NCBI GenBank assembly: GCA_945903465.1
Contig: CAMDOF010000008.1
Coordinates: 1-64,000 of the forward strand
Direction of reading: 5' to 3'
DNA length: 64,000 bases
Origin: Opitutus sp. GAS368
GTDB taxonomy: Bacteria > Verrucomicrobiota > Verrucomicrobiia > Opitutales > Opitutaceae
The notes under the pieces are model-generated. The model had not been told where the DNA came from. It did no database searches and saw only the letters and a program-made list of their open reading frames with translations. Position 1 is the first letter of the stretch. The number at the start of each line of letters is the position of its first letter. Shown piece after piece: positions 1 through 64,000 of the stretch. Both the position numbers and the translations under genes were made by a program.

Positions 1-483
1 ATTATCCGAAGCCGGAAACCACCTCCGCGCCCGACCACGATCCGCCCGGCCAGCCGGCGTGACCTCGTCTCGAGACGCGGTGCCCCGGTCGCCCCGCCCG
101 CGGGCGGCCGAGATTTTTTCACCTTCCGCAAGCTTGCCGAAGCTACACACCACGCTTGGCCCGGAGATTATGGGATCACGGCCGCCATCATTGAGAAAAA
201 AACGGCATCCGTTTTCAGGAAATAGCCCGACGCAGAACACTCAGGTCCACTCGCTCACGCTCGCAGCTGCTATGAAAACCTAGAAAACCAACGGGTAAGG
301 AAGCGCTCCGGAGGAACTGTCTCGCGCGTGAAGCCAGGCTGCCGTGGTCAATTCATGCGGGCGGTTCGGCTCCTCGGTGGCACGCGCGGCGCCAGCGCTA
401 GGGTGACTTGAGATCGCGTGGCGATGCTTCGGCCGGGGGTGCAATCGACCATCGGGGAAGGGAGGATCTCGGGTTACAGGCTA
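1..483. other. Intergenic, no gene recognised
   Basis: The short reading frames here have no family resemblance and no convincing start signal. The stretch lies downstream of the minus-strand receptor gene that ends at 484. I see no strong hairpin with a T-tract that would serve as its terminator. Confidence 0.5.
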
Positions 484-3400
484 CTAGTAACTTCCCTTGA
501 GCCCGAAGACCCAGTTGGCGCCGTATTCCTGCATTTGCCGGAGGGCGGCGCGTTTGCCCTCGATGGCATCGATGGGCGAGGTGTAGCGGAGGACCGGCAC
601 GTTGGTGATGTTGCGGCCCTGCACGTAGACGGAGTATCGGTTCGTCAGCCGCCAATTCAGTGACGTATCGAATTGGGTGAGGGCGCCGGCGTAGAGCCCG
701 TAGACGCCATCTGGAGTCGCATCGCGAAAGACCATGCCCACGGTCCCGCTGAAACGCCGGTACGTATACCCCAACCGGCTGGACAGGCGGTGGGGTGCTA
801 GGTTGTTGCGCCGCTGGCTCGCGTAAGAACGCGAGTAAGCGATGTTGGCGTTAATGCCCCTCAGATATTCTGATGGCAGAAATCCGAGGGTCTGGGTGTA
901 GGCCATTTCCATGTTGCGGAAACGCCGCTCCTCACCGCTGTTACGCGTGGTCCGAAACGTGTAGGCGATAAAATCGGGATCGTCGTTGCCAAACTCCGTC
1001 GCGCTGAAATCGAAGGTTTCGCGCAGGTTGCGGATTTCATTTTGAGAGACGGCGAACGAGACCTGACCCGGTGACCGGCCGCCGAAATAATAAGCGAGTC
1101 GCGCCTGCGAATTTTTGGAAAACTCGGGCTCGAGCGAGGGATTCGGGGCCGACACCCGTTGATTGACTTCATCGGCGACCCAGACGCCGGTAAGGCTGTC
1201 GATCGGAGGGCGCGAGATCGCTTTGTTGAAACCGGCCTGAAATTCGAGGTTGGGCAGCAATTGGTACTTGAGGAGCGCGGATGGAAAGAAATTGACGTAG
1301 CTTGAGGTCCGCGTGACGCGCGGCTGGCTCATGAATTGGTAAATCATGCCTGGCACGGTGAGCGCGCGGCCGCCGTTCGTGGCCGGGGCATTCATGGTGT
1401 AGCCCGCTGCGAGGACTTGAGCGCGGGTGCGGGGATCAAATTCTTGCAGCGCGTTTTTTGTCTCCTCACCGCGCACGCCGAACCGGACCTGCAGCTTCGA
1501 GGTGACGCGCACGTCGGCTTGCGTGTAGCCGGCGGTGACCGTCTGGCGGAAATCGCGTTTGTTCGCGATGAACGCCGTGTAGAAATTTTCCGGCGTGGGC
1601 GTGGGCACAAACAACTCCGGCCGGGTGTGGAAAAGATCGGCGATCGCGTTGCGACTCACCCGCTGCGGCATGCCCGGCGCGCCGTTCAGGTTGTAGAGCG
1701 TCAGGCCGTTGGTCGTGCCCATGTCGAAGAGATGCGGCGAAATGAACTGTGGCCCGACGTTCGCCCAGTTCCCAAACGTAGAATTCAAATAGGCGCCCGT
1801 CGTCGGGCTCATTGTGACGGTGTTGCCGTTGGGGCCGATGTATGACCAGACATTCCAGGGCGTCCGATTGTTGATGTCGCGACTCTCTTCGGCCCACTTG
1901 CTGCCAAATTTGAGGGTGATGGGTAGGCGCCCCAAAGGCAGCGCCCAGCGGGCGTTCAGCTGGCCGCTCCAGATATCGGTGATCCATCGTCGGGCATCGT
2001 TGGTGACCCGCGTGCCGCCAGTACTCGTGTTGGTATCCACAAAGTTTCGCCGATCGAACCAATCGGGGCCCGTGGTCTGGCGGATCGTCCATTCCCACGA
2101 TCCCGGCACGGGTCGGGTGGCGATCCAGTCGACGGCGACGCCGCCGCCCTCGTTGTTGGCATAACCGCGTTCGAGCGAGTGAAAATTATTGGCCGCCCGG
2201 GAGTTCGCGGCGGCTCCGTCGATCACCCAGGCGCCGACCTTGTATTCAAACTTTGGTGAGAACGTGCGGGTGTAAGTAATCTCGGTCGAGCTACCGCCGC
2301 CGTTGTTCAGGGCCGGCACGGTGTTCGACGATGTGCGACGGGTTTGCACGGTGAGCAGGCCGTCGCCCTGCACGGACGAGCGACCATTGTTGACGTTGGC
2401 GTTGTCGTTGGCGGCGACGAAGGTGAAGTTGCGGTTCCAGAATTCGCCGCCCGCGTAGGTATAGATGGCGTTAAGCGAGAGCACGAGGTTGGGGGTGGCC
2501 TTGAAATCGGTGCTCAGCAGCCACGACTGCTTGGTCATGAATTTCGGGCCATCCTTGAAATCAATCTGGCGGATCACCATCGGCCGCGGATCGGCGGTGG
2601 TCGGGCTCCGGTTGTAACCCGCGACGATGTTATATTGCTCGGTGTAGGAATTTGCCGTGCCGGCGCTCAGGAGCACACCCAGACGCTGGTTCAGAAACGA
2701 TTCAGAATACTCGATCGAGAGATTGGGGCGCCACTTCAGATGGCGCGAATCACTGGGCCCCTCCGTGGCGCGGATCGTGAACTCTTCGGCGTTAAAGCCC
2801 ACGGCCCCGTTGAAGGCCAAGCGACGTCCTTTCCGGTCGAAGGCCCGTTTGCTCTTCATGTTGATCGTGCCCGCAGGAGAGTCCGCATCTGATTCAGCAC
2901 TGGTCGTACGGCTGATCTCAATCGATTCAATGGCAGTGATCGCAAATGTCTCGAAGCTCGTCGATCGCGCGCCCTCCCCGCCACGGACGGCGTCGGCGCT
3001 CGCGGTGCGCACCCCGTCGAACGAAACCCCGACGTACTGCGGGTCCATCCCGCCCAGCCGCGGACCCCGGGCCAGCGACTCGACATAATCTAAATCCACG
3101 CCCGGCAGATATTTTAGGAATTCGCCAACATTGCCGTCCATGACATCGCCAAAAATATCGGAGGCGACGGAGGTGGTGATATCCATATTCCGCCGTTGGG
3201 ACATCACCGCTTTGGCATTGCCCTCGCGCTCGGTGGAGACGCTGAAGGCCGAGAGCTGGATGGCGCCGTCTTTTTGCCCGGAGGCGGTGGCGGCGTTCGT
3301 GAGATTGATCTCTCGTTGCACGGGCGCGCCGGCGACGAGGTTGAACGTATCACGCACCGTCTGGTAGCCGCTGAACGCGACGGTAATGGTGGCGGCGCCG

Positions 3401-3627
3401 GGGGCGACTCCCGTGAACCGAAACGAGCCGTCGCTTTCGGTGAAAGTGACTTGGTTGGTGCTCTCGAGGCGCACCTCGGCGTTGGTCACGTACTGGCTGG
3501 TGGCGGGGTTGTAGACGCGACCTTGGATGCTGCCGGTCGTCTGCGCCGAGAGGAGCGCGGTCCAGCAGCAAAAAAGCACCGTGGCGCCGAGGTTGAGCAG
3601 GCGTACGGAAGGGTGTTTCGATATCAT
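484..3627 (-). CDS. TonB-dependent receptor with N-terminal carboxypeptidase-regulatory-like domain
   Basis: This 1047-residue outer-membrane receptor would import a ligand, probably an oligosaccharide or another large nutrient, using TonB energy. A signal peptide covers about residues 1-28 (cleavage near LLSAQ). A beta-sandwich of the carboxypeptidase-regulatory type follows at about 30-110 (GSIQGRVYNP, SDGSFRFTGV). A plug domain spans about 140-270 and includes the segment IESIEISRTTSAESD followed by SPAGTINMKSK. The rest is a 22-strand-type barrel ending in an aromatic residue (LKGSY), as expected for outer-membrane insertion. The length is usual for the Verrucomicrobia/Bacteroidetes type of receptor. 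No SusD-like partner lies beside it. The substrate cannot be read from the sequence. No clear Shine-Dalgarno precedes the ATG. Confidence 0.93.
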   Translation of the reverse strand: MISKHPSVRLLNLGATVLFCCWTALLSAQTTGSIQGRVYNPATSQYVTNAEVRLESTNQVTFTESDGSFRFTGVAPGAATITVAFSGYQTVRDTFNLVAGAPVQREINLTNAATASGQKDGAIQLSAFSVSTEREGNAKAVMSQRRNMDITTSVASDIFGDVMDGNVGEFLKYLPGVDLDYVESLARGPRLGGMDPQYVGVSFDGVRTASADAVRGGEGARSTSFETFAITAIESIEISRTTSAESDADSPAGTINMKSKRAFDRKGRRLAFNGAVGFNAEEFTIRATEGPSDSRHLKWRPNLSIEYSESFLNQRLGVLLSAGTANSYTEQYNIVAGYNRSPTTADPRPMVIRQIDFKDGPKFMTKQSWLLSTDFKATPNLVLSLNAIYTYAGGEFWNRNFTFVAANDNANVNNGRSSVQGDGLLTVQTRRTSSNTVPALNNGGGSSTEITYTRTFSPKFEYKVGAWVIDGAAANSRAANNFHSLERGYANNEGGGVAVDWIATRPVPGSWEWTIRQTTGPDWFDRRNFVDTNTSTGGTRVTNDARRWITDIWSGQLNARWALPLGRLPITLKFGSKWAEESRDINNRTPWNVWSYIGPNGNTVTMSPTTGAYLNSTFGNWANVGPQFISPHLFDMGTTNGLTLYNLNGAPGMPQRVSRNAIADLFHTRPELFVPTPTPENFYTAFIANKRDFRQTVTAGYTQADVRVTSKLQVRFGVRGEETKNALQEFDPRTRAQVLAAGYTMNAPATNGGRALTVPGMIYQFMSQPRVTRTSSYVNFFPSALLKYQLLPNLEFQAGFNKAISRPPIDSLTGVWVADEVNQRVSAPNPSLEPEFSKNSQARLAYYFGGRSPGQVSFAVSQNEIRNLRETFDFSATEFGNDDPDFIAYTFRTTRNSGEERRFRNMEMAYTQTLGFLPSEYLRGINANIAYSRSYASQRRNNLAPHRLSSRLGYTYRRFSGTVGMVFRDATPDGVYGLYAGALTQFDTSLNWRLTNRYSVYVQGRNITNVPVLRYTSPIDAIEGKRAALRQMQEYGANWVFGLKGSY

Positions 3628-4480
3628 TGCGAGGGCTGGAGTTTGCGAGAGGGGCGGACGTTAAAGGAGGCCAATAATGAGTTGCACGGTTTTTTTAGGC
3701 AGACGCAGATTTGCTCTCGGCGGATTTTTGCACGGATCGGCTCAGAGGGTGGCCCGTGCGCTCCGCGCGTTTTTTACTGTCGGCACAGAACTAACCGAGC
3801 GCGGAGCGCACGGTCCACCCTTTCGGGCGACAGCTTCCCGTGCAAAAATCCGCCGTGCAGATTGGCTTTTGTAGCGTGGGAGATCGCTGCGTGCGGCGGG
3901 CCGATAAAACGGCGGGAGTCGATGATCCGGTAGGCGAAGGGGTTGCCGTCTGGTTTTATGCAACCACGGGTTGCCGCCGGCTTTTTTCAAAGACGGCCCG
4001 CAACCGTTACTCGGAAAACTGGGGCTTGAATCGCGTGACCTAGAAGGTGATTGACCGTGGTCGGGACCTGACGGGCGTGACTGGCAATCTGGCGTCTGAT
4101 TTCGCGAAGGATCCGTTTGAGTATGTGGATGTGAAAGGGTTGCCGGTGATCTTCGCAAACGTGGCGACGGTGGGGGGGCACGGCGGCGCCGGTCTCCGGA
4201 GCGCAGAACTCGAAATGGGTGACGTCTGTTATCCCGTCGGGCAATCGCGTGATCTTTGGCCCGACGGTAGCGATCAGCCGCCACCAGCGGTTATTAAAGC
4301 CGGGCGACCTTGACCGGTTTACCGCCACTGTTGGGGAGCCGCTCCGGTCGCAGCAGCCGACGGTAGCGATCAATGTCTGGAGCCCGAATTTCAATGGGGC
4401 CGAGGAGTCAAAACCTCGCCGGCGTCGAGCGGATACGCCACCGACAATGCGAGTCGCAACCCCTCAGGCGCGGTGGGTGT
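3628..4480. other. Intergenic with inverted repeat, possibly decayed coding DNA
   Basis: No intact gene is seen. A long inverted repeat is annotated separately at 3718-3855. From about 4040 the sequence has coding-like composition on the plus strand, with short open stretches in shifting frames that lead into the receptor remnant at 4481. It may be the upstream part of that broken gene, but I cannot align it to a family. Confidence 0.4.
3718..3855. repeat. Long imperfect inverted repeat (138 bp)
   Basis: The outer arms are an exact 18-bp inverted repeat (3718-3735 and 3838-3855, core GGATTTTTGCACGG). Inside them a 22-bp pair (3746-3767 and 3800-3821) matches with a single mismatch. The arms are separated by 10 nt on the left and 16 nt on the right, and the central loop is about 32 nt. 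The transcript would fold into a long cruciform or hairpin. It lies in the upstream region of the minus-strand TonB receptor. It could be a small palindromic mobile repeat, a REP/MITE-like element or a transcriptional structure. Confidence 0.75.
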
Positions 4481-5137
4481 CGGCGGCGGGATCACCGGTT
4501 GGAACGTTGTTGGAACCGCGCTTTTAAAGGATCATTGCCTCCAGCCCAGCGAACTGTGGGAGGCTGGGGCGAAGTACTCGCTCATGCAGAACAAGGTGTT
4601 TCTGAACTGAGCGGTCGTTGAGCAGAAGCGGACATTTGAGAGCACGAGCAGCACGATCATTCAGCAGCCCCACTCCCAAGGTTTTGAGGCTGAGATGAAT
4701 TATCAGCCCAACAGAAGGTTGGATGGGACGGTCTCGTACCCCGTCGTTGCTGCGAAGTCTTCGGCCGGCTTTCAATCCGATGGTGGGGTGGGCCAGTTCT
4801 CCAATTCAAAATCGACCGAGGGCCGCGTCTCGGGGCTGCCGCGCACCGGTTAACACGCTGATCTTTGATACCTTCGATAGTGGTTGGGGTGGCCACGCCC
4901 ACGCGCTGGTGACGAGTTCGATCAACCATAATTTTGCGGGGACTTTGGTGATTCCGCCCCGGCTGCAAATTGACGTGGGCATCGCCGATAACACGAAGGT
5001 CTGGGGTGCTCGGCCTGAACGTGGGCAACGTGGCGAACGCGAAGAATGGGGCGCCACCGAATGCGGTGTTCGGCAACGCGGCGATCCTGCCGCTGCCCGG
5101 CACGCAGCGGCAGTTGAATCTTAAGGATAATTTTTAA
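4481..5137 (+). pseudogene. TonB-dependent receptor C-terminal remnant
   Basis: Translation on the plus strand gives a receptor barrel in pieces. It begins VGVGGGITGWNVVG, continues through WEAGAKYSLMQNKVFLN and is then interrupted by TGA at 4608-4610. It resumes with GFEAEMNYQPNRRLDGTVSY and stops at TAA near 4851. It returns in another frame with SSINHNFAGTLVIPPRLQID, and after a further shift ends with GLNVGNVANAKNGAPPNA, GTQRQLNLKDNF and stop. The terminal beta-strand pattern, with a final aromatic residue, is the normal end of a TonB receptor. At least one nonsense codon and two frame changes make it non-functional. No plug domain is recognisable upstream. Confidence 0.72.
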
Positions 5138-5536
5138 AAGCGGTCGCCCTCTTCGACTTGGGTCGCGGCGCGGATGAATCCGGTGCCCCGCGAGCATCCG
5201 CTGATGAATCAGTTTTTCCCAGCGACTTTCAGCGGGTAAACGGCGATACCAGACCGCTGCTGGCAAGGCTCGTGGCGCAGGCGTCTCGCGGCCGGCGGCC
5301 GGATGATCCATCGTCAAAGTCGTCGCGATCCAACGATGCGGCACCGCGATCGTGGTCCGTAGTGGCCGGTCACTAGCGACCTTTCTGGCGGCACCTGAGA
5401 GAGCGCCCTCCGCGTTCGCCCCGCCGATTTTGGCAGCAAGATGGTTTTTTTCGAGGCCCGCGGCCTTGCCGTCGTGGCTGGGTCGGCGACAGCCGTGACA
5501 ACTTCGCGCTCTCGCCAACGTCATTCGTTTTGTTTG
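5138..5536. other. Intergenic, no gene recognised
   Basis: About 400 bp lie between the receptor remnant and the esterase-like gene. Short open frames exist on both strands, but none shows a family motif. An open frame runs into the downstream gene from 5441; its first 32 residues precede the signal peptide and look like untranslated leader. Confidence 0.4.
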
Positions 5537-6733
5537 ATGAAAATTCCCATGCCTTGGTCAAGAATCCTCCGGGTTATGTCGATCGTGTTTGGCCTCCTCG
5601 GGTGGTCGGGCCCGCTCACCGCGGCGGCCGTCCCGACTTCGCCGCTGACCTTGCATCCAGCGGTGGCGGCGAGTGCGGCGACGACGGTTCTTCCGCCGCT
5701 ACCGTCGAAGATGAACGTGCCGGCGCCGGGCCCGGTCACGGCTGAGCCCTATGCGCCGCAGCCCATCCGGCAGGGTGGCGTGGTTGTTCCGCTCTACCCC
5801 GCGGGCTCGCCCTATCTGAAGAAGGATCGCGTCCGTGAAGCCGAAAAATACACGATCGGCGGTGGGGGGCAGATTAGCAGCATCGTCAATATCCACAATC
5901 CTTCCATCGAGTTTCACCCGGGAAGTGGTGCGCTCAACACGGGCACGGTGGTTATTGTCGTGGCGGGTGGTGGGCATCGCACCTTGAACGTCGGCGGTGA
6001 AGGGGCTGATTTCGTCCCGTTTTTCTTCAATCACGGGATCAGCACGGTCATCCTCCGCAACCGCATGCGCGTTGATGGGTACGATGCGAAGACCGACTCG
6101 GTTTACGATGCCCAGCAAGCGATCAAACTGGTGCGCGCTTACGCCAAGGAGTGGCGGCTGGACCCGAAGAAGATCGGTATTATGGGCTTTTCGGCGGGAG
6201 CGGAATTGGCGACGCCGGCGGCGCTGGCGTGGCAGACGTTCGATGAAGAAAATAATGTTCCGAGTAATCCTTTCGCCGCGATTTCGTCGCGACCGGACTT
6301 CGTGGGCGTGATTTATCCCGGCCCAACCCCCTTCACGGCTCCCCGTGGTGCGAACGCCGGCACTTGGACGGCGCCGGCGATTCCTCGCGACGCCCCGCCC
6401 TCGTTTATCGCGTGTGCGGGCTGGGGCGATCGTGGGCATGCGATTTGGGCCAACGATTGGTTCACCGCTATGCTCAAGGCGGCTATCCCGAACGTGGAAA
6501 TGCACATCTACGCCCGCGGTCGTCATCCTGGCGATACGCCTAATCTCGGTGACCCGCCTTCGACGGGTGGGCTCACCAATCGTGGTTTTATTGCCTATGG
6601 TACCTGGCATGAGCGCTTCATCGAGTGGGCGCGTGACCTTGGTTTCTTGGGTAAGCCAGGTGTGGAGACGCAAGCGGCCAAGGACGTCTGGGCTAATCTC
6701 GAGCGCCCTGCGCCCGGGGGCGACCGGCGCTAG
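5537..6733 (+). CDS. Secreted alpha/beta hydrolase (esterase/lipase-like)
   Basis: This is an exported serine hydrolase of the acetyl-esterase/BD-FAE type, 398 residues from the ATG at 5537. That start was chosen because it opens directly onto a signal peptide (MKIPMPWSRILRVM, hydrophobic stretch, cleavage near TAAAVP). A longer frame from 5441 would place 32 unrelated residues in front. The oxyanion segment VVAGGGH is at about 142-148 and the nucleophile motif GFSAGAE has Ser219. Candidate acid and base residues are the Asp in AGWGDRGHA and the His in YARGRHPGD. The family removes acyl groups from sugars or small esters in the periplasm. The substrate is not deducible. It converges on the permease gene, with 23 bp between their ends. 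Confidence 0.82.
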   Translation: MKIPMPWSRILRVMSIVFGLLGWSGPLTAAAVPTSPLTLHPAVAASAATTVLPPLPSKMNVPAPGPVTAEPYAPQPIRQGGVVVPLYPAGSPYLKKDRVREAEKYTIGGGGQISSIVNIHNPSIEFHPGSGALNTGTVVIVVAGGGHRTLNVGGEGADFVPFFFNHGISTVILRNRMRVDGYDAKTDSVYDAQQAIKLVRAYAKEWRLDPKKIGIMGFSAGAELATPAALAWQTFDEENNVPSNPFAAISSRPDFVGVIYPGPTPFTAPRGANAGTWTAPAIPRDAPPSFIACAGWGDRGHAIWANDWFTAMLKAAIPNVEMHIYARGRHPGDTPNLGDPPSTGGLTNRGFIAYGTWHERFIEWARDLGFLGKPGVETQAAKDVWANLERPAPGGDRR

Positions 6734-6756
6734 TCGGGCTCGGGTGGCGCGTCGGG

Positions 6757-8094
6757 TCAGGCGCGAAAGGGCCAGAGGTGGAAAAACTGGGCGAAGAAGA
6801 GGGCGGCGAAGAGATACCCGAGATTTGACATCCGGTGGGTTTCATCGAGGCCGAGGGCGAGGATGGCGGTGGCGAGGAGGCCGAGGCCGATGCCGTCGGC
6901 GATGCTGAAAGTGAGTGGAATCGCCAGCAGTGTGAGCACGGCCGGCAGGGCGACCTTGAAATCCGTCATATCGATTTCGTTGACCGATTGCATCATGAAG
7001 ACGCCCACGATGACGAGTGCCGGGGCGGTGGCGGCGGCTGGGATGATGAGCAGGAGCGGGGTAAAAAAGAGGGCGAGGAGCATGAGGACCGCGGTCGTCG
7101 CCGAGGTTAGCCCGGTGCGGCCGCCCGCCTCGACGCCGGAGGCTGATTCGATGTAGCTGACGACCGTCGACGTGCCGAAGAGAGCACTCAAAATGGTGGC
7201 GAGGGCATCGGCGAGGAGGGCGCGGCCCGCCTTGGGGAGGGTGCCGTCGGGGCGGAGGAAACCGGCCCGCTTGGTTACGCCGATTAAGGTTCCGATGTTG
7301 TCGAACATATCGACGAGCAGGAGGGTCAAGATGAGCGGTAGCGCCATCATGATCGCGTGGGTGCTGGTTAGAAAACCGAAGGAGAGTTTGAGGAAAACCG
7401 GTGAGATGCCAACGGGCAGGTCGATGATGCTGGTGGGCCACGGGGTGACGCGTTGGCCGGCGCCAGCGGGCACGAAGAGACCGGCGATGGTGACGACCGC
7501 GATACTGATGATGATCGCCCCGTTCACGCGTCGAGCGATGAGGATGGCGGTGAGCGCGATGCCGAAGAGGCAGAGGGCGACGGGCCCGGAGGCGAAATTG
7601 CCGTGCGCGAGGAATGTGGCGGGATTAGCGACGATGACGCCGCCGTTTTTCAGGCCGATGAAGGCGATGAAGAGACCGATGCCGCAGGTCACCGCAATTT
7701 TTAGTGAGTGGGGGATCGCATCGATGATCTTCTCGCGAATGCCGGTGAGGGAAAGCAGGAGGAAGATGACCCCGTTGATGAACACCATCCCGAGCGCCTC
7801 CGACCACGGGACGCCCCGGCCGAGCACAAGGGTGAACGTGAAGAACGCATTGATGCCCATGCCGGGTGCCAGCGCGATGGGGTAGTTGGTGAGGAAGGCC
7901 ATCAAGCCGGTGGCGAGAGCGGCGGTGAGGGCGGTGACGGTCACGAGGGCGGCCTTGTCCATGCCCGTGTTGGCGAGGATGGCGGGGTTGACGGCGAGGA
8001 TGTAGGCCATCGCGGCGAAGGTGGTGAGCCCGGCCTGCAGTTCGCGGCGGACGGTGGTTTTGTTTTCCTCAAGTTTAAATAAGCGATTGAGCAT
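6757..8094 (-). CDS. NCS2/AzgA-family purine (guanine/hypoxanthine) permease
   Basis: This inner-membrane transporter for purine bases has 445 residues from ATG at 8094. The start aligns with the family N-terminus (MLNRLFKLEENKTTVRRE). Upstream in-frame codons to 8169 add a proline-rich, non-conserved stretch. Family signatures are visible: the GLTTFAAMAYILAVNP segment near residue 20, NPAILANTGMD, LAPGMGINAFFTFTLVLG, and alternating hydrophobic segments to the C-terminus. AzgA proteins have about 430-470 residues and are proton symporters for adenine, guanine or hypoxanthine. It is divergent from an exported nucleosidase gene 128 bp away, whose reaction would release a purine base for this permease to import. 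No purine riboswitch was recognised upstream. Confidence 0.9.
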   Translation of the reverse strand: MLNRLFKLEENKTTVRRELQAGLTTFAAMAYILAVNPAILANTGMDKAALVTVTALTAALATGLMAFLTNYPIALAPGMGINAFFTFTLVLGRGVPWSEALGMVFINGVIFLLLSLTGIREKIIDAIPHSLKIAVTCGIGLFIAFIGLKNGGVIVANPATFLAHGNFASGPVALCLFGIALTAILIARRVNGAIIISIAVVTIAGLFVPAGAGQRVTPWPTSIIDLPVGISPVFLKLSFGFLTSTHAIMMALPLILTLLLVDMFDNIGTLIGVTKRAGFLRPDGTLPKAGRALLADALATILSALFGTSTVVSYIESASGVEAGGRTGLTSATTAVLMLLALFFTPLLLIIPAAATAPALVIVGVFMMQSVNEIDMTDFKVALPAVLTLLAIPLTFSIADGIGLGLLATAILALGLDETHRMSNLGYLFAALFFAQFFHLWPFRA

Positions 8095-8222
8095 CGTGGA
8101 AGGAGAGTGAGACGAGCCTGAGCGGAATGGGTTGAGTGGTGGCGGTTGCGAGGCGAGTGCCCATCGCATCGCTTGCAGTTTAACGTCTGCTGGCGCTTTG
8201 TCTGCTGATAAGTGCCCCGTTT
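8095..8222. promoter_or_regulatory. Shared divergent promoter region
   Basis: These 128 bp separate the divergent starts of the purine permease and the exported nucleosidase, so both promoters, and any shared operator, must lie here or in the ends of the genes. I could not identify convincing -35/-10 boxes or a conserved riboswitch core. Confidence 0.4.
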
Positions 8223-9155
8223 ATGAAAATTCTGTTTGCTCTCCATGGCGGCCGGCGGCGGCCAGAAAGGTTGCTGGCGCTGGTGTTTCTGGCCTGCGGG
8301 TGGCTGGGCGTCTTTGCGGGGGAAGCGCGGGTTCCATTGCTGGCGATCTGCGCGGCCTATCCGCCGGAGATCGCGGCGTTGCAGCGCGAGTTTGGGGTAG
8401 CGGAGAGCCGGGGTTTTAAGGCGACGACGATCAACGGACTGGTTTTTTGGCGAGGTCGCTACGGCCGCCGAGAGGTGATTCTATTTCGCACGGGAGTGAG
8501 CCTGGTGAATGCGGCCTACCAACTGCAGTTGGCGCTCGACCGTTTTCCGATCACGGCGGTTTTATTTGCGGGGGTGGCGGGCGGCACCGATCCGGCGCTG
8601 CACGTGGGCGATGTGGTTGTGCCGGAGCGTTGGGCTTACCACGGGGAGTCCGCCTACCTCAATCCTGATGGGCGGGGCGGCTACCTCCGACCTGATTTCT
8701 TCAAGGCCACGTACGAAAATTTCGGGATGATCTTTCCCAACGACGTTTCGGTGATTCGGGAGGGCGAGGAGGACTTTGTGGCGGTGCCGACCTTCCCGGC
8801 GGATGCAGCGTTGCTGGCCGCGGCGCGGCAGGCGGTGCCCAAGATGCCTTCGACGCGCAAGGCGGGGCGCGAGGTGGTCTTTAGGGTGGGGGGCACGGGC
8901 GTATCCGCCTCGGTCTTTCTCGACCATGCGCCCTATCGCGAATGGCTGTTTCGCGTGTGGCAGGCGCGTTGTACGGATATGGAGTCCACGGCCTTGGCGC
9001 ACGTCGCCTGGGCGAATAAAACGCCGATCCTGATCGTGCGGGGATTGAGCGACCTCGCGGGTGGCCAGCAGGGCGCGAACCCCATTGATCAGAACGAGGC
9101 GACGGTCTCGGGTATCGCCGCGCGTTTTCTTCGTCAGGTGGTGGATGAACTTTGA
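8223..9155 (+). CDS. Exported nucleoside phosphorylase-superfamily protein (MTA/SAH nucleosidase-like)
   Basis: A 310-residue protein of the PNP/UDP superfamily, most like 5-methylthioadenosine/S-adenosylhomocysteine nucleosidases, which split adenine from the ribose thioether. An N-terminal hydrophobic segment (LLALVFLACGWLGVFAG, residues about 17-34) looks like a signal peptide, so it would act in the periplasm. Core motifs are VLFAGVAGGTDPALHVGDVVV at about 113-133, the substrate-ribose motif CTDMESTA, and RGLSDLAGG, whose Asp is the usual catalytic acid. The cytosolic enzyme is about 230 residues; the extra length is the leader plus an insertion around HGESAYLNPDGRGGYLRPDF. The second Glu of the usual MExE motif is absent, so specificity is uncertain. 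It is divergent from the purine permease. Confidence 0.85.
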   Translation: MKILFALHGGRRRPERLLALVFLACGWLGVFAGEARVPLLAICAAYPPEIAALQREFGVAESRGFKATTINGLVFWRGRYGRREVILFRTGVSLVNAAYQLQLALDRFPITAVLFAGVAGGTDPALHVGDVVVPERWAYHGESAYLNPDGRGGYLRPDFFKATYENFGMIFPNDVSVIREGEEDFVAVPTFPADAALLAAARQAVPKMPSTRKAGREVVFRVGGTGVSASVFLDHAPYREWLFRVWQARCTDMESTALAHVAWANKTPILIVRGLSDLAGGQQGANPIDQNEATVSGIAARFLRQVVDEL

Positions 9156-9796
9156 GGCGGGGTGGGGGCGCGCGGCTTGGTGAGTCTGGCGCCTTGGCCC
9201 GATAAGCTAGCCCGCGCTGATCGCGAGAATTTTTAATAAAAAATCGGTGCCAAAAAAAGCTTTAGTCACCAGAGATTTTTACTCACCCATTTTGTGTTCA
9301 TTCTTAGTTTGGGGGCACCTGCAAACACTTGCGGCTGGGTCTTGGGCGTGGCCGCGTTGCTCGAAGCGCCGGCATGAGGCGGCGCGAAGGGAGGTTTTTG
9401 GGGCGTGGGCGGGCCGGCGGGGTGTTTGGCGGGTGAGGGGCGGTGGGCGCTTTTGCGATCGGGGAGGTGGCCTGGGCGGCGACCAATCGCCTCTATATGG
9501 TCGTGGGGGCGAGTGGCGCGGTCTCGTCCGGGAGGGTCTGCTTGGTGAGTGGAGTGCCGTCGTTGGCCAATGCGGATGCTGGGGTCACCTTTCCGCGCTG
9601 CGATCGGCGATGGCAGCGTGGCGGCGACGGATCTCGCGACCAAACGCATCCGCGTGATGGTTAACTCCACCCGCTCGGCGAAGTCGGCGGTAACTTTCAC
9701 GGATACCGCCATCTCGGCGACATTTACTCTGCGGAACAAATCGACCTGTTGCCCGCTGACCAGCCAGTTGTCCGTCGCCGCTGGATCCGCGGTGGC
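9156..9796. other. Decayed intergenic stretch, possible minor-pilin remnant
   Basis: No intact gene is seen. Around 9600-9720 the plus strand reads DLATKRIRVMVNSTRSAKSA, which resembles the C-terminal strand region of a PilV-type minor pilin. This fits the PilX-like remnant that follows, but the match is short and rests on my reading only. Confidence 0.3.
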
Positions 9797-10273
9797 TCGC
9801 GGGGGCCTTACTGATCGTCGCGATGCTCTCGGCGACGGCGCTTGCTTCAATCCGGACCAGTTACCTCAGTGGGTCGCGGACTTCCCTGAAGATGGCGCAT
9901 CGAACTTTTTATGCCCGCGATGCCGCCAACTTGGCTGATATCGATCTAGCAGAGGCGATGGCTTGCTTTAATCTCAGGGGAGCGGGGACGACCGCGGCAA
10001 CGGGGTGGTCGGGTTGGACGATCTCGGGGGTTAATGCGATGCGGACGTTCCCGACCTTTTCGACCTATTTCAACCGCGATGAGAACGGGCTCGGCTAAGT
10101 AAGGTGTATGTGACGAACTACGCGGGAGGGGGGGGGCGACCCCAGCGGTGCGCGCCGAAGGGGTGATTACCCCCTTTGACGGGAGTTCTCCGGTAATTAA
10201 GACGACCGAAATCGCTTTGTCGGGCGGGGTTGCCTCGGTGGTCGCAGGCCTCGTTACCCTTAACCACAAATGA
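9797..10273 (+). pseudogene. PilX-like type IV pilus assembly remnant
   Basis: The plus strand encodes a prepilin-like hydrophobic start, GALLIVAMLSATALASIRTS, followed by SLKMAHRTFYARDAANLAD and EAMACFN. This is the pattern of PilX N-terminal domains, with the transmembrane helix followed by a helix with repeated acidic and amide positions. The frame stops at TAA 10096-10098. Just after, a shifted frame reads VYVTNYAGG and then, beyond a run of nine G at about 10126-10134, AEGVITPFDG and PVIKTTEIALS to a TGA at 10271. At least two lesions break it. There is no start codon or leader peptidase site in the same frame. Minor pilins of this type normally sit in operons, and none is intact nearby. 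Confidence 0.55.
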
Positions 10274-10480
10274 ATTTTGGAACGGAACTGATCGCCGCCG
10301 GCGCCTCGTGGACCTTTGATTGTAAGGCGAACGCGGCGACCGCCCTCCCCGGAGGGGCCCGGCCAGAACCCGGCCCGAGCCCATCTGTCCCCTTGAAAGA
10401 TTCCGCGTGTTTTTGCGCTCCGGTGCTTTCCCGCTTGCCGCCGCTTTGCGCGATCGCAACCTTCATCGAAATCCACGCTC

Positions 10481-13400
10481 ATGCCTAAGCGCTCTGACCT
10501 GAAGTCCATCCTTATCATCGGTGCCGGTCCCATTGTGATCGGCCAGGCCTGCGAGTTTGATTACTCCGGCACCCAAGCTTGCAAGGCGCTGCGTGAGGAG
10601 GGTTACCGTGTCATCCTCGTAAACTCCAATCCGGCCACGATCATGACCGATCCGGAGTTTGCCGACGTCACCTACATCGAGCCGCTCACCGTGGAGTTTT
10701 TGGAGAAGATTATTATGGCGGAGCGGCCAGACGCCCTCCTCCCCACGTTGGGAGGACAGACCGCGCTCAATCTCTCGATGGAGTTGAACAAGCTGGGCAT
10801 TCTCGAAAAATATAACGTTGAGATGATCGGGGCCAAGCCCGACGCGATCAACAAGGGTGAAGATCGGGAGCTGTTCAAGCAGTGCATGTTGAAGATCGGC
10901 CTGGACGTCGCGAAATCCCGCACCGTCAAATCGATGGAGGAGGCGCGGGCGGCCGCTGAATTCCTCGGAGTTTTTCCGCTGATTATTCGGCCTTCGTTTA
11001 CTTTGGGCGGCAGTGGGGGTGGCATCGCTTACAATCGGGAAGAATTTGAGCGGATATGCGCCAATGGCATTGATCTTTCGCCGGTGCACGAAGTGCTCGT
11101 GGAGGAGTGTCTGCTCGGTTGGAAAGAGTACGAGATGGAGGTGATGCGTGACCATAAGGACCAGTGCGTCGTGATCTGTTCGATTGAGAATTTCGACCCG
11201 ATGGGGGTGCACACGGGTGACTCGATCACGGTGGCGCCGGCGATGACGTTAACCGACAAGGAATATCAGGTGATGCGGGATGCGTCGTTTGCGGTGATTC
11301 GGGAGGTCGGTGTGGAAACGGGTGGGTCGAACATCCAGTTTTCTGTTGATCCCGATACCGGTCGCATGGTCGTGATCGAGATGAACCCGCGCGTCTCGCG
11401 GTCCTCGGCGCTGGCCTCGAAGGCGACGGGTTTTCCGATCGCGAAGATCGCCGCGAAGTTGGCGGTAGGTTACGCGCTGGATGAATTGCGCAACGACATC
11501 ACGCGCCTCACGCCGGCGAGTTTCGAGCCCACCATTGACTACGTCGTCACGAAGATTCCGCGGTTTACCTTTGAGAAATTCCCTGATGCCGACGCGACGC
11601 TGACCTCGGCGATGAAATCGGTGGGTGAAGCGATGGCGATTGGTCGGACGTTCAAGGAATCGATGCAAAAGTGCCTGCGCTCGCTCGAGATCGGCGCGCG
11701 TGGCTTTGGGGGCGGCGGCAAGCACGGCGGAGATGAGCCGATCGATGAGAAGATACTCAATGCCAAGCTAGGCACGCCGAACGCGGAGCGGATTTTCTTC
11801 ATACGCCATGCCTTTCGGGCGGGCTACACGGTTGAAGACATCTTCGATATCACCAAGATCGACCGATGGTTTTTACAGCAACTGCTGGAAATTTTTGAAA
11901 TGGAAGAATCCCTGCGGCCTTGCACGCTGGCCTCGGTCGATACCGTGGCGCTGCGGCGAGCGAAGCAGTTTGGGTTTTCCGATGCACAATTGGCGCATCT
12001 GCTGAAGAGTGATCTGGCCGCGGTGCGGGCGGAGCGGAAGCAGCGCGGCATCCAAACGACGTACCGTTTGGTGGATACGTGCGCGGCGGAGTTTGAGGCG
12101 TTTACTCCCTATTATTATTCCAGCTACGGCGATGAGAACGAGGTGCGGCCGCCGTCTGGCAAGAAGAAGATCATGATTCTCGGCGGTGGACCGAATCGCA
12201 TCGGCCAAGGCATTGAGTTCGATTACTGCTGCGTGCACGCGAGTTTCGCGCTGAGAGAAATGGGTTACGAAAGCGTGATGGTGAATTCGAATCCCGAGAC
12301 TGTCTCGACGGATTACGATACGAGTGACCGGCTCTATTTCGAGCCGCTGACACTGGAAGATGTGTTGGAAATTTATCAGCAAGAGGGCTGTGACGGCGTG
12401 ATCGTCCAATTCGGCGGGCAGACGCCGCTTAACTTGGCGACCGCGCTCAAAGCGAATGGGGTGAATATCATCGGCACCTCGCCGGAGAGCATCGAAATCG
12501 CCGAAGACCGGAAGCTCTTCGTCAACGTGCTCAACAAGATTGGGCTCCGCCAGCCGGAGAACCGCATCGCCCTGACTGAAGGCGAGGCGATTCAATCGGC
12601 GGGCGAGATTGGTTACCCCGTGCTCGTCCGACCATCGTTTGTCTTGGGCGGCCGCGGCATGTTCATTCTTTACAGCGAGGACGATTTGCGGGCGGTAGTG
12701 CGCCAAGTGTTTGACGTGATGCCGGGCAAGCCCGTCCTGATCGATAAATTTCTCGAGGATGCGATCGAACTGGATGTCGACTGTATCAGTGACGGCGAGT
12801 TATCCGTGATTGGCGGTATGTTGGAGCATATTGAGTTTGCAGGCGTGCACTCGGGCGACGCGGCGATGGTGATGCCTCCGCACACGCTTTCACCCCAGAT
12901 GCTCGGCACCGTGCGCGCGGCCACGCACGCGCTGGCGCGTGAGTTGCAGGTGATCGGACTGATGAACGTGCAGTTTGCGATCAAGGGTAACCAACTCTAC
13001 GTGCTCGAGGTGAATCCCCGGGCGTCCCGCACCGTGCCCTTTGTGGCGAAGGCGATCGGCGTGCCGCTGGCTAAGCTCGCGGCCAAGGTCATGACGGGCG
13101 CGAAGCTGAAGGATCTGGGTTTTACGAGGGAGCAGACCCCCAAGCATTGGTGTGTGAAGGAAGCGGTGTTCCCCTTCGTGCGTTTTCCAGGATCGACCAT
13201 CGCGCTGGGGCCGGAGATGCGCTCGACGGGCGAGGTCATGGGCATCGACGACGATCTCGGCGTCGCCTTCGCCAAGGCGCAGGCGGCGGCGAAGCCTGGG
13301 CTGCCGGTGAAGGGCAACGTCTTCCTCTCCGTGAAGGATGCCGATAAAGCGGGCGCGACCGAAATCGCCCGCAAGCTTGAGGCGCTCGGCTTCAATCTTT

Positions 13401-13720
13401 ATTCGACGAATGGCACGGCCAAGACCCTCACCGCCGCCGGTTTGAAAGTGAAAAAACTGGCCAAAATCCAGGAAGGCCGGCCCAACGCCGTCGACCTGAT
13501 TAAGAATGGCCAGATCCAGATGGTGATCAATACGCCGGGCGGGATGGTGCCGCGCCGCGATGAAAACGCCATCCGCTCGGCGGCTTATATGCATAATGTC
13601 TGTATCATGACGACCCTGACGGGGGCGGCCGCCGTGGTGGAAGGTATTCGCGCCTTAAAGGAGAAGCACGTGGGCGTCCGGCCGATTCAGCACTATCGCG
13701 GCAACGTCACGGTGGTCTGA
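10481..13720 (+). CDS. carB: Carbamoyl-phosphate synthase large subunit
   Basis: This enzyme makes carbamoyl phosphate from bicarbonate, ammonia delivered by CarA, and two ATP, for arginine and pyrimidine synthesis in the cytoplasm. The 1079-residue length is the family norm. It starts [21 protein letters not shown], exactly at the usual N-terminus. It holds two homologous ATP-grasp halves: the first near 130-400 ([38 protein letters not shown]) and the second near 670-930 ([31 protein letters not shown]). A second pre-ATP-grasp fold starts at [20 protein letters not shown]. The C-terminal MGS-like allosteric domain, from about 940, ends with a conserved histidine-containing tail. carA is not in the window, and it appears monocistronic here. 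Confidence 0.98.
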
Positions 13721-13808
13721 TTCCCAGCCGCTCCCGGTGGACGGCGTTGCCGAGGTTTTTATTATCTAGAGTTTGCCATGGGCGGCCGGTTCTTATTCGG
13801 TCGCCCTC

Positions 13809-14654
13809 ATGACGCTGCGCCCGCTTCCCCTTGTTTTGCCAGGAGTTGTCCTGCTCGCAATCGTCGGTTGCGTCAGTGCCCCGGCTGATATCAGCGAATC
13901 GGCATCGACGAGTGAGCGGTCGCTGAGTGCCGCCTCGGCACCCGGAGGCTCCGCGCGGGCGACGGGGGAGACGCGTTCATCGGCAGATGCGCGGACGGGC
14001 GATCGGCCCTTGGAGAAAACGGTGAGCACGCCAGCGGTGACGGAGGCCCCGCGCAGCTCTTGGCGTCCGGAACGAGAGACGCGCCCGGCCAATGCGAGCA
14101 GCCCGGGCGAGGCGAGTCGCGCCACGAATGCAGGCAGCGGTGTGAGCGGGAGTAACGCCGCCAGCAGTCCGGGGGTGGCGCGGGTAGCGAACTCGCCAGA
14201 CACCGCGAAGCTGGTGGAGCAATTGAACGAATCGGCGCGAGAGTTGGCGACGCTGCGCACGGCCAACGCCAAGTTGCAATCAAAGCAAAGCCCCGCCTCA
14301 CCGGTTTCTTCTGCGTTGGCGAAGGCGGATCCGTTGGAGGAAAAGATGGCGGCAAGTCTGAAATCTTACGCCTCGTTTAAACAGGAAATGGTGGCCGTAC
14401 TCACGGAGATTGAGCGTTCGCGACAGGAAAATGCTGGTCTGAGCAGCAATTTAAGAGCCGCCGTGGACCAGGCTGAGCAAGCGCGGGCCAGCGTGGCCCG
14501 ACTGGAAAAAGACCTGCGCGCCGAACAGAAGGTGCGAGCGGAGGCGGAGAAGCTCGTGGGTGAGCTGCGGGAGCAACTGCGGGCGGTGGCGCGCGCCCTC
14601 TCCGCGGCGGGCTTGAGTGTGGATAAGCTCTCGGCTGGGGCGGAAAAGCGTTAA
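13809..14654 (+). CDS. Lipoprotein with C-terminal coiled coil, function unknown
   Basis: I do not recognise the family. From ATG 13809 the protein has 281 residues. It begins with a lipoprotein signal (MTLRPLPLVLPGVVLLAIVGC) whose Cys21 would be lipidated. This start is preferred to 13773, which would bury the signal. Residues about 25-145 are Ser/Ala/Gly/Pro/Thr-rich and probably disordered, a tether-like region. From about 145 on, heptad-rich helices (LVEQLNESARELATLRTANAKL, later EQARASVARLEKDLRAEQKV) predict coiled coils to the end. It may bridge the outer membrane and peptidoglycan or act as an assembly scaffold. It follows carB by 88 bp. Confidence 0.65.
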   Translation: MTLRPLPLVLPGVVLLAIVGCVSAPADISESASTSERSLSAASAPGGSARATGETRSSADARTGDRPLEKTVSTPAVTEAPRSSWRPERETRPANASSPGEASRATNAGSGVSGSNAASSPGVARVANSPDTAKLVEQLNESARELATLRTANAKLQSKQSPASPVSSALAKADPLEEKMAASLKSYASFKQEMVAVLTEIERSRQENAGLSSNLRAAVDQAEQARASVARLEKDLRAEQKVRAEAEKLVGELREQLRAVARALSAAGLSVDKLSAGAEKR

Positions 14655-14942
14655 CTTCGAGGCGTGGGCCCACGCCCCTTGCCGTCGGGATTTTTTCGGA
14701 GCCGCGAGCGGGGTCGAGGGGCGAAGCGTCCACTCGTTGGCGCGGGTGGCTACTCGGCACAGTAAAAGCGGAATCTTTGGGGTGCTGAGGGCTCGCCTTT
14801 TGGGCCGCGGAGTGGTCGCGAAATTATTGTGGGTGGCGATGGGGTGGCCCCGCCGCGCGCTGCTCGGCGGAAGGGGCGTCGCTGTGCTCGCGAGTATTTT
14901 TCAGGGTTTTCCTTTGGAGGGAAATTTGTTTTGGTGAATGCA

Positions 14943-15911
14943 ATGATTGCTTTGCGAATTCATGAAACGGGTGGAGTCGATAAGATGCGGGTCGACGAGA
15001 TCCCCGTGCCCATCCCGGCGGCGGATGAGATTCGTTTTCGCGTGGAGGCGGCGGGCGTCAATTTCATCGATACCTACCACCGCAGCGGTCTCTACAAAAT
15101 GGCCTTGCCGATTACGTTAGGGCAAGAGGCGGCCGGGGTGGTGACGGCTGTGGGGACGGCGGTGGCGGATTTTCGCGTGGGTGATCGCGTGGCCGGCGTG
15201 CGTGTGAATGGAGCCTACGCGGAGGAAGCCACGATCGCCGCCGCCTGGGCGGTGCGGGTGCCCGCGGCGGTGTCATCATCGCTCGCGGCGGCGGTGTTAT
15301 TGCAAGGGATGACGGCGCATTATTTGGTGAACGATACCTTTCCGCTACGACCGGGGCAGACGGCCTTGATCCACGCGGGTGCGGGTGGCGTGGGGTTGTT
15401 GCTGACGCAGATGGCCAAGCGGCGTGGGGCGCGGGTTTTTGCGACCGTGGGAACGGAGGCGAAAGCGGTACTGGCGCGGGCGGCGGGCGCGGAGGCCGTT
15501 TGTATTTATACGAAGGATGATTTTACGACCGCCGTGCGGGCTTGGACGGGTGGTCGCGGGGTGGATGTGGCGTACGACGCGGTGGGTCGAGAGACGTTTG
15601 AGGGCACTCTGAACAGCCTGGGCCCGCGCGGTATGTTTGTCTCTTTTGGCAATGCGAGCGGTCCGGTACCGCCATTTGCGCCGTTGTTATTGGCGCAAAA
15701 AGGCTCGCTGTTTTTTACGCGGCCGACGTTGGCTCATTACACGCAGACGCCCGAGGAATTTAAAACCCGGGTGAGTGAGCTGTTTGCCTGGATGGCGGCG
15801 GGCGTCCTGCAGGTGCGAGTGGGTGTGACTTACCCCCTGAAGGCGGCGGCGGCGGCGCATACCGCCTTGGAAGGGCGCGCGACGACTGGAAAAGTGCTCT
15901 TGCTGCCCTAG
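14943..15911 (+). CDS. Zinc-free quinone oxidoreductase (MDR superfamily)
   Basis: This NADPH-dependent quinone or enal reductase of the QOR type has 322 residues from ATG 14943 (MIALRIHETGG). A GTG at 14934 lies 13 nt after a GGAGG at 14916-14920 and is an alternative start adding three residues. The GroES-like fold is seen in VPIPAADEIRFRVEAAGVNFIDTYHRSGLYK and in TLGQEAAGVVTAVG. The Rossmann motif is HAGAGGVGLLLTQMAKRRGA at about residue 140. The zinc-binding Cys/His set of alcohol dehydrogenases is absent, as in QOR. The C-terminal tail (LEGRATTGKVLLLP) matches the family ending. It probably reduces quinones by one or two electrons, or alpha,beta-unsaturated carbonyls. No operon partner is evident. 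Confidence 0.9.
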   Translation: MIALRIHETGGVDKMRVDEIPVPIPAADEIRFRVEAAGVNFIDTYHRSGLYKMALPITLGQEAAGVVTAVGTAVADFRVGDRVAGVRVNGAYAEEATIAAAWAVRVPAAVSSSLAAAVLLQGMTAHYLVNDTFPLRPGQTALIHAGAGGVGLLLTQMAKRRGARVFATVGTEAKAVLARAAGAEAVCIYTKDDFTTAVRAWTGGRGVDVAYDAVGRETFEGTLNSLGPRGMFVSFGNASGPVPPFAPLLLAQKGSLFFTRPTLAHYTQTPEEFKTRVSELFAWMAAGVLQVRVGVTYPLKAAAAAHTALEGRATTGKVLLLP

Positions 15912-16809
15912 CGGGAGCGGCGGAGCCCAGCGTGGGGACCGCCGGCATGGTGACGGCGGGTGGGTGGACCGGGCGTCTGGTCCGAGCGCGCCGGACGCTG
16001 GTGGCGCCGGGCACGGAACCCGCGGCCGCCGTGGCGCGGATCTAGACCTGAGGTGGCGGGTGGCGGCTGGCGGGCCGAGCCCTGCGCAGATCGGCGGCGA
16101 GCTTGATCGCACGACCTAGTGAATCAAAGTATTTATAAATCGGATACAAATAGCCCATGGATTTTAATTCTGGGCGCTTGTTCACCGCTGCGACCGAATC
16201 CCCTTTCTGGCTGGCGAGTCGGCCTGCGCTATTCAGCGTCCGGGCGGGGCCACCGACCGGCGCGACCCCGGCGGACCAATTGTGCGCACGTGCGCACAAT
16301 TGGCGATGGGGATGATCCCGGGTTCGGCTGAAGGGCCCTGCCCTGAAGCAGCATCCGCTCCCCGCCAGGTGCGGCACGGGTGGCAACGTGGCTGGCCGGC
16401 GCGCTCGCTTGAGCGATGAGTCTGCACGGTTCATCGGGGTAGAGTGAAGCCACCGCCGCCGTTGGGTTGCCGGTCAGGCGAAGCCAGCCAGTCAAAAGGG
16501 GATGAATCGAAAAAGTATCACCGATGAGGTGATCCTGGGGTGCGTTGGGCGCGGCGGGTGCCTCAAAATCAGCGTCAGTCGCCAGTGAATCGACCGCCTC
16601 GACGGCGACGAGAAACTGCCTCGGAAGGGGGACGCAAATTTTTTCAGGATTGGGCGGTTTGATCGTGGCGCGGCCCGGTGGATGGGGTCGCGGACGCGGA
16701 GGCGCGAAGGGGTTTATTTTTTGGCGGGGGCTCAACGGACCAAACAACTTGATAAAAAGGTGAACGCCTCTCAGATGAAATCTTGGCCGCGGTGGCTGAT
16801 TAAAAAAAC
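15912..16809. other. Long intergenic region with palindrome, possible decayed minus-strand gene
   Basis: About 900 bp hold no confirmed gene. On the minus strand a frame from 16747 to 16229 includes VAVEAVDSLATDADFEAPAA and HLIGDTFSIHPLLTGWLRLT, which look protein-like. A second frame from about 16230 to 16100 reads GYLYPIYKYFDSLGRAIKLA. Together these suggest a degraded gene of about 200 residues that I cannot assign. A perfect 28-bp palindrome lies at 16276-16303. Confidence 0.4.
16276..16303. promoter_or_regulatory. Perfect 28-bp palindrome, candidate operator
   Basis: The sequence reads CCAATTGTGCGCAC and then its exact reverse complement, centred on CACGTG. All 28 positions are self-complementary and the symmetry breaks at 16275 and 16304. 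There is no loop, so DNA-level recognition by a dimeric regulator is more likely than an RNA hairpin. It lies about 500 bp upstream of the amidohydrolase gene, rather far for a simple promoter operator. Confidence 0.55.
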
Positions 16810-17772
16810 ATGATGATTACGCGTCGAAATTTTTTGCGGGAAACGCTTGGCGCTGGGGCGGTAGTTGCGATGAGTTCAGGCCTTGCGAAAGCGCCGCAAC
16901 CGGCGACGACAGTTGATTTTGAGGTGCCCGCCGGTGCCTGCGATTGCCACACCCATGTCTTCGGCGATCCGGAGAAATATCCCTTTTTTCCAGGGAGAAC
17001 CTATACGCCGGAGCCGGCGACCTCGGAGGAATTGGCGGCGATGCACCGGCGGCTTCACCTGCAGCGCGTCGTCGTGGTTCAGCCCAGTGTTTACGGCTCG
17101 GACAACCGGGCGACGCTCGATGCTGTGCAAGCGCGTGGGGCCGACGCGCGGGGCATCGCCGTGATCGGTGAGAAAACCACCGAAGCTGAAATCGATGCGA
17201 TGGGCGAGCTGGGGATTTGCGGTATCCGGCTCAACCTCGCCACGGGGGGTACCGATGATCCGGGCTTGGCGCGCGCGCGGCTCACCGCGGCGATCAAGCG
17301 GATGAGCCGGCGGAATTGGCATATCCAGATTTTTACCAGTCTGGCGGTCATGGCCGCGCTCCGCGACATCGTGGCAACATCGCCGGTGATGGTGGTGATC
17401 GACCATTTTGGCGGGGCCAAGGCGGGGCTCGGTCTCGAACAGGCGGGCTTGGCCGATCTGTTGGCATTAGTCCAATCGGGCAGGGTCTACGTAAAAATTT
17501 CCGGAGCGGAGAGTGCGTCGAATCGCGCACCCGATTTCTCGGATTTTGTACCGCTGGCGCGAGCGTTGATCGCGGCCAACCCGGACCGAGTCATCTGGGG
17601 CACGAACTGGCCGCACCCCGGTGGCTCTGGGGCAAAGAGCCCCACCGCATTGGCCCTCTCGCGACCGATCGACGATGGGCTAGTGATGAACCAACTGGCG
17701 GTCTGGGCCCCCGACGCGGCCGTCCGAAAGAAGATTCTCGTGGAGAATCCTGCCCGGCTTTTTGGATTTTGA
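16810..17772 (+). CDS. Tat-exported amidohydrolase family 2 protein (PDC lactonase-like)
   Basis: This TIM-barrel hydrolase of the amidohydrolase-2 family has 320 residues. It resembles 2-pyrone-4,6-dicarboxylate lactonase and related lactone or decarboxylating enzymes. A twin-arginine signal opens it (TRRNFLRE followed by a hydrophobic stretch, residues 4-28), so it is folded in the cytoplasm and exported. The metal-binding motif CDCHTHVFGDP is at about 45 and the distal WGTNWPHPGG at about 260. The strand segments VVVVQPSVYG, GIRLNLATGG and VVIDHFGG are placed as in the family. An ATG at 16813 is an equally plausible start. The substrate is unknown. Its export is unusual for a lactonase. 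A TatA gene is present at 53 kb. Confidence 0.85.
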   Translation: MMITRRNFLRETLGAGAVVAMSSGLAKAPQPATTVDFEVPAGACDCHTHVFGDPEKYPFFPGRTYTPEPATSEELAAMHRRLHLQRVVVVQPSVYGSDNRATLDAVQARGADARGIAVIGEKTTEAEIDAMGELGICGIRLNLATGGTDDPGLARARLTAAIKRMSRRNWHIQIFTSLAVMAALRDIVATSPVMVVIDHFGGAKAGLGLEQAGLADLLALVQSGRVYVKISGAESASNRAPDFSDFVPLARALIAANPDRVIWGTNWPHPGGSGAKSPTALALSRPIDDGLVMNQLAVWAPDAAVRKKILVENPARLFGF

Positions 17773-18182
17773 GGCGAGACGGCAAGCGGCGGAATGGCGA
17801 TTTACGCTCCCATCGTGATGCGGCTTCTGGCTGGTCCCGAGCGAACGCAGTCCGCCTCATCAGTTTGGTACGAGAATGATTAACGGGTGCTGGAGAACGG
17901 CTACACGTCAGCCAATCGGTTCGCCCGCTCCACCGCGAAGAGGGTGAATCGCACGGTCGCTTCCGTTGTGAGCGTCGACATCCTGATTGGCGTTTTTTTT
18001 ATCCAAGCCTGCGCCGGTCGCCATCATTCGCATCGACTCACGTTCCCGGCCTCGGCGGATTTTTGAGTTCGGGACCCTGGCGTCGACGAGCCTAAACGCG
18101 CCGTGGGCGGCCTTTGGCGCGGATGGTTACCCTTGGCAGATGATCGCTTCCCGCCTAGGTCTTTAAAGCCTTCGCGCACCCC
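17773..18182. other. Intergenic, no gene recognised
   Basis: Four hundred bases separate the amidohydrolase and sulfatase genes. Open stretches exist on both strands but show no recognisable domain. No clear terminator or promoter is visible. Confidence 0.4.
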
Positions 18183-19523
18183 ATGAAGACAAAGATATCT
18201 TGGATCAGCTTTCTGCTGTTTGCTTCGCTCACGTTCGTCGCCTCCGGTAACCCGAACATCATCTTTATTTTGGTCGACGATCTTGGTCCCGACTGGGTCG
18301 GCAGCTATGGCTCCGAGCATCTCACGCCCCACGTTGACCGGCTTGCGGCGAGCGGGGTGCGTTTTGAGACCGCCTGGACCTCCCCGATCTGCACGCCGAC
18401 TCGCGTGATGATGCTCACGGGAAAATATCCCGGTCGCACTGGTTGGACGGAACACTACGACGTCCCCCGTTGGGGCGGAGCGGGCCTCATTCCTGAAAAC
18501 TTTCCCACGTGGCCGCAGCAGCTCCGCCGCGCTGGCTACACCACCGCGATTGCGGGCAAATGGCAGATCAACGACCTCCGCGCCGAGCCGGACATCCTTG
18601 CCCGTCACGGCTTCGAGCGCCATTGCGTGTGGCCCGGCGTCGAAGAGGGCAACCCGCCCAGCGCCCATCGTTATTGGGACGCCTACCTGCAAACCGACGG
18701 GAAACGGCGCACGCACACCGGCCATTACGGGCCCGATGTTACCCAGCGTTTCGCCCTTGAGTTTATCCGCGAAAATCGCGCTTGGCGGTTTCTGCTTTAT
18801 TACCCGATGATTTCCGTGCACGCACCCAACGAGCTCACGCCGCTTAATCGCTCGAATCCTCCGCACGGTGAAGCGGCCCTCTACGCCGGCTCAGTTACTT
18901 ATATGGATCGCCAAGTCGGCGAATTACTCGACGAACTCGATCACCTCGGTCTCGCGAAAAATACCCTCGTGATTTTTGCCGGCGACAACGGTTCCTCGAC
19001 CGGTGGCACCCACGCCGGTCGCGCCGTCGCTGCCGGCAAGGGCCGCACGATCGAGCGGGGTGTCCACGTGCCGCTCATCGTGCGAGCGCCCGGAGTCAGC
19101 GGAGGGTGGGCCACGCCGGCTTTGGCGGATTTTTCCGACCTCTATCCGACGTTGCTCGACTTCGCCGGAATCAACCGTCTCCCCGGAGAACCCTTGGACG
19201 GCCGCTCGTGGGCCCCGCTCTTGAAAAAAGATCCGGCTTATCTTCCGCGTTCCTGGATCTACGCGCAACGCGACCTTTCCCGCACCGTGCGTGATCACCG
19301 GTTCAAGCTCGATACGGAAGGCGGTTTTTTCGAAATCGCGATCGACCCCGATCAGAAAACTCCCGTGGTGCCGTCACGCGATCCCAGCACTCGTGCCGCG
19401 CACAGTGCCCTCGTCGCCGCGTTGGCTTCCATTCCTGCGCAGGCGCCCACGCCGCCGTTCCCAGGCTACTCGCCCGACCGGATGCGGGCGCTGGCCGAGC
19501 CGGGCCAAAGTGGTAAAAAGTAA
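18183..19523 (+). CDS. Secreted sulfatase (formylglycine-dependent, S1 family)
   Basis: This exported enzyme hydrolyses sulfate esters, probably on polysaccharides or their fragments. It has 446 residues with a signal peptide of about 22 (MKTKISWISFLLFASLTFVA). Catalytic features are the metal-binding Asp32-Asp33 (ILVDDLGPDW) and the sulfatase signature with Cys70 in CTPTRVMMLTGKYPG, the C-x-P-x-R form needed for conversion to formylglycine. GDNGSSTGG lies near 265. The Cys-type signature means a formylglycine-generating enzyme or an anaerobic maturase must exist elsewhere. The protein is slightly short for the family, mainly in the C-terminal subdomain. The next intact gene is a TonB receptor on the same strand, which suggests sulfated-glycan use. 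Confidence 0.95.
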   Translation: MKTKISWISFLLFASLTFVASGNPNIIFILVDDLGPDWVGSYGSEHLTPHVDRLAASGVRFETAWTSPICTPTRVMMLTGKYPGRTGWTEHYDVPRWGGAGLIPENFPTWPQQLRRAGYTTAIAGKWQINDLRAEPDILARHGFERHCVWPGVEEGNPPSAHRYWDAYLQTDGKRRTHTGHYGPDVTQRFALEFIRENRAWRFLLYYPMISVHAPNELTPLNRSNPPHGEAALYAGSVTYMDRQVGELLDELDHLGLAKNTLVIFAGDNGSSTGGTHAGRAVAAGKGRTIERGVHVPLIVRAPGVSGGWATPALADFSDLYPTLLDFAGINRLPGEPLDGRSWAPLLKKDPAYLPRSWIYAQRDLSRTVRDHRFKLDTEGGFFEIAIDPDQKTPVVPSRDPSTRAAHSALVAALASIPAQAPTPPFPGYSPDRMRALAEPGQSGKK

Positions 19524-19753
19524 CGCGGTTTAGCGAGGGCGGTTCGGTCCGCTGATCGAAGCCCCCTGCTAGCGGGTCCCCGCGAGCGGTGGCGCCGGCG
19601 GCTCGATCCCGGCGGCCCTCCCGTGAGCCGTGGGCATTTAACCAACGGCGGGGTTGAACCGCCATCGCGCCCGTTGACCGCTGCCCCCATCTGGCTCGTC
19701 TTCTTCGGCGCGGAAGCGGCTTAGGTTGGCGGTCGCGAGGCCCACCCGCGGGC

Positions 19754-20205
19754 TCAAGGCCTGCTGAGTTCAACGCAGAGGAGCAGATGGTCGGACGCCC
19801 GGAGAAGAGCCCCGTCATCTTCAGTGCGGTCAGGCTGGCGGGCGTGATCCGGACGTAATCGCTGGGTTGGCCGGATTTTTTAACGGGGATGGTAACACCA
19901 ACGGTATGATGCCCGACGGTCCACGCGTCGGTGACGCATACGCGCATCCGAGCGATCGAAGATGCGGCCGACGTGGCGTTGAAATCTCCCGCGAGGAGCA
20001 CGAGAATTCCCGCTGGGGCGGCGGCCACGATCGCCGGCAACTGTCGGCGCTGGGCTCGCGCTCTCGGGGCTCGCGCCGCGCGTCGAGGTGCGTGTTCAAG
20101 AAGAGCACGTCACGGCCGCGCACCTCGACGATGATTTGCTCAACGCCCCGCTGAACCTCCGGCAGCCGCCACGGATTTGCCGTAAATTCTAAAGATTGAT
20201 TATCG
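19754..20205 (-). pseudogene. Endonuclease/exonuclease/phosphatase family remnant
   Basis: The minus strand from about 20205 reads EFTANPWRLPEVQRGVEQII and then VLFLNTHLDARREPRERE. After a frame change near 20055 it continues in a second frame with VLLAGDFNATSAASSIARM, VTDAWTV and VTIPVKKSGQPSDYVRITPA. A final change leads to SDHLLLCVELSRP and a stop at 19754. NTHLD, GDFN and SDH are the ordered active-site motifs of the EEP fold. The N-terminal quarter with the first catalytic Glu/Asn is missing and at least two frameshifts are present, so it is inactive. Confidence 0.72.
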
Positions 20206-20230
20206 GACCAACTTCTTTTTCTTACCAGCG

Positions 20231-23200
20231 ATGGATTTTATCCGCATGTTTTTGCCACCCACGCCCTGCCTAAGAAACGGTCTGCTCGCGATGCTCGGCG
20301 CAGGCTTGACCGGCTTCGCGCAAACCACGCCGAGTTCTTCGGAGAAGGCGCTTGAGCTATCGGCCTTCGTGGTCGTTTCTGAAAAAGATCAGGGTTACGT
20401 GGCGACCGCGTCTCTGGCGGGGACGCGTATTCGGACGGACCTGCGAGATCTCGCCAATCCGATTTCAGTCGCGACACGCGAGTTTATGCAGGATGTCGGC
20501 GCAACGAATCCGGTTGGTCTGCTGGTTTACATGGGCAACATGGAAGCAGGTGGTATGGGTGGCAATTATTCGGGAGCGGCCATCGGCAGTCCGGCGATCT
20601 TCACAGGCGTGACGAGGCAGCCGCAAACGAACAACCGGGTTCGCGGCTTGGCCCGAGCGGATCTCACGCGTGATTATTTCCCAACGACGATGGTGTTTGA
20701 CGGTTATAACACCGCGCGGGTCGAGATCAACCGGGGGCCCAGCGCCACGTTATTCGGACTGGGTAGTCCGGGCGGTATCATCAACAATCAGTTGATTCAG
20801 CCGACGCTCAAAAACGCGGCTTCGGTGGAATTCACCTATGATTCATTTGGCACGATGCGGACGGTCTTGGACATCGACCGCGTGTTGATTCCCGGACGCT
20901 GGGCGGTCCGGGCTGCGGGGCTGACGGAGCGAGAGCAATTTGAGCAGAAGTTCGCTTTTGAGCGCGATCGGCGTGCTTTCGTGGCGATGGAGGCGGTCCT
21001 CTTTAAGGGAGGCCGCCTGCGGGGTAGTTTCGAAAAGGGCTCGGTGGATGCCAACCGGCCACGGTCGGATGCGCCCCGCGACAATCTCACGCGTTGGTGG
21101 AGCCCCGCCTTCAACAAGATCACGCACAGCCCCGCGACCGCGGAGTTTAACACCGTCAACCGCGATCTCATCCGCGCTCCCGGCGAGTGGTTTGCGCAGC
21201 CCGCTGTCGTCTATGAATCCTCGTCGTCCAACCAACCCGCCCGGATGATGCTGGCATGGTACACGATGGTCGGCGTGCCGCGGGCGCCGGGGGCCAGTCC
21301 GGCGCTGGGCTTTCAAGCCAATATGGTCTCCATTACCAAAGGAGACCAGTGGTTTCCCTCCCCCACCGCCGCCGCCAACGGGATCAAAAACGGTTCTTTC
21401 TTCGCCGATGATGCGATTAACGATTTCTCGATTTTCGATTGGCGGAAGCAGTTGCTGGATGGTCCCAATAAACGCGAGTGGGAGGATTTTAATGTTTATA
21501 ACTTCAGCTACGAGCACAGCTGGAAACACCCGCTTGGATCGGTCGGCTTTGAAGCGGCGGCCAACCGCGAACAGCTGGCGCGCAGTTTCTTTGATATGTT
21601 TCCCGGCGGCCGGGGCTATAATATCAACATCGATATCAACACGACGCTGCCCTGGGGTGTCCCCAATCCCAATTTCGGCCGGCCCTTCGTCGCGAGCAAC
21701 AACACGCGCAATACCACGGAATCCGTTCGCAAGACGGCGCGTTTGACGACTTATCTGGAGGTCGATTTCGCGCGGAAGACGGAGCGTCTCAAATGGCTCG
21801 GTCGCCATAATCTCACTGGCTATCTGAACCGGTTTTCGGTTAATGAAAATAGTTTCTCCGGTGCTCTGAGCGCCGATGAGGAGTGGACCAAGGCGGTGCG
21901 GGCGACGGATAATCCCGTGTCGGTGCGGGATGATATCAATTCCGACCTCGGGCTGGTGCGGAGCGTCGTTTATATTGGGCCGAGTTTGGCGAATTTGGGC
22001 AATCCGAAGGGGATTAATCTCCAGGGAATTCAGACCGAGTTGCGGCCCACCCAGGCGACCGGATGGTACTGGGACCCCGTCAAGGTGGCCTATGCGACGC
22101 GGCCCGTGCAGATCAGTAATGTGATGGATGAAAATGATTTTCGTCGAACGACGACCGGTGCGTCGCTCACTCGTCAAGAGATCGACTCAAAAGCGCTGAT
22201 TTACCAGGGGCGTCCGCTCAAGCAGGAGTGGATCGTCGGTACGATTGGGTGGCGTCACGACCGCGTGAAAGACTTCCGCAACAATGGCGGATCCGACGTC
22301 CGCGATCAGTATAACTTCATTGATCGCAGCAGCCCAAATTTTCGGCTGCCTGCGCAACCAGGCTCGGTCTTCGCCGAGAGCATCTGGAGCCACGGGGTCG
22401 TCATCCACCAGCCATCATTTCTGCGCTTTTCACGTCACGGCAGTATTTCCGTGCATTACAGCAAATCGGAGAACTTTCAGCCCGCCGATGCTCGCATCGA
22501 TATGTTCGGACGCCCGATCCAACCTCCCGGCGGCCGCACCGAAGATCGCGGCTTCAGCCTGACGCTCTTCGACGGCAAGCTTCAGTCGCGGTTCAACTGG
22601 TACGAGACCACCTCCGCGCGGGCTTCCCTGGGTTACGAGGGTTTCTTGATTGAGGCGGATGCTCGTATTGTCCGTTACAATACGCCCGCCGCCTTGGCCG
22701 CCGCGGGCTGGAAAGGCCCGCCGCAATTCCTGAAGGATCTGGTGAACTGGCAACAGGTCCAGACGCCTTCGCAGGTCAGCGGCGTGAACGTGACGTTTCA
22801 GCGCCCCGGGAATCTCTCCGATACCCAAAGCACTCAATCCAAGGGATTCGAGTTTGAGTCGACGTACAATCCCACCAATCAGTGGCGGATTGCGCTCAAC
22901 GTGAGTCAGCAGCAGGCCAGTCGCTCCACGATTGCGCCGGTGGCTCGGGAATATCTGGCCCTGCGCCTCGCGGAGTGGACCACCGGAAACACCGGTAATC
23001 TCCTGGCCGACGAATCCGGACAGCCCAGCAAAATCCGGATCTATGACACGCTCCTGAACAGCCTCAACGCGACCATCGCCCGCGAGGGACAGAATGTATC
23101 GGAGCTCCGCGAGTGGCGCTGGAACGTCATCTCCAACTATACCTTTGCCCGGGCCTCGGTCTTGCGGGGCTGGAATGTGGGCGGGGCGATGCGCTGGCAG

Positions 23201-23500
23201 GACAAAGTCGGTATTGGCTACCCGATCGTTAATGTGACGGGCGAAAACGGCAAGACGATCGCCGTGCCGGATTTGGGTCATCCTTATCAAGGGCCGACCG
23301 ATTTAAAATTCGACGCGTGGATCGGGTATGGCACGAAGCTGTGGCGGGACCGTGTTCGTTGGAAATTACAGCTGAACGTGCGCGATGTTCGGAGCCGAGA
23401 CCAACTGATCCCCGTCATGGCCCAGCCCGACGGCTCGGTCGCCGCGTGGGTCGCGCCGCAGGGCCGCGTACTCAGCCTGAAGTCGACCTTCGAATTCTGA
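20231..23500 (+). CDS. TonB-dependent receptor
   Basis: A 1089-residue outer-membrane receptor. A signal peptide ends near GFAQTTP (residue about 30) and is followed by a short linker with LELSAFVVVSEKDQGYVATA, a sequence around the TonB box used by verrucomicrobial receptors. The plug (about 60-220) contains RVRGLARADLTRDYF and RVEINRGPSATLFGLGSPGG, the usual plug motif. The barrel ends VLSLKSTFEF, with a terminal Phe. The carboxypeptidase-like N-terminal domain of the receptor at 0.5 kb is absent, so the two are different subtypes. It lies 0.7 kb downstream of the sulfatase on the same strand and may import its products or substrates. A Met at 20246 is a possible alternative start. Confidence 0.95.
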   Translation: MDFIRMFLPPTPCLRNGLLAMLGAGLTGFAQTTPSSSEKALELSAFVVVSEKDQGYVATASLAGTRIRTDLRDLANPISVATREFMQDVGATNPVGLLVYMGNMEAGGMGGNYSGAAIGSPAIFTGVTRQPQTNNRVRGLARADLTRDYFPTTMVFDGYNTARVEINRGPSATLFGLGSPGGIINNQLIQPTLKNAASVEFTYDSFGTMRTVLDIDRVLIPGRWAVRAAGLTEREQFEQKFAFERDRRAFVAMEAVLFKGGRLRGSFEKGSVDANRPRSDAPRDNLTRWWSPAFNKITHSPATAEFNTVNRDLIRAPGEWFAQPAVVYESSSSNQPARMMLAWYTMVGVPRAPGASPALGFQANMVSITKGDQWFPSPTAAANGIKNGSFFADDAINDFSIFDWRKQLLDGPNKREWEDFNVYNFSYEHSWKHPLGSVGFEAAANREQLARSFFDMFPGGRGYNINIDINTTLPWGVPNPNFGRPFVASNNTRNTTESVRKTARLTTYLEVDFARKTERLKWLGRHNLTGYLNRFSVNENSFSGALSADEEWTKAVRATDNPVSVRDDINSDLGLVRSVVYIGPSLANLGNPKGINLQGIQTELRPTQATGWYWDPVKVAYATRPVQISNVMDENDFRRTTTGASLTRQEIDSKALIYQGRPLKQEWIVGTIGWRHDRVKDFRNNGGSDVRDQYNFIDRSSPNFRLPAQPGSVFAESIWSHGVVIHQPSFLRFSRHGSISVHYSKSENFQPADARIDMFGRPIQPPGGRTEDRGFSLTLFDGKLQSRFNWYETTSARASLGYEGFLIEADARIVRYNTPAALAAAGWKGPPQFLKDLVNWQQVQTPSQVSGVNVTFQRPGNLSDTQSTQSKGFEFESTYNPTNQWRIALNVSQQQASRSTIAPVAREYLALRLAEWTTGNTGNLLADESGQPSKIRIYDTLLNSLNATIAREGQNVSELREWRWNVISNYTFARASVLRGWNVGGAMRWQDKVGIGYPIVNVTGENGKTIAVPDLGHPYQGPTDLKFDAWIGYGTKLWRDRVRWKLQLNVRDVRSRDQLIPVMAQPDGSVAAWVAPQGRVLSLKSTFEF

Positions 23501-23522
23501 GGCGCCCCGGCCTGGCCGGGCG

Positions 23523-23590
23523 GTAGCTGCTCCCGCTCAATAATTCCCGGCCAGCAGCTACGGCCGGAAAAGTCCGCCGCCATTTTTTTT
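23523..23590 (+). terminator. Candidate terminator hairpin after TonB receptor
   Basis: GTAGCTGCT (23523-23531) pairs exactly with AGCAGCTAC (23553-23561) across a 21-nt loop. A run of eight T occurs 22 nt further on (23583-23590). The long loop and the spacer make this a weak intrinsic terminator candidate. Confidence 0.3.
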
Positions 23591-24119
23591 AGGTCCAGAA
23601 GGGCCCGGCGCCCCGTGGCCAAGGTGCCCACGAGTAGAACGTTTGCATGAAAGGTGAATAGTTCAGCGGTCGGTTTGTCCAAGGCGGAGAAGTCGCGCCA
23701 GCGGTGGACGATGGGCGCGGCATGATTTCGTAGCCCCAAACAACAGTGAGGGTCGCCGCAATTTTTATTTCTTTCATGGTCTGCCGCTCTCCGGGGACTC
23801 TTGGCGCGTGCCCTCCAGTAAATTGATGGGACGCTTCTGTGCGTGGAGGTGTTCTTGAAAAGAGGCGCCCATCGGAGCCGAAGCGCAGCCGATGGGCCGG
23901 GGCTGGCCAGCGGCAACTCATCGGGGGGTGGCCGAGTTCGAGGCTTTGCGGTGGTTCAGAGCGTTGCGCCGCGAGCTTGCGCCAACTGGCCTCCCGGAGG
24001 CGCTTGGCAGCGGCGGTCGACAACGTGGAGGTGATGACGCGGTCGCGGTCCTTGGTGAGAATCTGCGGCGGTTTGCCGCTGGTGCTTTGGACGAGGGGCC
24101 TAGCCCGCATCAATCACAC
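23591..24119. other. Intergenic, no gene recognised
   Basis: Minus-strand frames run through this stretch, for example MKEIKIAATLTVVWGYEIMP from about 23780. None carries a family motif and frames switch often. It may be the decayed continuation of the truncated receptor locus to the right. Confidence 0.35.
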
Positions 24120-24236
24120 TTTTCTGAAGAAAATCTTTTTTCAAAGAGCGCACCGAGGTCCGAACCGAGGTCACGGAGCCAAACACCTTGTCCGCTCGGT
24201 GACTTCGGTGGGCTGGGCTCCGTGCCTCTGTGAAAT
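24120..24236. repeat. Palindromic intergenic repeat with short direct repeats
   Basis: CACGGAGCC at 24172-24180 is inverted exactly at 24216-24224 (GGCTCCGTG). To the left the octamer CCGAGGTC occurs twice (24153-24170 region). The arrangement, with CACGGAG and CACCGAGG words around it, resembles the CACAGAG-type intergenic repeats seen in many bacterial genomes. It sits exactly where the truncated TonB receptor loses its family sequence. Confidence 0.5.
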
Positions 24237-24803
24237 GCATAGGGTCAAGTTGGGTGTGAAAAATCCGGGGTAGAGGATCGAGTTGGGGCCGCGCGAAACC
24301 TGGATTTGATCGACCAGGTAGAGATCGACCTCTCCCGGAGCGCCGAAGAAATTGAGACTGCGACCGCCGCCGGGAAGACCGCGGATGCGGATTGAGCGTG
24401 GTCCTCCGCCGAGCGCGGTGTAGGCGCCGCCGACCGCGGCCGCGCTTCCGTCCTCGGTGTCGACGCGCGTGCCGAGACCGTATTCCATCGCGCTGTTGAC
24501 GTCTGTCACGGCGATGTCGCGCAGAAACTCCGCGGTCATCGGGCTGATCGCCGCGGCGATGTCCTTCAGGTTGGTACGCAGGCGGGTCCCAGCGAGCGTG
24601 TCCTGGCCGAAATACCCCGTGTCGACGGAGGAGCGGACCTCGAATGGCGAGAGCACAAGCGGTCCGTTGGTCGTGGGTGCAGCGGGTTTCGGTGGCGACG
24701 TGATCTGAGCGTGAGCGGCGCCGGTGAAAGACAGCGCGGATACATTGGCCGCAAAAGCGCACCGGTTGGGTTTGCTTGGGGCAATTCGATGGTGGGTGGG
24801 CAT
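24171..24803 (-). pseudogene. Truncated TonB-dependent receptor (plug domain only)
   Basis: From ATG 24803 the minus strand encodes a signal peptide-like start (MPTHHRIAPSKPNRC), then GPLVLSPFEVRSSVDTGYFG. A plug domain follows with AGTRLRTNLKDIAAAISPMT, SIRIRGLPGGGRSLNFFG and QIQVSRGPNSILYPGF. Receptor-like sequence ends near residue 172 (about 24288). The frame then runs through unrelated repeat-like DNA (about 38 residues) to a stop at 24171. The beta-barrel of 700 or more residues is absent, so the protein cannot transport. The break coincides with the palindromic repeat, which points to a recombination or deletion. Confidence 0.8.
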
Positions 24804-24883
24804 AGGGGTTTCGGGGATGCTACTAAAGGGGGCGGGCGAAGGTCGAGGAAGCGATCCGCCAAGCGGCGGCGCGACTTGATTGC

Positions 24884-25180
24884 TCATGGCTGCGAACACC
24901 GCCGGCAGTCTCTTCGGGCCCGCGTGTGATGCAACCGGCGCTCCGCGAGCATGAGCGCCTCGACCGCTTCTTCGGTGCGCGCCGGCGAGTGGTGCGGCCG
25001 GTGGCGGCGCGGCGGCAAGCCCGCCAAACCGAGTGCGGCGGAGCGCTCCAGATGTTTGTAGCCGGTCTTGCGGCTCGTGCCGAACTGTTCGCACAGCTCG
25101 GTTACGGTAAAGCGCCCGCTACGGGCGAGTAAAACGAACCGATTGATCTCTTCCCTATAGGTTACGTCGGTCCAGAGCAT
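24884..25180 (-). mobile_element. IS481-family transposase, N-terminal fragment
   Basis: The minus-strand frame from 25180 begins MLWTDVTYREEINRFVLLAR, then TVTELCEQFGTSRKTGYKHL and GLPPRRHRPHHSPARTEEAVEAL. This is the helix-turn-helix start of IS481 transposases (segment RELCRRFGISPKTGYKWLKR in the family, SRRPHHSP shortly after). It runs 98 residues and stops before the DDE integrase core, which is not found on the left, so the element is dead. A characteristic IS end lies just upstream at 25190-25231. Confidence 0.8.
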
Positions 25181-25189
25181 CGCCCGAGG

Positions 25190-25231
25190 TGTAACCTATC
25201 TCCCCGGATTAAGGGTCACCTATCTTGCCGG
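25190..25231. repeat. IS481 terminal sequence
   Basis: TGTAACCTATCTCCCCGGAT is followed by AAGGGTCACCTATCTTGCC. ACCTATCT occurs twice, 24 nt apart. This arrangement upstream of the transposase start is typical of IS481-group ends. The partner end was not found on the left. Confidence 0.6.
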
Positions 25232-25568
25232 GCCGAACCGGATCGGGCTTGGCTGGAAATCGTGCAGCAACTCGATGCCGGGGCACGACTGATCGAGTTT
25301 TTTTGACGGCGACGGACCTTCTGCTTTTCCCACCGCAAATCCGCGGGTTCTGCTCGAAGCGGACGATCCGACGGGGTCTGCTTTTTACCTGTTAACGTCG
25401 CGAGGGCGCGTGACTCACGTTGGTCGGGAATGACAACCTTTCCGCGGCCCCAGAATTTGCGAACACCCCCGTCGCTCCCCGCTCGACAGGCACAGGCCGG
25501 CCGCGCCACCTCCTCCGTCGAGCCGCCTGAGTGCACCGGCCACAATTAACTTCCAGCGCGCCCAGGTA
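25232..25568. other. Intergenic with unassigned coding-like remnant
   Basis: On the plus strand, about 25298-25432, an open stretch reads FFDGDGPSAFPTANPRVLLE and DPTGSAFYLLTSRGRVTHVG before a stop. It has protein-like composition but no start codon and no family I recognise. It may be the end of a gene disrupted by the IS481 insertion. Confidence 0.35.
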
Positions 25569-26817
25569 ATGATTCCGACACTGTTCGATAATAATCAGGG
25601 ATACCGAGCCGTCTTCGGCACCTTGCGCCGCCGTCTGGCGGAACCTCCGGCCCGCCAAGCTGCAGCTCTTGGTGGGCCCGCGTCGGGTGGGCAAGACCAC
25701 CCTGCTCCTGAAATTTGCCCGGACCGCCACACGTCCGGTCATCTATGTGAATGCCGATATACCGGAGGCATCCTTGCCGACGTGGGCCGATACGATGTGG
25801 CGCGAGGCGAAGGAAAAGGCCGCCCCCGGGGTGGTCGTCCTGTTGATCGACGAGATTTAGGCGTTGCCGCGTTGGAGCCAGTGGCCGAAAGCGCGGCATG
25901 ATCAGGTCCGGCGCAAACAACTGCCTCTGCACTTCGTCGCGACCGGCTCGTCGTTGCGGCAGATCGGTTCGGGTGCCCGGGAAAGCATGGCGGGAAGATT
26001 CGAGCGACTGACCATGGCGCCTTGGGGGGCGCAGGATCTGATCGATCTTGTCGCGGTTCCGAAGACCGTCGCCTCGGAAAAAATCGTGACCTGCGGAGGT
26101 TATCCCGGAGCGGTACCCTTCTGGAATGACCGTGAGCGTTGGAACCGCTATCTGCGCGACGCCATCATCGAGCCGGCCATCGGCCGCGATCTTCTCCAAC
26201 TGGAACAGGTTCGTCGCCCGGCCCTCCGGAAACAAGTGTTCGCCCTCGCCGCCGCCCATCCAGCGGAGATTCTCTCCTTGGAGAAGATCGCCGGCTCGCT
26301 GGCCGAGAAAGGCACATTGGAAACCAGCGCGCATTTTTTGGAGGTGCTGCAGCCGACGTTGCTCGTCGCGACTCTCAAAAATCACGTTGGCGATGAGATT
26401 CGAAGGCGCCGGGCTCCGCCGAAACGGGTGGTGTTGAACAACCCCTTTTGGCCGGCCGCCGTTCGGCCCCGCCTCCGACGGCTCAGTCCAGTCCGGCGGA
26501 ATGGGGGCGGTGGCTGGAGAACGCGTGCCCCGCTCCTATCGTCAACTGCGGGCAGGAGCTCTACGATTGGCGCGAGGAGCCGTGGGAAGTGGACGGGGTG
26601 GGCACGGGTTCATGGGGTCAATGGCTGGCGGAGGTGTAAGTCCGGTCCGTTTGGCCACAGCGATCTGGGTGGGCTCGCTCAGGTCGCCCGGAAAATTCCC
26701 GCCTTCAAGCCGATCGTGCTCGGCGATCCCGGCTGCGAGGACATCGCCCAAGCCGCCGGTTTCACCGCCCGATCCTGGCCGGCCTTTCTGCTGACGGGCT
26801 TGGCCGATCGTCCTAGC
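25569..26817 (+). pseudogene. AAA+ ATPase with DUF4143-type C-terminus, multiply broken
   Basis: The gene would encode an about 415-residue ATPase of the AAA_14/DUF4143 group. It starts MIPTLFDNNQGYRAVFGTLR, shifts frame near 25650, and continues with Walker A GPRRVGKTTLL and Walker B VVVLLIDEI. TAG at 25858-25860 interrupts it where related proteins have a codon such as CAG (Q). It goes on PRWSQWPKARHDQVRR and HFVATGSSLRQIGSGARESM. Frame changes near 26455 and 26637 separate WGRWLENACPAPIVNCGQEL and REEPWEVDG from KSGPFGHSDLGGLAQVARK. The ending GFTARSWPAFLLTGLAD is present. Four lesions in one gene mean true decay. Such ATPases are often found in mobile or toxin-antitoxin-like settings, but no function is established. 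Confidence 0.82.
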
Positions 26818-26829
26818 CGAAGGGCACGA

Positions 26830-27325
26830 GACCGCAGTTCCAGATTCCGCGCTTCGCCGACTCCGCGCTTCGCCAACTCCGCGAGTTTCGCCCGGACTTT
26901 TTCTGCGGTGTTGAGCCGCTCGTATTCCGCGACGCTCACGAGCATGTTGTTTTTCAACCGTCCCGACGGGGTTTCCTCCGAGAGGCCTTCGGTCGTGCTG
27001 ACCAAGCGGCAGCCGTGCCGGGCGAGGAACGAGCGAAACGGCGCCCATTCGTCCGTGTTGCGCAGCATCCGCTCGAATTTGAAAATAAAGACCACCTTCA
27101 CCTCGCCGGCCTCGATCTGAAGCCTGAGGGCCTGCAGGCCAGTCCGGTTTACCGAACCGCCGAAGTACGCCGGGTTGGTGCGGCAGAAAAATTCTACGTA
27201 ACCCTTGTGGGCGCGTTTTCTGATGTAGTCGCGGCAGATGGCCGCCTGACTCTCGCAGGAGTCAAAACGTCCGCCGACTTGGTGCAGAGTGGAAACGCGC
27301 GTGGTGATCGCGACGGGGAAAACCC
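26830..27325 (-). pseudogene. Serine recombinase (resolvase/invertase) N-terminal remnant
   Basis: The minus-strand open frame reads VAITTRVSTLHQ, where the Ser of RVST is the expected catalytic nucleophile. It continues with FDSCESQAAICRDYI and FKFERMLRNTDEWAPFRSFL, then GCRLVSTTEGLSEETPSGRL and LLVSVAEYERL-like sequence, ending in KVRAKLAELAKRG. This covers the resolvase catalytic domain, including the conserved R-M/DRxxR-type region and the E-ERxxR-like helix start. No ATG precedes it. The recombinase and zinc-ribbon domains of large serine recombinases are absent, cut where the ATPase remnant ends. Two broken genes thus abut tail to tail near 26.82 kb. Confidence 0.75.
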
Positions 27326-27410
27326 TGGGCGCGGTGTGCTGGAGCCCCGCTTACCCTACTCAGCCCTAGCGGGCTCATCGCGACGGGGACAACCCTGGGC
27401 GCGGTGTGCT
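27307..27410. repeat. 34-bp direct repeat pair
   Basis: Copies at 27307-27340 and 27377-27410 differ at one position (core GACGGGGAAAACCCTGGGCG in the first, with C replacing one A in the second). The starts are 70 bp apart. The first copy overlaps the 5-prime end of the serine recombinase remnant, so the upstream copy looks like a local duplication of that end or a recombination site. Confidence 0.65.
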
Positions 27411-27718
27411 TGGGTGACGGTTGGATCGGGCTGCATCGAAACCTCCGTTGAGGGTTGATGGGCGATCCCATTGGCCTCTGCCCGAGATATGGTTTATAGC
27501 GCAGAGACGGGAGAATTTGCCGCGGCTTTCAATCCCGGAGCATTAAACCCTTCCCGGGAGAAACGCGGAAAAATCTGCCAACGGCGTGGATTCCTAATGG
27601 GAAAATCCGAACTAAACTCCCGCAGCGTTTAACGCGCGGGTTCCGTTCCCCGTTTAACCCGCGGGAGATCATCCCGGTCGTTAAACGATCCGAACTTAGT
27701 CCGGAGTTTATTTTGAAA
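27411..27718. other. Intergenic between recombinase remnant and tRNA-Pro
   Basis: No gene is seen. It holds a short direct repeat GTTTAAC[G/C]CGCGGG (27627-27640 and 27652-27665). It also holds an 8-bp inverted pair CGCGGGTT/AACCCGCG (27635-27642, 27656-27663). Closeness to a tRNA gene and a recombinase remnant makes an old attachment site possible but unproven. Confidence 0.4.
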
Positions 27719-27795
<77 letters not shown>

Positions 27796-28244
27796 AACAT
27801 TGAGCGGTGAACAAGACCCGCTGGCACGCACGACGCAAGCGCTTTATTTCTGAGGATCCCGACCGTCTTGAAGATATCTTGATCCTTTGAGCCGTGAATG
27901 ATCGGTGGCTGCTTTTGAAAATGGGCCGGGAGTTCGTCGGTGGAAACCGAGGGTTGGAGTGGGTCAAGCAGCCGATGCGGGCGGGGGACGGCGCCCCGGG
28001 CGCGGCGGCCCGGGCGCGGCGGCGGAGTGTTACCGACTGATACCACGACGGCTGAAATTTAGGTTCCACCCCACCCGTAGGATGCCCGGACACCTCGGAA
28101 GCCAAAGTCTGTAAATCAACCGGTATTGGTCGGAGTCGCCCCTTAATCTTAAGCGGGATGGGCAGCGCGGACAGCGTCCTGTGGGCGTAGATTTTTACTA
28201 TCGACCAGAACGGGCGTGGTCTTGGCGGTGGTGCCCCGAAAGCA
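27796..28244. other. Intergenic, no gene recognised
   Basis: About 450 bp between the tRNA gene and the tandem repeats. Minus-strand frames cross it without family motifs. A CG-rich block around 27985-28025 contains two copies of GGGCGCGGCGG. Confidence 0.4.
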
Positions 28245-28285
28245 GTTTAGCCGGATATAAGTTTAGCCGGATATAAGTTTAGCCG
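28245..28285. repeat. 16-bp tandem repeat, 2.5 copies
   Basis: The unit GTTTAGCCGGATATAA is repeated exactly at 28245-28260 and 28261-28276, followed by a half unit. It sits 45 bp upstream of the 45-bp tandem array. Confidence 0.85.
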
Positions 28286-28329
28286 CGACTTCCGGCCCGG
28301 CCCTGGAGGAGGGGCGCGGCGACTCCGAG

Positions 28330-28475
28330 GTGAGTGGCGCCACGGTCCGATCCCGCACGCGACCGCGCACCCGGGTGAGCGGCGCCACGGTCCGATCCCG
28401 CGCGCGACCGCGCACCCGGGTGAGCGGCGCCACGGTCCGATCCCGCACGCGACCGCGCACTCGGGTGAGTGGCGG
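28330..28475. repeat. 45-bp tandem repeat array, 3 full copies
   Basis: Units start at 28330, 28375 and 28420, and a partial one at 28465. Each contains GGCGCCACGGTCCGATCCCG and then a CG-rich segment ending GCGCACCCGG. Copies differ at only a few positions. Because 45 is divisible by 3, the array is open in frame on both strands: plus reads repeats of SGATVRSRTRPRTRV, minus reads repeats of LTRVRGRVRDRTVAP. There are no unique spacers, so it is not a CRISPR. Confidence 0.9.
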
Positions 28476-28526
28476 ATGCTTTTCGATTGCCGATTTTATG
28501 GCGTTCCTCGCAATCATCAGCTGCGC

Positions 28527-28979
28527 ATGGATCTTCCGCGATTTGCTTTTTTTTTCCGCCGTCAAATACCGTGGTTTTGGGCGGTGTTGGTGGCCGTTTT
28601 GATCATCGGTGCATCGAGCCGCTCCAGCATCGCCGCGCCGGTGATCAAGCATAGTGATAAACTAGGGCATTTTTTGGTTTATGGTCTCTTCGCGACCCTC
28701 GTCTACCGAGCGTTGGTTCGTTCGTCGGAAAAAGGGCGGGCTTGGCACGCGTTTTTGTTGGTGTCCGCGTTTGGAGCGTCCGATGAGTGGCATCAGAGCT
28801 TTGTGCCGGGGCGCTCGTGTGAGGTGGGCGACTGGGTGGCGGATACAGCGGGCGCGGCGTTGGCGGTCGGTCTTTATGTGGGCTGGGCGTGGTATCGACG
28901 TTGCTTGGAAGGTTCGTTGTGGGGCGAACGTTTATCGGAGAAGGCGGCGGTGATTGCACCGAGTGGTGGCGCCAGATGA
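28527..28979 (+). CDS. VanZ-like membrane protein
   Basis: A small integral membrane protein of the VanZ family, 150 residues from ATG 28527, which follows the tandem array. The hydrophobic segments are WFWAVLVAVLIIGASS, GHFLVYGLFATLVYRAL, AFLLVSAFGASDEWHQ and ADTAGAALAVGLYVGWAW. The conserved VanZ signature is present: SDKLGHFLVYG followed by DEWHQSFVPGRSCEVGDWVADTAG. The molecular role of the family is not settled; VanZ itself gives low-level teicoplanin resistance. Its stop overlaps the next gene by four bases (ATGA), so the two are translationally coupled. A longer frame from 28476 is open but lacks family similarity. Confidence 0.88.
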   Translation: MDLPRFAFFFRRQIPWFWAVLVAVLIIGASSRSSIAAPVIKHSDKLGHFLVYGLFATLVYRALVRSSEKGRAWHAFLLVSAFGASDEWHQSFVPGRSCEVGDWVADTAGAALAVGLYVGWAWYRRCLEGSLWGERLSEKAAVIAPSGGAR

Positions 28980-30994
28980 GCGGAGTTTCTCACGTCCAAC
29001 GTGAGGTGCGCCTGCGCCGAGCGATCGCTGGCGCGCTTTTTCTGGGCACGGTCTTGCTCTTTTCCCGAGTCATCGACCGTGATTTCGGCTTCGTTAATTA
29101 TGATGATCCGGATTATGTGACGACGAACCGGGTGGTTCAGCAGGGGCTGACGATGGCAGGGGTCAAGTGGGCGTTCACGACTGGGGCGGTCTCGAATTGG
29201 CATCCGCTGACGTGGGTATCGCACCAGTTGGACTGGTCGCTGTTTGGTGGCGATGCGCGCGGGCATCATGCTACGAGTGTGGTCTGGCACGCGTTAAATG
29301 CGGCGCTGGCGTTTGCGGCGCTGCGCCGTTTAACGGGGGCATTGTGGACGAGTGCTTTTTGCGCGGCGTTGTTTGCGTGGCATCCGCTGCGAGTTGAATC
29401 GGTGGCGTGGGTCGCGGAGCGGAAGGACGTGCTCAGTGGCTTTTTTTGGTTCGCGACGCTCTGGGCCTACGCGGTGTATCAGGAGCGGCGGAGAACGGCT
29501 GGCCGTGGCGCGGGCTGGTTTTATGGATTGGCGTTAACGACCCTGGCTCTTGGATTGCTGGCGAAGCCGATGCTCGTGACCTTGCCGGCGGTGTTGTTGT
29601 TGCTGGATTTTTGGCCGACGCGTCGCTTCGCGGCTGAGACGACGAGAGGGTTGCTGCTTGAGAAGTTACCGTTTTTCGCGCTCGCGGCCGCCTCGTGCGT
29701 CGTCACCTATAGCGTGCAGCGCGATGGGGGAGCGGTTTCACTGGCGTTAAGTTTCAGTGGCCGCTTGAGCAATGCGGTGGTGGCCGTGGTGCGATACGTG
29801 GGAAGTTTTTTATGGCCCTTTGACCTGGCCGTATTGTATCCACATCCTGGTTACTGGCCGGCCAAAAAAGTGGCCGCCTCTCTGGCGATCGTCGCGGCGT
29901 TGACGGCGGTCGCTTGGGTGCGGCGGCGGCGCCAGCCCTATCTCGCGGTGGGCTGGCTATGGTTCCTCGGGACGCTGGTGCCGGTGATCGGCCTGGTGCA
30001 AGTGGGGCTGCAGTCGATGGCTGATCGCTACACGTATGTGACGATGTTCGGCCTCCACGTGGCGGGGTTGTGGGCGCTGCGGGCGGCGGTGGTCACGCCA
30101 GCGGCGCGGCGGGTAGGTGGGCTGGTTGGGGTGGGGTTGCTCGCGGCGGGCGCGATTCGCACCTGGGACCAGCAGGGGGTCTGGAAAAACTCGCTCACGC
30201 TTTTCGATCACGCGATCGCCGTGACCGAGCGCAACTACCTCGCTTTCAATAATCGCGGGATTTACCTGTGTGAAGTCGGGCGGGTTGAGGAAGGGATGGC
30301 GGATTATCGGCGGGCGCTGGCGATCCGGGCGGATTATCCGGAAGCGAATAATAATCTCGCGAGGATGCTGGGGCAGCAAGGTCGCTCCGGGGAAGCGGTG
30401 CCGATGCTGCGGGTGGCGGTGCGAGGGAAGCCAGACTCGCTGGAGGCGCGCAATAATCTCGCCAACGCGTTGTCTGATACGGGGGCGGTGGCAGAGGCGA
30501 TGGAGCAGTATGCTTTTATTTTGGAGAGAGAGCCGCAGCACGTCGATGCGCTGACGAACTCAGGCGTGGCGCTCGCGATGCAAGGGAAGGTCGATGAGGC
30601 GCGGTTGCGCATGGAGGCGGCCTTGCGGGTCGCGCCGAATAATCTGAGTGCGCTCAGTAATTTGGGCAACGTCTACGCCCTCCTCGGACGGAGGGACGAA
30701 GCGATAACCCAGTATCGGCGGACGATTGCGCTGAGTCCGGGGGACGCGCGGGCTCATCATAATTTGGGCAATGCGCTGGGCGAGGCCGGCCAATGGGCGG
30801 AAGCTGCCGCAAGCTATGCGCGGGCGGTGGTGGCGGCGCCGGCCAACGCCGAGTCACGGGCCCATCTCGGGCTTGCCTATGCGCGTTTGGGGCGGCGCGA
30901 GGAGGCCTTGCGTGAATTGCGTGCCGCTAGCGCGCAGCAACCGGATTATGCGGCGGCGAAAGCTTGGTTGCAGGCTGTGGAGGATTCAAAGTGA
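28976..30994 (+). CDS. Membrane protein with C-terminal TPR repeats (PMT/OGT-like)
   Basis: A 672-residue protein starting at the ATG of the ATGA overlap with the VanZ gene. The first about 400 residues form 9-11 membrane segments with the verrucomicrobial/planctomycete signature FVNYDDPDYVT near 36, then HPLTWVSHQLD, HPLRVESVAWVAERKDVLSG and SMADRYTYV. This is the arrangement of GT-C-like membrane proteins annotated as tetratricopeptide glycosyltransferases. From about 420 to the end, at least six TPR units follow (YLAFNNRGIYLCEVGRVEEG, YPEANNNLARMLGQQGRSGE, and similar). Glycosyl or mannosyl transfer is possible but not shown; the acidic DDPD motif could be catalytic. The function remains a guess. 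Confidence 0.82.
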   Translation: MSGVSHVQREVRLRRAIAGALFLGTVLLFSRVIDRDFGFVNYDDPDYVTTNRVVQQGLTMAGVKWAFTTGAVSNWHPLTWVSHQLDWSLFGGDARGHHATSVVWHALNAALAFAALRRLTGALWTSAFCAALFAWHPLRVESVAWVAERKDVLSGFFWFATLWAYAVYQERRRTAGRGAGWFYGLALTTLALGLLAKPMLVTLPAVLLLLDFWPTRRFAAETTRGLLLEKLPFFALAAASCVVTYSVQRDGGAVSLALSFSGRLSNAVVAVVRYVGSFLWPFDLAVLYPHPGYWPAKKVAASLAIVAALTAVAWVRRRRQPYLAVGWLWFLGTLVPVIGLVQVGLQSMADRYTYVTMFGLHVAGLWALRAAVVTPAARRVGGLVGVGLLAAGAIRTWDQQGVWKNSLTLFDHAIAVTERNYLAFNNRGIYLCEVGRVEEGMADYRRALAIRADYPEANNNLARMLGQQGRSGEAVPMLRVAVRGKPDSLEARNNLANALSDTGAVAEAMEQYAFILEREPQHVDALTNSGVALAMQGKVDEARLRMEAALRVAPNNLSALSNLGNVYALLGRRDEAITQYRRTIALSPGDARAHHNLGNALGEAGQWAEAAASYARAVVAAPANAESRAHLGLAYARLGRREEALRELRAASAQQPDYAAAKAWLQAVEDSK

Positions 30995-30998
30995 TTAA

Positions 30999-33197
<2,199 letters not shown>

Positions 33198-33239
33198 CCG
33201 GGTAAAAACTCCTATTTCTAGCCGTTTTTATTTTAATAA

Positions 33240-33257
33240 ACCCCGCTTTTGCGGGGT
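33240..33257 (+). terminator. Hairpin after ligA
   Basis: ACCCCGC, loop TTTT, GCGGGGT is a perfect 7-bp stem 43 bp after the ligA stop. The following tract is GGCGCTTTTC rather than a clean T-run, so termination efficiency is uncertain. Confidence 0.45.
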
Positions 33258-33387
33258 GGCGCTTTTCAGGAAGCGGCTGACATCGGCCCAGCCTGATCAA
33301 TTTACTTTTTCGAGAGTTATTTTTATAAAAAAAGCGAATCTGATTTTCGGTTCGCATTTTAACCCGCTTCGATTTTTCCTGTTTTAA

Positions 33388-34701
33388 ATGAGGTTTTTAC
33401 TTGGTTTTATCCTGATTTTTTGCCCGCTTTATGCGGCTGATCCGGCGGTGGGTTCGCTCCCCGAGATATTGGAGCAGAACCGTCTTTTATTGGCCCAGGT
33501 GCGTGCTCAGCAGCAAACCATCAATGAGCTCTCCTCGAAAATGGTGGAGCTGGGGAAGGTGTCGGAGCGTCATGAGCGCGCGTTGGCTACCCGGCCTGAG
33601 CGCGGGGAGGCCGCGACCCCAGCGCCGCGCTCTGCTGGTGGGAATCGCGAGTTGCGCGTCTCAGCCGAGGCGGGCTTCGCTTTTTTTAACACTGGCACCC
33701 TTGGACAATTCCCCAAGGCGGAGTTTCGGGTGGATGACGCCATGTTGACCTTCGAGGCGCCGGTCGTCCGCAACACCTATTTTTTTGCCGACCTCCGCCT
33801 GTTGTCGCGCGAGGCATCGTCGGACCGGCCGGACATCGGGGAACTTTACGTTGATTTTGAGGATGTCTCCGCGAATTGGGGACAACCTGGTTTGATGAGT
33901 CTCCGCGTGGGCCGGCTCAATATTCCGTTTGGCGAGGAGTACTTAGTGCGGAATCCTCTGGACAACCCGCTGATTTCTCACTCGCTCGCCGACTTTTGGG
34001 GGGTGGACGAAGGGGTGGAAATTTACGGGAAAGCGGGGCCCTTTCAGTATGTCTTGGCCCTGCAGAATGGCGGCCATGCGAAGCTGCGCGATTTCAATGC
34101 GGACAAAGCGATCGTGGGTCGCCTCAGTTGGTCGCCCTTGGCTTGGCTCTCTCTCAGTGGAAGTGCCATGCGGACCGGCGAAGTGTCGGCGGCGGCCGGC
34201 ACGGATGTTTATGCTGAGCTGTGGATCGGTAACAACGGATGGTTTAAGGGCGTGGTCGCACCTGTTTTTGCGCGAACCTTTTGGGTTAGTCTTTGGCAGG
34301 CGGAGGCCACGGCGCGTTGGCGGGAGGGGCATCTCGGCATCGCGGTGGGCGCGGCTGATTATGGAGATAACGATCGTCGGGGGGACAACTCGCGGCGCCT
34401 GCGGTTTGGATCGGTCGAAGCGGTTCATTATTTTGACAAACGTATTTTTGGGGCGGCGAGGCAGTCCTGGATTAACGTGCCCAAGGGTTATCCGCTGGCG
34501 GGTTGGGGACCAGCGGCGACTTATTTCAACGGCACGGTTTTGACGTCTGCAATACGGCGCACGAGTGTGGGCATCGGCTACCGCTTCGGACCTCCGCTGG
34601 TGTTGAAGTTTGAATATGCGTGGGAATCACGTCTGACGACGACTTCCGCGCAGCGGGAAAACGGCAACTTGCTTGGTTTGGAACTAGGTCTGAAATTATA
34701 A
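33388..34701 (+). CDS. Outer-membrane porin-like protein with N-terminal coiled coil
   Basis: A 437-residue exported beta-barrel protein. The signal peptide ends near LYAADP (residue about 17). Residues about 25-58 form a short coiled coil (LPEILEQNRLLLAQVRAQQQ, INELSSKMVELGKV), as in trimeric phosphate-selective porins and related OprO/P-like proteins. From about 90, repeated amphipathic strands follow (LRVSAEAGFAFFNTG, LRVGRLNIPFGEEYLV, FQYVLALQNGGHAKLRDFN). The C-terminus LLGLELGLKL has alternating hydrophobic residues. The motif with VGRLNIPFG is common in such porins. It is the first gene of a tight three-gene unit with a copper protein (1 bp gap) and a hybrid kinase. An AT-rich 130-bp leader precedes it, unlike the GC-rich neighbourhood, and may hold the promoter. 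Confidence 0.75.
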   Translation: MRFLLGFILIFCPLYAADPAVGSLPEILEQNRLLLAQVRAQQQTINELSSKMVELGKVSERHERALATRPERGEAATPAPRSAGGNRELRVSAEAGFAFFNTGTLGQFPKAEFRVDDAMLTFEAPVVRNTYFFADLRLLSREASSDRPDIGELYVDFEDVSANWGQPGLMSLRVGRLNIPFGEEYLVRNPLDNPLISHSLADFWGVDEGVEIYGKAGPFQYVLALQNGGHAKLRDFNADKAIVGRLSWSPLAWLSLSGSAMRTGEVSAAAGTDVYAELWIGNNGWFKGVVAPVFARTFWVSLWQAEATARWREGHLGIAVGAADYGDNDRRGDNSRRLRFGSVEAVHYFDKRIFGAARQSWINVPKGYPLAGWGPAATYFNGTVLTSAIRRTSVGIGYRFGPPLVLKFEYAWESRLTTTSAQRENGNLLGLELGLKL

Positions 34702-34702
34702 C

Positions 34703-35398
34703 ATGAAATCGCCCGCACTCTTAAGGTATTTCTTCGTGGCTGCGCTCCTCGGGATCAGTCGGGGGAAGGCAGGGACGATTGCAGGGACAATCCGCGGGGC
34801 GCCTCCCGCGGTGGCCGGAGGCGGGAGCGCCGGAGGCGGTTCTTACGATAGCCGTCGCTACAAATTTGTTGAGAAGTTCGACTATGAAGCGCTGCGTGAC
34901 TTCCTCGTTTATGTCGATGAACCGATGAGTGAATTATTGGCCGCGGGTGCGAAACCTGCGCCCCTCGTGATGTCGCAGAAGGAGGCCAACTTCGAACCAC
35001 GGATGCTCCCGATTGTCGTGGGTTCGACGGTGCGATGGCCGAACGAAGATGAAATCTTTCACAATGTTTTCTCGATGTCGGAGTCCAAGGAGTTCGATCT
35101 TGGTTTCTACAAAAAAGACAAGGTGCCCGAGGTGGTCTTCGACCGCGCCGGGCGGGTGGATGTCTTTTGTGCGATCCATAGCAAGATGCACTGCGTTATC
35201 ATGGTCCTGCCCAATCGTTTCTTCGCCAAGTCGGACGACAAGGGGCGTTTCGTGATTAAAGGTTTGCCGGCGGGGACGTTTAAGGTGCGGGCATGGCATG
35301 AGCGTCTACCGGCGCAGACGCGGTTAATCGAGGTGGCGGCCGAGGGTGAGATGAAAATAGAATTCACCTTGGGCGTGGGCCAAAAAATGGCTCCGTAA
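34703..35398 (+). CDS. Exported cupredoxin-like (methylamine-utilisation-type) copper protein
   Basis: A 231-residue periplasmic protein with a signal peptide (MKSPALLRYFFVAALLGISR). A type-1 copper site is visible: His120 in EDEIFHNVFS, then Cys156, His159 and Met162 in FCAIHSKMH. This is the Cys-x2-His-x2-Met order of small blue copper proteins of the methylamine utilisation protein group. A short carboxypeptidase-regulatory-like beta-domain follows (GRFVIKGLPAGTFKVRAWHE, about 181-200). It starts 1 bp after the porin-like gene and ends 9 bp before the kinase gene, so they form one transcript. Electron transfer, copper binding, or a sensing function as periplasmic partner of the kinase are all plausible. 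Confidence 0.83.
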   Translation: MKSPALLRYFFVAALLGISRGKAGTIAGTIRGAPPAVAGGGSAGGGSYDSRRYKFVEKFDYEALRDFLVYVDEPMSELLAAGAKPAPLVMSQKEANFEPRMLPIVVGSTVRWPNEDEIFHNVFSMSESKEFDLGFYKKDKVPEVVFDRAGRVDVFCAIHSKMHCVIMVLPNRFFAKSDDKGRFVIKGLPAGTFKVRAWHERLPAQTRLIEVAAEGEMKIEFTLGVGQKMAP

Positions 35399-35407
35399 TT
35401 CGCGGCT

Positions 35408-37642
35408 ATGCAAATCAGCGGTCGGCGTTTTAGCCTTCAGACCAAAGTGATGGTCTTGGCGGCGGGAGCGCTCTTGATGGTTCTGACGGCGGTCTTGGTC
35501 TTCGTTGATCGGGAGTTGAAAATGCAGGCGGGCCGTGACGCCGCACAGATGATGGCAATTACCCGGGGAGCGCTCGTGCGCTCGCTCAAAGCGAGTGCGG
35601 ATGAGCTGCGTTGGCGATTGGTGGCGAGTAGCCGTGATCAGCGGTTTTTACGGATCGTGCGTTTGAAAGATGCGCCAACGATCAGAGAGTATTTACGGCA
35701 ATCGATGTTGGAGGAATTGGGTGCTGAGACAGCGGCGGCGGTCTTTATCAGCACGAGTGGCGATACGATTTCGGCACGACCGAGTGGCGGCAGGGGTGCG
35801 CCCGCCGCCTTGGAGACTTTTATCGAATCGCTCGTGATGAAGGCTTTTCAAGGAGAGGAATCGGGCGCCGTAGTCGTCCTGGAGGGCGCGCCCTATCAAG
35901 TGGTAGCGGTGCCCTGCCAACCGCCGGAGGGGATGGCGGGCGTCATCGTGATCGCGGCCAGAGTCAGTGACAGCCGATTGCGGGAGATTTGTCCGCCCGC
36001 CTGCGCGTTGCTTTTAATGGGAGACGGCGCGGTCCTCGCGGCCTCGTTTGCCGGAAGCGGCGAACGTGCAGAAGTGGGGAGTCGATTATTGAATCGAGGT
36101 GTCGATCCGTGGGTGCGTTGGCAGGGGCAGCGCTGGGAGGCGGTCGCCGGCGCCTGGCAGGAGGCGTCGCTGGGGTCGTCCCTGAGATATTTTTTGCTGG
36201 TTTCAGTGGAGGCGAGGCTGAGCGCAGTGGAGAGCAGTCAGCGGGTGCTCTTGGGGGTGGTGATCCTGGCCGGTGTTAGCGCAGGGCTGCTGGCATGGGT
36301 TCTTCTGTCGCGTTTGATTCGGCCGTTGCGCCAGTTGCGCGACGAAGCCGAGGCGGTGGGGCGGGGTGATTTTTCGCGCCGGATTTCCCAGTTTTCGAGG
36401 GACGAGTGTGGAGATCTCGCGCTGGCTTTTAATCAGATGGTCGAGAGTTTGGAAGTTTCCCGCACCGAATTGGATCGAGCGATGACGAAACTGCAATCGG
36501 CGCAAGTGCAACTCGTGCAGGGGGAAAAAATTTCGGCGCTCGGTCAATTTGTGGCCGGTATTGCGACCGAATTATCAATCCCGCTGCGCAACTTGATCGG
36601 CGTTTCCTCTGTAACGTTTGGACGTTTAAACGATGCGGAAAAACAGCTGAAAATTGACGTCATCGCGAAAAGTGCCGAGCGTTGCCGCCTCGTAGTTGAG
36701 AAGCTGCGCGACTTTGCGGCGCCGCCGGCGCACGTGCGCCGTTTACTCAGCGTGGGTAACCTGCTGCGGGATACTTTGAAAGCGTTGGATTGGGAGATGC
36801 GATCCCGACGAGTCTCGGTCCTGCCGATTTTTTCGGCGGAGTTGCCCTTGATTGAGGCGAATGGGAAGCAATTGCAGCAGGCGATTACGAATATTCTGGA
36901 TAATGCTCTCCACGCGCTGGCCGCGGTTGACCGACCACGGAGTATTACCGTGAACGCGATGCGTGGACTTGGGGTCGTGAAGATCGAGATTGAGGATAAC
37001 GGATCAGGCATAATTCCTGAACATCTGCACCGTGTGTTTGAGCCGTTTTTTACCGGCGACCCCGAGAAAAAGCGCTCGGGTCTCGGCTTGAGTGTTTCGC
37101 ACGGCGTGGTGACAGGGCACGGTGGACGGATCGAGGTCAGTAGTGTCCACGGACAAGGGTCAACCTTCACCATTACTTTACCGGTGGCGGCAGGCGATGC
37201 GACCGAGCAGCAAATTGCGCGACAGGAAAACTATTTGGCGATTTTATCTCACGCGGCCCCGCGTGGCGCGCATCGCCGGGTGCTGGTGATTGATGATGAT
37301 CCTTGGATCCGCTCCCAAGCCGAGGAAATCCTGTGCGCGGAGTCCTACCTAGTGATGACGGCGGCGGAACCAGCGGCCGCCCTTGAGCTGATCAAAGAGC
37401 ACAATTTTTCGGTTGTGGTGATCGATCTGCAGATGCCCCAGATGACGGGGTCGGCGCTGTACGAGCAGGCTCGGGTTCTCCGTCCAGATTTGCGGTCCCG
37501 CGTTCTTTTTATGTCTGGTTCAGAGGGACGTGAGCGGTTTCAGGCTTTTCTAGGCGCCAACGGGTTCACGTGCTTGTTCAAGCCGATCGCGAAAGGCGAG
37601 TTCTTGGCCGCAGTCGAGAGGCGGGCGGCGATCGTTCTCTGA
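35408..37642 (+). CDS. Hybrid sensor kinase with non-canonical H-box and receiver domain
   Basis: A 744-residue membrane sensor. TM1 is at about 15-33 and a periplasmic domain of the dCache/sCache kind spans about 35-278. TM2 (280-300) leads into HAMP (about 300-352) and a short coiled coil. The dimerisation segment is EKISALGQFVAGIATELSIP, where canonical kinases have His in AHE; here the position is Thr387, and the usual NNPL is SIPL. The ATPase domain is intact in its motifs: N-box QAITNILDNALHAL, G1 IEDNGSGI and G2 SGLGLSVSHGVV. A receiver domain at about 622-744 has Asp630/631, phospho-acceptor Asp673 in VIDLQMPQMTG and Lys725. It is likely a pseudokinase or uses an unusual acceptor. Last gene of the porin-cupredoxin unit. 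Confidence 0.9.
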   Translation: MQISGRRFSLQTKVMVLAAGALLMVLTAVLVFVDRELKMQAGRDAAQMMAITRGALVRSLKASADELRWRLVASSRDQRFLRIVRLKDAPTIREYLRQSMLEELGAETAAAVFISTSGDTISARPSGGRGAPAALETFIESLVMKAFQGEESGAVVVLEGAPYQVVAVPCQPPEGMAGVIVIAARVSDSRLREICPPACALLLMGDGAVLAASFAGSGERAEVGSRLLNRGVDPWVRWQGQRWEAVAGAWQEASLGSSLRYFLLVSVEARLSAVESSQRVLLGVVILAGVSAGLLAWVLLSRLIRPLRQLRDEAEAVGRGDFSRRISQFSRDECGDLALAFNQMVESLEVSRTELDRAMTKLQSAQVQLVQGEKISALGQFVAGIATELSIPLRNLIGVSSVTFGRLNDAEKQLKIDVIAKSAERCRLVVEKLRDFAAPPAHVRRLLSVGNLLRDTLKALDWEMRSRRVSVLPIFSAELPLIEANGKQLQQAITNILDNALHALAAVDRPRSITVNAMRGLGVVKIEIEDNGSGIIPEHLHRVFEPFFTGDPEKKRSGLGLSVSHGVVTGHGGRIEVSSVHGQGSTFTITLPVAAGDATEQQIARQENYLAILSHAAPRGAHRRVLVIDDDPWIRSQAEEILCAESYLVMTAAEPAAALELIKEHNFSVVVIDLQMPQMTGSALYEQARVLRPDLRSRVLFMSGSEGRERFQAFLGANGFTCLFKPIAKGEFLAAVERRAAIVL

Positions 37643-37779
37643 GCCGGGCCCGGCGAGTCGAGCGCGGGGCCGGTATTTTTTAATTACCCTTCGCCGATGT
37701 TCGGCGGAGATGGCAAAGGGGATCGCTCGATTTGCGGAAAAAATCGGGCGCTCCGCCTGGCGCGCCAGAAATCGGCTGT

Positions 37780-40179
37780 TTAATAGATAATCGCGCTCCG
37801 GCGCCTGAGCTCGAATTGGCCAAGGCCAGGGGCCCAGCGTGCCTTAATTTGTGCGAGAGATTCTCCGACCTTGAGGGCTTGCAGGGTCTCGTCGTCACCG
37901 AGCAGTCGGCGCATGTCGTCTACCTTGAATTGATCCGGGTAGAGGCGTTGCATGGCGAGAGCGAGTTCGATGCCAAGGTCAATGACAGGGCACTGGTCGC
38001 GATCGGTTAGGACGGCCCGGATGCCACCGCAGGTTTGATCCTTGTACTTGAGGGTTGCGGCGGGCCCGGGATAAAAATCCATCTTGGGTGTAAATTTTAC
38101 CGGCTCGAAACGCACCCCCGCGAGGTGGCGCGCGTTCATCTCAGCCGCGAGTTTTGACCCGTCGATGTAGGGTGCGCCCACTTGCTCGAACGGTTTGGCG
38201 GTTCCTCGCCCCATCGAGACCGAAGTGCTCTCGAGCAAACAAAAACCCGGATACAGTGTCGCCGCGGTCAGGCTGCGCATCGAAGGTGACGGGTTGGTCC
38301 ACGGCAGTCCGGTCTCGTCAAGCCAGCGATCGCGCGACCAGTTTTCACAGCGGATGACGGCCAAGTCGGCGCCGAACTTACGCTCGCGATTGAAGAGTTG
38401 GGCGAGTTCACCGAGGGTCAGGCCGTGCCGTACCGGCAAGGGGTGGAATCCGATAAAGCTCGGGGGGCGTGTCTGGATGGGGCCCTCGTAGCGGGTACCG
38501 GTGATGGGGTTTATCCGGTCGAGCACGAAAATTTTCTTCTTCGCTTGGGCGGCGGCTTCGAGAGCCGCGCCGAGCGTGGCTGAGTAGGTGTAGAAACGTG
38601 CGCCGATATCTTGAATGTCGAAGACGAGCGCGTCGAGGTCGCGCAGGTGTTCCGCCTTGGGCGCGCGGGCGCGGATCACGGCTTGATCGTATTCAGCGGC
38701 GGAGGCACCGGGGATGCGCGGGGGACTCTCGCCGTAAAGGCTGTAGATCGGGAGTTTCGTTTTTTCGTCCACCGTATCGCCGACTTTTTCGTCGGCGGTC
38801 CCGCGGATACCATGTTCGGGACTGAAGAGGGCGACAAGTTTCACGTCTTTGGCGCCATGGAGGAGGTCGATGGTGGGCCGGCCTTGGCGGTCGCGACCGC
38901 TGTGATTGGTGATGAGGCCGATTCTTAATCCCCGCAGTTGAGCAAAATCCTCGCGGACTAAAACATCGATGCCGTTCAGGACTGCACCGACGTCGCGGCC
39001 CATGGCCTCAGCGGCGAGCGTGGCGATTTCGCGGCGCAGGGCGGTGGCGTCGCCCTTACCATCAGGATAAACGCGATTGCAGAAAAAAAGGACGAAGGTT
39101 TTTGCGGCGGGATCGATCCAGACACTCGTACCGGTCCAGCCGGTGTGACCGAAGCTGCGGCCCGCGGGAAACCATCGGCCGCGTGGTCCGGAGTAGCTGG
39201 TGTCGATGTCCCAGCCGAGCCCGCGGCGGTTGGGGCCCTCGGTCTGTACGCGGGTCATCTCGGTGATGCTGGTGGCACGCAAGATGCGCGTACCGTCAAG
39301 CTCGCCCCCGTTAATCAGCATGCGGCAGAAGCGGGCGAGATCGCTTGTGGTGGTAAAAAGTCCGGCATGGCCAGCGACACCGCCCATGCGTCGCGCGGTG
39401 GGGTCGTGCACCACCCCGTGGATCATTTTCCCGTCGACAAGTTCGGTCGGAGCAATGCGGGCAAGTTTCGCGGCGGCCGGGAGGAATCCGGTGTCGGTCA
39501 TGCGCAGGGGTGTGAAGATATGTTGCTGGGTATAGGCGTCGAGGCGTTGGCCGCTGGCGAGGCGCACGACCTCCCCGAGGATGATGTAGTTGATATCGCT
39601 ATACACGAAGTTGCTGCCGGGGGCGGTTCGCAGTTCCTCCTGGCAGGCGCGCGTAATCGCGGCGTCGACGCCAGACCACGCGGGGGTAGCCGGCAGGCTG
39701 GGCCGGACTCCTGAATGGTGCGTCATCAAGTGGCGCAGAGTGATGCTGCCCTTGCCGTGTTGGGCGAAGGCGGGGAGATAGCGGGCGACGGGGCCATCAA
39801 GTTCGAGCTTTCCCGCTTCGACGAGTTGCATCACCGCGGTGGTCGTGGCGATGACCTTGGTGAGGGACGCGGCGTCGTAGAGCGTATCCTCAGTGGTGGC
39901 CTCGGGTGCTGGGGTGAGGGTGCGGTGGCCGTAGGCTTTCCGGTAGGTGGTGCCGGCACGCTCCACCCAAAGGACCCCACCGGGCATTTTCTTCGCGGCG
40001 ATGGCTTGGTCCACGGCGTTATCGATGGCGGCAAGTTTATCCGGAAGAAAAGCCGGTGCCGCGGCCGAGGTGGGCTTGGCGCTGATTTTTGCCCCTTCAG
40101 GGTGGGGCGTCCCGCAGCCCGACCAGCAAAGTGCGGCGGCGCTGACCGTGAGCAAGACCGTAATCGAGGGAGTTTTCAC
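37780..40179 (-). CDS. Serine beta-lactamase-like / NamZ (DUF1343) exo-muramidase fusion lipoprotein
   Basis: Two enzymes in one 799-residue exported chain. A GTG start at 40179 is chosen because it opens onto a lipoprotein signal (VKTPSITVLLTVSAAALCWS, Cys22) and lies 11 bp after the upstream gene. A longer frame from 40281 overlaps that gene. Residues about 45-395 are a class-C-like serine hydrolase: nucleophile Ser105 and Lys108 in SLTK, YSD at 193-195, and HTG at 345-347. From about 400, NamZ/DUF1343 follows (LRGLRIGLITNHSG, VALFSPEHGIRG, LVFDIQDIGARFYTYS). NamZ removes terminal N-acetylmuramic acid from peptidoglycan fragments. The serine-hydrolase half may act on peptide or sugar esters. 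The fusion suggests stepwise periplasmic cell-wall processing. Confidence 0.92.
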   Translation of the reverse strand: MKTPSITVLLTVSAAALCWSGCGTPHPEGAKISAKPTSAAAPAFLPDKLAAIDNAVDQAIAAKKMPGGVLWVERAGTTYRKAYGHRTLTPAPEATTEDTLYDAASLTKVIATTTAVMQLVEAGKLELDGPVARYLPAFAQHGKGSITLRHLMTHHSGVRPSLPATPAWSGVDAAITRACQEELRTAPGSNFVYSDINYIILGEVVRLASGQRLDAYTQQHIFTPLRMTDTGFLPAAAKLARIAPTELVDGKMIHGVVHDPTARRMGGVAGHAGLFTTTSDLARFCRMLINGGELDGTRILRATSITEMTRVQTEGPNRRGLGWDIDTSYSGPRGRWFPAGRSFGHTGWTGTSVWIDPAAKTFVLFFCNRVYPDGKGDATALRREIATLAAEAMGRDVGAVLNGIDVLVREDFAQLRGLRIGLITNHSGRDRQGRPTIDLLHGAKDVKLVALFSPEHGIRGTADEKVGDTVDEKTKLPIYSLYGESPPRIPGASAAEYDQAVIRARAPKAEHLRDLDALVFDIQDIGARFYTYSATLGAALEAAAQAKKKIFVLDRINPITGTRYEGPIQTRPPSFIGFHPLPVRHGLTLGELAQLFNRERKFGADLAVIRCENWSRDRWLDETGLPWTNPSPSMRSLTAATLYPGFCLLESTSVSMGRGTAKPFEQVGAPYIDGSKLAAEMNARHLAGVRFEPVKFTPKMDFYPGPAATLKYKDQTCGGIRAVLTDRDQCPVIDLGIELALAMQRLYPDQFKVDDMRRLLGDDETLQALKVGESLAQIKARWAPGLGQFELRRRSAIIY

Positions 40180-40190
40180 GGAGAGTATGT

Positions 40191-41111
40191 TCACACGTTG
40201 GCGAGTATTTTTTCGAGGAAGAGGCGATTGGCCCGGGCATTTTCCATCGTCTCTTGTGGAGTTGGGCCGATCTTGCAGCACTCGACCATGATCGGTCCGC
40301 TAAAGCCGGCGGATTTTAATCGCTTAAAAACGCCAGCAAAGTCGACCTTGCCTTCACCGAATGAGATCATCACATCGCTCTTGGCCGCGGCGCAGTCTTT
40401 CGCGCAAAACCCGGTGACGTGCTCAGCGATGGGTGCGAGTTCGGCGACAGGATCCTTGCCCGTGTAGTAGATAATATTTCCTGCATCGTACCACACCTTA
40501 AAATTGGGGTGGCCGACGGCTTTCATCGCGGTGACCATCTCCTCGGAGGAGCCGCTCCCACCGCCGTGGGGTTTCATGACCAGCTTGATCTTGCGCTCGG
40601 CCGCGAACGCGGCGGCGTCAGCCATGACCTTAAAGTATTGCGCGTAGTGGGCGGGTTTATCGACGCCGAAGGTGAGCGCGGATTCGACGCCCAACGTGTG
40701 CGCGTTGACAATTTGCTGGCGGGTATCGGCGATGGCCTCCGCCAGCGGCACACCATTTTTCACGCGGAGTGCCGTCATATTTACGGTGAGACCGCGGGCG
40801 GCGATTTTTCGTTTGAGGGCGTTGAGATATTCGGGCGTGGCGCCGGCGCTGGTGAAGATGTCCCCCTTGGCCACGACTGGGCTGAGCAGTCCGGTGGTCG
40901 TATAGCCGGCGCCCTTAATCGCATCGAGTGTCTCGTCGTAGCTCCATTTGGTCCACGGCCGGTTGAAGCAGCCGATCGTCCAGCGAGAGGCGGGCCCGGC
41001 GGGGGCTTTTTTTTCAGCGCCGAAGGTGCGGTCCGGGAGGAGTGCGGTGGCCAGCAAGCCGGAGGCGGTCGTGGTCAGAAATTGGCGGCGATTAATCGGG
41101 TTGGTCGGCAT
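40191..41111 (-). CDS. Tat-exported sugar phosphate isomerase/epimerase-like TIM barrel protein
   Basis: A 306-residue xylose-isomerase-like TIM barrel with a twin-arginine signal (NRRQFLTTTASGLLATALLP), so it is exported folded. Core elements are TIGCFNRPWTKWSYDETLDA, LLSPVVAKGDIF, VMKPHGGGSGSSEE, VWYDAGNII and MVECCKIGPTPQETM, in family order. Candidate metal ligands are the His of KPHGG, the Asp of YDAGN, the Asp/His pair and the Glu of MVECC. Such proteins are abundant in Planctomycetes and Verrucomicrobia and are thought to act on sugars or inositols; the exact reaction is not known. It is the first gene of a two-gene operon with the NamZ fusion, so a role in using muramic or amino sugars is conceivable. 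Confidence 0.85.
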   Translation of the reverse strand: MPTNPINRRQFLTTTASGLLATALLPDRTFGAEKKAPAGPASRWTIGCFNRPWTKWSYDETLDAIKGAGYTTTGLLSPVVAKGDIFTSAGATPEYLNALKRKIAARGLTVNMTALRVKNGVPLAEAIADTRQQIVNAHTLGVESALTFGVDKPAHYAQYFKVMADAAAFAAERKIKLVMKPHGGGSGSSEEMVTAMKAVGHPNFKVWYDAGNIIYYTGKDPVAELAPIAEHVTGFCAKDCAAAKSDVMISFGEGKVDFAGVFKRLKSAGFSGPIMVECCKIGPTPQETMENARANRLFLEKILANV

Positions 41112-41362
41112 GGGTGTAGGGGGGATACGGCATGATTAAGCGGAGCACGTGCGAATTGTCCCGAAAAAACTCCGGGGGGAGAAGCGTGGCGCGGGCGGCG
41201 CGACGCGAGATTTTAAAGGGGATAATCTTTTTATGAAAAAAACTCCCGGGCGGCGGCGTCTCACTGGGCCGACTGAAAAACCCGAATCGTATTGCCCTCG
41301 GGGGCTGGGTTCTCTTTTCCTCCACGTCGGCAAGTTTGCCAGATACCTTCAACCCACCTAGT

Positions 41363-41797
41363 ATGAAAAATCGCTTACTCTTAATCGCAACGGCTCTCGT
41401 TCTCGCAGTTGGTCCGCTGGCGCGCGCGGCCGATGCCGAAACTGAACTCGGGGCCAAAATGGAAAAGATGAGTGGCGCGTTCCGCGCGGTTCGCCGCCAG
41501 ATCACCGACGCCTCTAAAAATGCCGACACGCTTGCGAAATTGGCGACCATTCGTGAAAATGCCGAGGCTTCGATGAAGTTTGAGCCCGCGAAAAAATCGG
41601 AAATTCCGACCGCGGAGCAGGCGAAGTTTGTCGCTGGTTACAAGGCGGACATGAAGAAGTTTCTCGAACTCCTCGGCAAGGTCGAGGCGGCGGTGAAGGC
41701 GAACAAAAACGAAGAGGCCGACAAGATTTTGAAAGAAGTGGGCGACGCCCAAAAGGCCGGCCACAAGCAATACAAGAAAGAAGACAAGAAGAAGTGA
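41363..41797 (+). CDS. Periplasmic cytochrome b562-family protein
   Basis: A 144-residue exported four-helix protein. The signal peptide ends near ARAADAE (residue about 22). The family ligands are plausible: Met33 or Met36 in KMEKMSG near the mature N-terminus, and a C-terminal His in KAGHKQYKKEDKKK. No CXXCH motif is present, so haem would be b-type, or absent, as in the haem-free CpxP-like relatives. The protein is Lys/Glu-rich and helical (AKKSEIPTAEQAKFVAGYKA). An electron carrier role is possible; without spectroscopy haem binding is unproven. It is divergent from the Tat-exported isomerase across 251 bp and followed by a strong terminator. Confidence 0.8.
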   Translation: MKNRLLLIATALVLAVGPLARAADAETELGAKMEKMSGAFRAVRRQITDASKNADTLAKLATIRENAEASMKFEPAKKSEIPTAEQAKFVAGYKADMKKFLELLGKVEAAVKANKNEEADKILKEVGDAQKAGHKQYKKEDKKK

Positions 41798-41821
41798 GCG
41801 CCGTACGCGCTTGAGTTTGGC

Positions 41822-41873
41822 CACTCGCGGAGCGCGAGTGTTTGGGCCGCCGGAATTTTCCGGCGGCTTTTTT
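41822..41873 (+). terminator. Intrinsic terminator after cytochrome b562 gene
   Basis: An 8-bp hairpin (CACTCGCG, loop GAG, CGCGAGTG) is followed by a 9-bp stem GCCGCCGGA/TCCGGCGGC with loop ATTT at 41846-41867. Six T follow immediately at 41868-41873. This is a textbook Rho-independent terminator. Confidence 0.9.
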
Positions 41874-41911
41874 ACGTCGGACTGGATTGTGGGTGGCATC
41901 TCTGCCATGCG

Positions 41912-42823
41912 ATGAAGCCTATGTTGACGACACGAATCGCCTTTCTCGGTCTCGGTATTATGGGCGGAGGTATGGTGCGCCGCTTGCGGGGGGCGGGATT
42001 TCCTCTGGCGGTTTATAATCGGAGCCGGCAGCGGGCGGCCGATCTCGAAGCGAGTGGCATTCATGTGGCCGACTCACCGCGTGCAGCCGTGGCGGGGGCG
42101 GAGATTGTTTTCAGCATGGTGGCCGACGACGCGGCGTCTCGAGCGATTTGGTCGGGTGCGGAAGGTGCGCTCGCCGGGGTGGATCCCGGGGCGGTCGTGG
42201 TTGAGTGCAGCACGTTGAGTGTGGCGTGGGTCTATGAGCTAGCGCTGGCGGCGGCCGCGGCGGGTGCCGAGCTGTTGGATGCGCCGGTAACGGGTAGCAA
42301 AGTCGCGGCCGCGGCGGGTGAGCTTAATTTTTTGGTGGGAGGTAAAGATACGGCCTTGGCGCGGATTCGGCCCGCCCTCGCGGTGATGGGCCGGAGTGTG
42401 ACGCATCTCGGTCCCACGGGAAGCGGTGCGCGGGTGAAGCTGATAAATAATTTTGTCTGTGGCGTACAGGTGGCGACATTGGCGGAAGCGCTGGCCTGGA
42501 TTGAGTCATCGGGGCTGGATCGAACCAAGGCGCTGGCGGTGCTAACGGAAGGGGCCCCCGGCAGCCCGTTGGTGAAGGTGCTGGCCAAGCGGATGACGGC
42601 ACCGGATTACGATCCCAATTTCTTGCTGCGCCTCATGGCTAAAGATCTCGCGTATGCGCTGGGCGAGGCGGGTGCCCACGGGCAAACCCTGCTGACCGCG
42701 ACGGCGGCGTTGGCGCGTTTTCAGACGGCGGTGGCGGCCGGCTACGGCGAGCAAGACATGTCGGCGGTGATCGAGCCACTGCGGCCGCCGCGGTCCCCCT
42801 CCGGCCACTCTAGCGCGGGTTAA
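41912..42823 (+). CDS. NAD(P)-dependent beta-hydroxyacid dehydrogenase (GarR/HIBADH-like)
   Basis: A 303-residue oxidoreductase of the 6-phosphogluconate/3-hydroxyisobutyrate dehydrogenase superfamily. The Rossmann motif FLGLGIMGGGMVRRL is at about 11-25. The substrate-binding DAPVTGSKVAA is at about 123-133 (family DAPVSGG). The catalytic Lys176 lies in ARVKLINNF. Members reduce tartronate semialdehyde, methylmalonate semialdehyde or similar short hydroxyacids. NADP or NAD preference is unclear: the loop after the second strand (YNRSRQRAA) has Arg residues, which favours NADP. It is followed 55 bp later by an MFS gene of the sugar-acid type, which fits sugar-acid use. An ATG at 41921 is an alternative start. 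Confidence 0.9.
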   Translation: MKPMLTTRIAFLGLGIMGGGMVRRLRGAGFPLAVYNRSRQRAADLEASGIHVADSPRAAVAGAEIVFSMVADDAASRAIWSGAEGALAGVDPGAVVVECSTLSVAWVYELALAAAAAGAELLDAPVTGSKVAAAAGELNFLVGGKDTALARIRPALAVMGRSVTHLGPTGSGARVKLINNFVCGVQVATLAEALAWIESSGLDRTKALAVLTEGAPGSPLVKVLAKRMTAPDYDPNFLLRLMAKDLAYALGEAGAHGQTLLTATAALARFQTAVAAGYGEQDMSAVIEPLRPPRSPSGHSSAG

Positions 42824-42878
42824 TTTTAACCATCTGTCGCGTTGACAGGACTTGCCGGCGAGGTCAACGAAAGCAGTT

Positions 42879-44210
42879 GTGTTAACCCCCTCTGCCAAAT
42901 TCGGCGCGCCTCCCTCACGGGCCCGCCACACCATGTTCGGTTTCGTAATCGCTCTGGCGGTTATCACTTACATTGATCGGGTCTGTATCTCGCAGGCCGC
43001 GCCCAGTATCCGTCGCGACTTGGGGTTTTCGGAAACCCAGATGGGTTGGGTCTTTTCCGCGTTTACGATTTCCTACGCGTTGTTTGAGATTCCCGCAGGC
43101 TGGATGGGCGATCGTTTTGGGCCGCGCAGTGTGCTGATGAAAGTGGTGTTGATGTGGTCGGTGTTTACGGCGGCGACCGGTGCGGCGTGGAGCTTTTTTT
43201 CGATGGTGGTGTGTCGTTTTCTTTTTGGAGCGGGCGAGGCAGGCTGTTTCCCGAACGTGACTAAAATTTTCACGATCTGGCTGCCCTCAAACGAGCGGGT
43301 GCGGGCGCAGGGTATTTTGTGGCTGAGTGCGCGTTGGGGTGGAGCCTTTACGCCTTTGTTGGTGGCGTGGGTGCTCGGTTTTATGAGTTGGCGGCTGGCC
43401 TTTGTAATGTTCGGAGCCTTGGGAGTTTTCTGGGCGATCGGGTTTTATCGTTGGTTCCGCGACCGGCCTTCGGAGCATCCCGAGGTTAATGCGGCGGAAC
43501 TCGCGTTGATGGATGGGGCGGAGAAAAATGCGCCGAGTCATGCGAGCGTACCTTGGCGAAAACTTTGTTCCAGCCCGACCGTGCTCCTTTTGTGGCTGCA
43601 GTATTTTTGCATGTCTTACGGCTGGTATTTTTACATTACGTGGCTGCCGACTTATCTGCGGGATGCGCGCGGCGTATCCTTGGAAAAAAGTGCGGTGCTG
43701 GCGGGTTTGCCGCTATTTTTCGGGGGCATTGGTTGTTTTGTGGGTGGTTGGGCGGCGAAAAAACTGGCCGAGCGGTGGGGCAATGTCGGTCGAGCGCGCC
43801 GCGCGGTCGCGTGCACCGGGCTCTTCATGGCGGGTGCGCTGCTGGTGGTCGCGACCCGGATTAACGATCCCGTGTACGCCATGATTGCGCTGGGGTTGGC
43901 GAGTTTTTCCAATGATCTCGCGATGGCGCCAGATTGGGCGGCCTGCATGGACGTGGGCGGGCGGCTCGCCGGCTCGCTCTCCGGCAGCATGAACATGATG
44001 GGAAACTTGGGTGGTGCGGTGGGGCCAGTCGTCGTGGGGTATATATTGACCAGCACGAAGGCCACCGCGGATTCGCCGCCGACACTGGCCGGATGGACAA
44101 CCGCCTTTCTGGTGGCGGCCGCAATCTATGGCGTGGGCGCGATAGCTTGGCTCTTTATCGACCCAGTGACGCCGCTTGAGCCCGATGAGCCGGTTAAGGT
44201 CCCGAGTTAA
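42879..44210 (+). CDS. MFS transporter, ACS (anion:cation symporter) type
   Basis: A 12-segment inner-membrane transporter of about 443 residues. The GTG at 42879 is used as start; TTG at 42852 is upstream and ATG at 42933 (MFGFVIALAVITYIDRVCIS) is a shorter option. ACS features are the first segment with NYIDR-like TYIDRVCIS, the A-motif GWMGDRFGPRSVL, and the central cytoplasmic loop. RDRPSEHPEVNAAELALMDG is a marker of the hexuronate/galactarate/phthalate branch (family: YRxPxEHPxVxxxEL). Such proteins take up organic acid anions by proton symport. The neighbouring hydroxyacid dehydrogenase and downstream PQQ-like protein support a role in sugar-acid or organic-acid catabolism. Confidence 0.9.
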   Translation: MLTPSAKFGAPPSRARHTMFGFVIALAVITYIDRVCISQAAPSIRRDLGFSETQMGWVFSAFTISYALFEIPAGWMGDRFGPRSVLMKVVLMWSVFTAATGAAWSFFSMVVCRFLFGAGEAGCFPNVTKIFTIWLPSNERVRAQGILWLSARWGGAFTPLLVAWVLGFMSWRLAFVMFGALGVFWAIGFYRWFRDRPSEHPEVNAAELALMDGAEKNAPSHASVPWRKLCSSPTVLLLWLQYFCMSYGWYFYITWLPTYLRDARGVSLEKSAVLAGLPLFFGGIGCFVGGWAAKKLAERWGNVGRARRAVACTGLFMAGALLVVATRINDPVYAMIALGLASFSNDLAMAPDWAACMDVGGRLAGSLSGSMNMMGNLGGAVGPVVVGYILTSTKATADSPPTLAGWTTAFLVAAAIYGVGAIAWLFIDPVTPLEPDEPVKVPS

Positions 44211-44788
44211 CTGGGCCGATCCGTTTATTGCCCATCCGCAGGGAATGTTGATTTCAGCGTCGCTGGTTATCGAATACTCGTCCGAGCCCAGTCCGACGGC
44301 AGGGGTCGCCGTTTATTCGACCCGGTTGGGCGGGTCGGGTCCGCTGGCCGGTTTGTGCGCTGATGGAAAACGATGAAAAGGGGGCGATGGCTCGATGATC
44401 TTCGCGGCAGCCGCCCGCAGCCTGGCGCCGTGGTCGTGAATGTGCTCGATTCTGTGGGTTCCTTGCTTGGGGGAATGCGCCAAGGCCGCTGAGGGCCGTA
44501 CTGAGCGGAGGGGCGTGGGGCCTGGCCGTCCTGGCCGGAAATGCCCGCGGTCTTGCTCGTGCCCTCACGCATTTTACCGCATTTTAGATAGGGCGAACGC
44601 CCCGTTGGTCAGGGGTGCACGGGAGCCGCGGATGTCATTCGGCTGGGCATCTTACCAGGTGTCCACGTCTTTGGGCGCAGTGCAGGGTTGCATCACGCGA
44701 TTTATTGACCTTCATTTTTTCACCGGTCCCGTTGCTTGCGACGCGCTCCGAAAAAAAACCTCCATTCCTCGTTCACTCGTTTACCCAT
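44211..44788. other. Intergenic, no gene recognised
   Basis: Nearly 580 bp lie between the MFS and PQQ-like genes. Frames on the minus strand are open but lack family similarity. The region should hold the promoter of the PQQ-like gene; I cannot place it. Confidence 0.4.
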
Positions 44789-46036
44789 ATGATATTCCGT
44801 CCTTCCCTCCTTGCCGTTTTGTCAACGATGCTGGGGTTCGTGCATTCTGCGCTGCTCGCGGGCGGCGATGACTGGCCGCAGTGGCGTGGAGCGGATCGCT
44901 CCGATGTTTCAAAGGAAACCGGTCTGTTGAAGGCTTGGCCGGCCGGAGGGCCCAAGCGCGTTTGGATGTTTGAAAATGCCGGCCATGGTTATTCCGGTCC
45001 CGCCATTGTGCAGGGTAAATTTTTCACCCTCGGCACGCGGGATGGTAACGAGATATTGCTGGTCCTCGACGCCAATTCTGGGAAGGAGTTATGGACTGCG
45101 AAACTCGGTCCGGTGCTCGACAACGATTGGGGCGAGGGTCCGCGGGGCACGCCGACGGTTGACGGAAATCGTGTTTATGCGCTCAGCGGGCCGGGAAACC
45201 TCCATTGCGTGAGTGTGGCTGACGGAAAAGTGCTCTGGCAGGTTTCGATGAAGAGCCTGGGTGGCGAGATTCCGAAGTGGGGTTTCTCCGAGTCGGTGCT
45301 GGTGGACGGAGATCAGGTCATTTGCACGCCGGGTGGATCCAAAGGTACGCTCGCGGCGTTGAACAAATTGACGGGTAAAGTCGTGTGGCGCTCTCAGGAT
45401 TTCACCGATCCCGCACACTATTCCTCGGTGGTGCCGGCGAAAATCAACAACACCGCCCAGTATGTTCAGCGCACCGAAAAGAGTATCGCAGGAATCGCCT
45501 CCAAGGACGGGAAACTATTGTGGCAGACATCTTTCCCCGGTCGTACGGCGGTGATTCCGACGCCGATTGTGCGCGGCAATGAAGTTTATGTTACCGCGGG
45601 CTACGGCTCCGGTTGCAAAATGGTGCGGATCGGCGCGGACAATGCGGTGACGACGGTCTACGAGAATAAGGTGATTAAGAATCATCATGGCGGCGTGGTT
45701 TTGATCGGTGATTATCTCTACGGCCACGGCGACCCCGCTTGGGTTTGCCAGAATTTTAAGACGGGTGAGGAAGTTTGGAGTGAGCGCGGACTGGGCAAGG
45801 GTTCGGTGGGTTGTGCCGACGGGATGCTTTATTGCCTGGATGAGGGCAGCGGTAGTGTTGTTTTGGTGGAGGCGTCGCCCAAGGCGTGGAAAGAGAGCGG
45901 TCGCTTCAAGTTGGACCCGCAGACCAAAATCCGGAGCTCGCGGGGGAAAATTTGGACTCATCCGGTCGTCAGCAACGGCAAACTCTACCTGCGCGATCAG
46001 GATTTGATTTATTGTTACGACGTGAAGGCCCCCTGA
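44789..46036 (+). CDS. Exported PQQ-binding-like beta-propeller protein
   Basis: A 415-residue secreted protein (signal: MIFRPSLLAVLSTMLGFVHS, cleavage near LLAGGDD) built of PQQ-like propeller blades. The repeated W-docking motifs are visible: DDWPQWRGADRSD at the start, LVLDANSGKELWTAKLG, CVSVADGKVLWQVSMK, ALNKLTGKVVWRSQD and ASKDGKLLWQTSFP. The opening WPQWRGP-like motif is the hallmark of verrucomicrobial and planctomycete PQQ-like proteins, whose function is mostly unknown. The acidic and Ca-binding residues of true quinoprotein dehydrogenases are not evident, so enzymatic activity is doubtful. A TTG or ATG further upstream (44615) would add non-conserved residues before the signal and is rejected. 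Confidence 0.88.
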   Translation: MIFRPSLLAVLSTMLGFVHSALLAGGDDWPQWRGADRSDVSKETGLLKAWPAGGPKRVWMFENAGHGYSGPAIVQGKFFTLGTRDGNEILLVLDANSGKELWTAKLGPVLDNDWGEGPRGTPTVDGNRVYALSGPGNLHCVSVADGKVLWQVSMKSLGGEIPKWGFSESVLVDGDQVICTPGGSKGTLAALNKLTGKVVWRSQDFTDPAHYSSVVPAKINNTAQYVQRTEKSIAGIASKDGKLLWQTSFPGRTAVIPTPIVRGNEVYVTAGYGSGCKMVRIGADNAVTTVYENKVIKNHHGGVVLIGDYLYGHGDPAWVCQNFKTGEEVWSERGLGKGSVGCADGMLYCLDEGSGSVVLVEASPKAWKESGRFKLDPQTKIRSSRGKIWTHPVVSNGKLYLRDQDLIYCYDVKAP

Positions 46037-46714
46037 TTCGCGGCGCGCGGTCGCTGGAAATGAGGGACGATCGTCGGACTAGAATCGGCCGGGAGCGCCA
46101 GCCGGTGGTGGACCGTGCGCTGACTTGGACGGGACGCGGAAGGTGCACGGTGGGAATTTCCGCGGGCTATTTTTAGCGAATCAGGTGGCTGAGGATGCCG
46201 TTGCTTTTCCGTGAGGACTTGTCCGGCGATTTCGCCGGAGTTCTCCATTGGGGGTTTGCTTATCCGGCCCGAAAGCCACTGGCTCATCGGGTGCTCCGAC
46301 TCGGTTGCGTTCCCCTTCGATTGGCGTCCCCCGGCAAAAGGCGTCGTCTTGCCACCTCTTCCCGGGCGGGCGGCGTCCACCTCGCCCCGACCTTTGCTCG
46401 GGCGGATTCTGGGGGCAGGCTTTCCGGTCGGCGCGGGCGACCGCTGTTTTCCGGGAGCAGAGGGGTTTGGCTTTTCGTAGGTGGAAACGAGGCACCCCCA
46501 ACGCTTGCGCGAGCTCTTCGCGGGTTTCAGGTTGGCGAGTGTCCGTGCGTATTGACAAAATGAATACGAAAGTAACGGGGGCTTGGCGTGGGGTGGCCGA
46601 TCCAGGCGAGACGAAATTTATTCGCAGAGCCAGGCGACTATTTTTTCGGGTACGAGGCGATCGGGTGCGCCGTGCGCGGGGGGCCCCGTGCCCGTCTCCG
46701 CAGGAGGTCACCGC
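46037..46714. other. Intergenic, no gene recognised
   Basis: About 680 bp with long open frames on both strands but no recognisable motif. They look like GC-driven chance frames. A good ribosome-binding site for the MFS gene closes it at 46702-46707. Confidence 0.4.
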
Positions 46715-48014
46715 GTGAGTGCAACCTCGCCGGCGACTTTGCGTCCCGAGTGTACAAAGGTTCCCGGGCTGCGCTGGTATATGGTGGGAATGTTGTGCCT
46801 GGCCTCGGAGCTTAATTACCTCGATCGCCAGACTCTTTCGGTTCTCGCGCAAACCATTCAGGATGATCTGAAAATCTCCACGACGGAGTACGCCAATATC
46901 ACTTCGGCGTTTTTGGGGAGTTACGCCGTGATGTACGCCGTGAGCGGTCGGCTGGTTGACTGGCTGGGGACGCGGCGGTCTTTCCTGATTTTTGTGACGA
47001 GTTGGTCGCTCGTGAACATGTTAAATGCCTTCGCCCGCACGGCGCTCCACTTTACGGTGTTTCGTTTTTTATTGGGCGCGGCGGAGCCGGCGAGTTTTCC
47101 GGCCGGGGTGCGGGCGGCCTCGGAATGGTTTCCTGTACGTGAGCGCGCGCTGGCGGTGGGTATCTTCAATGCGGGGACGGCACTCGGCTCAGCCCTGGCG
47201 GTTCCGCTCATCTCGTGGATCGCCCTGACGTGGCATTGGCGCTGGGCTTTCGTGGTCGGCGGCGGTCTGGGGTTGGTCTGGGTGGTGATTTGGGCGTTCG
47301 TTTATCGATTGCCCCGGGAGCACCCGCGCTTGGGTGCGGAAGAATTGGCTTTGATTGAATCAGACCGCTCCCCGGACGAGGCGACGTCCGCACCGGTGCC
47401 GCTGCGGACGTTGCTGGCGCGAAGAGATGTTTGGGGTTGTATCTTGGCGCGCGTCTTCACCGATCCGATATCCTATTTTTTCTTTTTTTGGATCCCGAAA
47501 TTTCTTCAACAAGAGCGCGGTTTTAGCCTGGCTGAGATAGGCAAGTACAGCTGGATCCCCTTTGCGGCGGGGGGCGGTGGGAAATGTTCTGGGCGGAATG
47601 ATTCCGCGTTGGCTGGTTAATCGTGGCTGGTCGGTGAACCGCGGGCGGAAGACGACGATGTTCGTCGCGTCGGCGGGGATGCCGTTCTTGTGTTTCGCGA
47701 TCACGCGGGTGCCCGATCCGGCGCTGGCGGTGGCGTTAATGACGGGAATGCTCTTTTGCCATACGTTGTGGCTGAACGTCGCCTTGCCCGCTGAGGTCTT
47801 GCCGTCGAATGTCGTCGGAACGGTGACCGGTCTCGGCGGCTGTTTGGGAGCGGTGATGGGCGTGGTGACGCAGCAGCTGATCGGGTGGACGGTTGAACAT
47901 GTATCGTTCACGCCAGTGTTTGCGGTTTGCTCAGTGGTTCACCTGACCGCCTTTGCGCTGGTGTGCTGGCTGGTGGGCGAGCTGGGAAAGATTCGCGAGG
48001 TCCGCGCGGTTTAA
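46715..48014 (+). pseudogene. MFS transporter (ACS type) with single-base frameshift
   Basis: A second 12-segment transporter. The GTG at 46715 is the start because AGGAGG lies 7 nt upstream (46702-46707), the clearest Shine-Dalgarno in the window. The N-terminal part has LASELNYLDRQTLSVLA, GRLVDWLGTRRSFL and a central loop with RLPREHPRLGAEELALIESD, the mark of the hexuronate (ExuT-like) branch. Near 47569-47580, in a GC-rich stretch (GCGGGGGGCGGTGGG), the frame is lost by one extra base. The rest, from GNVLGGMIPRWLVNRGWSVN to GELGKIREVRAV, is intact in the next frame. Only one lesion makes a recent mutation or a base-calling error in the G-run likely. Removing one G would restore a 432-residue protein. 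Confidence 0.85.
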
Positions 48015-48121
48015 ACGCTCTCCACGGCGGTCGCTGGCGGTCGGTTGCTTAGCCAGCCGCCTTTGCTGCGCCGGGATTCGTTCCGGCGGACCTATTTCAA
48101 GCCTTGCGAGAGAGACCGTCC

Positions 48122-49939
48122 TTAGCGCTTGGCCGCTGCACCGGCCACGTTGAGACCGGTGGCGAGGACTTTCCGGCGGAAAATTTTGTCGGCGCTGGTT
48201 ACGTAAAGCAGGTCGCGTTGTGCACCGGAAAGCACGCAACTGGTGATGCCTTTATCCGGTTGCGGCTTGTCGATGACACCGCACATCCGGCCCGTTGGGT
48301 CGAAGACCTGCAGCCCCACCGCACTCGTGACGTAGTAACGCCCGAGCGTATCGGTGGTCATACCGTCGCCTCCTGAAGCGGTCTTGTAAGGGGGCGGTTC
48401 CGCGCGGGGGAAGTCGCCCTTCGGGTCGATGGGTCGGCGCAACGTCATGTAGGGCGCCTTGGCGTCCAACGTCCCATCTGGGTTGATGCGATAAGCCCAG
48501 ACGAATTGGCCGCCGGCCTCGCTGACGGCGAGAGTGCCATAATCTGGGGAAACGGTGATGCCGTTGGGCGAGGCCAAACCGGTATCGGCCACCCGGACTT
48601 CCTTTGTTTGTACGTCGAGAAAGGTCACTTGTTTTTTCCCGGTCTCGGTGAAGTAAATATGGCCGCGATCGGTGATGACAAAATCGTTGGGTTGCACGCC
48701 CTCGGCGAGGACTTCGATCGTGACCGCGGGGAGCGTGATGGCAAAGATCCGCTTCTTTGCCCCTAAGCAGGCGTAAAGCCGGCCGTCGGGACCAAACTTG
48801 AGACCGCTGGCGGCTTCGTCGGTGAGTTTCGTTCGGGTTCCGTCGGTCGCGACTCGGAATATCCCGATATTTGTACCGCGCATATCGGAGAAATAAAAAT
48901 TCCCCGCGACATCGGTACAGGCGCCGTCCGCGAAGCCCAGTCCCTCCGCAACGGTCTGCCAGGTTTCGCCTTCGATCAGGAGTCGGTGGAGGGTAAGATC
49001 GCCGGCCAGATCTCCCTTGGTGACGATCACGGGCGCGGGTTTTTCCTGCCGCCAGAGCCACCGGAGGGCATCGGGGAAAACCTGGCCGCCGTGGATGGGG
49101 TTGTGCCCGTAGCCTTCCGCAAAATCGAAGCGTGCATCATAGCCCATGTAGGTGAGCGCGGCGTGGAGCTGCTGGTTCGCAGTTGGCCAGTGACCAAAGG
49201 AGTTATCGAGGTCGCCGGTTGAGTCTTGTTGGAAAACACGAATGGGTTTGCGTTCTGTTTTGCGGATAAGCGCGGGATAGGCGTTGCCACCGGCAAGATT
49301 GACGAAGCTACCCACGGTGGAAAGTACCTTGCGAAAGTGGTCGGGGCGTTCCCAGGCGACGGTGAAGGCCGCGATACCGCCACTGCTTGAGCCGGCAATA
49401 GCGCGGCGTTCAGGATCGGCGCTAAAGGGATACTGTTTCGCGACCGCCGGAAGAATTTCGTCGATGAGAAACTGGGCATACCTATCCCCGAGGGAATCGT
49501 ATTCCCGCCCGCGATTACTTCCGCTCGTTGGGTTTTTAGGTTGGCCCTTGGTTGGATCGTGGCCGGGGTTGACAAAAATTCCGATGGTCGGGGGCATCTC
49601 GCCGCGCGCGATCAGGTTGTCGAATACGATGGGTACGCGCCAGGTACCTTGGGGGTTGAGGTATTTCTGACCATCTTGAAAAACCATGACGGCGGCGGTG
49701 CCGTCGGGTTTATACTGAGCGGGAACATAGATGGCCCAGTCGCGCGTAGTCCCTGGGAAGAGGGTGGATTTCCAAATGCCCATCGGGGTGACGATACCGC
49801 GGGGGCCGTTTTCGCGAGGCTCGTGATCGGCGGTGGGTTTGAAGGAATCGGCCGCCGCAGTGATGGCTGGGCCAAAGATCGCGAGGGCCGTGGCGAGGAG
49901 GGCACGGGGGGCGCTGCGGTGCTGAAGAAGGGTGGGCAT
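48122..49939 (-). CDS. Exported esterase fused to an SMP-30/gluconolactonase-like propeller
   Basis: A 605-residue protein (ATG 49939, signal ending near ITAAADS) with two enzyme folds. Residues about 55-300 form an esterase-D/ferulic-acid-esterase-like alpha/beta hydrolase: VPIVFDNLIARGEMPPTIGI, then the nucleophile GSSSG with Ser185, followed by AAFTVAWERPDHFRKVLSTV and a His in YGHNPIHGG. Residues about 315-600 are a six-bladed SMP-30/gluconolactonase propeller: GLGFADGACTDVAGNFYFSD, GLKFGPDGRLYACLG, DFVITDRGHIYFTETGKKQV, GLASPNGITVSPD. The latter fold opens lactones of sugars. The two activities in one secreted chain suit the deacylation of sugar esters followed by lactone hydrolysis. It starts 22 bp after the stand-alone esterase paralogue and is probably cotranscribed. 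Confidence 0.88.
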   Translation of the reverse strand: MPTLLQHRSAPRALLATALAIFGPAITAAADSFKPTADHEPRENGPRGIVTPMGIWKSTLFPGTTRDWAIYVPAQYKPDGTAAVMVFQDGQKYLNPQGTWRVPIVFDNLIARGEMPPTIGIFVNPGHDPTKGQPKNPTSGSNRGREYDSLGDRYAQFLIDEILPAVAKQYPFSADPERRAIAGSSSGGIAAFTVAWERPDHFRKVLSTVGSFVNLAGGNAYPALIRKTERKPIRVFQQDSTGDLDNSFGHWPTANQQLHAALTYMGYDARFDFAEGYGHNPIHGGQVFPDALRWLWRQEKPAPVIVTKGDLAGDLTLHRLLIEGETWQTVAEGLGFADGACTDVAGNFYFSDMRGTNIGIFRVATDGTRTKLTDEAASGLKFGPDGRLYACLGAKKRIFAITLPAVTIEVLAEGVQPNDFVITDRGHIYFTETGKKQVTFLDVQTKEVRVADTGLASPNGITVSPDYGTLAVSEAGGQFVWAYRINPDGTLDAKAPYMTLRRPIDPKGDFPRAEPPPYKTASGGDGMTTDTLGRYYVTSAVGLQVFDPTGRMCGVIDKPQPDKGITSCVLSGAQRDLLYVTSADKIFRRKVLATGLNVAGAAAKR

Positions 49940-49961
49940 GAGGGTGAGCGCGTTGGGGGTT

Positions 49962-50831
49962 TTATGGCTTGGGCCAGTCGCGCCAGAGCCAGCGCAGGGT
50001 ATCGGGGAAAATAGCCCCGCCGTGTTTTCCGGAGTGGCCGTCGTCGCCGAGAACAAACGTGTGATCGTACCCCATGAATTTGAGCGATGCGGCCATATCT
50101 TGATTGGCGAGGGGCCAGTTACCGTGGAGATTATCGAGGTCATTGCTCCCGTCCTGCAGAAAAATTCGCAGGGGTTTTACGGGCTTGGTTTTGCGAATGA
50201 GCGCGGGGTAGACGTGGCCGCCGCGGATGTTGGTGTAGCTTCCGATGTGGCTAATTACTTTGCGAAAGGATTCGGGGCGCTCCCAGGCGACGGTGAACGC
50301 GGCGATGGCCCCTGAACTGTTTCCGACCACGGCACGGCCGGCCGGATCGGTGGTGATATTCAGCCCACGCGTCGCCTCGGGTAACAACTCCTCCAGCAAA
50401 AACCGGGCATTCGCATCGCCCAGTGAGTCGTATTCAAAGGCGCGATTACTCCGCGGTTTTCCCTGGGGCAGGGTGGCGGGAATTGTGCCGGGGTTGATGC
50501 CGATCGCGATGGTCACGGGCAGCGCTTTTTTCGCGATGAGATTATCGAAGACGATGGGAACTCGGAATTGCCCATCGAGCTTCATAAAGCCGGCGCCATC
50601 GAAAAATACCATGAGGCAGGCGGGTTTGCCTGGATCGTATTGTTTCGGCACATACACGCTGTACTCGCGCGTGGTGTCGGGGAAGACTTTGCTGGTGGCG
50701 AAGACCGCGGTCCGCACCTCGCCGCGGGGGACGGCTTGCCGCTGGGAATCGGCGCCGAGTTTATAATCGTCGGCCGCGAGCGCAGGAATGGCGAGGGCGG
50801 TCAGCGCGAACAGGGTAGTTGAAAAACGCAC
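49962..50831 (-). CDS. Exported esterase (ferulic acid esterase/Fes-like)
   Basis: A 289-residue secreted esterase from GTG 50831, which starts directly on a signal peptide (MRFSTTLFALTALAIPALAA). No nearby ATG does so, and the longer frame from 51506 crosses the divergent promoter region. The nucleophile motif GNSSG has Ser172, and LPVTIAIGINPG, AFEYDSLGDANARFLLEELL, AAFTVAWERPESFRKVISHI and a C-terminal His in DDGHSGKHGG complete the fold. It is about half identical by eye to the esterase half of the downstream fusion gene, so the pair arose by duplication. Substrates could be sugar acyl esters; nothing identifies which. Confidence 0.85.
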   Translation of the reverse strand: MRFSTTLFALTALAIPALAADDYKLGADSQRQAVPRGEVRTAVFATSKVFPDTTREYSVYVPKQYDPGKPACLMVFFDGAGFMKLDGQFRVPIVFDNLIAKKALPVTIAIGINPGTIPATLPQGKPRSNRAFEYDSLGDANARFLLEELLPEATRGLNITTDPAGRAVVGNSSGAIAAFTVAWERPESFRKVISHIGSYTNIRGGHVYPALIRKTKPVKPLRIFLQDGSNDLDNLHGNWPLANQDMAASLKFMGYDHTFVLGDDGHSGKHGGAIFPDTLRWLWRDWPKP

Positions 50832-51173
50832 AGGTTTGGATGGTTGGTCGGAGGCGTGCTGGCAAGCGTAAGGTCGGGTCTCGCGAAGGAGGGTCCCGCC
50901 GCGAGCCGGGTGCGGCCACCGCTGCCGCGTAAAAGTCAGCACGGAGCTGCTCTCGGCCGGCTGTTGGCGGTGGCGGCGCGAGCACTGCCCCGGCCGGGAC
51001 CAAGCGGCCGGCGAGCCCAGGCCGCGGGTGCCGACGGGCGGATCTGCGTGCGCCTGGTTAAAAATTTCCGTGGCGGTTACTGAGCTCCCGCGACTCTCAA
51101 GCGCATCGCGGCCCGACGTTTCGCTTGCGACAGCGCTTGTCGTGGGCGTGATAGGGGAAACGTTATCCGCCAC
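50832..51173. promoter_or_regulatory. Divergent intergenic region (esterase operon / apt)
   Basis: The starts of the minus-strand esterase operon and plus-strand apt are separated by 342 bp, so both promoters lie here. I see no recognisable operator or riboswitch; GC-rich inverted words around 50960-51020 are too weak to call. Confidence 0.4.
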
Positions 51174-51725
51174 ATGTCGCCGCCAGAACTTGCTCTTTTC
51201 CTTAAGTCCCGTGTCCGCACGGTCCGCGGTTGGCCCAAACTGGCCGTTAACTTTCGCGATGTGACCACGGTGCTCGGCGATCCGGATGCTTTTCGCGTGA
51301 TCGTGGACGCGCTGGCTGGGGAGGCGAGGAGGCTCGGCGCTACGCGGGTGGCAGGGATTGATGCGCGTGGCTTTATCCTCGGTGGTGGGGTGGCTTATGC
51401 GACGCACTTGCCGTTTGTGCTTGTGCGCAAGCAGGGCAAGTTGCCGGCGAAGACGATCGCGGCCGCCTATGCGCTTGAGTATGGGAACGCCACGATCGAG
51501 ATCCACACCGATGCCTGCGGGCCGGGGGATCGGATTCTCATCCTCGACGATCTGATCGCCACGGGGGGCACCCTGTTGGCGGCGGTGCAGCTGTTTCGAA
51601 GGCTGGGTAGCGAGATTGCCGGCGTCGCCGCCGTCATCGATTTACCCGAACTCGGAGGTGCGCATAAACTGCGGGCGGCTGGCCTCACGGTGCACACGCT
51701 CTGCGCATTTGCTGAGGATGAATGA
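51174..51725 (+). CDS. apt: Adenine phosphoribosyltransferase
   Basis: Converts adenine and PRPP to AMP in purine salvage. The 183-residue length and order are typical: an N-terminal segment with PKLAVNFRDVTTVL (family F-x-DIT), VAGIDARGFILGGGVAYA, VLVRKQGKLP, then LEYG and the PRPP-binding loop ILILDDLIATGGT at 121-133, ending with LPELGGAHKL. Family positions are intact, so it should be active. It could take adenine imported by the purine permease at 6.8 kb after release by the exported nucleosidase, though the genes are 43 kb apart. It is divergent from the esterase operon and precedes a hydroxyacid dehydrogenase by 166 bp. Confidence 0.95.
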   Translation: MSPPELALFLKSRVRTVRGWPKLAVNFRDVTTVLGDPDAFRVIVDALAGEARRLGATRVAGIDARGFILGGGVAYATHLPFVLVRKQGKLPAKTIAAAYALEYGNATIEIHTDACGPGDRILILDDLIATGGTLLAAVQLFRRLGSEIAGVAAVIDLPELGGAHKLRAAGLTVHTLCAFAEDE

Positions 51726-51891
51726 ACGGGTGGTGGTTGCCTTTGCGCTGGTCCGCCCTTGCCGCCGCGGTCGCCGATGGAGATTCCCGGCGGGCGCCCG
51801 CGTTTGCGGGTGCGGCTCCGGCGGAATGCGCTGAATCCATCGTGTTGGCGAGGCGGTCGCAGGCGATCGTGTATCCACTTTTAAACTTCAT

Positions 51892-52863
51892 ATGAGTCTT
51901 ACGATTTGGTGTAACGCCCAGTTTTCTGAGTCCGATACCCGGCTGCTGACCGAGGGGACGGGAGGTCATCGGCTGGTATTTTCCGCGCAGGCGTCGTCGT
52001 CTGTCTTGGTGGCCGGGACCCCTGACCCGCTTTTGGGAGGGGCTGACGTGGCGTTTGGGCAGCCCGATCCCGCGCAGTGTCTCCGCTCGCCGGGACTTCG
52101 CTGGGTGGAGGTAACCACGGCGGGATACACCCGCTATGATACGCCGGAGTTCCGCGAAGCGTGGCGTGGGCGCGGGGCTTTTTTCTCCAACGCCTCAGCG
52201 GTATTCGCCGATTCCTGCGCGCAGCACGTCCTAGCGATGATGCTCGCCCTCGGTCGTCGCCTGCTGCCGTCGTATCGTGATCAGCTGGGGGACCGGGTGT
52301 GGCACTATACGCAACGGCGTTATGACTCGCGGCTTTTGACGGGGCAGACGGTTTTGATGCTGGGCTTTGGTGCGATTGGCCGGAGGTTGGCGGAGTTATT
52401 GGCCCCGTTCGGGATGACGTTGAGCGCGGTGCGGCGGCAGACGCGGAGCGAGCGAGGGGTCAGAATCATTCCTGAAGAAGGGGTCAGTACCGCGTTGGCG
52501 ACCGCTGATCACGTGGTTAATCTTCTGCCGGATAACGCGGGCACTCGCAATTTTTTTAACGCGCGGCGAATCGCGTGCTGCCGACCGGGGGCTCGTTTCT
52601 ACAATGTGGGTCGGGGTACGACCGTTGATGAACGGGCGCTCGGGGAGGCGCTGGCGTCTGGTCGGATCAGTGAGGCCTATCTCGATGTTTTTGAGTCGGA
52701 GCCGTTGCCAGTGGCGCATCCTTTTTGGGGGCTGCCCAATTGTTATGTGACGCCCCATACCGCCGGTGGTCGCCACGACCAAGATACGGCGTTGGTGCAG
52801 CACTTTTTAGATAACCTTGCCGCTTTTGAGCGCGGTGAAAAAATGGTGGACCGAGTGGTGTGA
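51892..52863 (+). CDS. D-2-hydroxyacid dehydrogenase family protein
   Basis: A 323-residue NAD(P)-dependent dehydrogenase of the formate/glycerate/phosphoglycerate dehydrogenase group. The NAD-binding fold starts at TVLMLGFGAIGRRLAELLAP (about 153-172). Active-site residues are Arg241 (YNVGRGTTVDERAL), Glu270 (DVFESEPLP) and His289 (VTPHTAGG), all present. The N-terminal catalytic lobe is divergent from phosphoglycerate dehydrogenase, with CAQHVLAMMLALGRRL near 109-124. Such proteins reduce glyoxylate, hydroxypyruvate or other 2-oxoacids. The family position of the GxGxxG with AxR-like VRRQTRSER after it may favour NADPH. Substrate unknown. The ATG at 51892 is used. Confidence 0.9.
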   Translation: MSLTIWCNAQFSESDTRLLTEGTGGHRLVFSAQASSSVLVAGTPDPLLGGADVAFGQPDPAQCLRSPGLRWVEVTTAGYTRYDTPEFREAWRGRGAFFSNASAVFADSCAQHVLAMMLALGRRLLPSYRDQLGDRVWHYTQRRYDSRLLTGQTVLMLGFGAIGRRLAELLAPFGMTLSAVRRQTRSERGVRIIPEEGVSTALATADHVVNLLPDNAGTRNFFNARRIACCRPGARFYNVGRGTTVDERALGEALASGRISEAYLDVFESEPLPVAHPFWGLPNCYVTPHTAGGRHDQDTALVQHFLDNLAAFERGEKMVDRVV

Positions 52864-53034
52864 ACCCAGCCAAGACTCGGGGTGTCGTGGCTAAACGGCA
52901 CGGTTGGACCGAAGGGAGAGTTGTTTGGCGGGGGTGGAGACTGGTGCCGTGCGGCGGTCGCGAGGGGTTGGGCGGCTGGCTGGTGTTTCGGTCCGCACTG
53001 GGGTGGTTCGGGCCGGTTGCCGGGTAGCACCGCC

Positions 53035-53061
53035 AAAAAAAGGCGCCCCTTGCGGTGCGCC
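53035..53061 (-). terminator. Intrinsic terminator of tatA
   Basis: On the minus strand GGCGCACC, loop GCAA, GGGGCGCC pairs with one mismatch (53042-53061). Seven T follow at 53035-53041. It lies 32 bp after the tatA stop. Confidence 0.85.
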
Positions 53062-53092
53062 GTTCGTCTGGTCGATCCTTTGCGCCTTGGCT

Positions 53093-53356
53093 TTAGTTGG
53101 TACCGTGGCGGATCGGCGACTCGGTCTTCTTGATTTCGATCGCCGCGATTTTGGCTGGTTCGACTTTCACTGGCTCTGGCTCAGGCTCAGGTTCGTCCTT
53201 CGAGGCTTTTTTGAATTCTTTAATGGATTGGCCGATGCCCTTCGCGAGTCCGGGAAGCTTGGCTCCACCGAAGAGGACGAGCATAATCACCAAGATGATG
53301 ATGAGTTCAGGTGCGCCGAGTCCCATCACGCCGGCGAGGTAAGAGTTGGCAAGCAT
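53093..53356 (-). CDS. tatA: Twin-arginine translocase subunit TatA/TatE
   Basis: An 87-residue Tat component. The N-terminal membrane helix is in GLGAPELIIILVIMLVLFGG, followed by the hinge and amphipathic helix AKLPGLAKGIGQSIKEFKKA, as in TatA. The tail is rich in acidic residues and proline (KDEPEPEPEPVKVEPAK). TatA forms the pore-like oligomers that export folded proteins such as the amidohydrolase and isomerase in this window. The start MLANSYLAGVMGL is long by ten residues; an ATG at 53326 (MGLGAPELII) is an alternative. TatB and TatC are not in the window. A strong terminator follows. It is not obviously cotranscribed with the lipoprotein gene 156 bp upstream. Confidence 0.95.
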   Translation of the reverse strand: MLANSYLAGVMGLGAPELIIILVIMLVLFGGAKLPGLAKGIGQSIKEFKKASKDEPEPEPEPVKVEPAKIAAIEIKKTESPIRHGTN

Positions 53357-53512
53357 AGTGGGGGAATCGTAGGGAGGTGACTGGCTCTGTAAAGCGACAA
53401 ATGGTCGCCCTGTCGCTCCGCGTGACCCGCCTAGGTTAAGTTCGATGAGGTTAAGGCCGAGCGTGGGTGGGTGCGGGTTCGGGGAGGCGAAGCGCGAAGT
53501 CTGCGGGTACGC

Positions 53513-53872
53513 TCACGGGGCTTGCCAGACGACTTCGTCACCTGATGTCGGCTCGCCGCGGATAATTTTTGCGGCGAAGGTGCGACCGCGGAGGTAGCGG
53601 GTGGTGAGGAGGTGGGCGGTCTCGGTTAATTCTGAGGTGCGCGCGATCAGTTCGGTGTTGTTGGAGAGCGCGAGGCTGGGCGCATCGACGTTGACCTCGA
53701 TGAAGGCGAACCGTTGCACGGGATCGGTGGCGATGATGCGACCCACGACAAGGCGGGGGCTGGGCGCCAGGGTTTCCAGATCGGGCTGGACTCGCTTCAG
53801 GGAGTAGCGCCAGCAGCCGGTCAGCAGTGTCAGTAACGCCAAAACGACAGTCACCCTGACGGGAGTGTTCAT
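53513..53872 (-). CDS. Small lipoprotein, function unknown
   Basis: A 119-residue protein from ATG 53872, which opens onto a lipoprotein signal (MNTPVRVTVVLALLTLLTGC). Its Cys20 would be lipidated, and the frame extending to 53941 is rejected. The mature part is beta-rich with no family I recognise: RLVVGRIIATDPVQRFAFIE, VDAPSLALSNNTELIARTSE and RTFAAKIIRGEPTSGDEVVW. The alternating pattern of a VGRI-type strand followed by SxxGDEV suggests a small beta-barrel or OB-like fold that may bind peptidoglycan or polysaccharide; this is inference. It starts 93 bp after the rpoD stop on the same strand. Confidence 0.7.
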   Translation of the reverse strand: MNTPVRVTVVLALLTLLTGCWRYSLKRVQPDLETLAPSPRLVVGRIIATDPVQRFAFIEVNVDAPSLALSNNTELIARTSELTETAHLLTTRYLRGRTFAAKIIRGEPTSGDEVVWQAP

Positions 53873-53965
53873 CGTCCAGCGCGGTTCGTTCTCCTTGGAA
53901 GGGAAAACGGGTTGATGGGGGCTCGGCGCGCCTCGGGCCAAGGGCCGAAGGCGCAGAGACCGAGC

Positions 53966-55852
53966 TTATAGTTTGGGGGGCGGGAAACCGAGGCCTCCCG
54001 GCAGGCTACCCATTTTGGGAGGGAGCTTGTTAGTTGGTAGCGCGGCGGCGGCCCCGCCGACGGGCGGTGCGCTCGGCGGACGGGAAGTGGCGGCGACCTT
54101 CATCAAGTTTTGCGCGTTGTCGATTTGTTCCGCATCAAAGAAGCCATGGAGCTGGCGAATGCGCGTCGGATGGCGCATTTTGCGCAAGGCCTTGGCTTCG
54201 ATCTGACGGATACGCTCGCGGGTCACCTTGAATTGTTTACCGACCTCTTCGAGGGTTCGGCTATAACCATCAACGAGACCGAAACGCAGCGAAAGGACGC
54301 GGCGTTCGCGTTCGGTGAGTGTTTCGAGTACATCGATGATCTTCTCGCGGAGGAGCGAGTAAGCGGTCATGTCGTACGGATTTTCGGCGGACTTATCCTC
54401 GATGAAATCTCCGAAGCTGGTGTCATCGCCGTCGCCGACGGGCGATTGCAGAGAGATGGGCTGTTGGGCCATCTTCATGATCTGTTGAACCCGCTCAACG
54501 GGCAGGTTCATTTCGTCGGCAACTTCTTCTGGGGTCGGTTCGTGGCCGTACTCCTGAAGGAGTTGTTTTTGTACCTGCATGACCTTGTTAAGGGTCTCGA
54601 TCATGTGCACGGGGATGCGGATCGTGCGGGCTTGATCGGCGATGGAGCGGGTAATGGCCTGACGAATCCACCAAGTGGCGTAGGTGGAGAATTTGTAACC
54701 GCGACGATACTCGAATTTTTCGACGGCCTTCATGAGGCCCATGTTGCCCTCTTGAATGAGATCGAGGAAAGAGAGGCCGCGGTTGGTGTATTTCTTCGCG
54801 ATCGAAATGACGAGGCGGAGATTGGCCTCGACCATCTCGGTCTTGGCTTTGTGCGCCTCGGTGACGTGAACCATCGTCTGTTTGACGACGGCTTGCAGGT
54901 CGCTGGGGGCGATGCGATTCAGGGCCTCGATTTGTTTAAGCCGCGCGTGAATAGCCTTTGTATCAATGGCCGCGTCTTTTTTTGTCTTAGGGTGTTTGCC
55001 GCGATCGAGCTGTTGATTGAGGGTATCGATCTCCTCGAGGACGGGATTGAGCCCCTCGAGATATTCTTCGTAGACCTTGAGCTTAAAGTAGAATTTGGCG
55101 AAGAAGGCGCGGAGGATGTTTTCCCGTTTGCGGAATTTGGCGTTGACCTTCTTTTTTTCGGCGTCGCCGCGGGCCTTGAGGAATTCGTCCCAAGCTTCGG
55201 CCACGCCGGCTTCGGAGCGTTGAGTATTTTCGACGAGCTTGGGGAGCGTCTTGAAGTAGACCTCGCGTGATTCGATTTTCTTGTCGATGACGACGCGGTC
55301 AAAACGTTCTTCGCGGGTGAGGAGTTTGGCGCCGAGACCGCCGATATAGGCCCCGATGGCGGCGGCTTGAAAGAGAGACTCCTGGGCTTTGAGTTCGGCG
55401 GTTTCTATGCGTTTGGAGATCTCGACCTCCTGCTCGCGGGTCAGCAGGGGGACTTGGCCCATCTGCTTGAGGTACATCCGAACCGGATCGTCGAGAATAT
55501 CGTTTTGAGAGGTCCGGGATTCCTCTTCTTCGGCCTCTTCCATCCGTTGTTTATAATCTTCGACCTGATCGGGCTCGAGGATCTCGATTTCCAGATTTTG
55601 GAGGATGGAAAGAACGTTATCGATTTCCTCCTGATTCTCGACGGACTCGGGGAGAGCCTCGTTGATGTCATCGAAAGTAAGGTAGCCCTGCTCTTTGGAG
55701 AGCCGAATGAGGTGGCGGATTTTGTCATTGATGCCCCCGGCTGGAATAGCGTCGGCGCCTTCGGCCGAGGGGGGTGTGACCTTGGAGAGGGCAGCCTCGA
55801 CGGCTTGTGATTGGGCGGAATCGGTAGATGCGGACTTGGACTTGCGCGGCAT
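53966..55852 (-). CDS. rpoD: Primary sigma factor (sigma-70, RpoD)
   Basis: The housekeeping sigma factor, 628 residues from ATG 55852 ([14 protein letters not shown]). Upstream in-frame codons overlap the end of dnaG and are not used. Region 1.1-like [20 protein letters not shown] is near 45, region 1.2 is [20 protein letters not shown], and a non-conserved region lies between. Region 2 is [20 protein letters not shown] through [20 protein letters not shown] and [20 protein letters not shown]. Region 3 follows, and region 4 holds [20 protein letters not shown] and [20 protein letters not shown] proline-rich C-terminal tail ([15 protein letters not shown]) after region 4 is unusual. It lies 43 bp after dnaG, the conserved macromolecular-synthesis order. 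Confidence 0.98.
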
Positions 55853-55895
55853 AAAAAATAGGAAAGGGTCGAGCAAACGACAAACTGCGAAATCG

Positions 55896-57776
55896 TCAAC
55901 GCATAGCCAATAACACAAGTGGCGTGCGGAGCTGACGATGCAGTTCTGAGCGTTCTTTTAGCAATGAGATTGGGTCAGAATCAATGTCCGCTTGGGGGTT
56001 GGCCAAAGCAAGTTCAATTTGCCTGAGGCGGGGTTCGAGGGCCCGCGCGCGGAGGAGGCGGAGGCCCTCTTGAGCAACCTTGGGGGGATCGTCGATGTTG
56101 GGTGATTCGAAGACGAGATTAGCGACCAAGGCCCGTTCCTCGGCATCTTCGAGGAGGTCGTCGAGATGGTCGCGGCCCGGCCAGGCATCTTGTTCGAATT
56201 CGCCGAGGAAACGGTTGAGGAGGCGGCCTGCGGTGTGTTGGGTATCGATCCAGTGGGCGTGGAGGGGGAGGGCTCGGCTGAGGGGTTTGCCGAGTGAATC
56301 AAAATGCAGGAGTAAGAGCAGGAGATGCCGTTCGGGGGTTTGCGCGGATTCGGCGGTGAGGTGAGGCAGGGGCAAGGCCTGAGCGGGTTGGGTGGCGGAC
56401 CGGGCGGCGGCTTGGCGATGGTGGCGGGTGGCCAAGGCGGCGTATTCAATTTCAACGCTTCTGGGCTCGAGCCAGAGAAAGCGGGCGGCTTCGCGGATAA
56501 GTTGGTTCCTGACGGCGTCGCTTTCGCTGACGGCGAGAATTTCGACGACACTTTGGGCGGCGCGGGCGCGTTGCTCGGCGGTGGCGGTAGCGGCATCTGG
56601 CAGGAAGGCGCGGCAGGCAAACGCCATGGCGCCTTCAGCATCGCGGCGGACATCGTCATAGCCAGCCAGACCTCGCTCCAAGAAGAGTAAATCGGGATCG
56701 AGTTTTTGTTGGCCGGAAAGGGTGAGAAAGCGCACTTCGATGCCCGCCTTCAGGGCCATCGGCAGGAAGCGGAGGGCGGCGTTCTGGCCGGGGGTATCGC
56801 TGTCGAAAAAACATTCGACCTGAGTGCAATAGCGGCGGAGGAGAACGAGTTGGCTCTCAGTGATCGAAGTGCCTTGAGGGGCAATGGCGGTTTTGAGGCC
56901 GACGCTCCAGCAGCGGAGGGCGTCGAGTTGGCCCTCGACGAGGACGAAAGGGTGGCCGTCGCCGACGGCGGTGCGCGCTCGGTCAAGATTGAAGAGCAGG
57001 TTTCCCTTGGTAAAAATGGGGGTTTCGGGTGAGTTGACGTACTTGGCGTCGTGAGAGGGATCGTCGGGTGGGGTGAGTTCGGTTTGTCGGGCGGTGAAGG
57101 CGGCGACCCGCCCCTGATGATCGCGAATCGGAATCATCAAGCGCCCGCGGAAGCGGGGGCGCAGCGTGGCCGGCGAGATCGTCGCTTGGTCGTAGATGAA
57201 AAAAAGGCCGCAGCGCCGGAGTGCTTCCTCCGAGTATTTGCGGCGGAGCAAGCAGGCGCCGAGGTCGGAGCCGGTGGCGTCGGCCGCGCCGATTTTGAAT
57301 TCGTCGGCCAGATCCATGGGGAAGTGGCGTTTTTCCGTCCACAGGGTGCGCATGAAAGTCCCCGTTGGATCGCTGGCCTTGAAGGCTTGAAAGAAATGCT
57401 CTGCGGCGGCGTCGTGCAGATCGAAGAGCTCCTGGCGAAGGGAACGTTCCGCCGTGGTGGGTCCACCGCTGCCGGCTTCATATTCGATGACGATACCGAA
57501 GCGCTTGCCGAGTGCCTCGATCGCTTCGGTGAAGTTGAGTTGTTCGGTCTCGCGGACGAAGGTGATGGCGTCGCCGGCCTTGCCGCAGCCGAAACACTTG
57601 TAGAAGCCCTTATCGGGATCGACGTTGAAGGAAGGGGTTTTCTCGTTGTGAAAAGGGCAAAGGCCCTTGAGGCGGGCGCCGCCGGCTTTGCGCAGAGTGA
57701 CGACCCGAGCCACGACATCGGCGAGATTGACGCGCATTTTAAGATCGCGGACGCAGGTGGGTTTGATGACGGGCAT
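55896..57776 (-). CDS. dnaG: DNA primase
   Basis: Synthesises RNA primers at the replication fork. 627 residues from ATG 57776 ([20 protein letters not shown]). The N-terminal zinc ribbon has Cys40, His43, Cys61 and Cys64 ([22 protein letters not shown]). The TOPRIM core includes GEGxxD-like [12 protein letters not shown] near 290, [16 protein letters not shown], and the metal-binding [16 protein letters not shown]. The C-terminal third is the DnaB-interacting helical region, less conserved. The motif order is typical. One oddity is the ATP-rich loop where most primases have EGY rather than EGQ. The upstream frame to 57836 (MKVHSSVSP) lacks family match. Followed 43 bp later by rpoD, as in the MMS operon of many bacteria; rpsU is absent here. 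Confidence 0.97.
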
Positions 57777-57939
57777 GGCGTGGCGTGGTACGGCGTTGGT
57801 CTGGCGGCGAGGCGAGACTGAAGAATGCACTTTCAACTGACGATCCCAGCTGTCAAGTTTGGCAGCCTGGGCAAAACCTTGGTGAATTTTTTCGTCGAGG
57901 TGAGGGCAACTTTACGCTTCGTCAGACGACACATTACTC

Positions 57940-59010
57940 ATGCGCTTCTTTATTTTTTCTTTTTTTGGTTGGGCGATTTTAGCGACGGCGGGCTACGGGG
58001 CCGCGCCGGCGGCGCCAGCCCAAGGGGCGGGATCCTTGTTGGTGGCGCCGAAGATCGCGCCGCCGAGTGAGCCGGTTTGGGAGATGCCGTTGGCGAGTTT
58101 TGACGAGGTGACGTACGACCGGCAGGTGGAGAAAATGGTGGCGACGTTTGAACAAGCCACGGGAAAGAAGTTGGTGCCTGGAGCGAAGCGCCGAGTCGGG
58201 ATTAAGATCTATGCTGATTCCGGGCCGGGGTTAGCGACGCCGGTACCCTTGGTGAAAGGCGTGATTAATGCGCTGAAACGCCGCGGCTTTGATCATGAGA
58301 ATATTTTTCTGGTTGGTCTGAATGCCTTGCGGTTGCGGATGACGGGTTACTTGCCGTCGTTGGTATCGGGCAAGACGCCGTTTTTTGGTAATCCGGTGTA
58401 TGTATTGGAGTCGGGTCGGTATTATGATCCGCTCTGGTTTTATGATTCGCCGCTACCGCAGCGCTTCGACCCAATCTTTGCGGAGCAGCAGACGAAAGGG
58501 GTTCCGAACAGCACATCCAAGGATGAGGATCGTAAGAGCTTCTTGGCGACTCCGCTATTTTTGGATGCCGATTTCTGGATAAATTTACCGGTCTACTCGG
58601 ATCATCCGACCTTGGGCATCAATGGTGCGCTGGTGAATGCCACGCTGTGGAACGCCTCGAACACGGCGCGGTTTTTCCGTTCGCCGGCCAATGCTCCGGC
58701 GGCGGTGGCGGAGATGAGCGCGATCCCCGAGTTACGGCAGACTTGGATGTTTACGATGACGAGTTTGCAGCACTACCAGTTTATTGGTGGTCCGTTTTTC
58801 AATTCGCTCTACACCCGCTCTGAGCCGTTGTTATGGATGAGCAATGATCCGGTGATGATGGATTCGTTGGCGCGCGACCGCATTAACGCTCATCGCAAGA
58901 AAGAGGGTTTTGAGCCCGTGGATGAGGAGATTAGGACGCTCGAGTTTGCGGAAACGTTGGGAGTGGGATCGACGAAGACGAAGGCGGTAAAGATGATTCG
59001 ATTGGAGTGA
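57940..59010 (+). CDS. Exported DUF362-domain protein
   Basis: A 356-residue protein with a signal peptide (MRFFIFSFFGWAILATAGYG, cleavage near AAPAAP). The DUF362 fold is recognised by VGIKIYADSGPGLATPVPLV, HENIFLVGLNALRLRMTGYL, LPVYSDHPTLGINGALVNAT and DPVMMDSLARDRI. DUF362 proteins often carry iron-sulfur ferredoxin domains; none is present here, and few cysteines exist. The family is common in Planctomycetes and Verrucomicrobia and its role is unknown. It precedes nuoA by 71 bp, on the same strand, and is divergent from dnaG. Function cannot be given. Confidence 0.83.
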   Translation: MRFFIFSFFGWAILATAGYGAAPAAPAQGAGSLLVAPKIAPPSEPVWEMPLASFDEVTYDRQVEKMVATFEQATGKKLVPGAKRRVGIKIYADSGPGLATPVPLVKGVINALKRRGFDHENIFLVGLNALRLRMTGYLPSLVSGKTPFFGNPVYVLESGRYYDPLWFYDSPLPQRFDPIFAEQQTKGVPNSTSKDEDRKSFLATPLFLDADFWINLPVYSDHPTLGINGALVNATLWNASNTARFFRSPANAPAAVAEMSAIPELRQTWMFTMTSLQHYQFIGGPFFNSLYTRSEPLLWMSNDPVMMDSLARDRINAHRKKEGFEPVDEEIRTLEFAETLGVGSTKTKAVKMIRLE

Positions 59011-59081
59011 AGTGATGATGAAGTGAATTCCCGCTTGCGACTGTTCCGAGGGTCGGCCCAAGTGTTCCTAGGTTTAAAGTT

Positions 59082-59456
59082 ATGACATCTGCTGCGTATC
59101 TTCCTTTCCTCATTCAAGCTCTGTTGGCCGCCCTGATTACGGGTGGGGTGATTGCGGCGAGCCATCTGCTTGGGCAACGGGCCAAGCCGAATAAGATCAA
59201 GGACTCGGCTTACGAGTGCGGGGTGCCGGCCGAAGGGCTGATTCACACGCGGTTCTCGGTGAAATTTTATCTGACGGCCTTATTATTCCTGTTGTTCGAC
59301 TTGGAAGTGGTGATCCTGATTCCCTGGAGTTTTATTTATCGGGAATTTCTGGCCAACCACATCTCGATTCTTGGGCCGATGTTATTTTTTATCGGGGTGT
59401 TGATTCTTGGTTTAATCTACGAGGTAAAAAAAGGGGCGCTGCAGTGGGAGAAATGA
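59082..59456 (+). CDS. nuoA: NADH-quinone oxidoreductase subunit A
   Basis: A small membrane subunit of respiratory complex I, 124 residues with three segments: LIQALLAALITGGVIAASHL, LTALLFLLFDLEVVILIPW and ILGPMLFFIGVLILGLIYEV. Conserved NuoA features are KIKDSAYECGVPAEGL (family Y-E-CG-x-P), RFSVKFYLTALLFLLFDLE with the essential acidic DLE, and the Trp near the tail. The rest of the complex I genes are not next to it, which is unusual because nuoA normally heads a long operon. It is either a split operon or an extra copy. It is followed 39 bp later by the EIIA-DAC gene. Confidence 0.96.
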   Translation: MTSAAYLPFLIQALLAALITGGVIAASHLLGQRAKPNKIKDSAYECGVPAEGLIHTRFSVKFYLTALLFLLFDLEVVILIPWSFIYREFLANHISILGPMLFFIGVLILGLIYEVKKGALQWEK

Positions 59457-59495
59457 TGGCAATCGCGGTGAGCAGACGAGCGCCCGGGGACGGCT

Positions 59496-60839
59496 ATGCG
59501 GCTTGATAAAATTATTGCGCGCAGCCGGATTGTGGATCTCAGGAGTCTTGACCTGGAAGGAGCGCTGCAGGAATTGCTCGATGTTTGCGTTGAGAAATTT
59601 ACCGACCTGAAGCCGGAGGCATTGCTGAAGGGGTTGTTGGCGCGTGAGGGCACCATGACCACGTACCTTGGTTTCGGGGTCGCGCTCCCGCACGTTCGGG
59701 TTAAGATGTCGCGGCGTTACGTGCTCGCGATTGGCCGCAGCCGGGTGGGTATTCGGCATGATGGCGCGCTGGCTGACGAGCGGGTCCATTTGATCGTGAT
59801 GTTAATTGCGGGGGATCGGGCGCGTGATTACTTGCAGGTGCTGGCTTCGATCGCGCGGCAGGTGAAAGACAAGGAACTGGTCGATAATCTCGTCAATGCG
59901 GCCGATCTGGACAGTCTCTATGAGCGGTTGATCGGTGGCTTCGGCGGCTTACGGGCGGTCGATGCCCAGCAGAATCGCGTCAATCGTTTGATGTTTCGGG
60001 AAGCGGAGCGGGTGGCGCGGGGTTCGGATTGCAGTGCGATCATGGTGTTTGGGGACACTTTTATTGGTGGGGTGCAAGCGGGGATGCTGCGGTCGACGCT
60101 GAAGACGATTCTGGTGTCGCGACTGGCGTTGGAGGTGAGTGCTGACGACAAGGGTTTCAGCGAGACGATTCAGGTGCGTTCGTTTTCAAATGCGCGCCTG
60201 GCCCAGCTGCGGAGTGGGATGTTGGTGGCGTTGACCCGCGGGATCGTGACCTTCAACGAACGGATTTGCTGCTTGGGTGGGATCACGGCCAGCAACCAGT
60301 TTGATACGCTGGTGGTGGTTGATATTGAGCGCGAATTTCAGACTCTGCTGACGGGTTCGACGGCGGATTTATTGCCCGCGGATGTGAAGCCCGAGGTGCT
60401 GGAGAGGGTCATTGCGGTTGCGACGGAGTTGGCCGTGGAAGGGCGGGAAGGTCGGCCGGTGGGTTGTCTATTTGTGGTGGGTGACAATGAAAAAGTGGGG
60501 GCGATGTCGAAGCCGCTCGTCCTGAATCCATTTTTTGGTTACAAACAGGAGGAGCGGAATATTTTGAATCCTTTCATGGACGAAACCGTGAAGGAATTTT
60601 CCTCGATCGACGGGGCCTTCATCATTCGCGGGGACGGGGTGGTGGAGTCGGCGGGCAGCTTGATTCAAGCGTCTGACAGTACGCACGAGTTACCCAGCGG
60701 GCTGGGCAGCCGGCATGCGGCGGCGGCGGCGATTAGCGTGATGACGAACTGTATTTCGATCGTGGTCTCCTCGAGTACGAGCCAAGTGACTTTATTCCGG
60801 CGAGGGGTGATGTTACCGCTGACGGAGAAACGACGCTAA
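59496..60839 (+). CDS. PTS EIIA-like / diadenylate cyclase (DAC) fusion
   Basis: A 447-residue protein with two signalling modules. Residues about 5-145 resemble fructose/mannitol-type PTS EIIA: the phospho-histidine motif GVALPHVRVK gives His66. A linker or extra domain at 160-300 contains FGDTFIGGVQAG and GIVTFNERICCLGGITASNQ. The C-terminal part (about 325-440) resembles the DisA/CdaA nucleotide-binding domain that makes cyclic di-AMP: IDGAFIIRGDGVVESAG with the DGA motif at 372-374, and GLGSRHAAAAAISVM, where canonical enzymes have RHR. Here Arg406-His407-Ala408 lacks the second Arg. The protein may be inactive, or an alternative residue supplies the contact. Coupling of sugar status to c-di-AMP is a plausible role. 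No paralogue lies in the window. Confidence 0.8.
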   Translation: MRLDKIIARSRIVDLRSLDLEGALQELLDVCVEKFTDLKPEALLKGLLAREGTMTTYLGFGVALPHVRVKMSRRYVLAIGRSRVGIRHDGALADERVHLIVMLIAGDRARDYLQVLASIARQVKDKELVDNLVNAADLDSLYERLIGGFGGLRAVDAQQNRVNRLMFREAERVARGSDCSAIMVFGDTFIGGVQAGMLRSTLKTILVSRLALEVSADDKGFSETIQVRSFSNARLAQLRSGMLVALTRGIVTFNERICCLGGITASNQFDTLVVVDIEREFQTLLTGSTADLLPADVKPEVLERVIAVATELAVEGREGRPVGCLFVVGDNEKVGAMSKPLVLNPFFGYKQEERNILNPFMDETVKEFSSIDGAFIIRGDGVVESAGSLIQASDSTHELPSGLGSRHAAAAAISVMTNCISIVVSSSTSQVTLFRRGVMLPLTEKRR

Positions 60840-60907
60840 GCGTCGTGGGTTGGGGGCGGCCGTCGGCAGGACGGGCCGCGGTGGCGGGGAAAATGGCGGG
60901 AGCGAGT

Positions 60908-61639
60908 TTAGCGCGGAGCCGCGACCACGGGGACGGTTTCTTCGGGAGTGGCTCGGCCTGGCGGGAGTTCGAGAATCTGAATGTTGCGAAAGTGGATGGC
61001 GGCGCCCTCCGCTTCGAGGCAGAGGTAGCCTTTTTTTACAGATGATTTACTGATGCCGTTGACGAATTTTCCGTTGACGGAGAGTTTAATGACGCCGTCG
61101 ACGCAGACGACATCGTAGGTGTTCCATTCGCCTTTGCCCTTGCAGCGGTTTTCGAAACTCATGCTCCGGGCGCCGCGTGGGTTATCGGGGACGACGGTAA
61201 GCCCATTCGCGCCGAAAAGTTCGCCGTGGACGTAAGCGATAGGCCGAGGCTGGCCGTTTTTTTCCGGATTCAGATTTGGCCATTCGAGCTCGAGCATTTG
61301 GACCTCACAGCCCTTGGGGAGATTTTTTCCAGTGGGTACGGTGCCCTCGCTCCAGACAAAAACGCCGGAGTTTCCGCCCGCCTCGAGGTGCTTCCATTCG
61401 ATATGGAGAATGAAGTTTTCGTATTGTTGCTCTGAGCGCATGACGCCGATGGGTTTGCCCGTACTGACGAGCAGACCGTCTTGCGCTTTCCAGGTATCGG
61501 CGGCGGTATTTACATTGACCCAGCCAGTGAGGTCACGGCCGTTGAAGAGGGGCCGGAAGCCGGCGGGTTCGCTGGCGAAGAGGGAAGTGAGCAGCGTCAA
61601 GGCGACGCTGGCGAGGGTGACGAAAGAGAGAGGGCTCAT
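60908..61639 (-). CDS. Secreted DUF1080 protein (3-keto-disaccharide hydrolase-like)
   Basis: A 243-residue protein with signal peptide ([20 protein letters not shown]). It has the DUF1080 jelly-roll fold: [91 protein letters not shown] and [13 protein letters not shown]. These are the standard strands and the acidic active-site positions. Some members hydrolyse 3-keto-disaccharides made by 3-dehydrogenases; others have no known activity. The protein is slightly compact for the family. It stands alone on the minus strand, convergent with the EIIA-DAC gene, with the aminotransferase 179 bp upstream. A 3-dehydrogenase partner is not nearby. Confidence 0.92.
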
Positions 61640-61817
61640 GGGAAAAAGGTGGGTGGGTGGGTGGGGGCGCCGCTCAGGAAAGCGGTGGGGGCGGGCGAGG
61701 TGAAGGGGGCTGGCGCGATCCGGTGGCGCGGCGTGGCGCCGATCGTTTGAGGCGTTTTGCGCCCACGCCGAGAGGCGGAGCGCGACGGGCGCGGGGAAAA
61801 GTGGTGGACGTGCGGTT

Positions 61818-62921
61818 TTAGCGTTGGAGGATTTCGCGGAGAGCGGCGAGGACGAGGTCGACGTTGCGGATGGTGGCGCCGTGGCCCATCAGGCCGATGC
61901 GCCACGCTTTACCCGCCATCGGACCGAGACCGGAGCCGATTTCAATGCCGTAGTCTTCGAGGAGACGCCGGCGCACGCCGGCGTCGTCGGCGCCGGCGGG
62001 CACGCCGATGCAGTTAAGGGGATGGAGGGAGCGGCTGGGGATGTAGCTGAGGCCCATTTTTTCGAGACCGGTGCGTAAGCGCTGGTGCATGGTCGCGTGC
62101 CGGGCGATCCGGACATCGAGGCCCTCTTCGAGCACGATGGTGAGGGCCTCGTGCAAGGCGTAGGTCATATTGATGGGCGCGGTGTGATGATAGACCCGCC
62201 CGCCGCCGCCGCCGTTGTAATATTTCCTCAGCATGGAGACATCGAGATACCACGACTGGGGCTTAGTTTTGCGGGCATCGAGGCGGACGAGTGCGCGCGG
62301 TCCAAAGCTCACGGGTGAGAGACCCGGGGGGCAGCTCAAGCATTTCTGGGTGCCGCTATAAATGGCATCGATGCCCCATTCATCGACGCGAAGTTCGTGA
62401 CCGGCGAGGCTGGTGACGGCGTCGACGACGAAGAGGGCGCCGTGGGCGTGGACGAGTTCGGCGAGACCGGTGAGAGGCTGATGGGCACCGGTGCTAGTCT
62501 CGGCGTGGACGATCCCGAGCAGTTTTACTTTGGGATGGGCGGCGAGAGCCGCGCTGATCTGCTCAAGGGTGAACACTTCGCCCCAAGTGGTTTCGAGGGC
62601 ATGGACGACGGCGCCGCAACGTTCCATGACATCCTTCATTCGGGTGCCGAACACGCCGTTGATTCCGACGATAACCTCGTCGCCGGGCTCGATGAGATTG
62701 ACGGCGACGCATTCCATTCCGGCCATACCTGTGCCGCTGACGGGAAACGTGAGGGCATTGGAGGTACGGAAAACCTTGCGCAACATATCGCAGACCTCGT
62801 CCATGATGGCGAGGTACTGGGGATCGAGATGGCCGAGGGTTGGGGCGCCGAGCGCTCGCAAGACACGTTGAGAGACGGGGCTAGGCCCTGGGCCCATGAG
62901 AATACGTTCGGCGGGATACAT
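61818..62921 (-). CDS. Alanine-glyoxylate / serine-pyruvate aminotransferase (class V)
   Basis: A 367-residue pyridoxal-phosphate enzyme that would interconvert alanine or serine with glyoxylate or hydroxypyruvate. The N-terminus [20 protein letters not shown] fits the family start. Cofactor and substrate motifs are [20 protein letters not shown], the sugar-like acidic Asp in [13 protein letters not shown], the Schiff-base Lys193 in [15 protein letters not shown] and the loop [20 protein letters not shown]. The tail [20 protein letters not shown] is conserved. Length is the family norm. It may act in photorespiration-like glyoxylate handling or serine degradation, and could accept products of hydroxyacid dehydrogenases in this window. 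It is not in an operon with them. Confidence 0.95.
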
Positions 62922-63149
62922 AACGCCCTAGGGCAATTGATTGCAGGTGGGTGGGCGAGCCTCAAGTTGCGTGGGTTCCTCGCGAGGTGGACCGTGAGCT
63001 TGGTGAGGCGGTGGCGTCGGCGCGGGAATAGTCGGGAAGCAACGCGGTCAAACCGTGGGGTACGATCAGGAAATTTCTGTCGAGGTCACCGGCTGGGGGG
63101 ACCTCGACGCGGCGTGCTCGTTTAAGAGCACGAGCGGGGGGCGGGCGCC

Positions 63150-64000
63150 TTAGAAGCGGCCGCTGAGACCGATTTTGAAGCTGGTGCCGGAGCCGGCGGC
63201 GTAGGTGAAAAGCTTGCGGTCGAAGACGTGGACGTAGTCGTTGTTCGTATAATCGTTGGTGAGATTATAGACATCGACATTGAGCACGTAGCGCGGGCTG
63301 AACGTGTACTGAAGTTTCAAGTCGAAGAGGGTGCGGCTGTGCTGGTAAGTGTCGAAGACGACCGGACCGGGGACGGCGCCGGTGGGGCCATAGGTGCCGG
63401 TAACGGTGGAGCGGAAGAATTCTCCGCGATAGTTGCCCATGATTCTGGCAACGAAACCGCGCGCGATGAACGACAGACCGCCGTTGAAACTCTGCGGGGT
63501 GAGATTGGGCAGACGGCTCGTGCTGCCGAGGGCGGAGCCGTAATCGCCGTAGGTGTCGAGGTACGTATAGTTGGCGAATAGTCCGAGACCACGCCAGATG
63601 CCGGGGAGGGAGGTGTATTGTTGGCTGTAGTTGAGTTCGAGTCCGCGGATCCAGGCACTGCCGACGTTCTCGTTGCGGGTCAGGCTCCAACCGGCGTAAT
63701 CCCCGGCGAAGCCGTTGTCGGGCCCCTCTGGCACGATGGAGCGGAGGGCGCGGAAGTAGTTGCGAATATCTTTATAGAAGACGCCGGCGGAGAGCTGGCC
63801 GATACCGGAAAGGTATTGGGAGACGGAGAATTCATAATTATCAGACGTGTAAGGCTTGAGGCTGGGGTTGCCGGCGGAGAGTGTCTGGCTAAGCTCATTG
63901 GGAACGATGGCTGGCAAGAGATTGGTCGGGGTGGGGCGAGTGAGGGTGGCGTTATAGCTGGTGCGTATTTGAAGATCAGGGGTGAGCGAGTAGACGAAGT
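63150..64000 (-). CDS. TonB-dependent receptor, C-terminal part (runs off the window)
   Basis: The frame is open to the right edge, so the N-terminus with plug and signal lies outside. The visible 283 residues are barrel strands: LQIRTSYNATLTRPTP, LPAIVPNELSQTLSAGNPSL, KPYTSDNYEFSVSQYLSGIG, WIRGLELNYSQQYTSLPGIW and YVLNVDVYNLTNDYTNNDYV, ending GTSFKIGLSGRF with terminal Phe. The motif NPSLKPYTSDNYE is typical of the TonB-receptor region before the last third of the barrel. It resembles the OMP group with strands like that of the receptor at 0.5 kb. Substrate unknown. Confidence 0.93.
   Translation of the reverse strand, partial: FVYSLTPDLQIRTSYNATLTRPTPTNLLPAIVPNELSQTLSAGNPSLKPYTSDNYEFSVSQYLSGIGQLSAGVFYKDIRNYFRALRSIVPEGPDNGFAGDYAGWSLTRNENVGSAWIRGLELNYSQQYTSLPGIWRGLGLFANYTYLDTYGDYGSALGSTSRLPNLTPQSFNGGLSFIARGFVARIMGNYRGEFFRSTVTGTYGPTGAVPGPVVFDTYQHSRTLFDLKLQYTFSPRYVLNVDVYNLTNDYTNNDYVHVFDRKLFTYAAGSGTSFKIGLSGRF

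What the first reader, a model, noticed from the sequence alone, without database searches (positions are those of the whole stretch)
33388..37642. Porin, copper protein and histidine-less hybrid kinase in one compact operon
Three genes with gaps of 1 and 9 bp encode a porin-like barrel, a type-1 copper protein (His120, Cys156, His159, Met162) and a membrane hybrid kinase. The kinase segment that should read AHE reads ATE, so Thr387 replaces the phospho-accepting histidine, and the following NNPL is SIPL. ATPase motifs and the receiver Asp673 are intact. The kinase may not autophosphorylate by the normal route. A copper- or redox-linked system in which the kinase acts as a phosphatase, scaffold or non-canonical kinase is a real possibility.
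Basis: partly seen in the sequence, partly recalled or inferred. Interest (0 to 1): 0.72.

Follow-up and report, generated by a model that had tools for sequence, protein, structure and literature searches.

The report
Copper-linked operon with dead kinase
In this bacterium a conserved three-gene envelope operon (outer-membrane pore, copper-binding protein, membrane sensor kinase) carries a kinase that has lost the histidine every compared relative keeps, so it probably signals without normal phosphorylation.

Summary
A porin-like protein, an amicyanin-like copper protein and a hybrid kinase lie in one tight operon, and the kinase has Thr387 where the phospho-accepting His should be.

The three genes are a real unit: 39 of 44 fetched family loci carry all three; the other 5 lie at contig ends.

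Thr is unique. All 53 compared kinases of this family have His. It is not one slip: the codon differs by at least two bases, and 17 of 38 conserved DHp positions changed. The Pfam HisKA score fell to 26.3 bits (below cut-off) against 58-73 in 11 relatives; HAMP is normal, ATPase and receiver only just below the relatives' range. Terminal branch ratios rise from about 2x (ligA, pore, copper protein) to 21x (kinase core).

The phosphatase Asn at +4 is also lost (N391I; PMC3510030), against a phosphatase role. Best reading: a lineage-specific pseudo-histidine kinase in an otherwise conserved system.

Beyond the window, related copper proteins sit beside kinases or class III cyclases in 39 of 56 loci; seven literature searches showed no description of this module.

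The parts
33388..34701 (+). outer-membrane porin-like protein (437 aa); barrel inferred
   Evidence: (sub-threshold Porin_O_P); 2 of 54 conserved positions depart
34703..35398 (+). amicyanin-like cupredoxin, presumed periplasmic, with C-terminal CarboxypepD_reg-like domain (231 aa)
   Evidence: family profile matches amicyanin and CuNIR chains in PDB
35060..35062 (+). codon of copper ligand His120
   Evidence: invariant in 37 of 37 relatives
35168..35188 (+). C156-x2-H159-x2-M162, the type-1 copper ligand loop
   Evidence: invariant in 37 of 37 relatives
35408..37642 (+). membrane hybrid kinase homologue (744 aa): sensor, HAMP, DHp, ATPase, receiver
35429..36301 (+). residues 8-298: presumed TM1, periplasmic sensor (dCache_3 in some orthologues) and TM2
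   Evidence: dCache_3 above gathering score in 3 (L045, L046, L192) of 12 relatives scanned; no dCache match for the window protein itself
36302..36454 (+). HAMP domain (residues 299-349)
   Evidence: 0 of 20 conserved positions of the TM2+HAMP segment depart
36539..36718 (+). HisKA/DHp domain (residues 378-437), degenerate
   Evidence: 26.3 bits, below the 26.9 cut-off, against 58.5-73.0 in 11 orthologues; 17 of 38 conserved positions of the segment 373-440 depart
36566..36568 (+). codon ACC, Thr387, in place of the phospho-accepting His (CAC 30, CAT 6 in 36 orthologues)
36578..36580 (+). codon ATC, Ile391, in place of the +4 Asn needed for HisKA phosphatase activity
   Evidence: role of the +4 residue from PMC3510030
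36863..37189 (+). HATPase_c domain (residues 486-594); N499 and D530 kept, first Gly of G2 changed (G556R)
37280..37615 (+). receiver domain (residues 625-736) with D629, D630, D673, S703, K725
31026..33197 (+). ligA-like neighbour (name recalled from the sequence, no family search), not part of the operon, anchors synteny
   Evidence: has a homologue in 16 of the 49 loci examined

Best explanation
The operon is a conserved envelope-sensing unit of this bacterial family. An outer-membrane pore protein, a periplasmic type-1 copper protein and an inner-membrane dCache-HAMP hybrid kinase normally feed a His-to-Asp relay. In this one lineage the kinase's phosphotransfer helix has been disabled: the acceptor His and the phosphatase Asn are both lost. 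The HAMP domain, the ATP-binding domain and the receiver have been kept in an open frame. It is most likely a derived pseudo-histidine kinase. The copper or redox state read by the cupredoxin and the sensor (inferred) still changes the HAMP/DHp conformation (inferred), but the output is by binding or by its receiver domain, for example sequestering a response regulator or partner kinase, or being phosphorylated from elsewhere (inferred), rather than by autophosphorylation (loss inferred from residues). Shown here: gene order and synteny, Thr found in the window alone among 54 kinases compared, loss of two catalytic DHp residues, near-normal profiles of the other domains, and an acceleration of the kinase that peaks in its core.
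For: Thr387 and Ile391. His in 53 of 53 other kinases compared (44 family loci, with L114 read; 7 class loci; L047 and L048). Pfam bits, window versus 11 orthologues: HisKA 26.3 vs 58.5-73.0; HATPase 84.8 vs 88.6-101.4; receiver 68.3 vs 69.1-83.5; HAMP 52.2 vs 46.3-62.7. Departures at positions at least 95% conserved: TM2+HAMP 0 of 20, DHp segment 17 of 38, the following linker 4 of 6, CA 17 of 50, receiver 12 of 32. On the same 16 taxa the window's terminal branch over the mean of the others is: ligA 1.9, copper protein 2.2, pore 2.6, kinase N-half 4.3, receiver 10, core 21. Neutral decay to 45% identity left a stop-free core in 1 of 300 simulations, to 50% in 2 of 300, to 60% in 6 of 300. 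Role of E+1 (kinase only) and N+4 (phosphatase only): PMC3510030, abstract and passages. Precedent: DivL, a Tyr pseudo-kinase reported to lack kinase and phosphatase activity (PMC4211667, passages).
Against: Only one genome shows it, and no close relative shares the state, so selection for a new role cannot be measured (no usable dN/dS). HATPase and receiver scores, though near normal, are each just below the lowest of the 11 orthologues, and both domains depart at many family-specific positions, including G556R in the G2 box, so ATP binding may be weakened and relaxation of the whole output half is not excluded. The kinase N-half is accelerated too (4.3x), and the sensor has only one position conserved enough to test. 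The window's whole lineage is somewhat fast: root-to-tip distances of pore (1.24, maximum of others 0.93) and copper protein (1.55, maximum 1.23) exceed all others. No partner protein was identified. E388, the residue needed for kinase chemistry, is still present.
Confidence: 0.6

Rival explanations
1. The kinase is being lost: after the relay stopped mattering in this lineage the output half drifts under weak constraint, and the gene has no present function beyond what the sensor half may do.
For: Whole output half accelerated (core 21x, receiver 10x, N-half 4.3x). Many family-invariant positions changed. HATPase and receiver scores just below the orthologues' range. The system is patchy: 47 of 252 family genomes, many of them incomplete, match the kinase N-half at E<=1e-25.
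Against: Open frame over 744 codons. Only 1 of 300 (45% identity) or 6 of 300 (60%) neutral simulations stay stop-free in the core. HATPase and receiver profiles fall by a few bits while HisKA falls by over 30. Pore and copper protein have terminal branches about twice the mean, like ligA, and all four copper ligands are kept.
Confidence: 0.27
2. A non-canonical kinase: Thr387 (or another residue) is phosphorylated, or the ATPase domain phosphorylates something else directly.
For: E388, N499, D530 and the receiver Asp673 are kept.
Against: Thr was seen in none of the 53 other kinases compared; the neighbouring positions and a G2 glycine have also changed; no family of Thr-accepting HisKA kinases is known to me (recalled).
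Confidence: 0.07
3. The core came from another kinase by recombination.
For: Contrast between the HAMP segment and the output half.
Against: The 12 best matches to the core after the window itself, in 384 class genomes, are kinases of this same family (best 44%, G373), ahead of other kinases; blocks such as GQFVAG and IAKSA-RC are shared with them.
Confidence: 0.04
4. Sequencing or assembly artefact.
For: The genome is a draft of 343 contigs, 93% complete; reads were not available.
Against: His-to-Thr needs at least two base changes (ACC against CAC or CAT); dozens of in-frame replacements; ligA synteny intact.
Confidence: 0.02

Closest known systems
DivL (Caulobacter crescentus pseudo-histidine kinase)
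   Same: Acceptor His replaced, DHp-CA architecture kept; reported to lack kinase and phosphatase activity and to work by protein binding (PMC4211667, passages).
   Different: DivL's Tyr is conserved in its alphaproteobacterial homologues, with one Ala exception (same passages), and it has PAS sensors; here Thr was seen in one lineage only, the sensor is dCache-like, and a receiver is attached. No sequence comparison with DivL was made.
ChrS pseudokinase of Corynebacterium glutamicum
   Same: A pseudokinase version of a histidine kinase in heme tolerance (PMC9491836, title and abstract start in a search listing only).
   Different: Not compared by sequence.
EspC/EspA and CckA type hybrid kinases
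   Same: Among the best NCBIfam matches of the kinase core; similar DHp-CA-receiver layout.
   Different: Far below those families' cut-offs (EspC 208 of 1200 bits); the EspC match covers residues 356-738 only.
Amicyanin and other cupredoxins
   Same: C-x2-H-x2-M ligand loop plus upstream His; family profile matches amicyanin and CuNIR chains in PDB.
   Different: Extra C-terminal CarboxypepD_reg-like domain (sub-threshold); below the amicyanin equivalog cut-off (24.5 of 110.2 bits); genetically tied to a sensor kinase.

Membership tests
HisKA histidine kinases | phospho-accepting His in the H-box | tested here: not met
   Thr387, ACC
HisKA histidine kinases | HisKA profile above gathering score | tested here: not met
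   26.3 bits against 26.9
HisKA histidine kinases | H-E/D-x-x-T/N: acidic +1 and T/N +4 | tested here: not met
   E388 kept, +4 is Ile391 (motif from PMC3510030)
HisKA histidine kinases | HATPase_c domain | tested here: met
   84.8 bits; N499 and D530 kept, G556R changed
receiver domain | phospho-accepting Asp with acidic pair, Ser/Thr and Lys | tested here: met
   D629, D630, D673, S703, K725; 68.3 bits; the residue set is recalled
pseudo-histidine kinase (functional class of DivL) | acceptor His replaced while fold domains are kept | tested here: met
pseudo-histidine kinase (functional class of DivL) | no autokinase activity; signals by binding | not testable with these tools
   needs a biochemical assay
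pseudo-histidine kinase (functional class of DivL) | replacement conserved in orthologues | tested here: not met
   seen in the window alone among 54 kinases
type-1 cupredoxin | His, Cys, His, Met ligand set | tested here: met
   H120, C156, H159, M162; invariant in 37 of 37 relatives
type-1 cupredoxin | Pfam Copper-bind profile above gathering score | tested here: not met
   16.2 bits against 21.2; a profile of the family does match amicyanin chains in PDB
type-1 cupredoxin | copper bound, blue spectrum | not testable with these tools
   needs purified protein; the single-sequence model was too poor to use (pLDDT 34)
Porin_O_P | Pfam profile above gathering score | tested here: not met
   15 bits against 20.9; PDB profile search gave weak matches only, best OmpG at E 0.02

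The most novel reading that the evidence does not exclude
The operon belongs to a wider, apparently undescribed envelope signalling module: an outer-membrane barrel and a periplasmic cupredoxin coupled to a membrane transducer whose output is interchangeable (hybrid kinase, OmpR-type kinase pair, or class III nucleotide cyclase). In the window's lineage the kinase output has been converted to a phosphorylation-independent one.
Probability: 0.4. Interest if true: 0.68.

Novelty: new variant of a known kind. Interest (0 to 1): 0.45.

Why it matters
It is a natural before-and-after experiment: one syntenic gene with dozens of His-bearing orthologues and one lineage in which the acceptor His and the phosphatase Asn are gone while the HAMP, ATPase and receiver domains survive. 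That makes how a sensor kinase becomes a pseudokinase testable. It also points to a recurrent cupredoxin-linked signalling operon whose signal is unknown.

Tried and rejected
Domain swap of the kinase core: rejected, because the core's 12 best matches are kinases of the same family. Phosphatase role: disfavoured by N391I. Conserved Thr: rejected. An intact second copy of the same kinase in the same genome: none found; the next-best hit is 29% identical over residues 330-736 only. Closer relatives with Thr in the GTDB r220 contigs: the single scan, built on six short peptide patterns and possibly leaving out records near the window's genome, returned only distant kinases (57 loci, 22-47% over parts). 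Sensor fold by profile against PDB: nothing significant; dCache_3 came instead from Pfam hits of some orthologues. Structure prediction: two single-sequence jobs gave unusable models (pLDDT 34 and 43), so no fold search was run. I did not give fetch from genomes orthologues to structure prediction, because its description names other sources of loci.

Literature. Seven searches bear on the operon or module, three on HisKA chemistry and pseudokinases. None of the titles and abstract starts listed describes the module; some listings were capped (12 of 19), subscription papers are not held, and of all listed papers I opened only two. Leads seen in listings and not read: PMC3707914 (CorSR, copper tolerance in Myxococcus), PMC10141476 (copper-associated signalling in marine bacteria), PMC12889525 (Cache-type sensor with c-type heme).

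Limits of the counts. The kinase set used for conservation was selected by a pattern that contains the His block, so it cannot itself show that His is universal; that claim rests on the listings, and G390 and G391 were not fetched. The profiles were trained on some of the loci they then labelled, and the barrel profile rests on proteins of which the two scanned had no Pfam family, so 'barrel' there is inferred. The core's branch of 4.3-4.4 substitutions per site is model-dependent; ratios to control genes are safer, though tip-branch ratios can be inflated where close neighbours are missing. The neutral simulation starts from one orthologue's core (L083) and ignores constrained divergence, so the 60% figure (6 of 300) is the fairer bound. 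Core and receiver placements on their trees are poorly supported.
Full report
What is there. The window carries three + strand ORFs separated by 1 and 9 bp: 33388-34701 (437 aa, porin-like), 34703-35398 (231 aa, cupredoxin) and 35408-37642 (744 aa, kinase). Pfam gives for the kinase HAMP 299-349, HisKA 378-437 (26.3 bits, just under its cut-off of 26.9), HATPase_c 486-594 and receiver 625-736. For the middle protein it gives sub-threshold Copper-bind and CarboxypepD_reg matches, and for the first a sub-threshold Porin_O_P match. The kinase reads G-I-A-T387-E-L-S-I391-P-L. The codon is ACC, against CAC (30) or CAT (6) in 36 orthologues, so at least two base changes separate them.

Is the operon conserved? 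Of 252 genomes of the family searched with the kinase's N-terminal half, 47 including the window match at E<=1e-25. I fetched 44 of the 46 others (40, four; G390 and G391 were left out). In 39 of these 44 loci porin, copper protein and kinase are all present. The other five (L092, L094, L113, L114, L116) are cut by a contig end, or lie within about 200 bases of one, on the side where the missing genes would be. In L090 the porin is in pieces. The ligA-like gene directly upstream in the window has homologues in 16 of the 49 loci examined, so the window locus is the syntenic orthologue. In trees of pore and copper protein the window groups with same-genus loci (L084 with L085, support 98; L084 with L086, support 99). 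The three-gene unit also occurs outside the order: 6 of the 12 class loci fetched carry all three (L190-L193, L195, L197).

Is Thr conserved? No. In the 44 family loci the H-box is AHELNNPL in 37 (in L114 the kinase ORF is split and the block was read from the DNA) and an SHExRTP form in 7 longer kinases that share the N-terminal half. Seven class loci (L190-L195, L197) have AHELNNPL (L194 has no pore or copper protein found beside it), and L047 and L048 have SHEIRTPM. That is His in 53 of 53; the window alone has Thr. Twelve kinases of a related copper-protein locus type and three more with HDFNN boxes (L246, L247, L250) also have His.

But it is not a lone point mutation. Against 36 orthologues the window departs from positions at least 95% conserved at 0 of 20 in TM2+HAMP, 17 of 38 in the DHp segment, 4 of 6 in the following linker, 17 of 50 in CA and 12 of 32 in the receiver, while any other sequence departs at 12% at most in HAMP, DHp, CA and receiver (this set was chosen by a pattern holding the His block; the sensor has only one such position, so this test says nothing about it). 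General Pfam profiles show what was lost: HisKA 26.3 bits against 58.5-73.0 in 11 orthologues, while HATPase_c is 84.8 against 88.6-101.4, receiver 68.3 against 69.1-83.5, and HAMP 52.2 against 46.3-62.7. HATPase and receiver thus lie just below the orthologues' range, HisKA far below it. With the same 16 taxa, the window's terminal branch relative to the mean of the others is 1.9 for ligA, 2.2 for the copper protein, 2.6 for the pore, 4.3 for the kinase N-half, 10 for the receiver and 21 for the core (larger sets). The whole lineage is somewhat fast: for pore and copper protein the window's root-to-tip distance also exceeds that of every other member (1.24 against a maximum of 0.93; 1.55 against 1.23). 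The core was not imported: its 12 best matches in 384 class genomes, after the window itself, are kinases of this family. On the core and receiver trees the window's placement is poorly supported.

Function retained or decay? The frame is open throughout. Randomly mutating an orthologous core until it reached 45% identity left it stop-free in 1 of 300 runs, at 50% in 2 of 300 and at 60% in 6 of 300. Full neutrality is therefore unlikely, though a shorter or partial relaxation is not excluded. The pore and copper protein keep most conserved positions (2 of 54 and 6 of 58 depart) and all four copper ligands, so the rest of the operon looks alive.

Which activities are gone? In the HisKA kinases tested in PMC3510030 (abstract and passages) the acidic residue after His is needed only for kinase activity and the Thr/Asn at +4 only for phosphatase activity. 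The window keeps E388 but has Ile391 at +4. So both autokinase (no His) and phosphatase (no Asn) are predicted lost, and the suggestion that the kinase acts as a phosphatase is disfavoured. The closest working model is DivL, where a kinase with Tyr for His is reported to have neither kinase nor phosphatase activity and to act by binding a phosphorylated regulator (PMC4211667, passages). A pseudokinase form of ChrS in heme tolerance is another (PMC9491836, title and abstract start in a listing). Inferred mechanism: copper or redox state, read by the cupredoxin and the sensor, alters the HAMP/DHp coiled coil; the ATPase and receiver domains then bind or release a partner, or the receiver is phosphorylated from elsewhere.

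The signal. The copper protein's family profile matches amicyanin and nitrite-reductase chains in the PDB, with ligands H120, C156, H159 and M162. The sensor is dCache_3-like in 3 of 12 relatives scanned (L045, L046, L192 above cut-off). One relative (L048) fuses a cytochrome c'-like segment with a CxxCH motif to the cupredoxin (Cytochrom_C_2 E 2.4e-4, below cut-off), which hints at electron transfer or redox sensing rather than copper counting. That is a lead only.

A wider module. Among 56 cupredoxin loci taken from the order and phylum searches (not all places found there were fetched), 17 have a kinase beside the copper protein (12 of them with a response regulator and a barrel-like protein close by; in L048 the kinase comes), 22 have a class III nucleotide cyclase (6 with a barrel-like match), 3 have a barrel-like protein only, and 14 have none of these adjacent (one of them, L265, has a kinase about 3 kb away). 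Pfam confirmed the cyclase domain in the 6 cyclase proteins scanned and the kinase domains in the 2 kinases scanned, and found no family in the 2 barrel-like proteins scanned, so the barrel label is inferred. The window's own genome holds two such loci: regulator-cupredoxin-kinase-barrel (L056) and cupredoxin-cyclase (L057). So the copper protein and a membrane transducer recur together while the output enzyme varies. Seven literature searches returned no description of it in what was listed.

Verdict. The His-less state is a derived, lineage-specific pseudokinase conversion of an otherwise conserved copper-protein-linked sensor operon.

Noticed in passing
window 37780-40281 (-): Downstream convergent gene fuses a beta-lactamase-family domain to an exo-beta-N-acetylmuramidase (NamZ_N and NamZ_C), 833 aa; it may be a peptidoglycan-recycling enzyme.
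   Followed up: partly
L056 1812-6218 (same genome, contig C135): OmpR-like regulator, cupredoxin, kinase with intact ADASHQLKTP box and barrel-like protein in a row with overlapping ends: a second cupredoxin signalling locus.
   Followed up: partly
L057 4444-7859 (same genome, contig C128): Barrel-like ORF (by eye), cupredoxin, HAMP plus class III nucleotide cyclase: a third cupredoxin signalling locus, with a cyclic-nucleotide output.
   Followed up: partly
L048 1505-2557 (-): Cupredoxin with an N-terminal cytochrome c'-like segment and CxxCH motif, beside a porin and a kinase.
   Followed up: partly
L047 4767-6119 (+): In-frame join of the first ~300 residues of the porin to the cupredoxin from its copper-binding part; a real fusion or a deletion, not resolved.
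   Followed up: partly
L115, L117-L122: Same N-terminal half, pore and copper protein but a longer kinase (1001-1071 aa) with an SHExRTP H-box (in L115 also PAS): the kinase core seems to have been exchanged within the family.
   Followed up: partly
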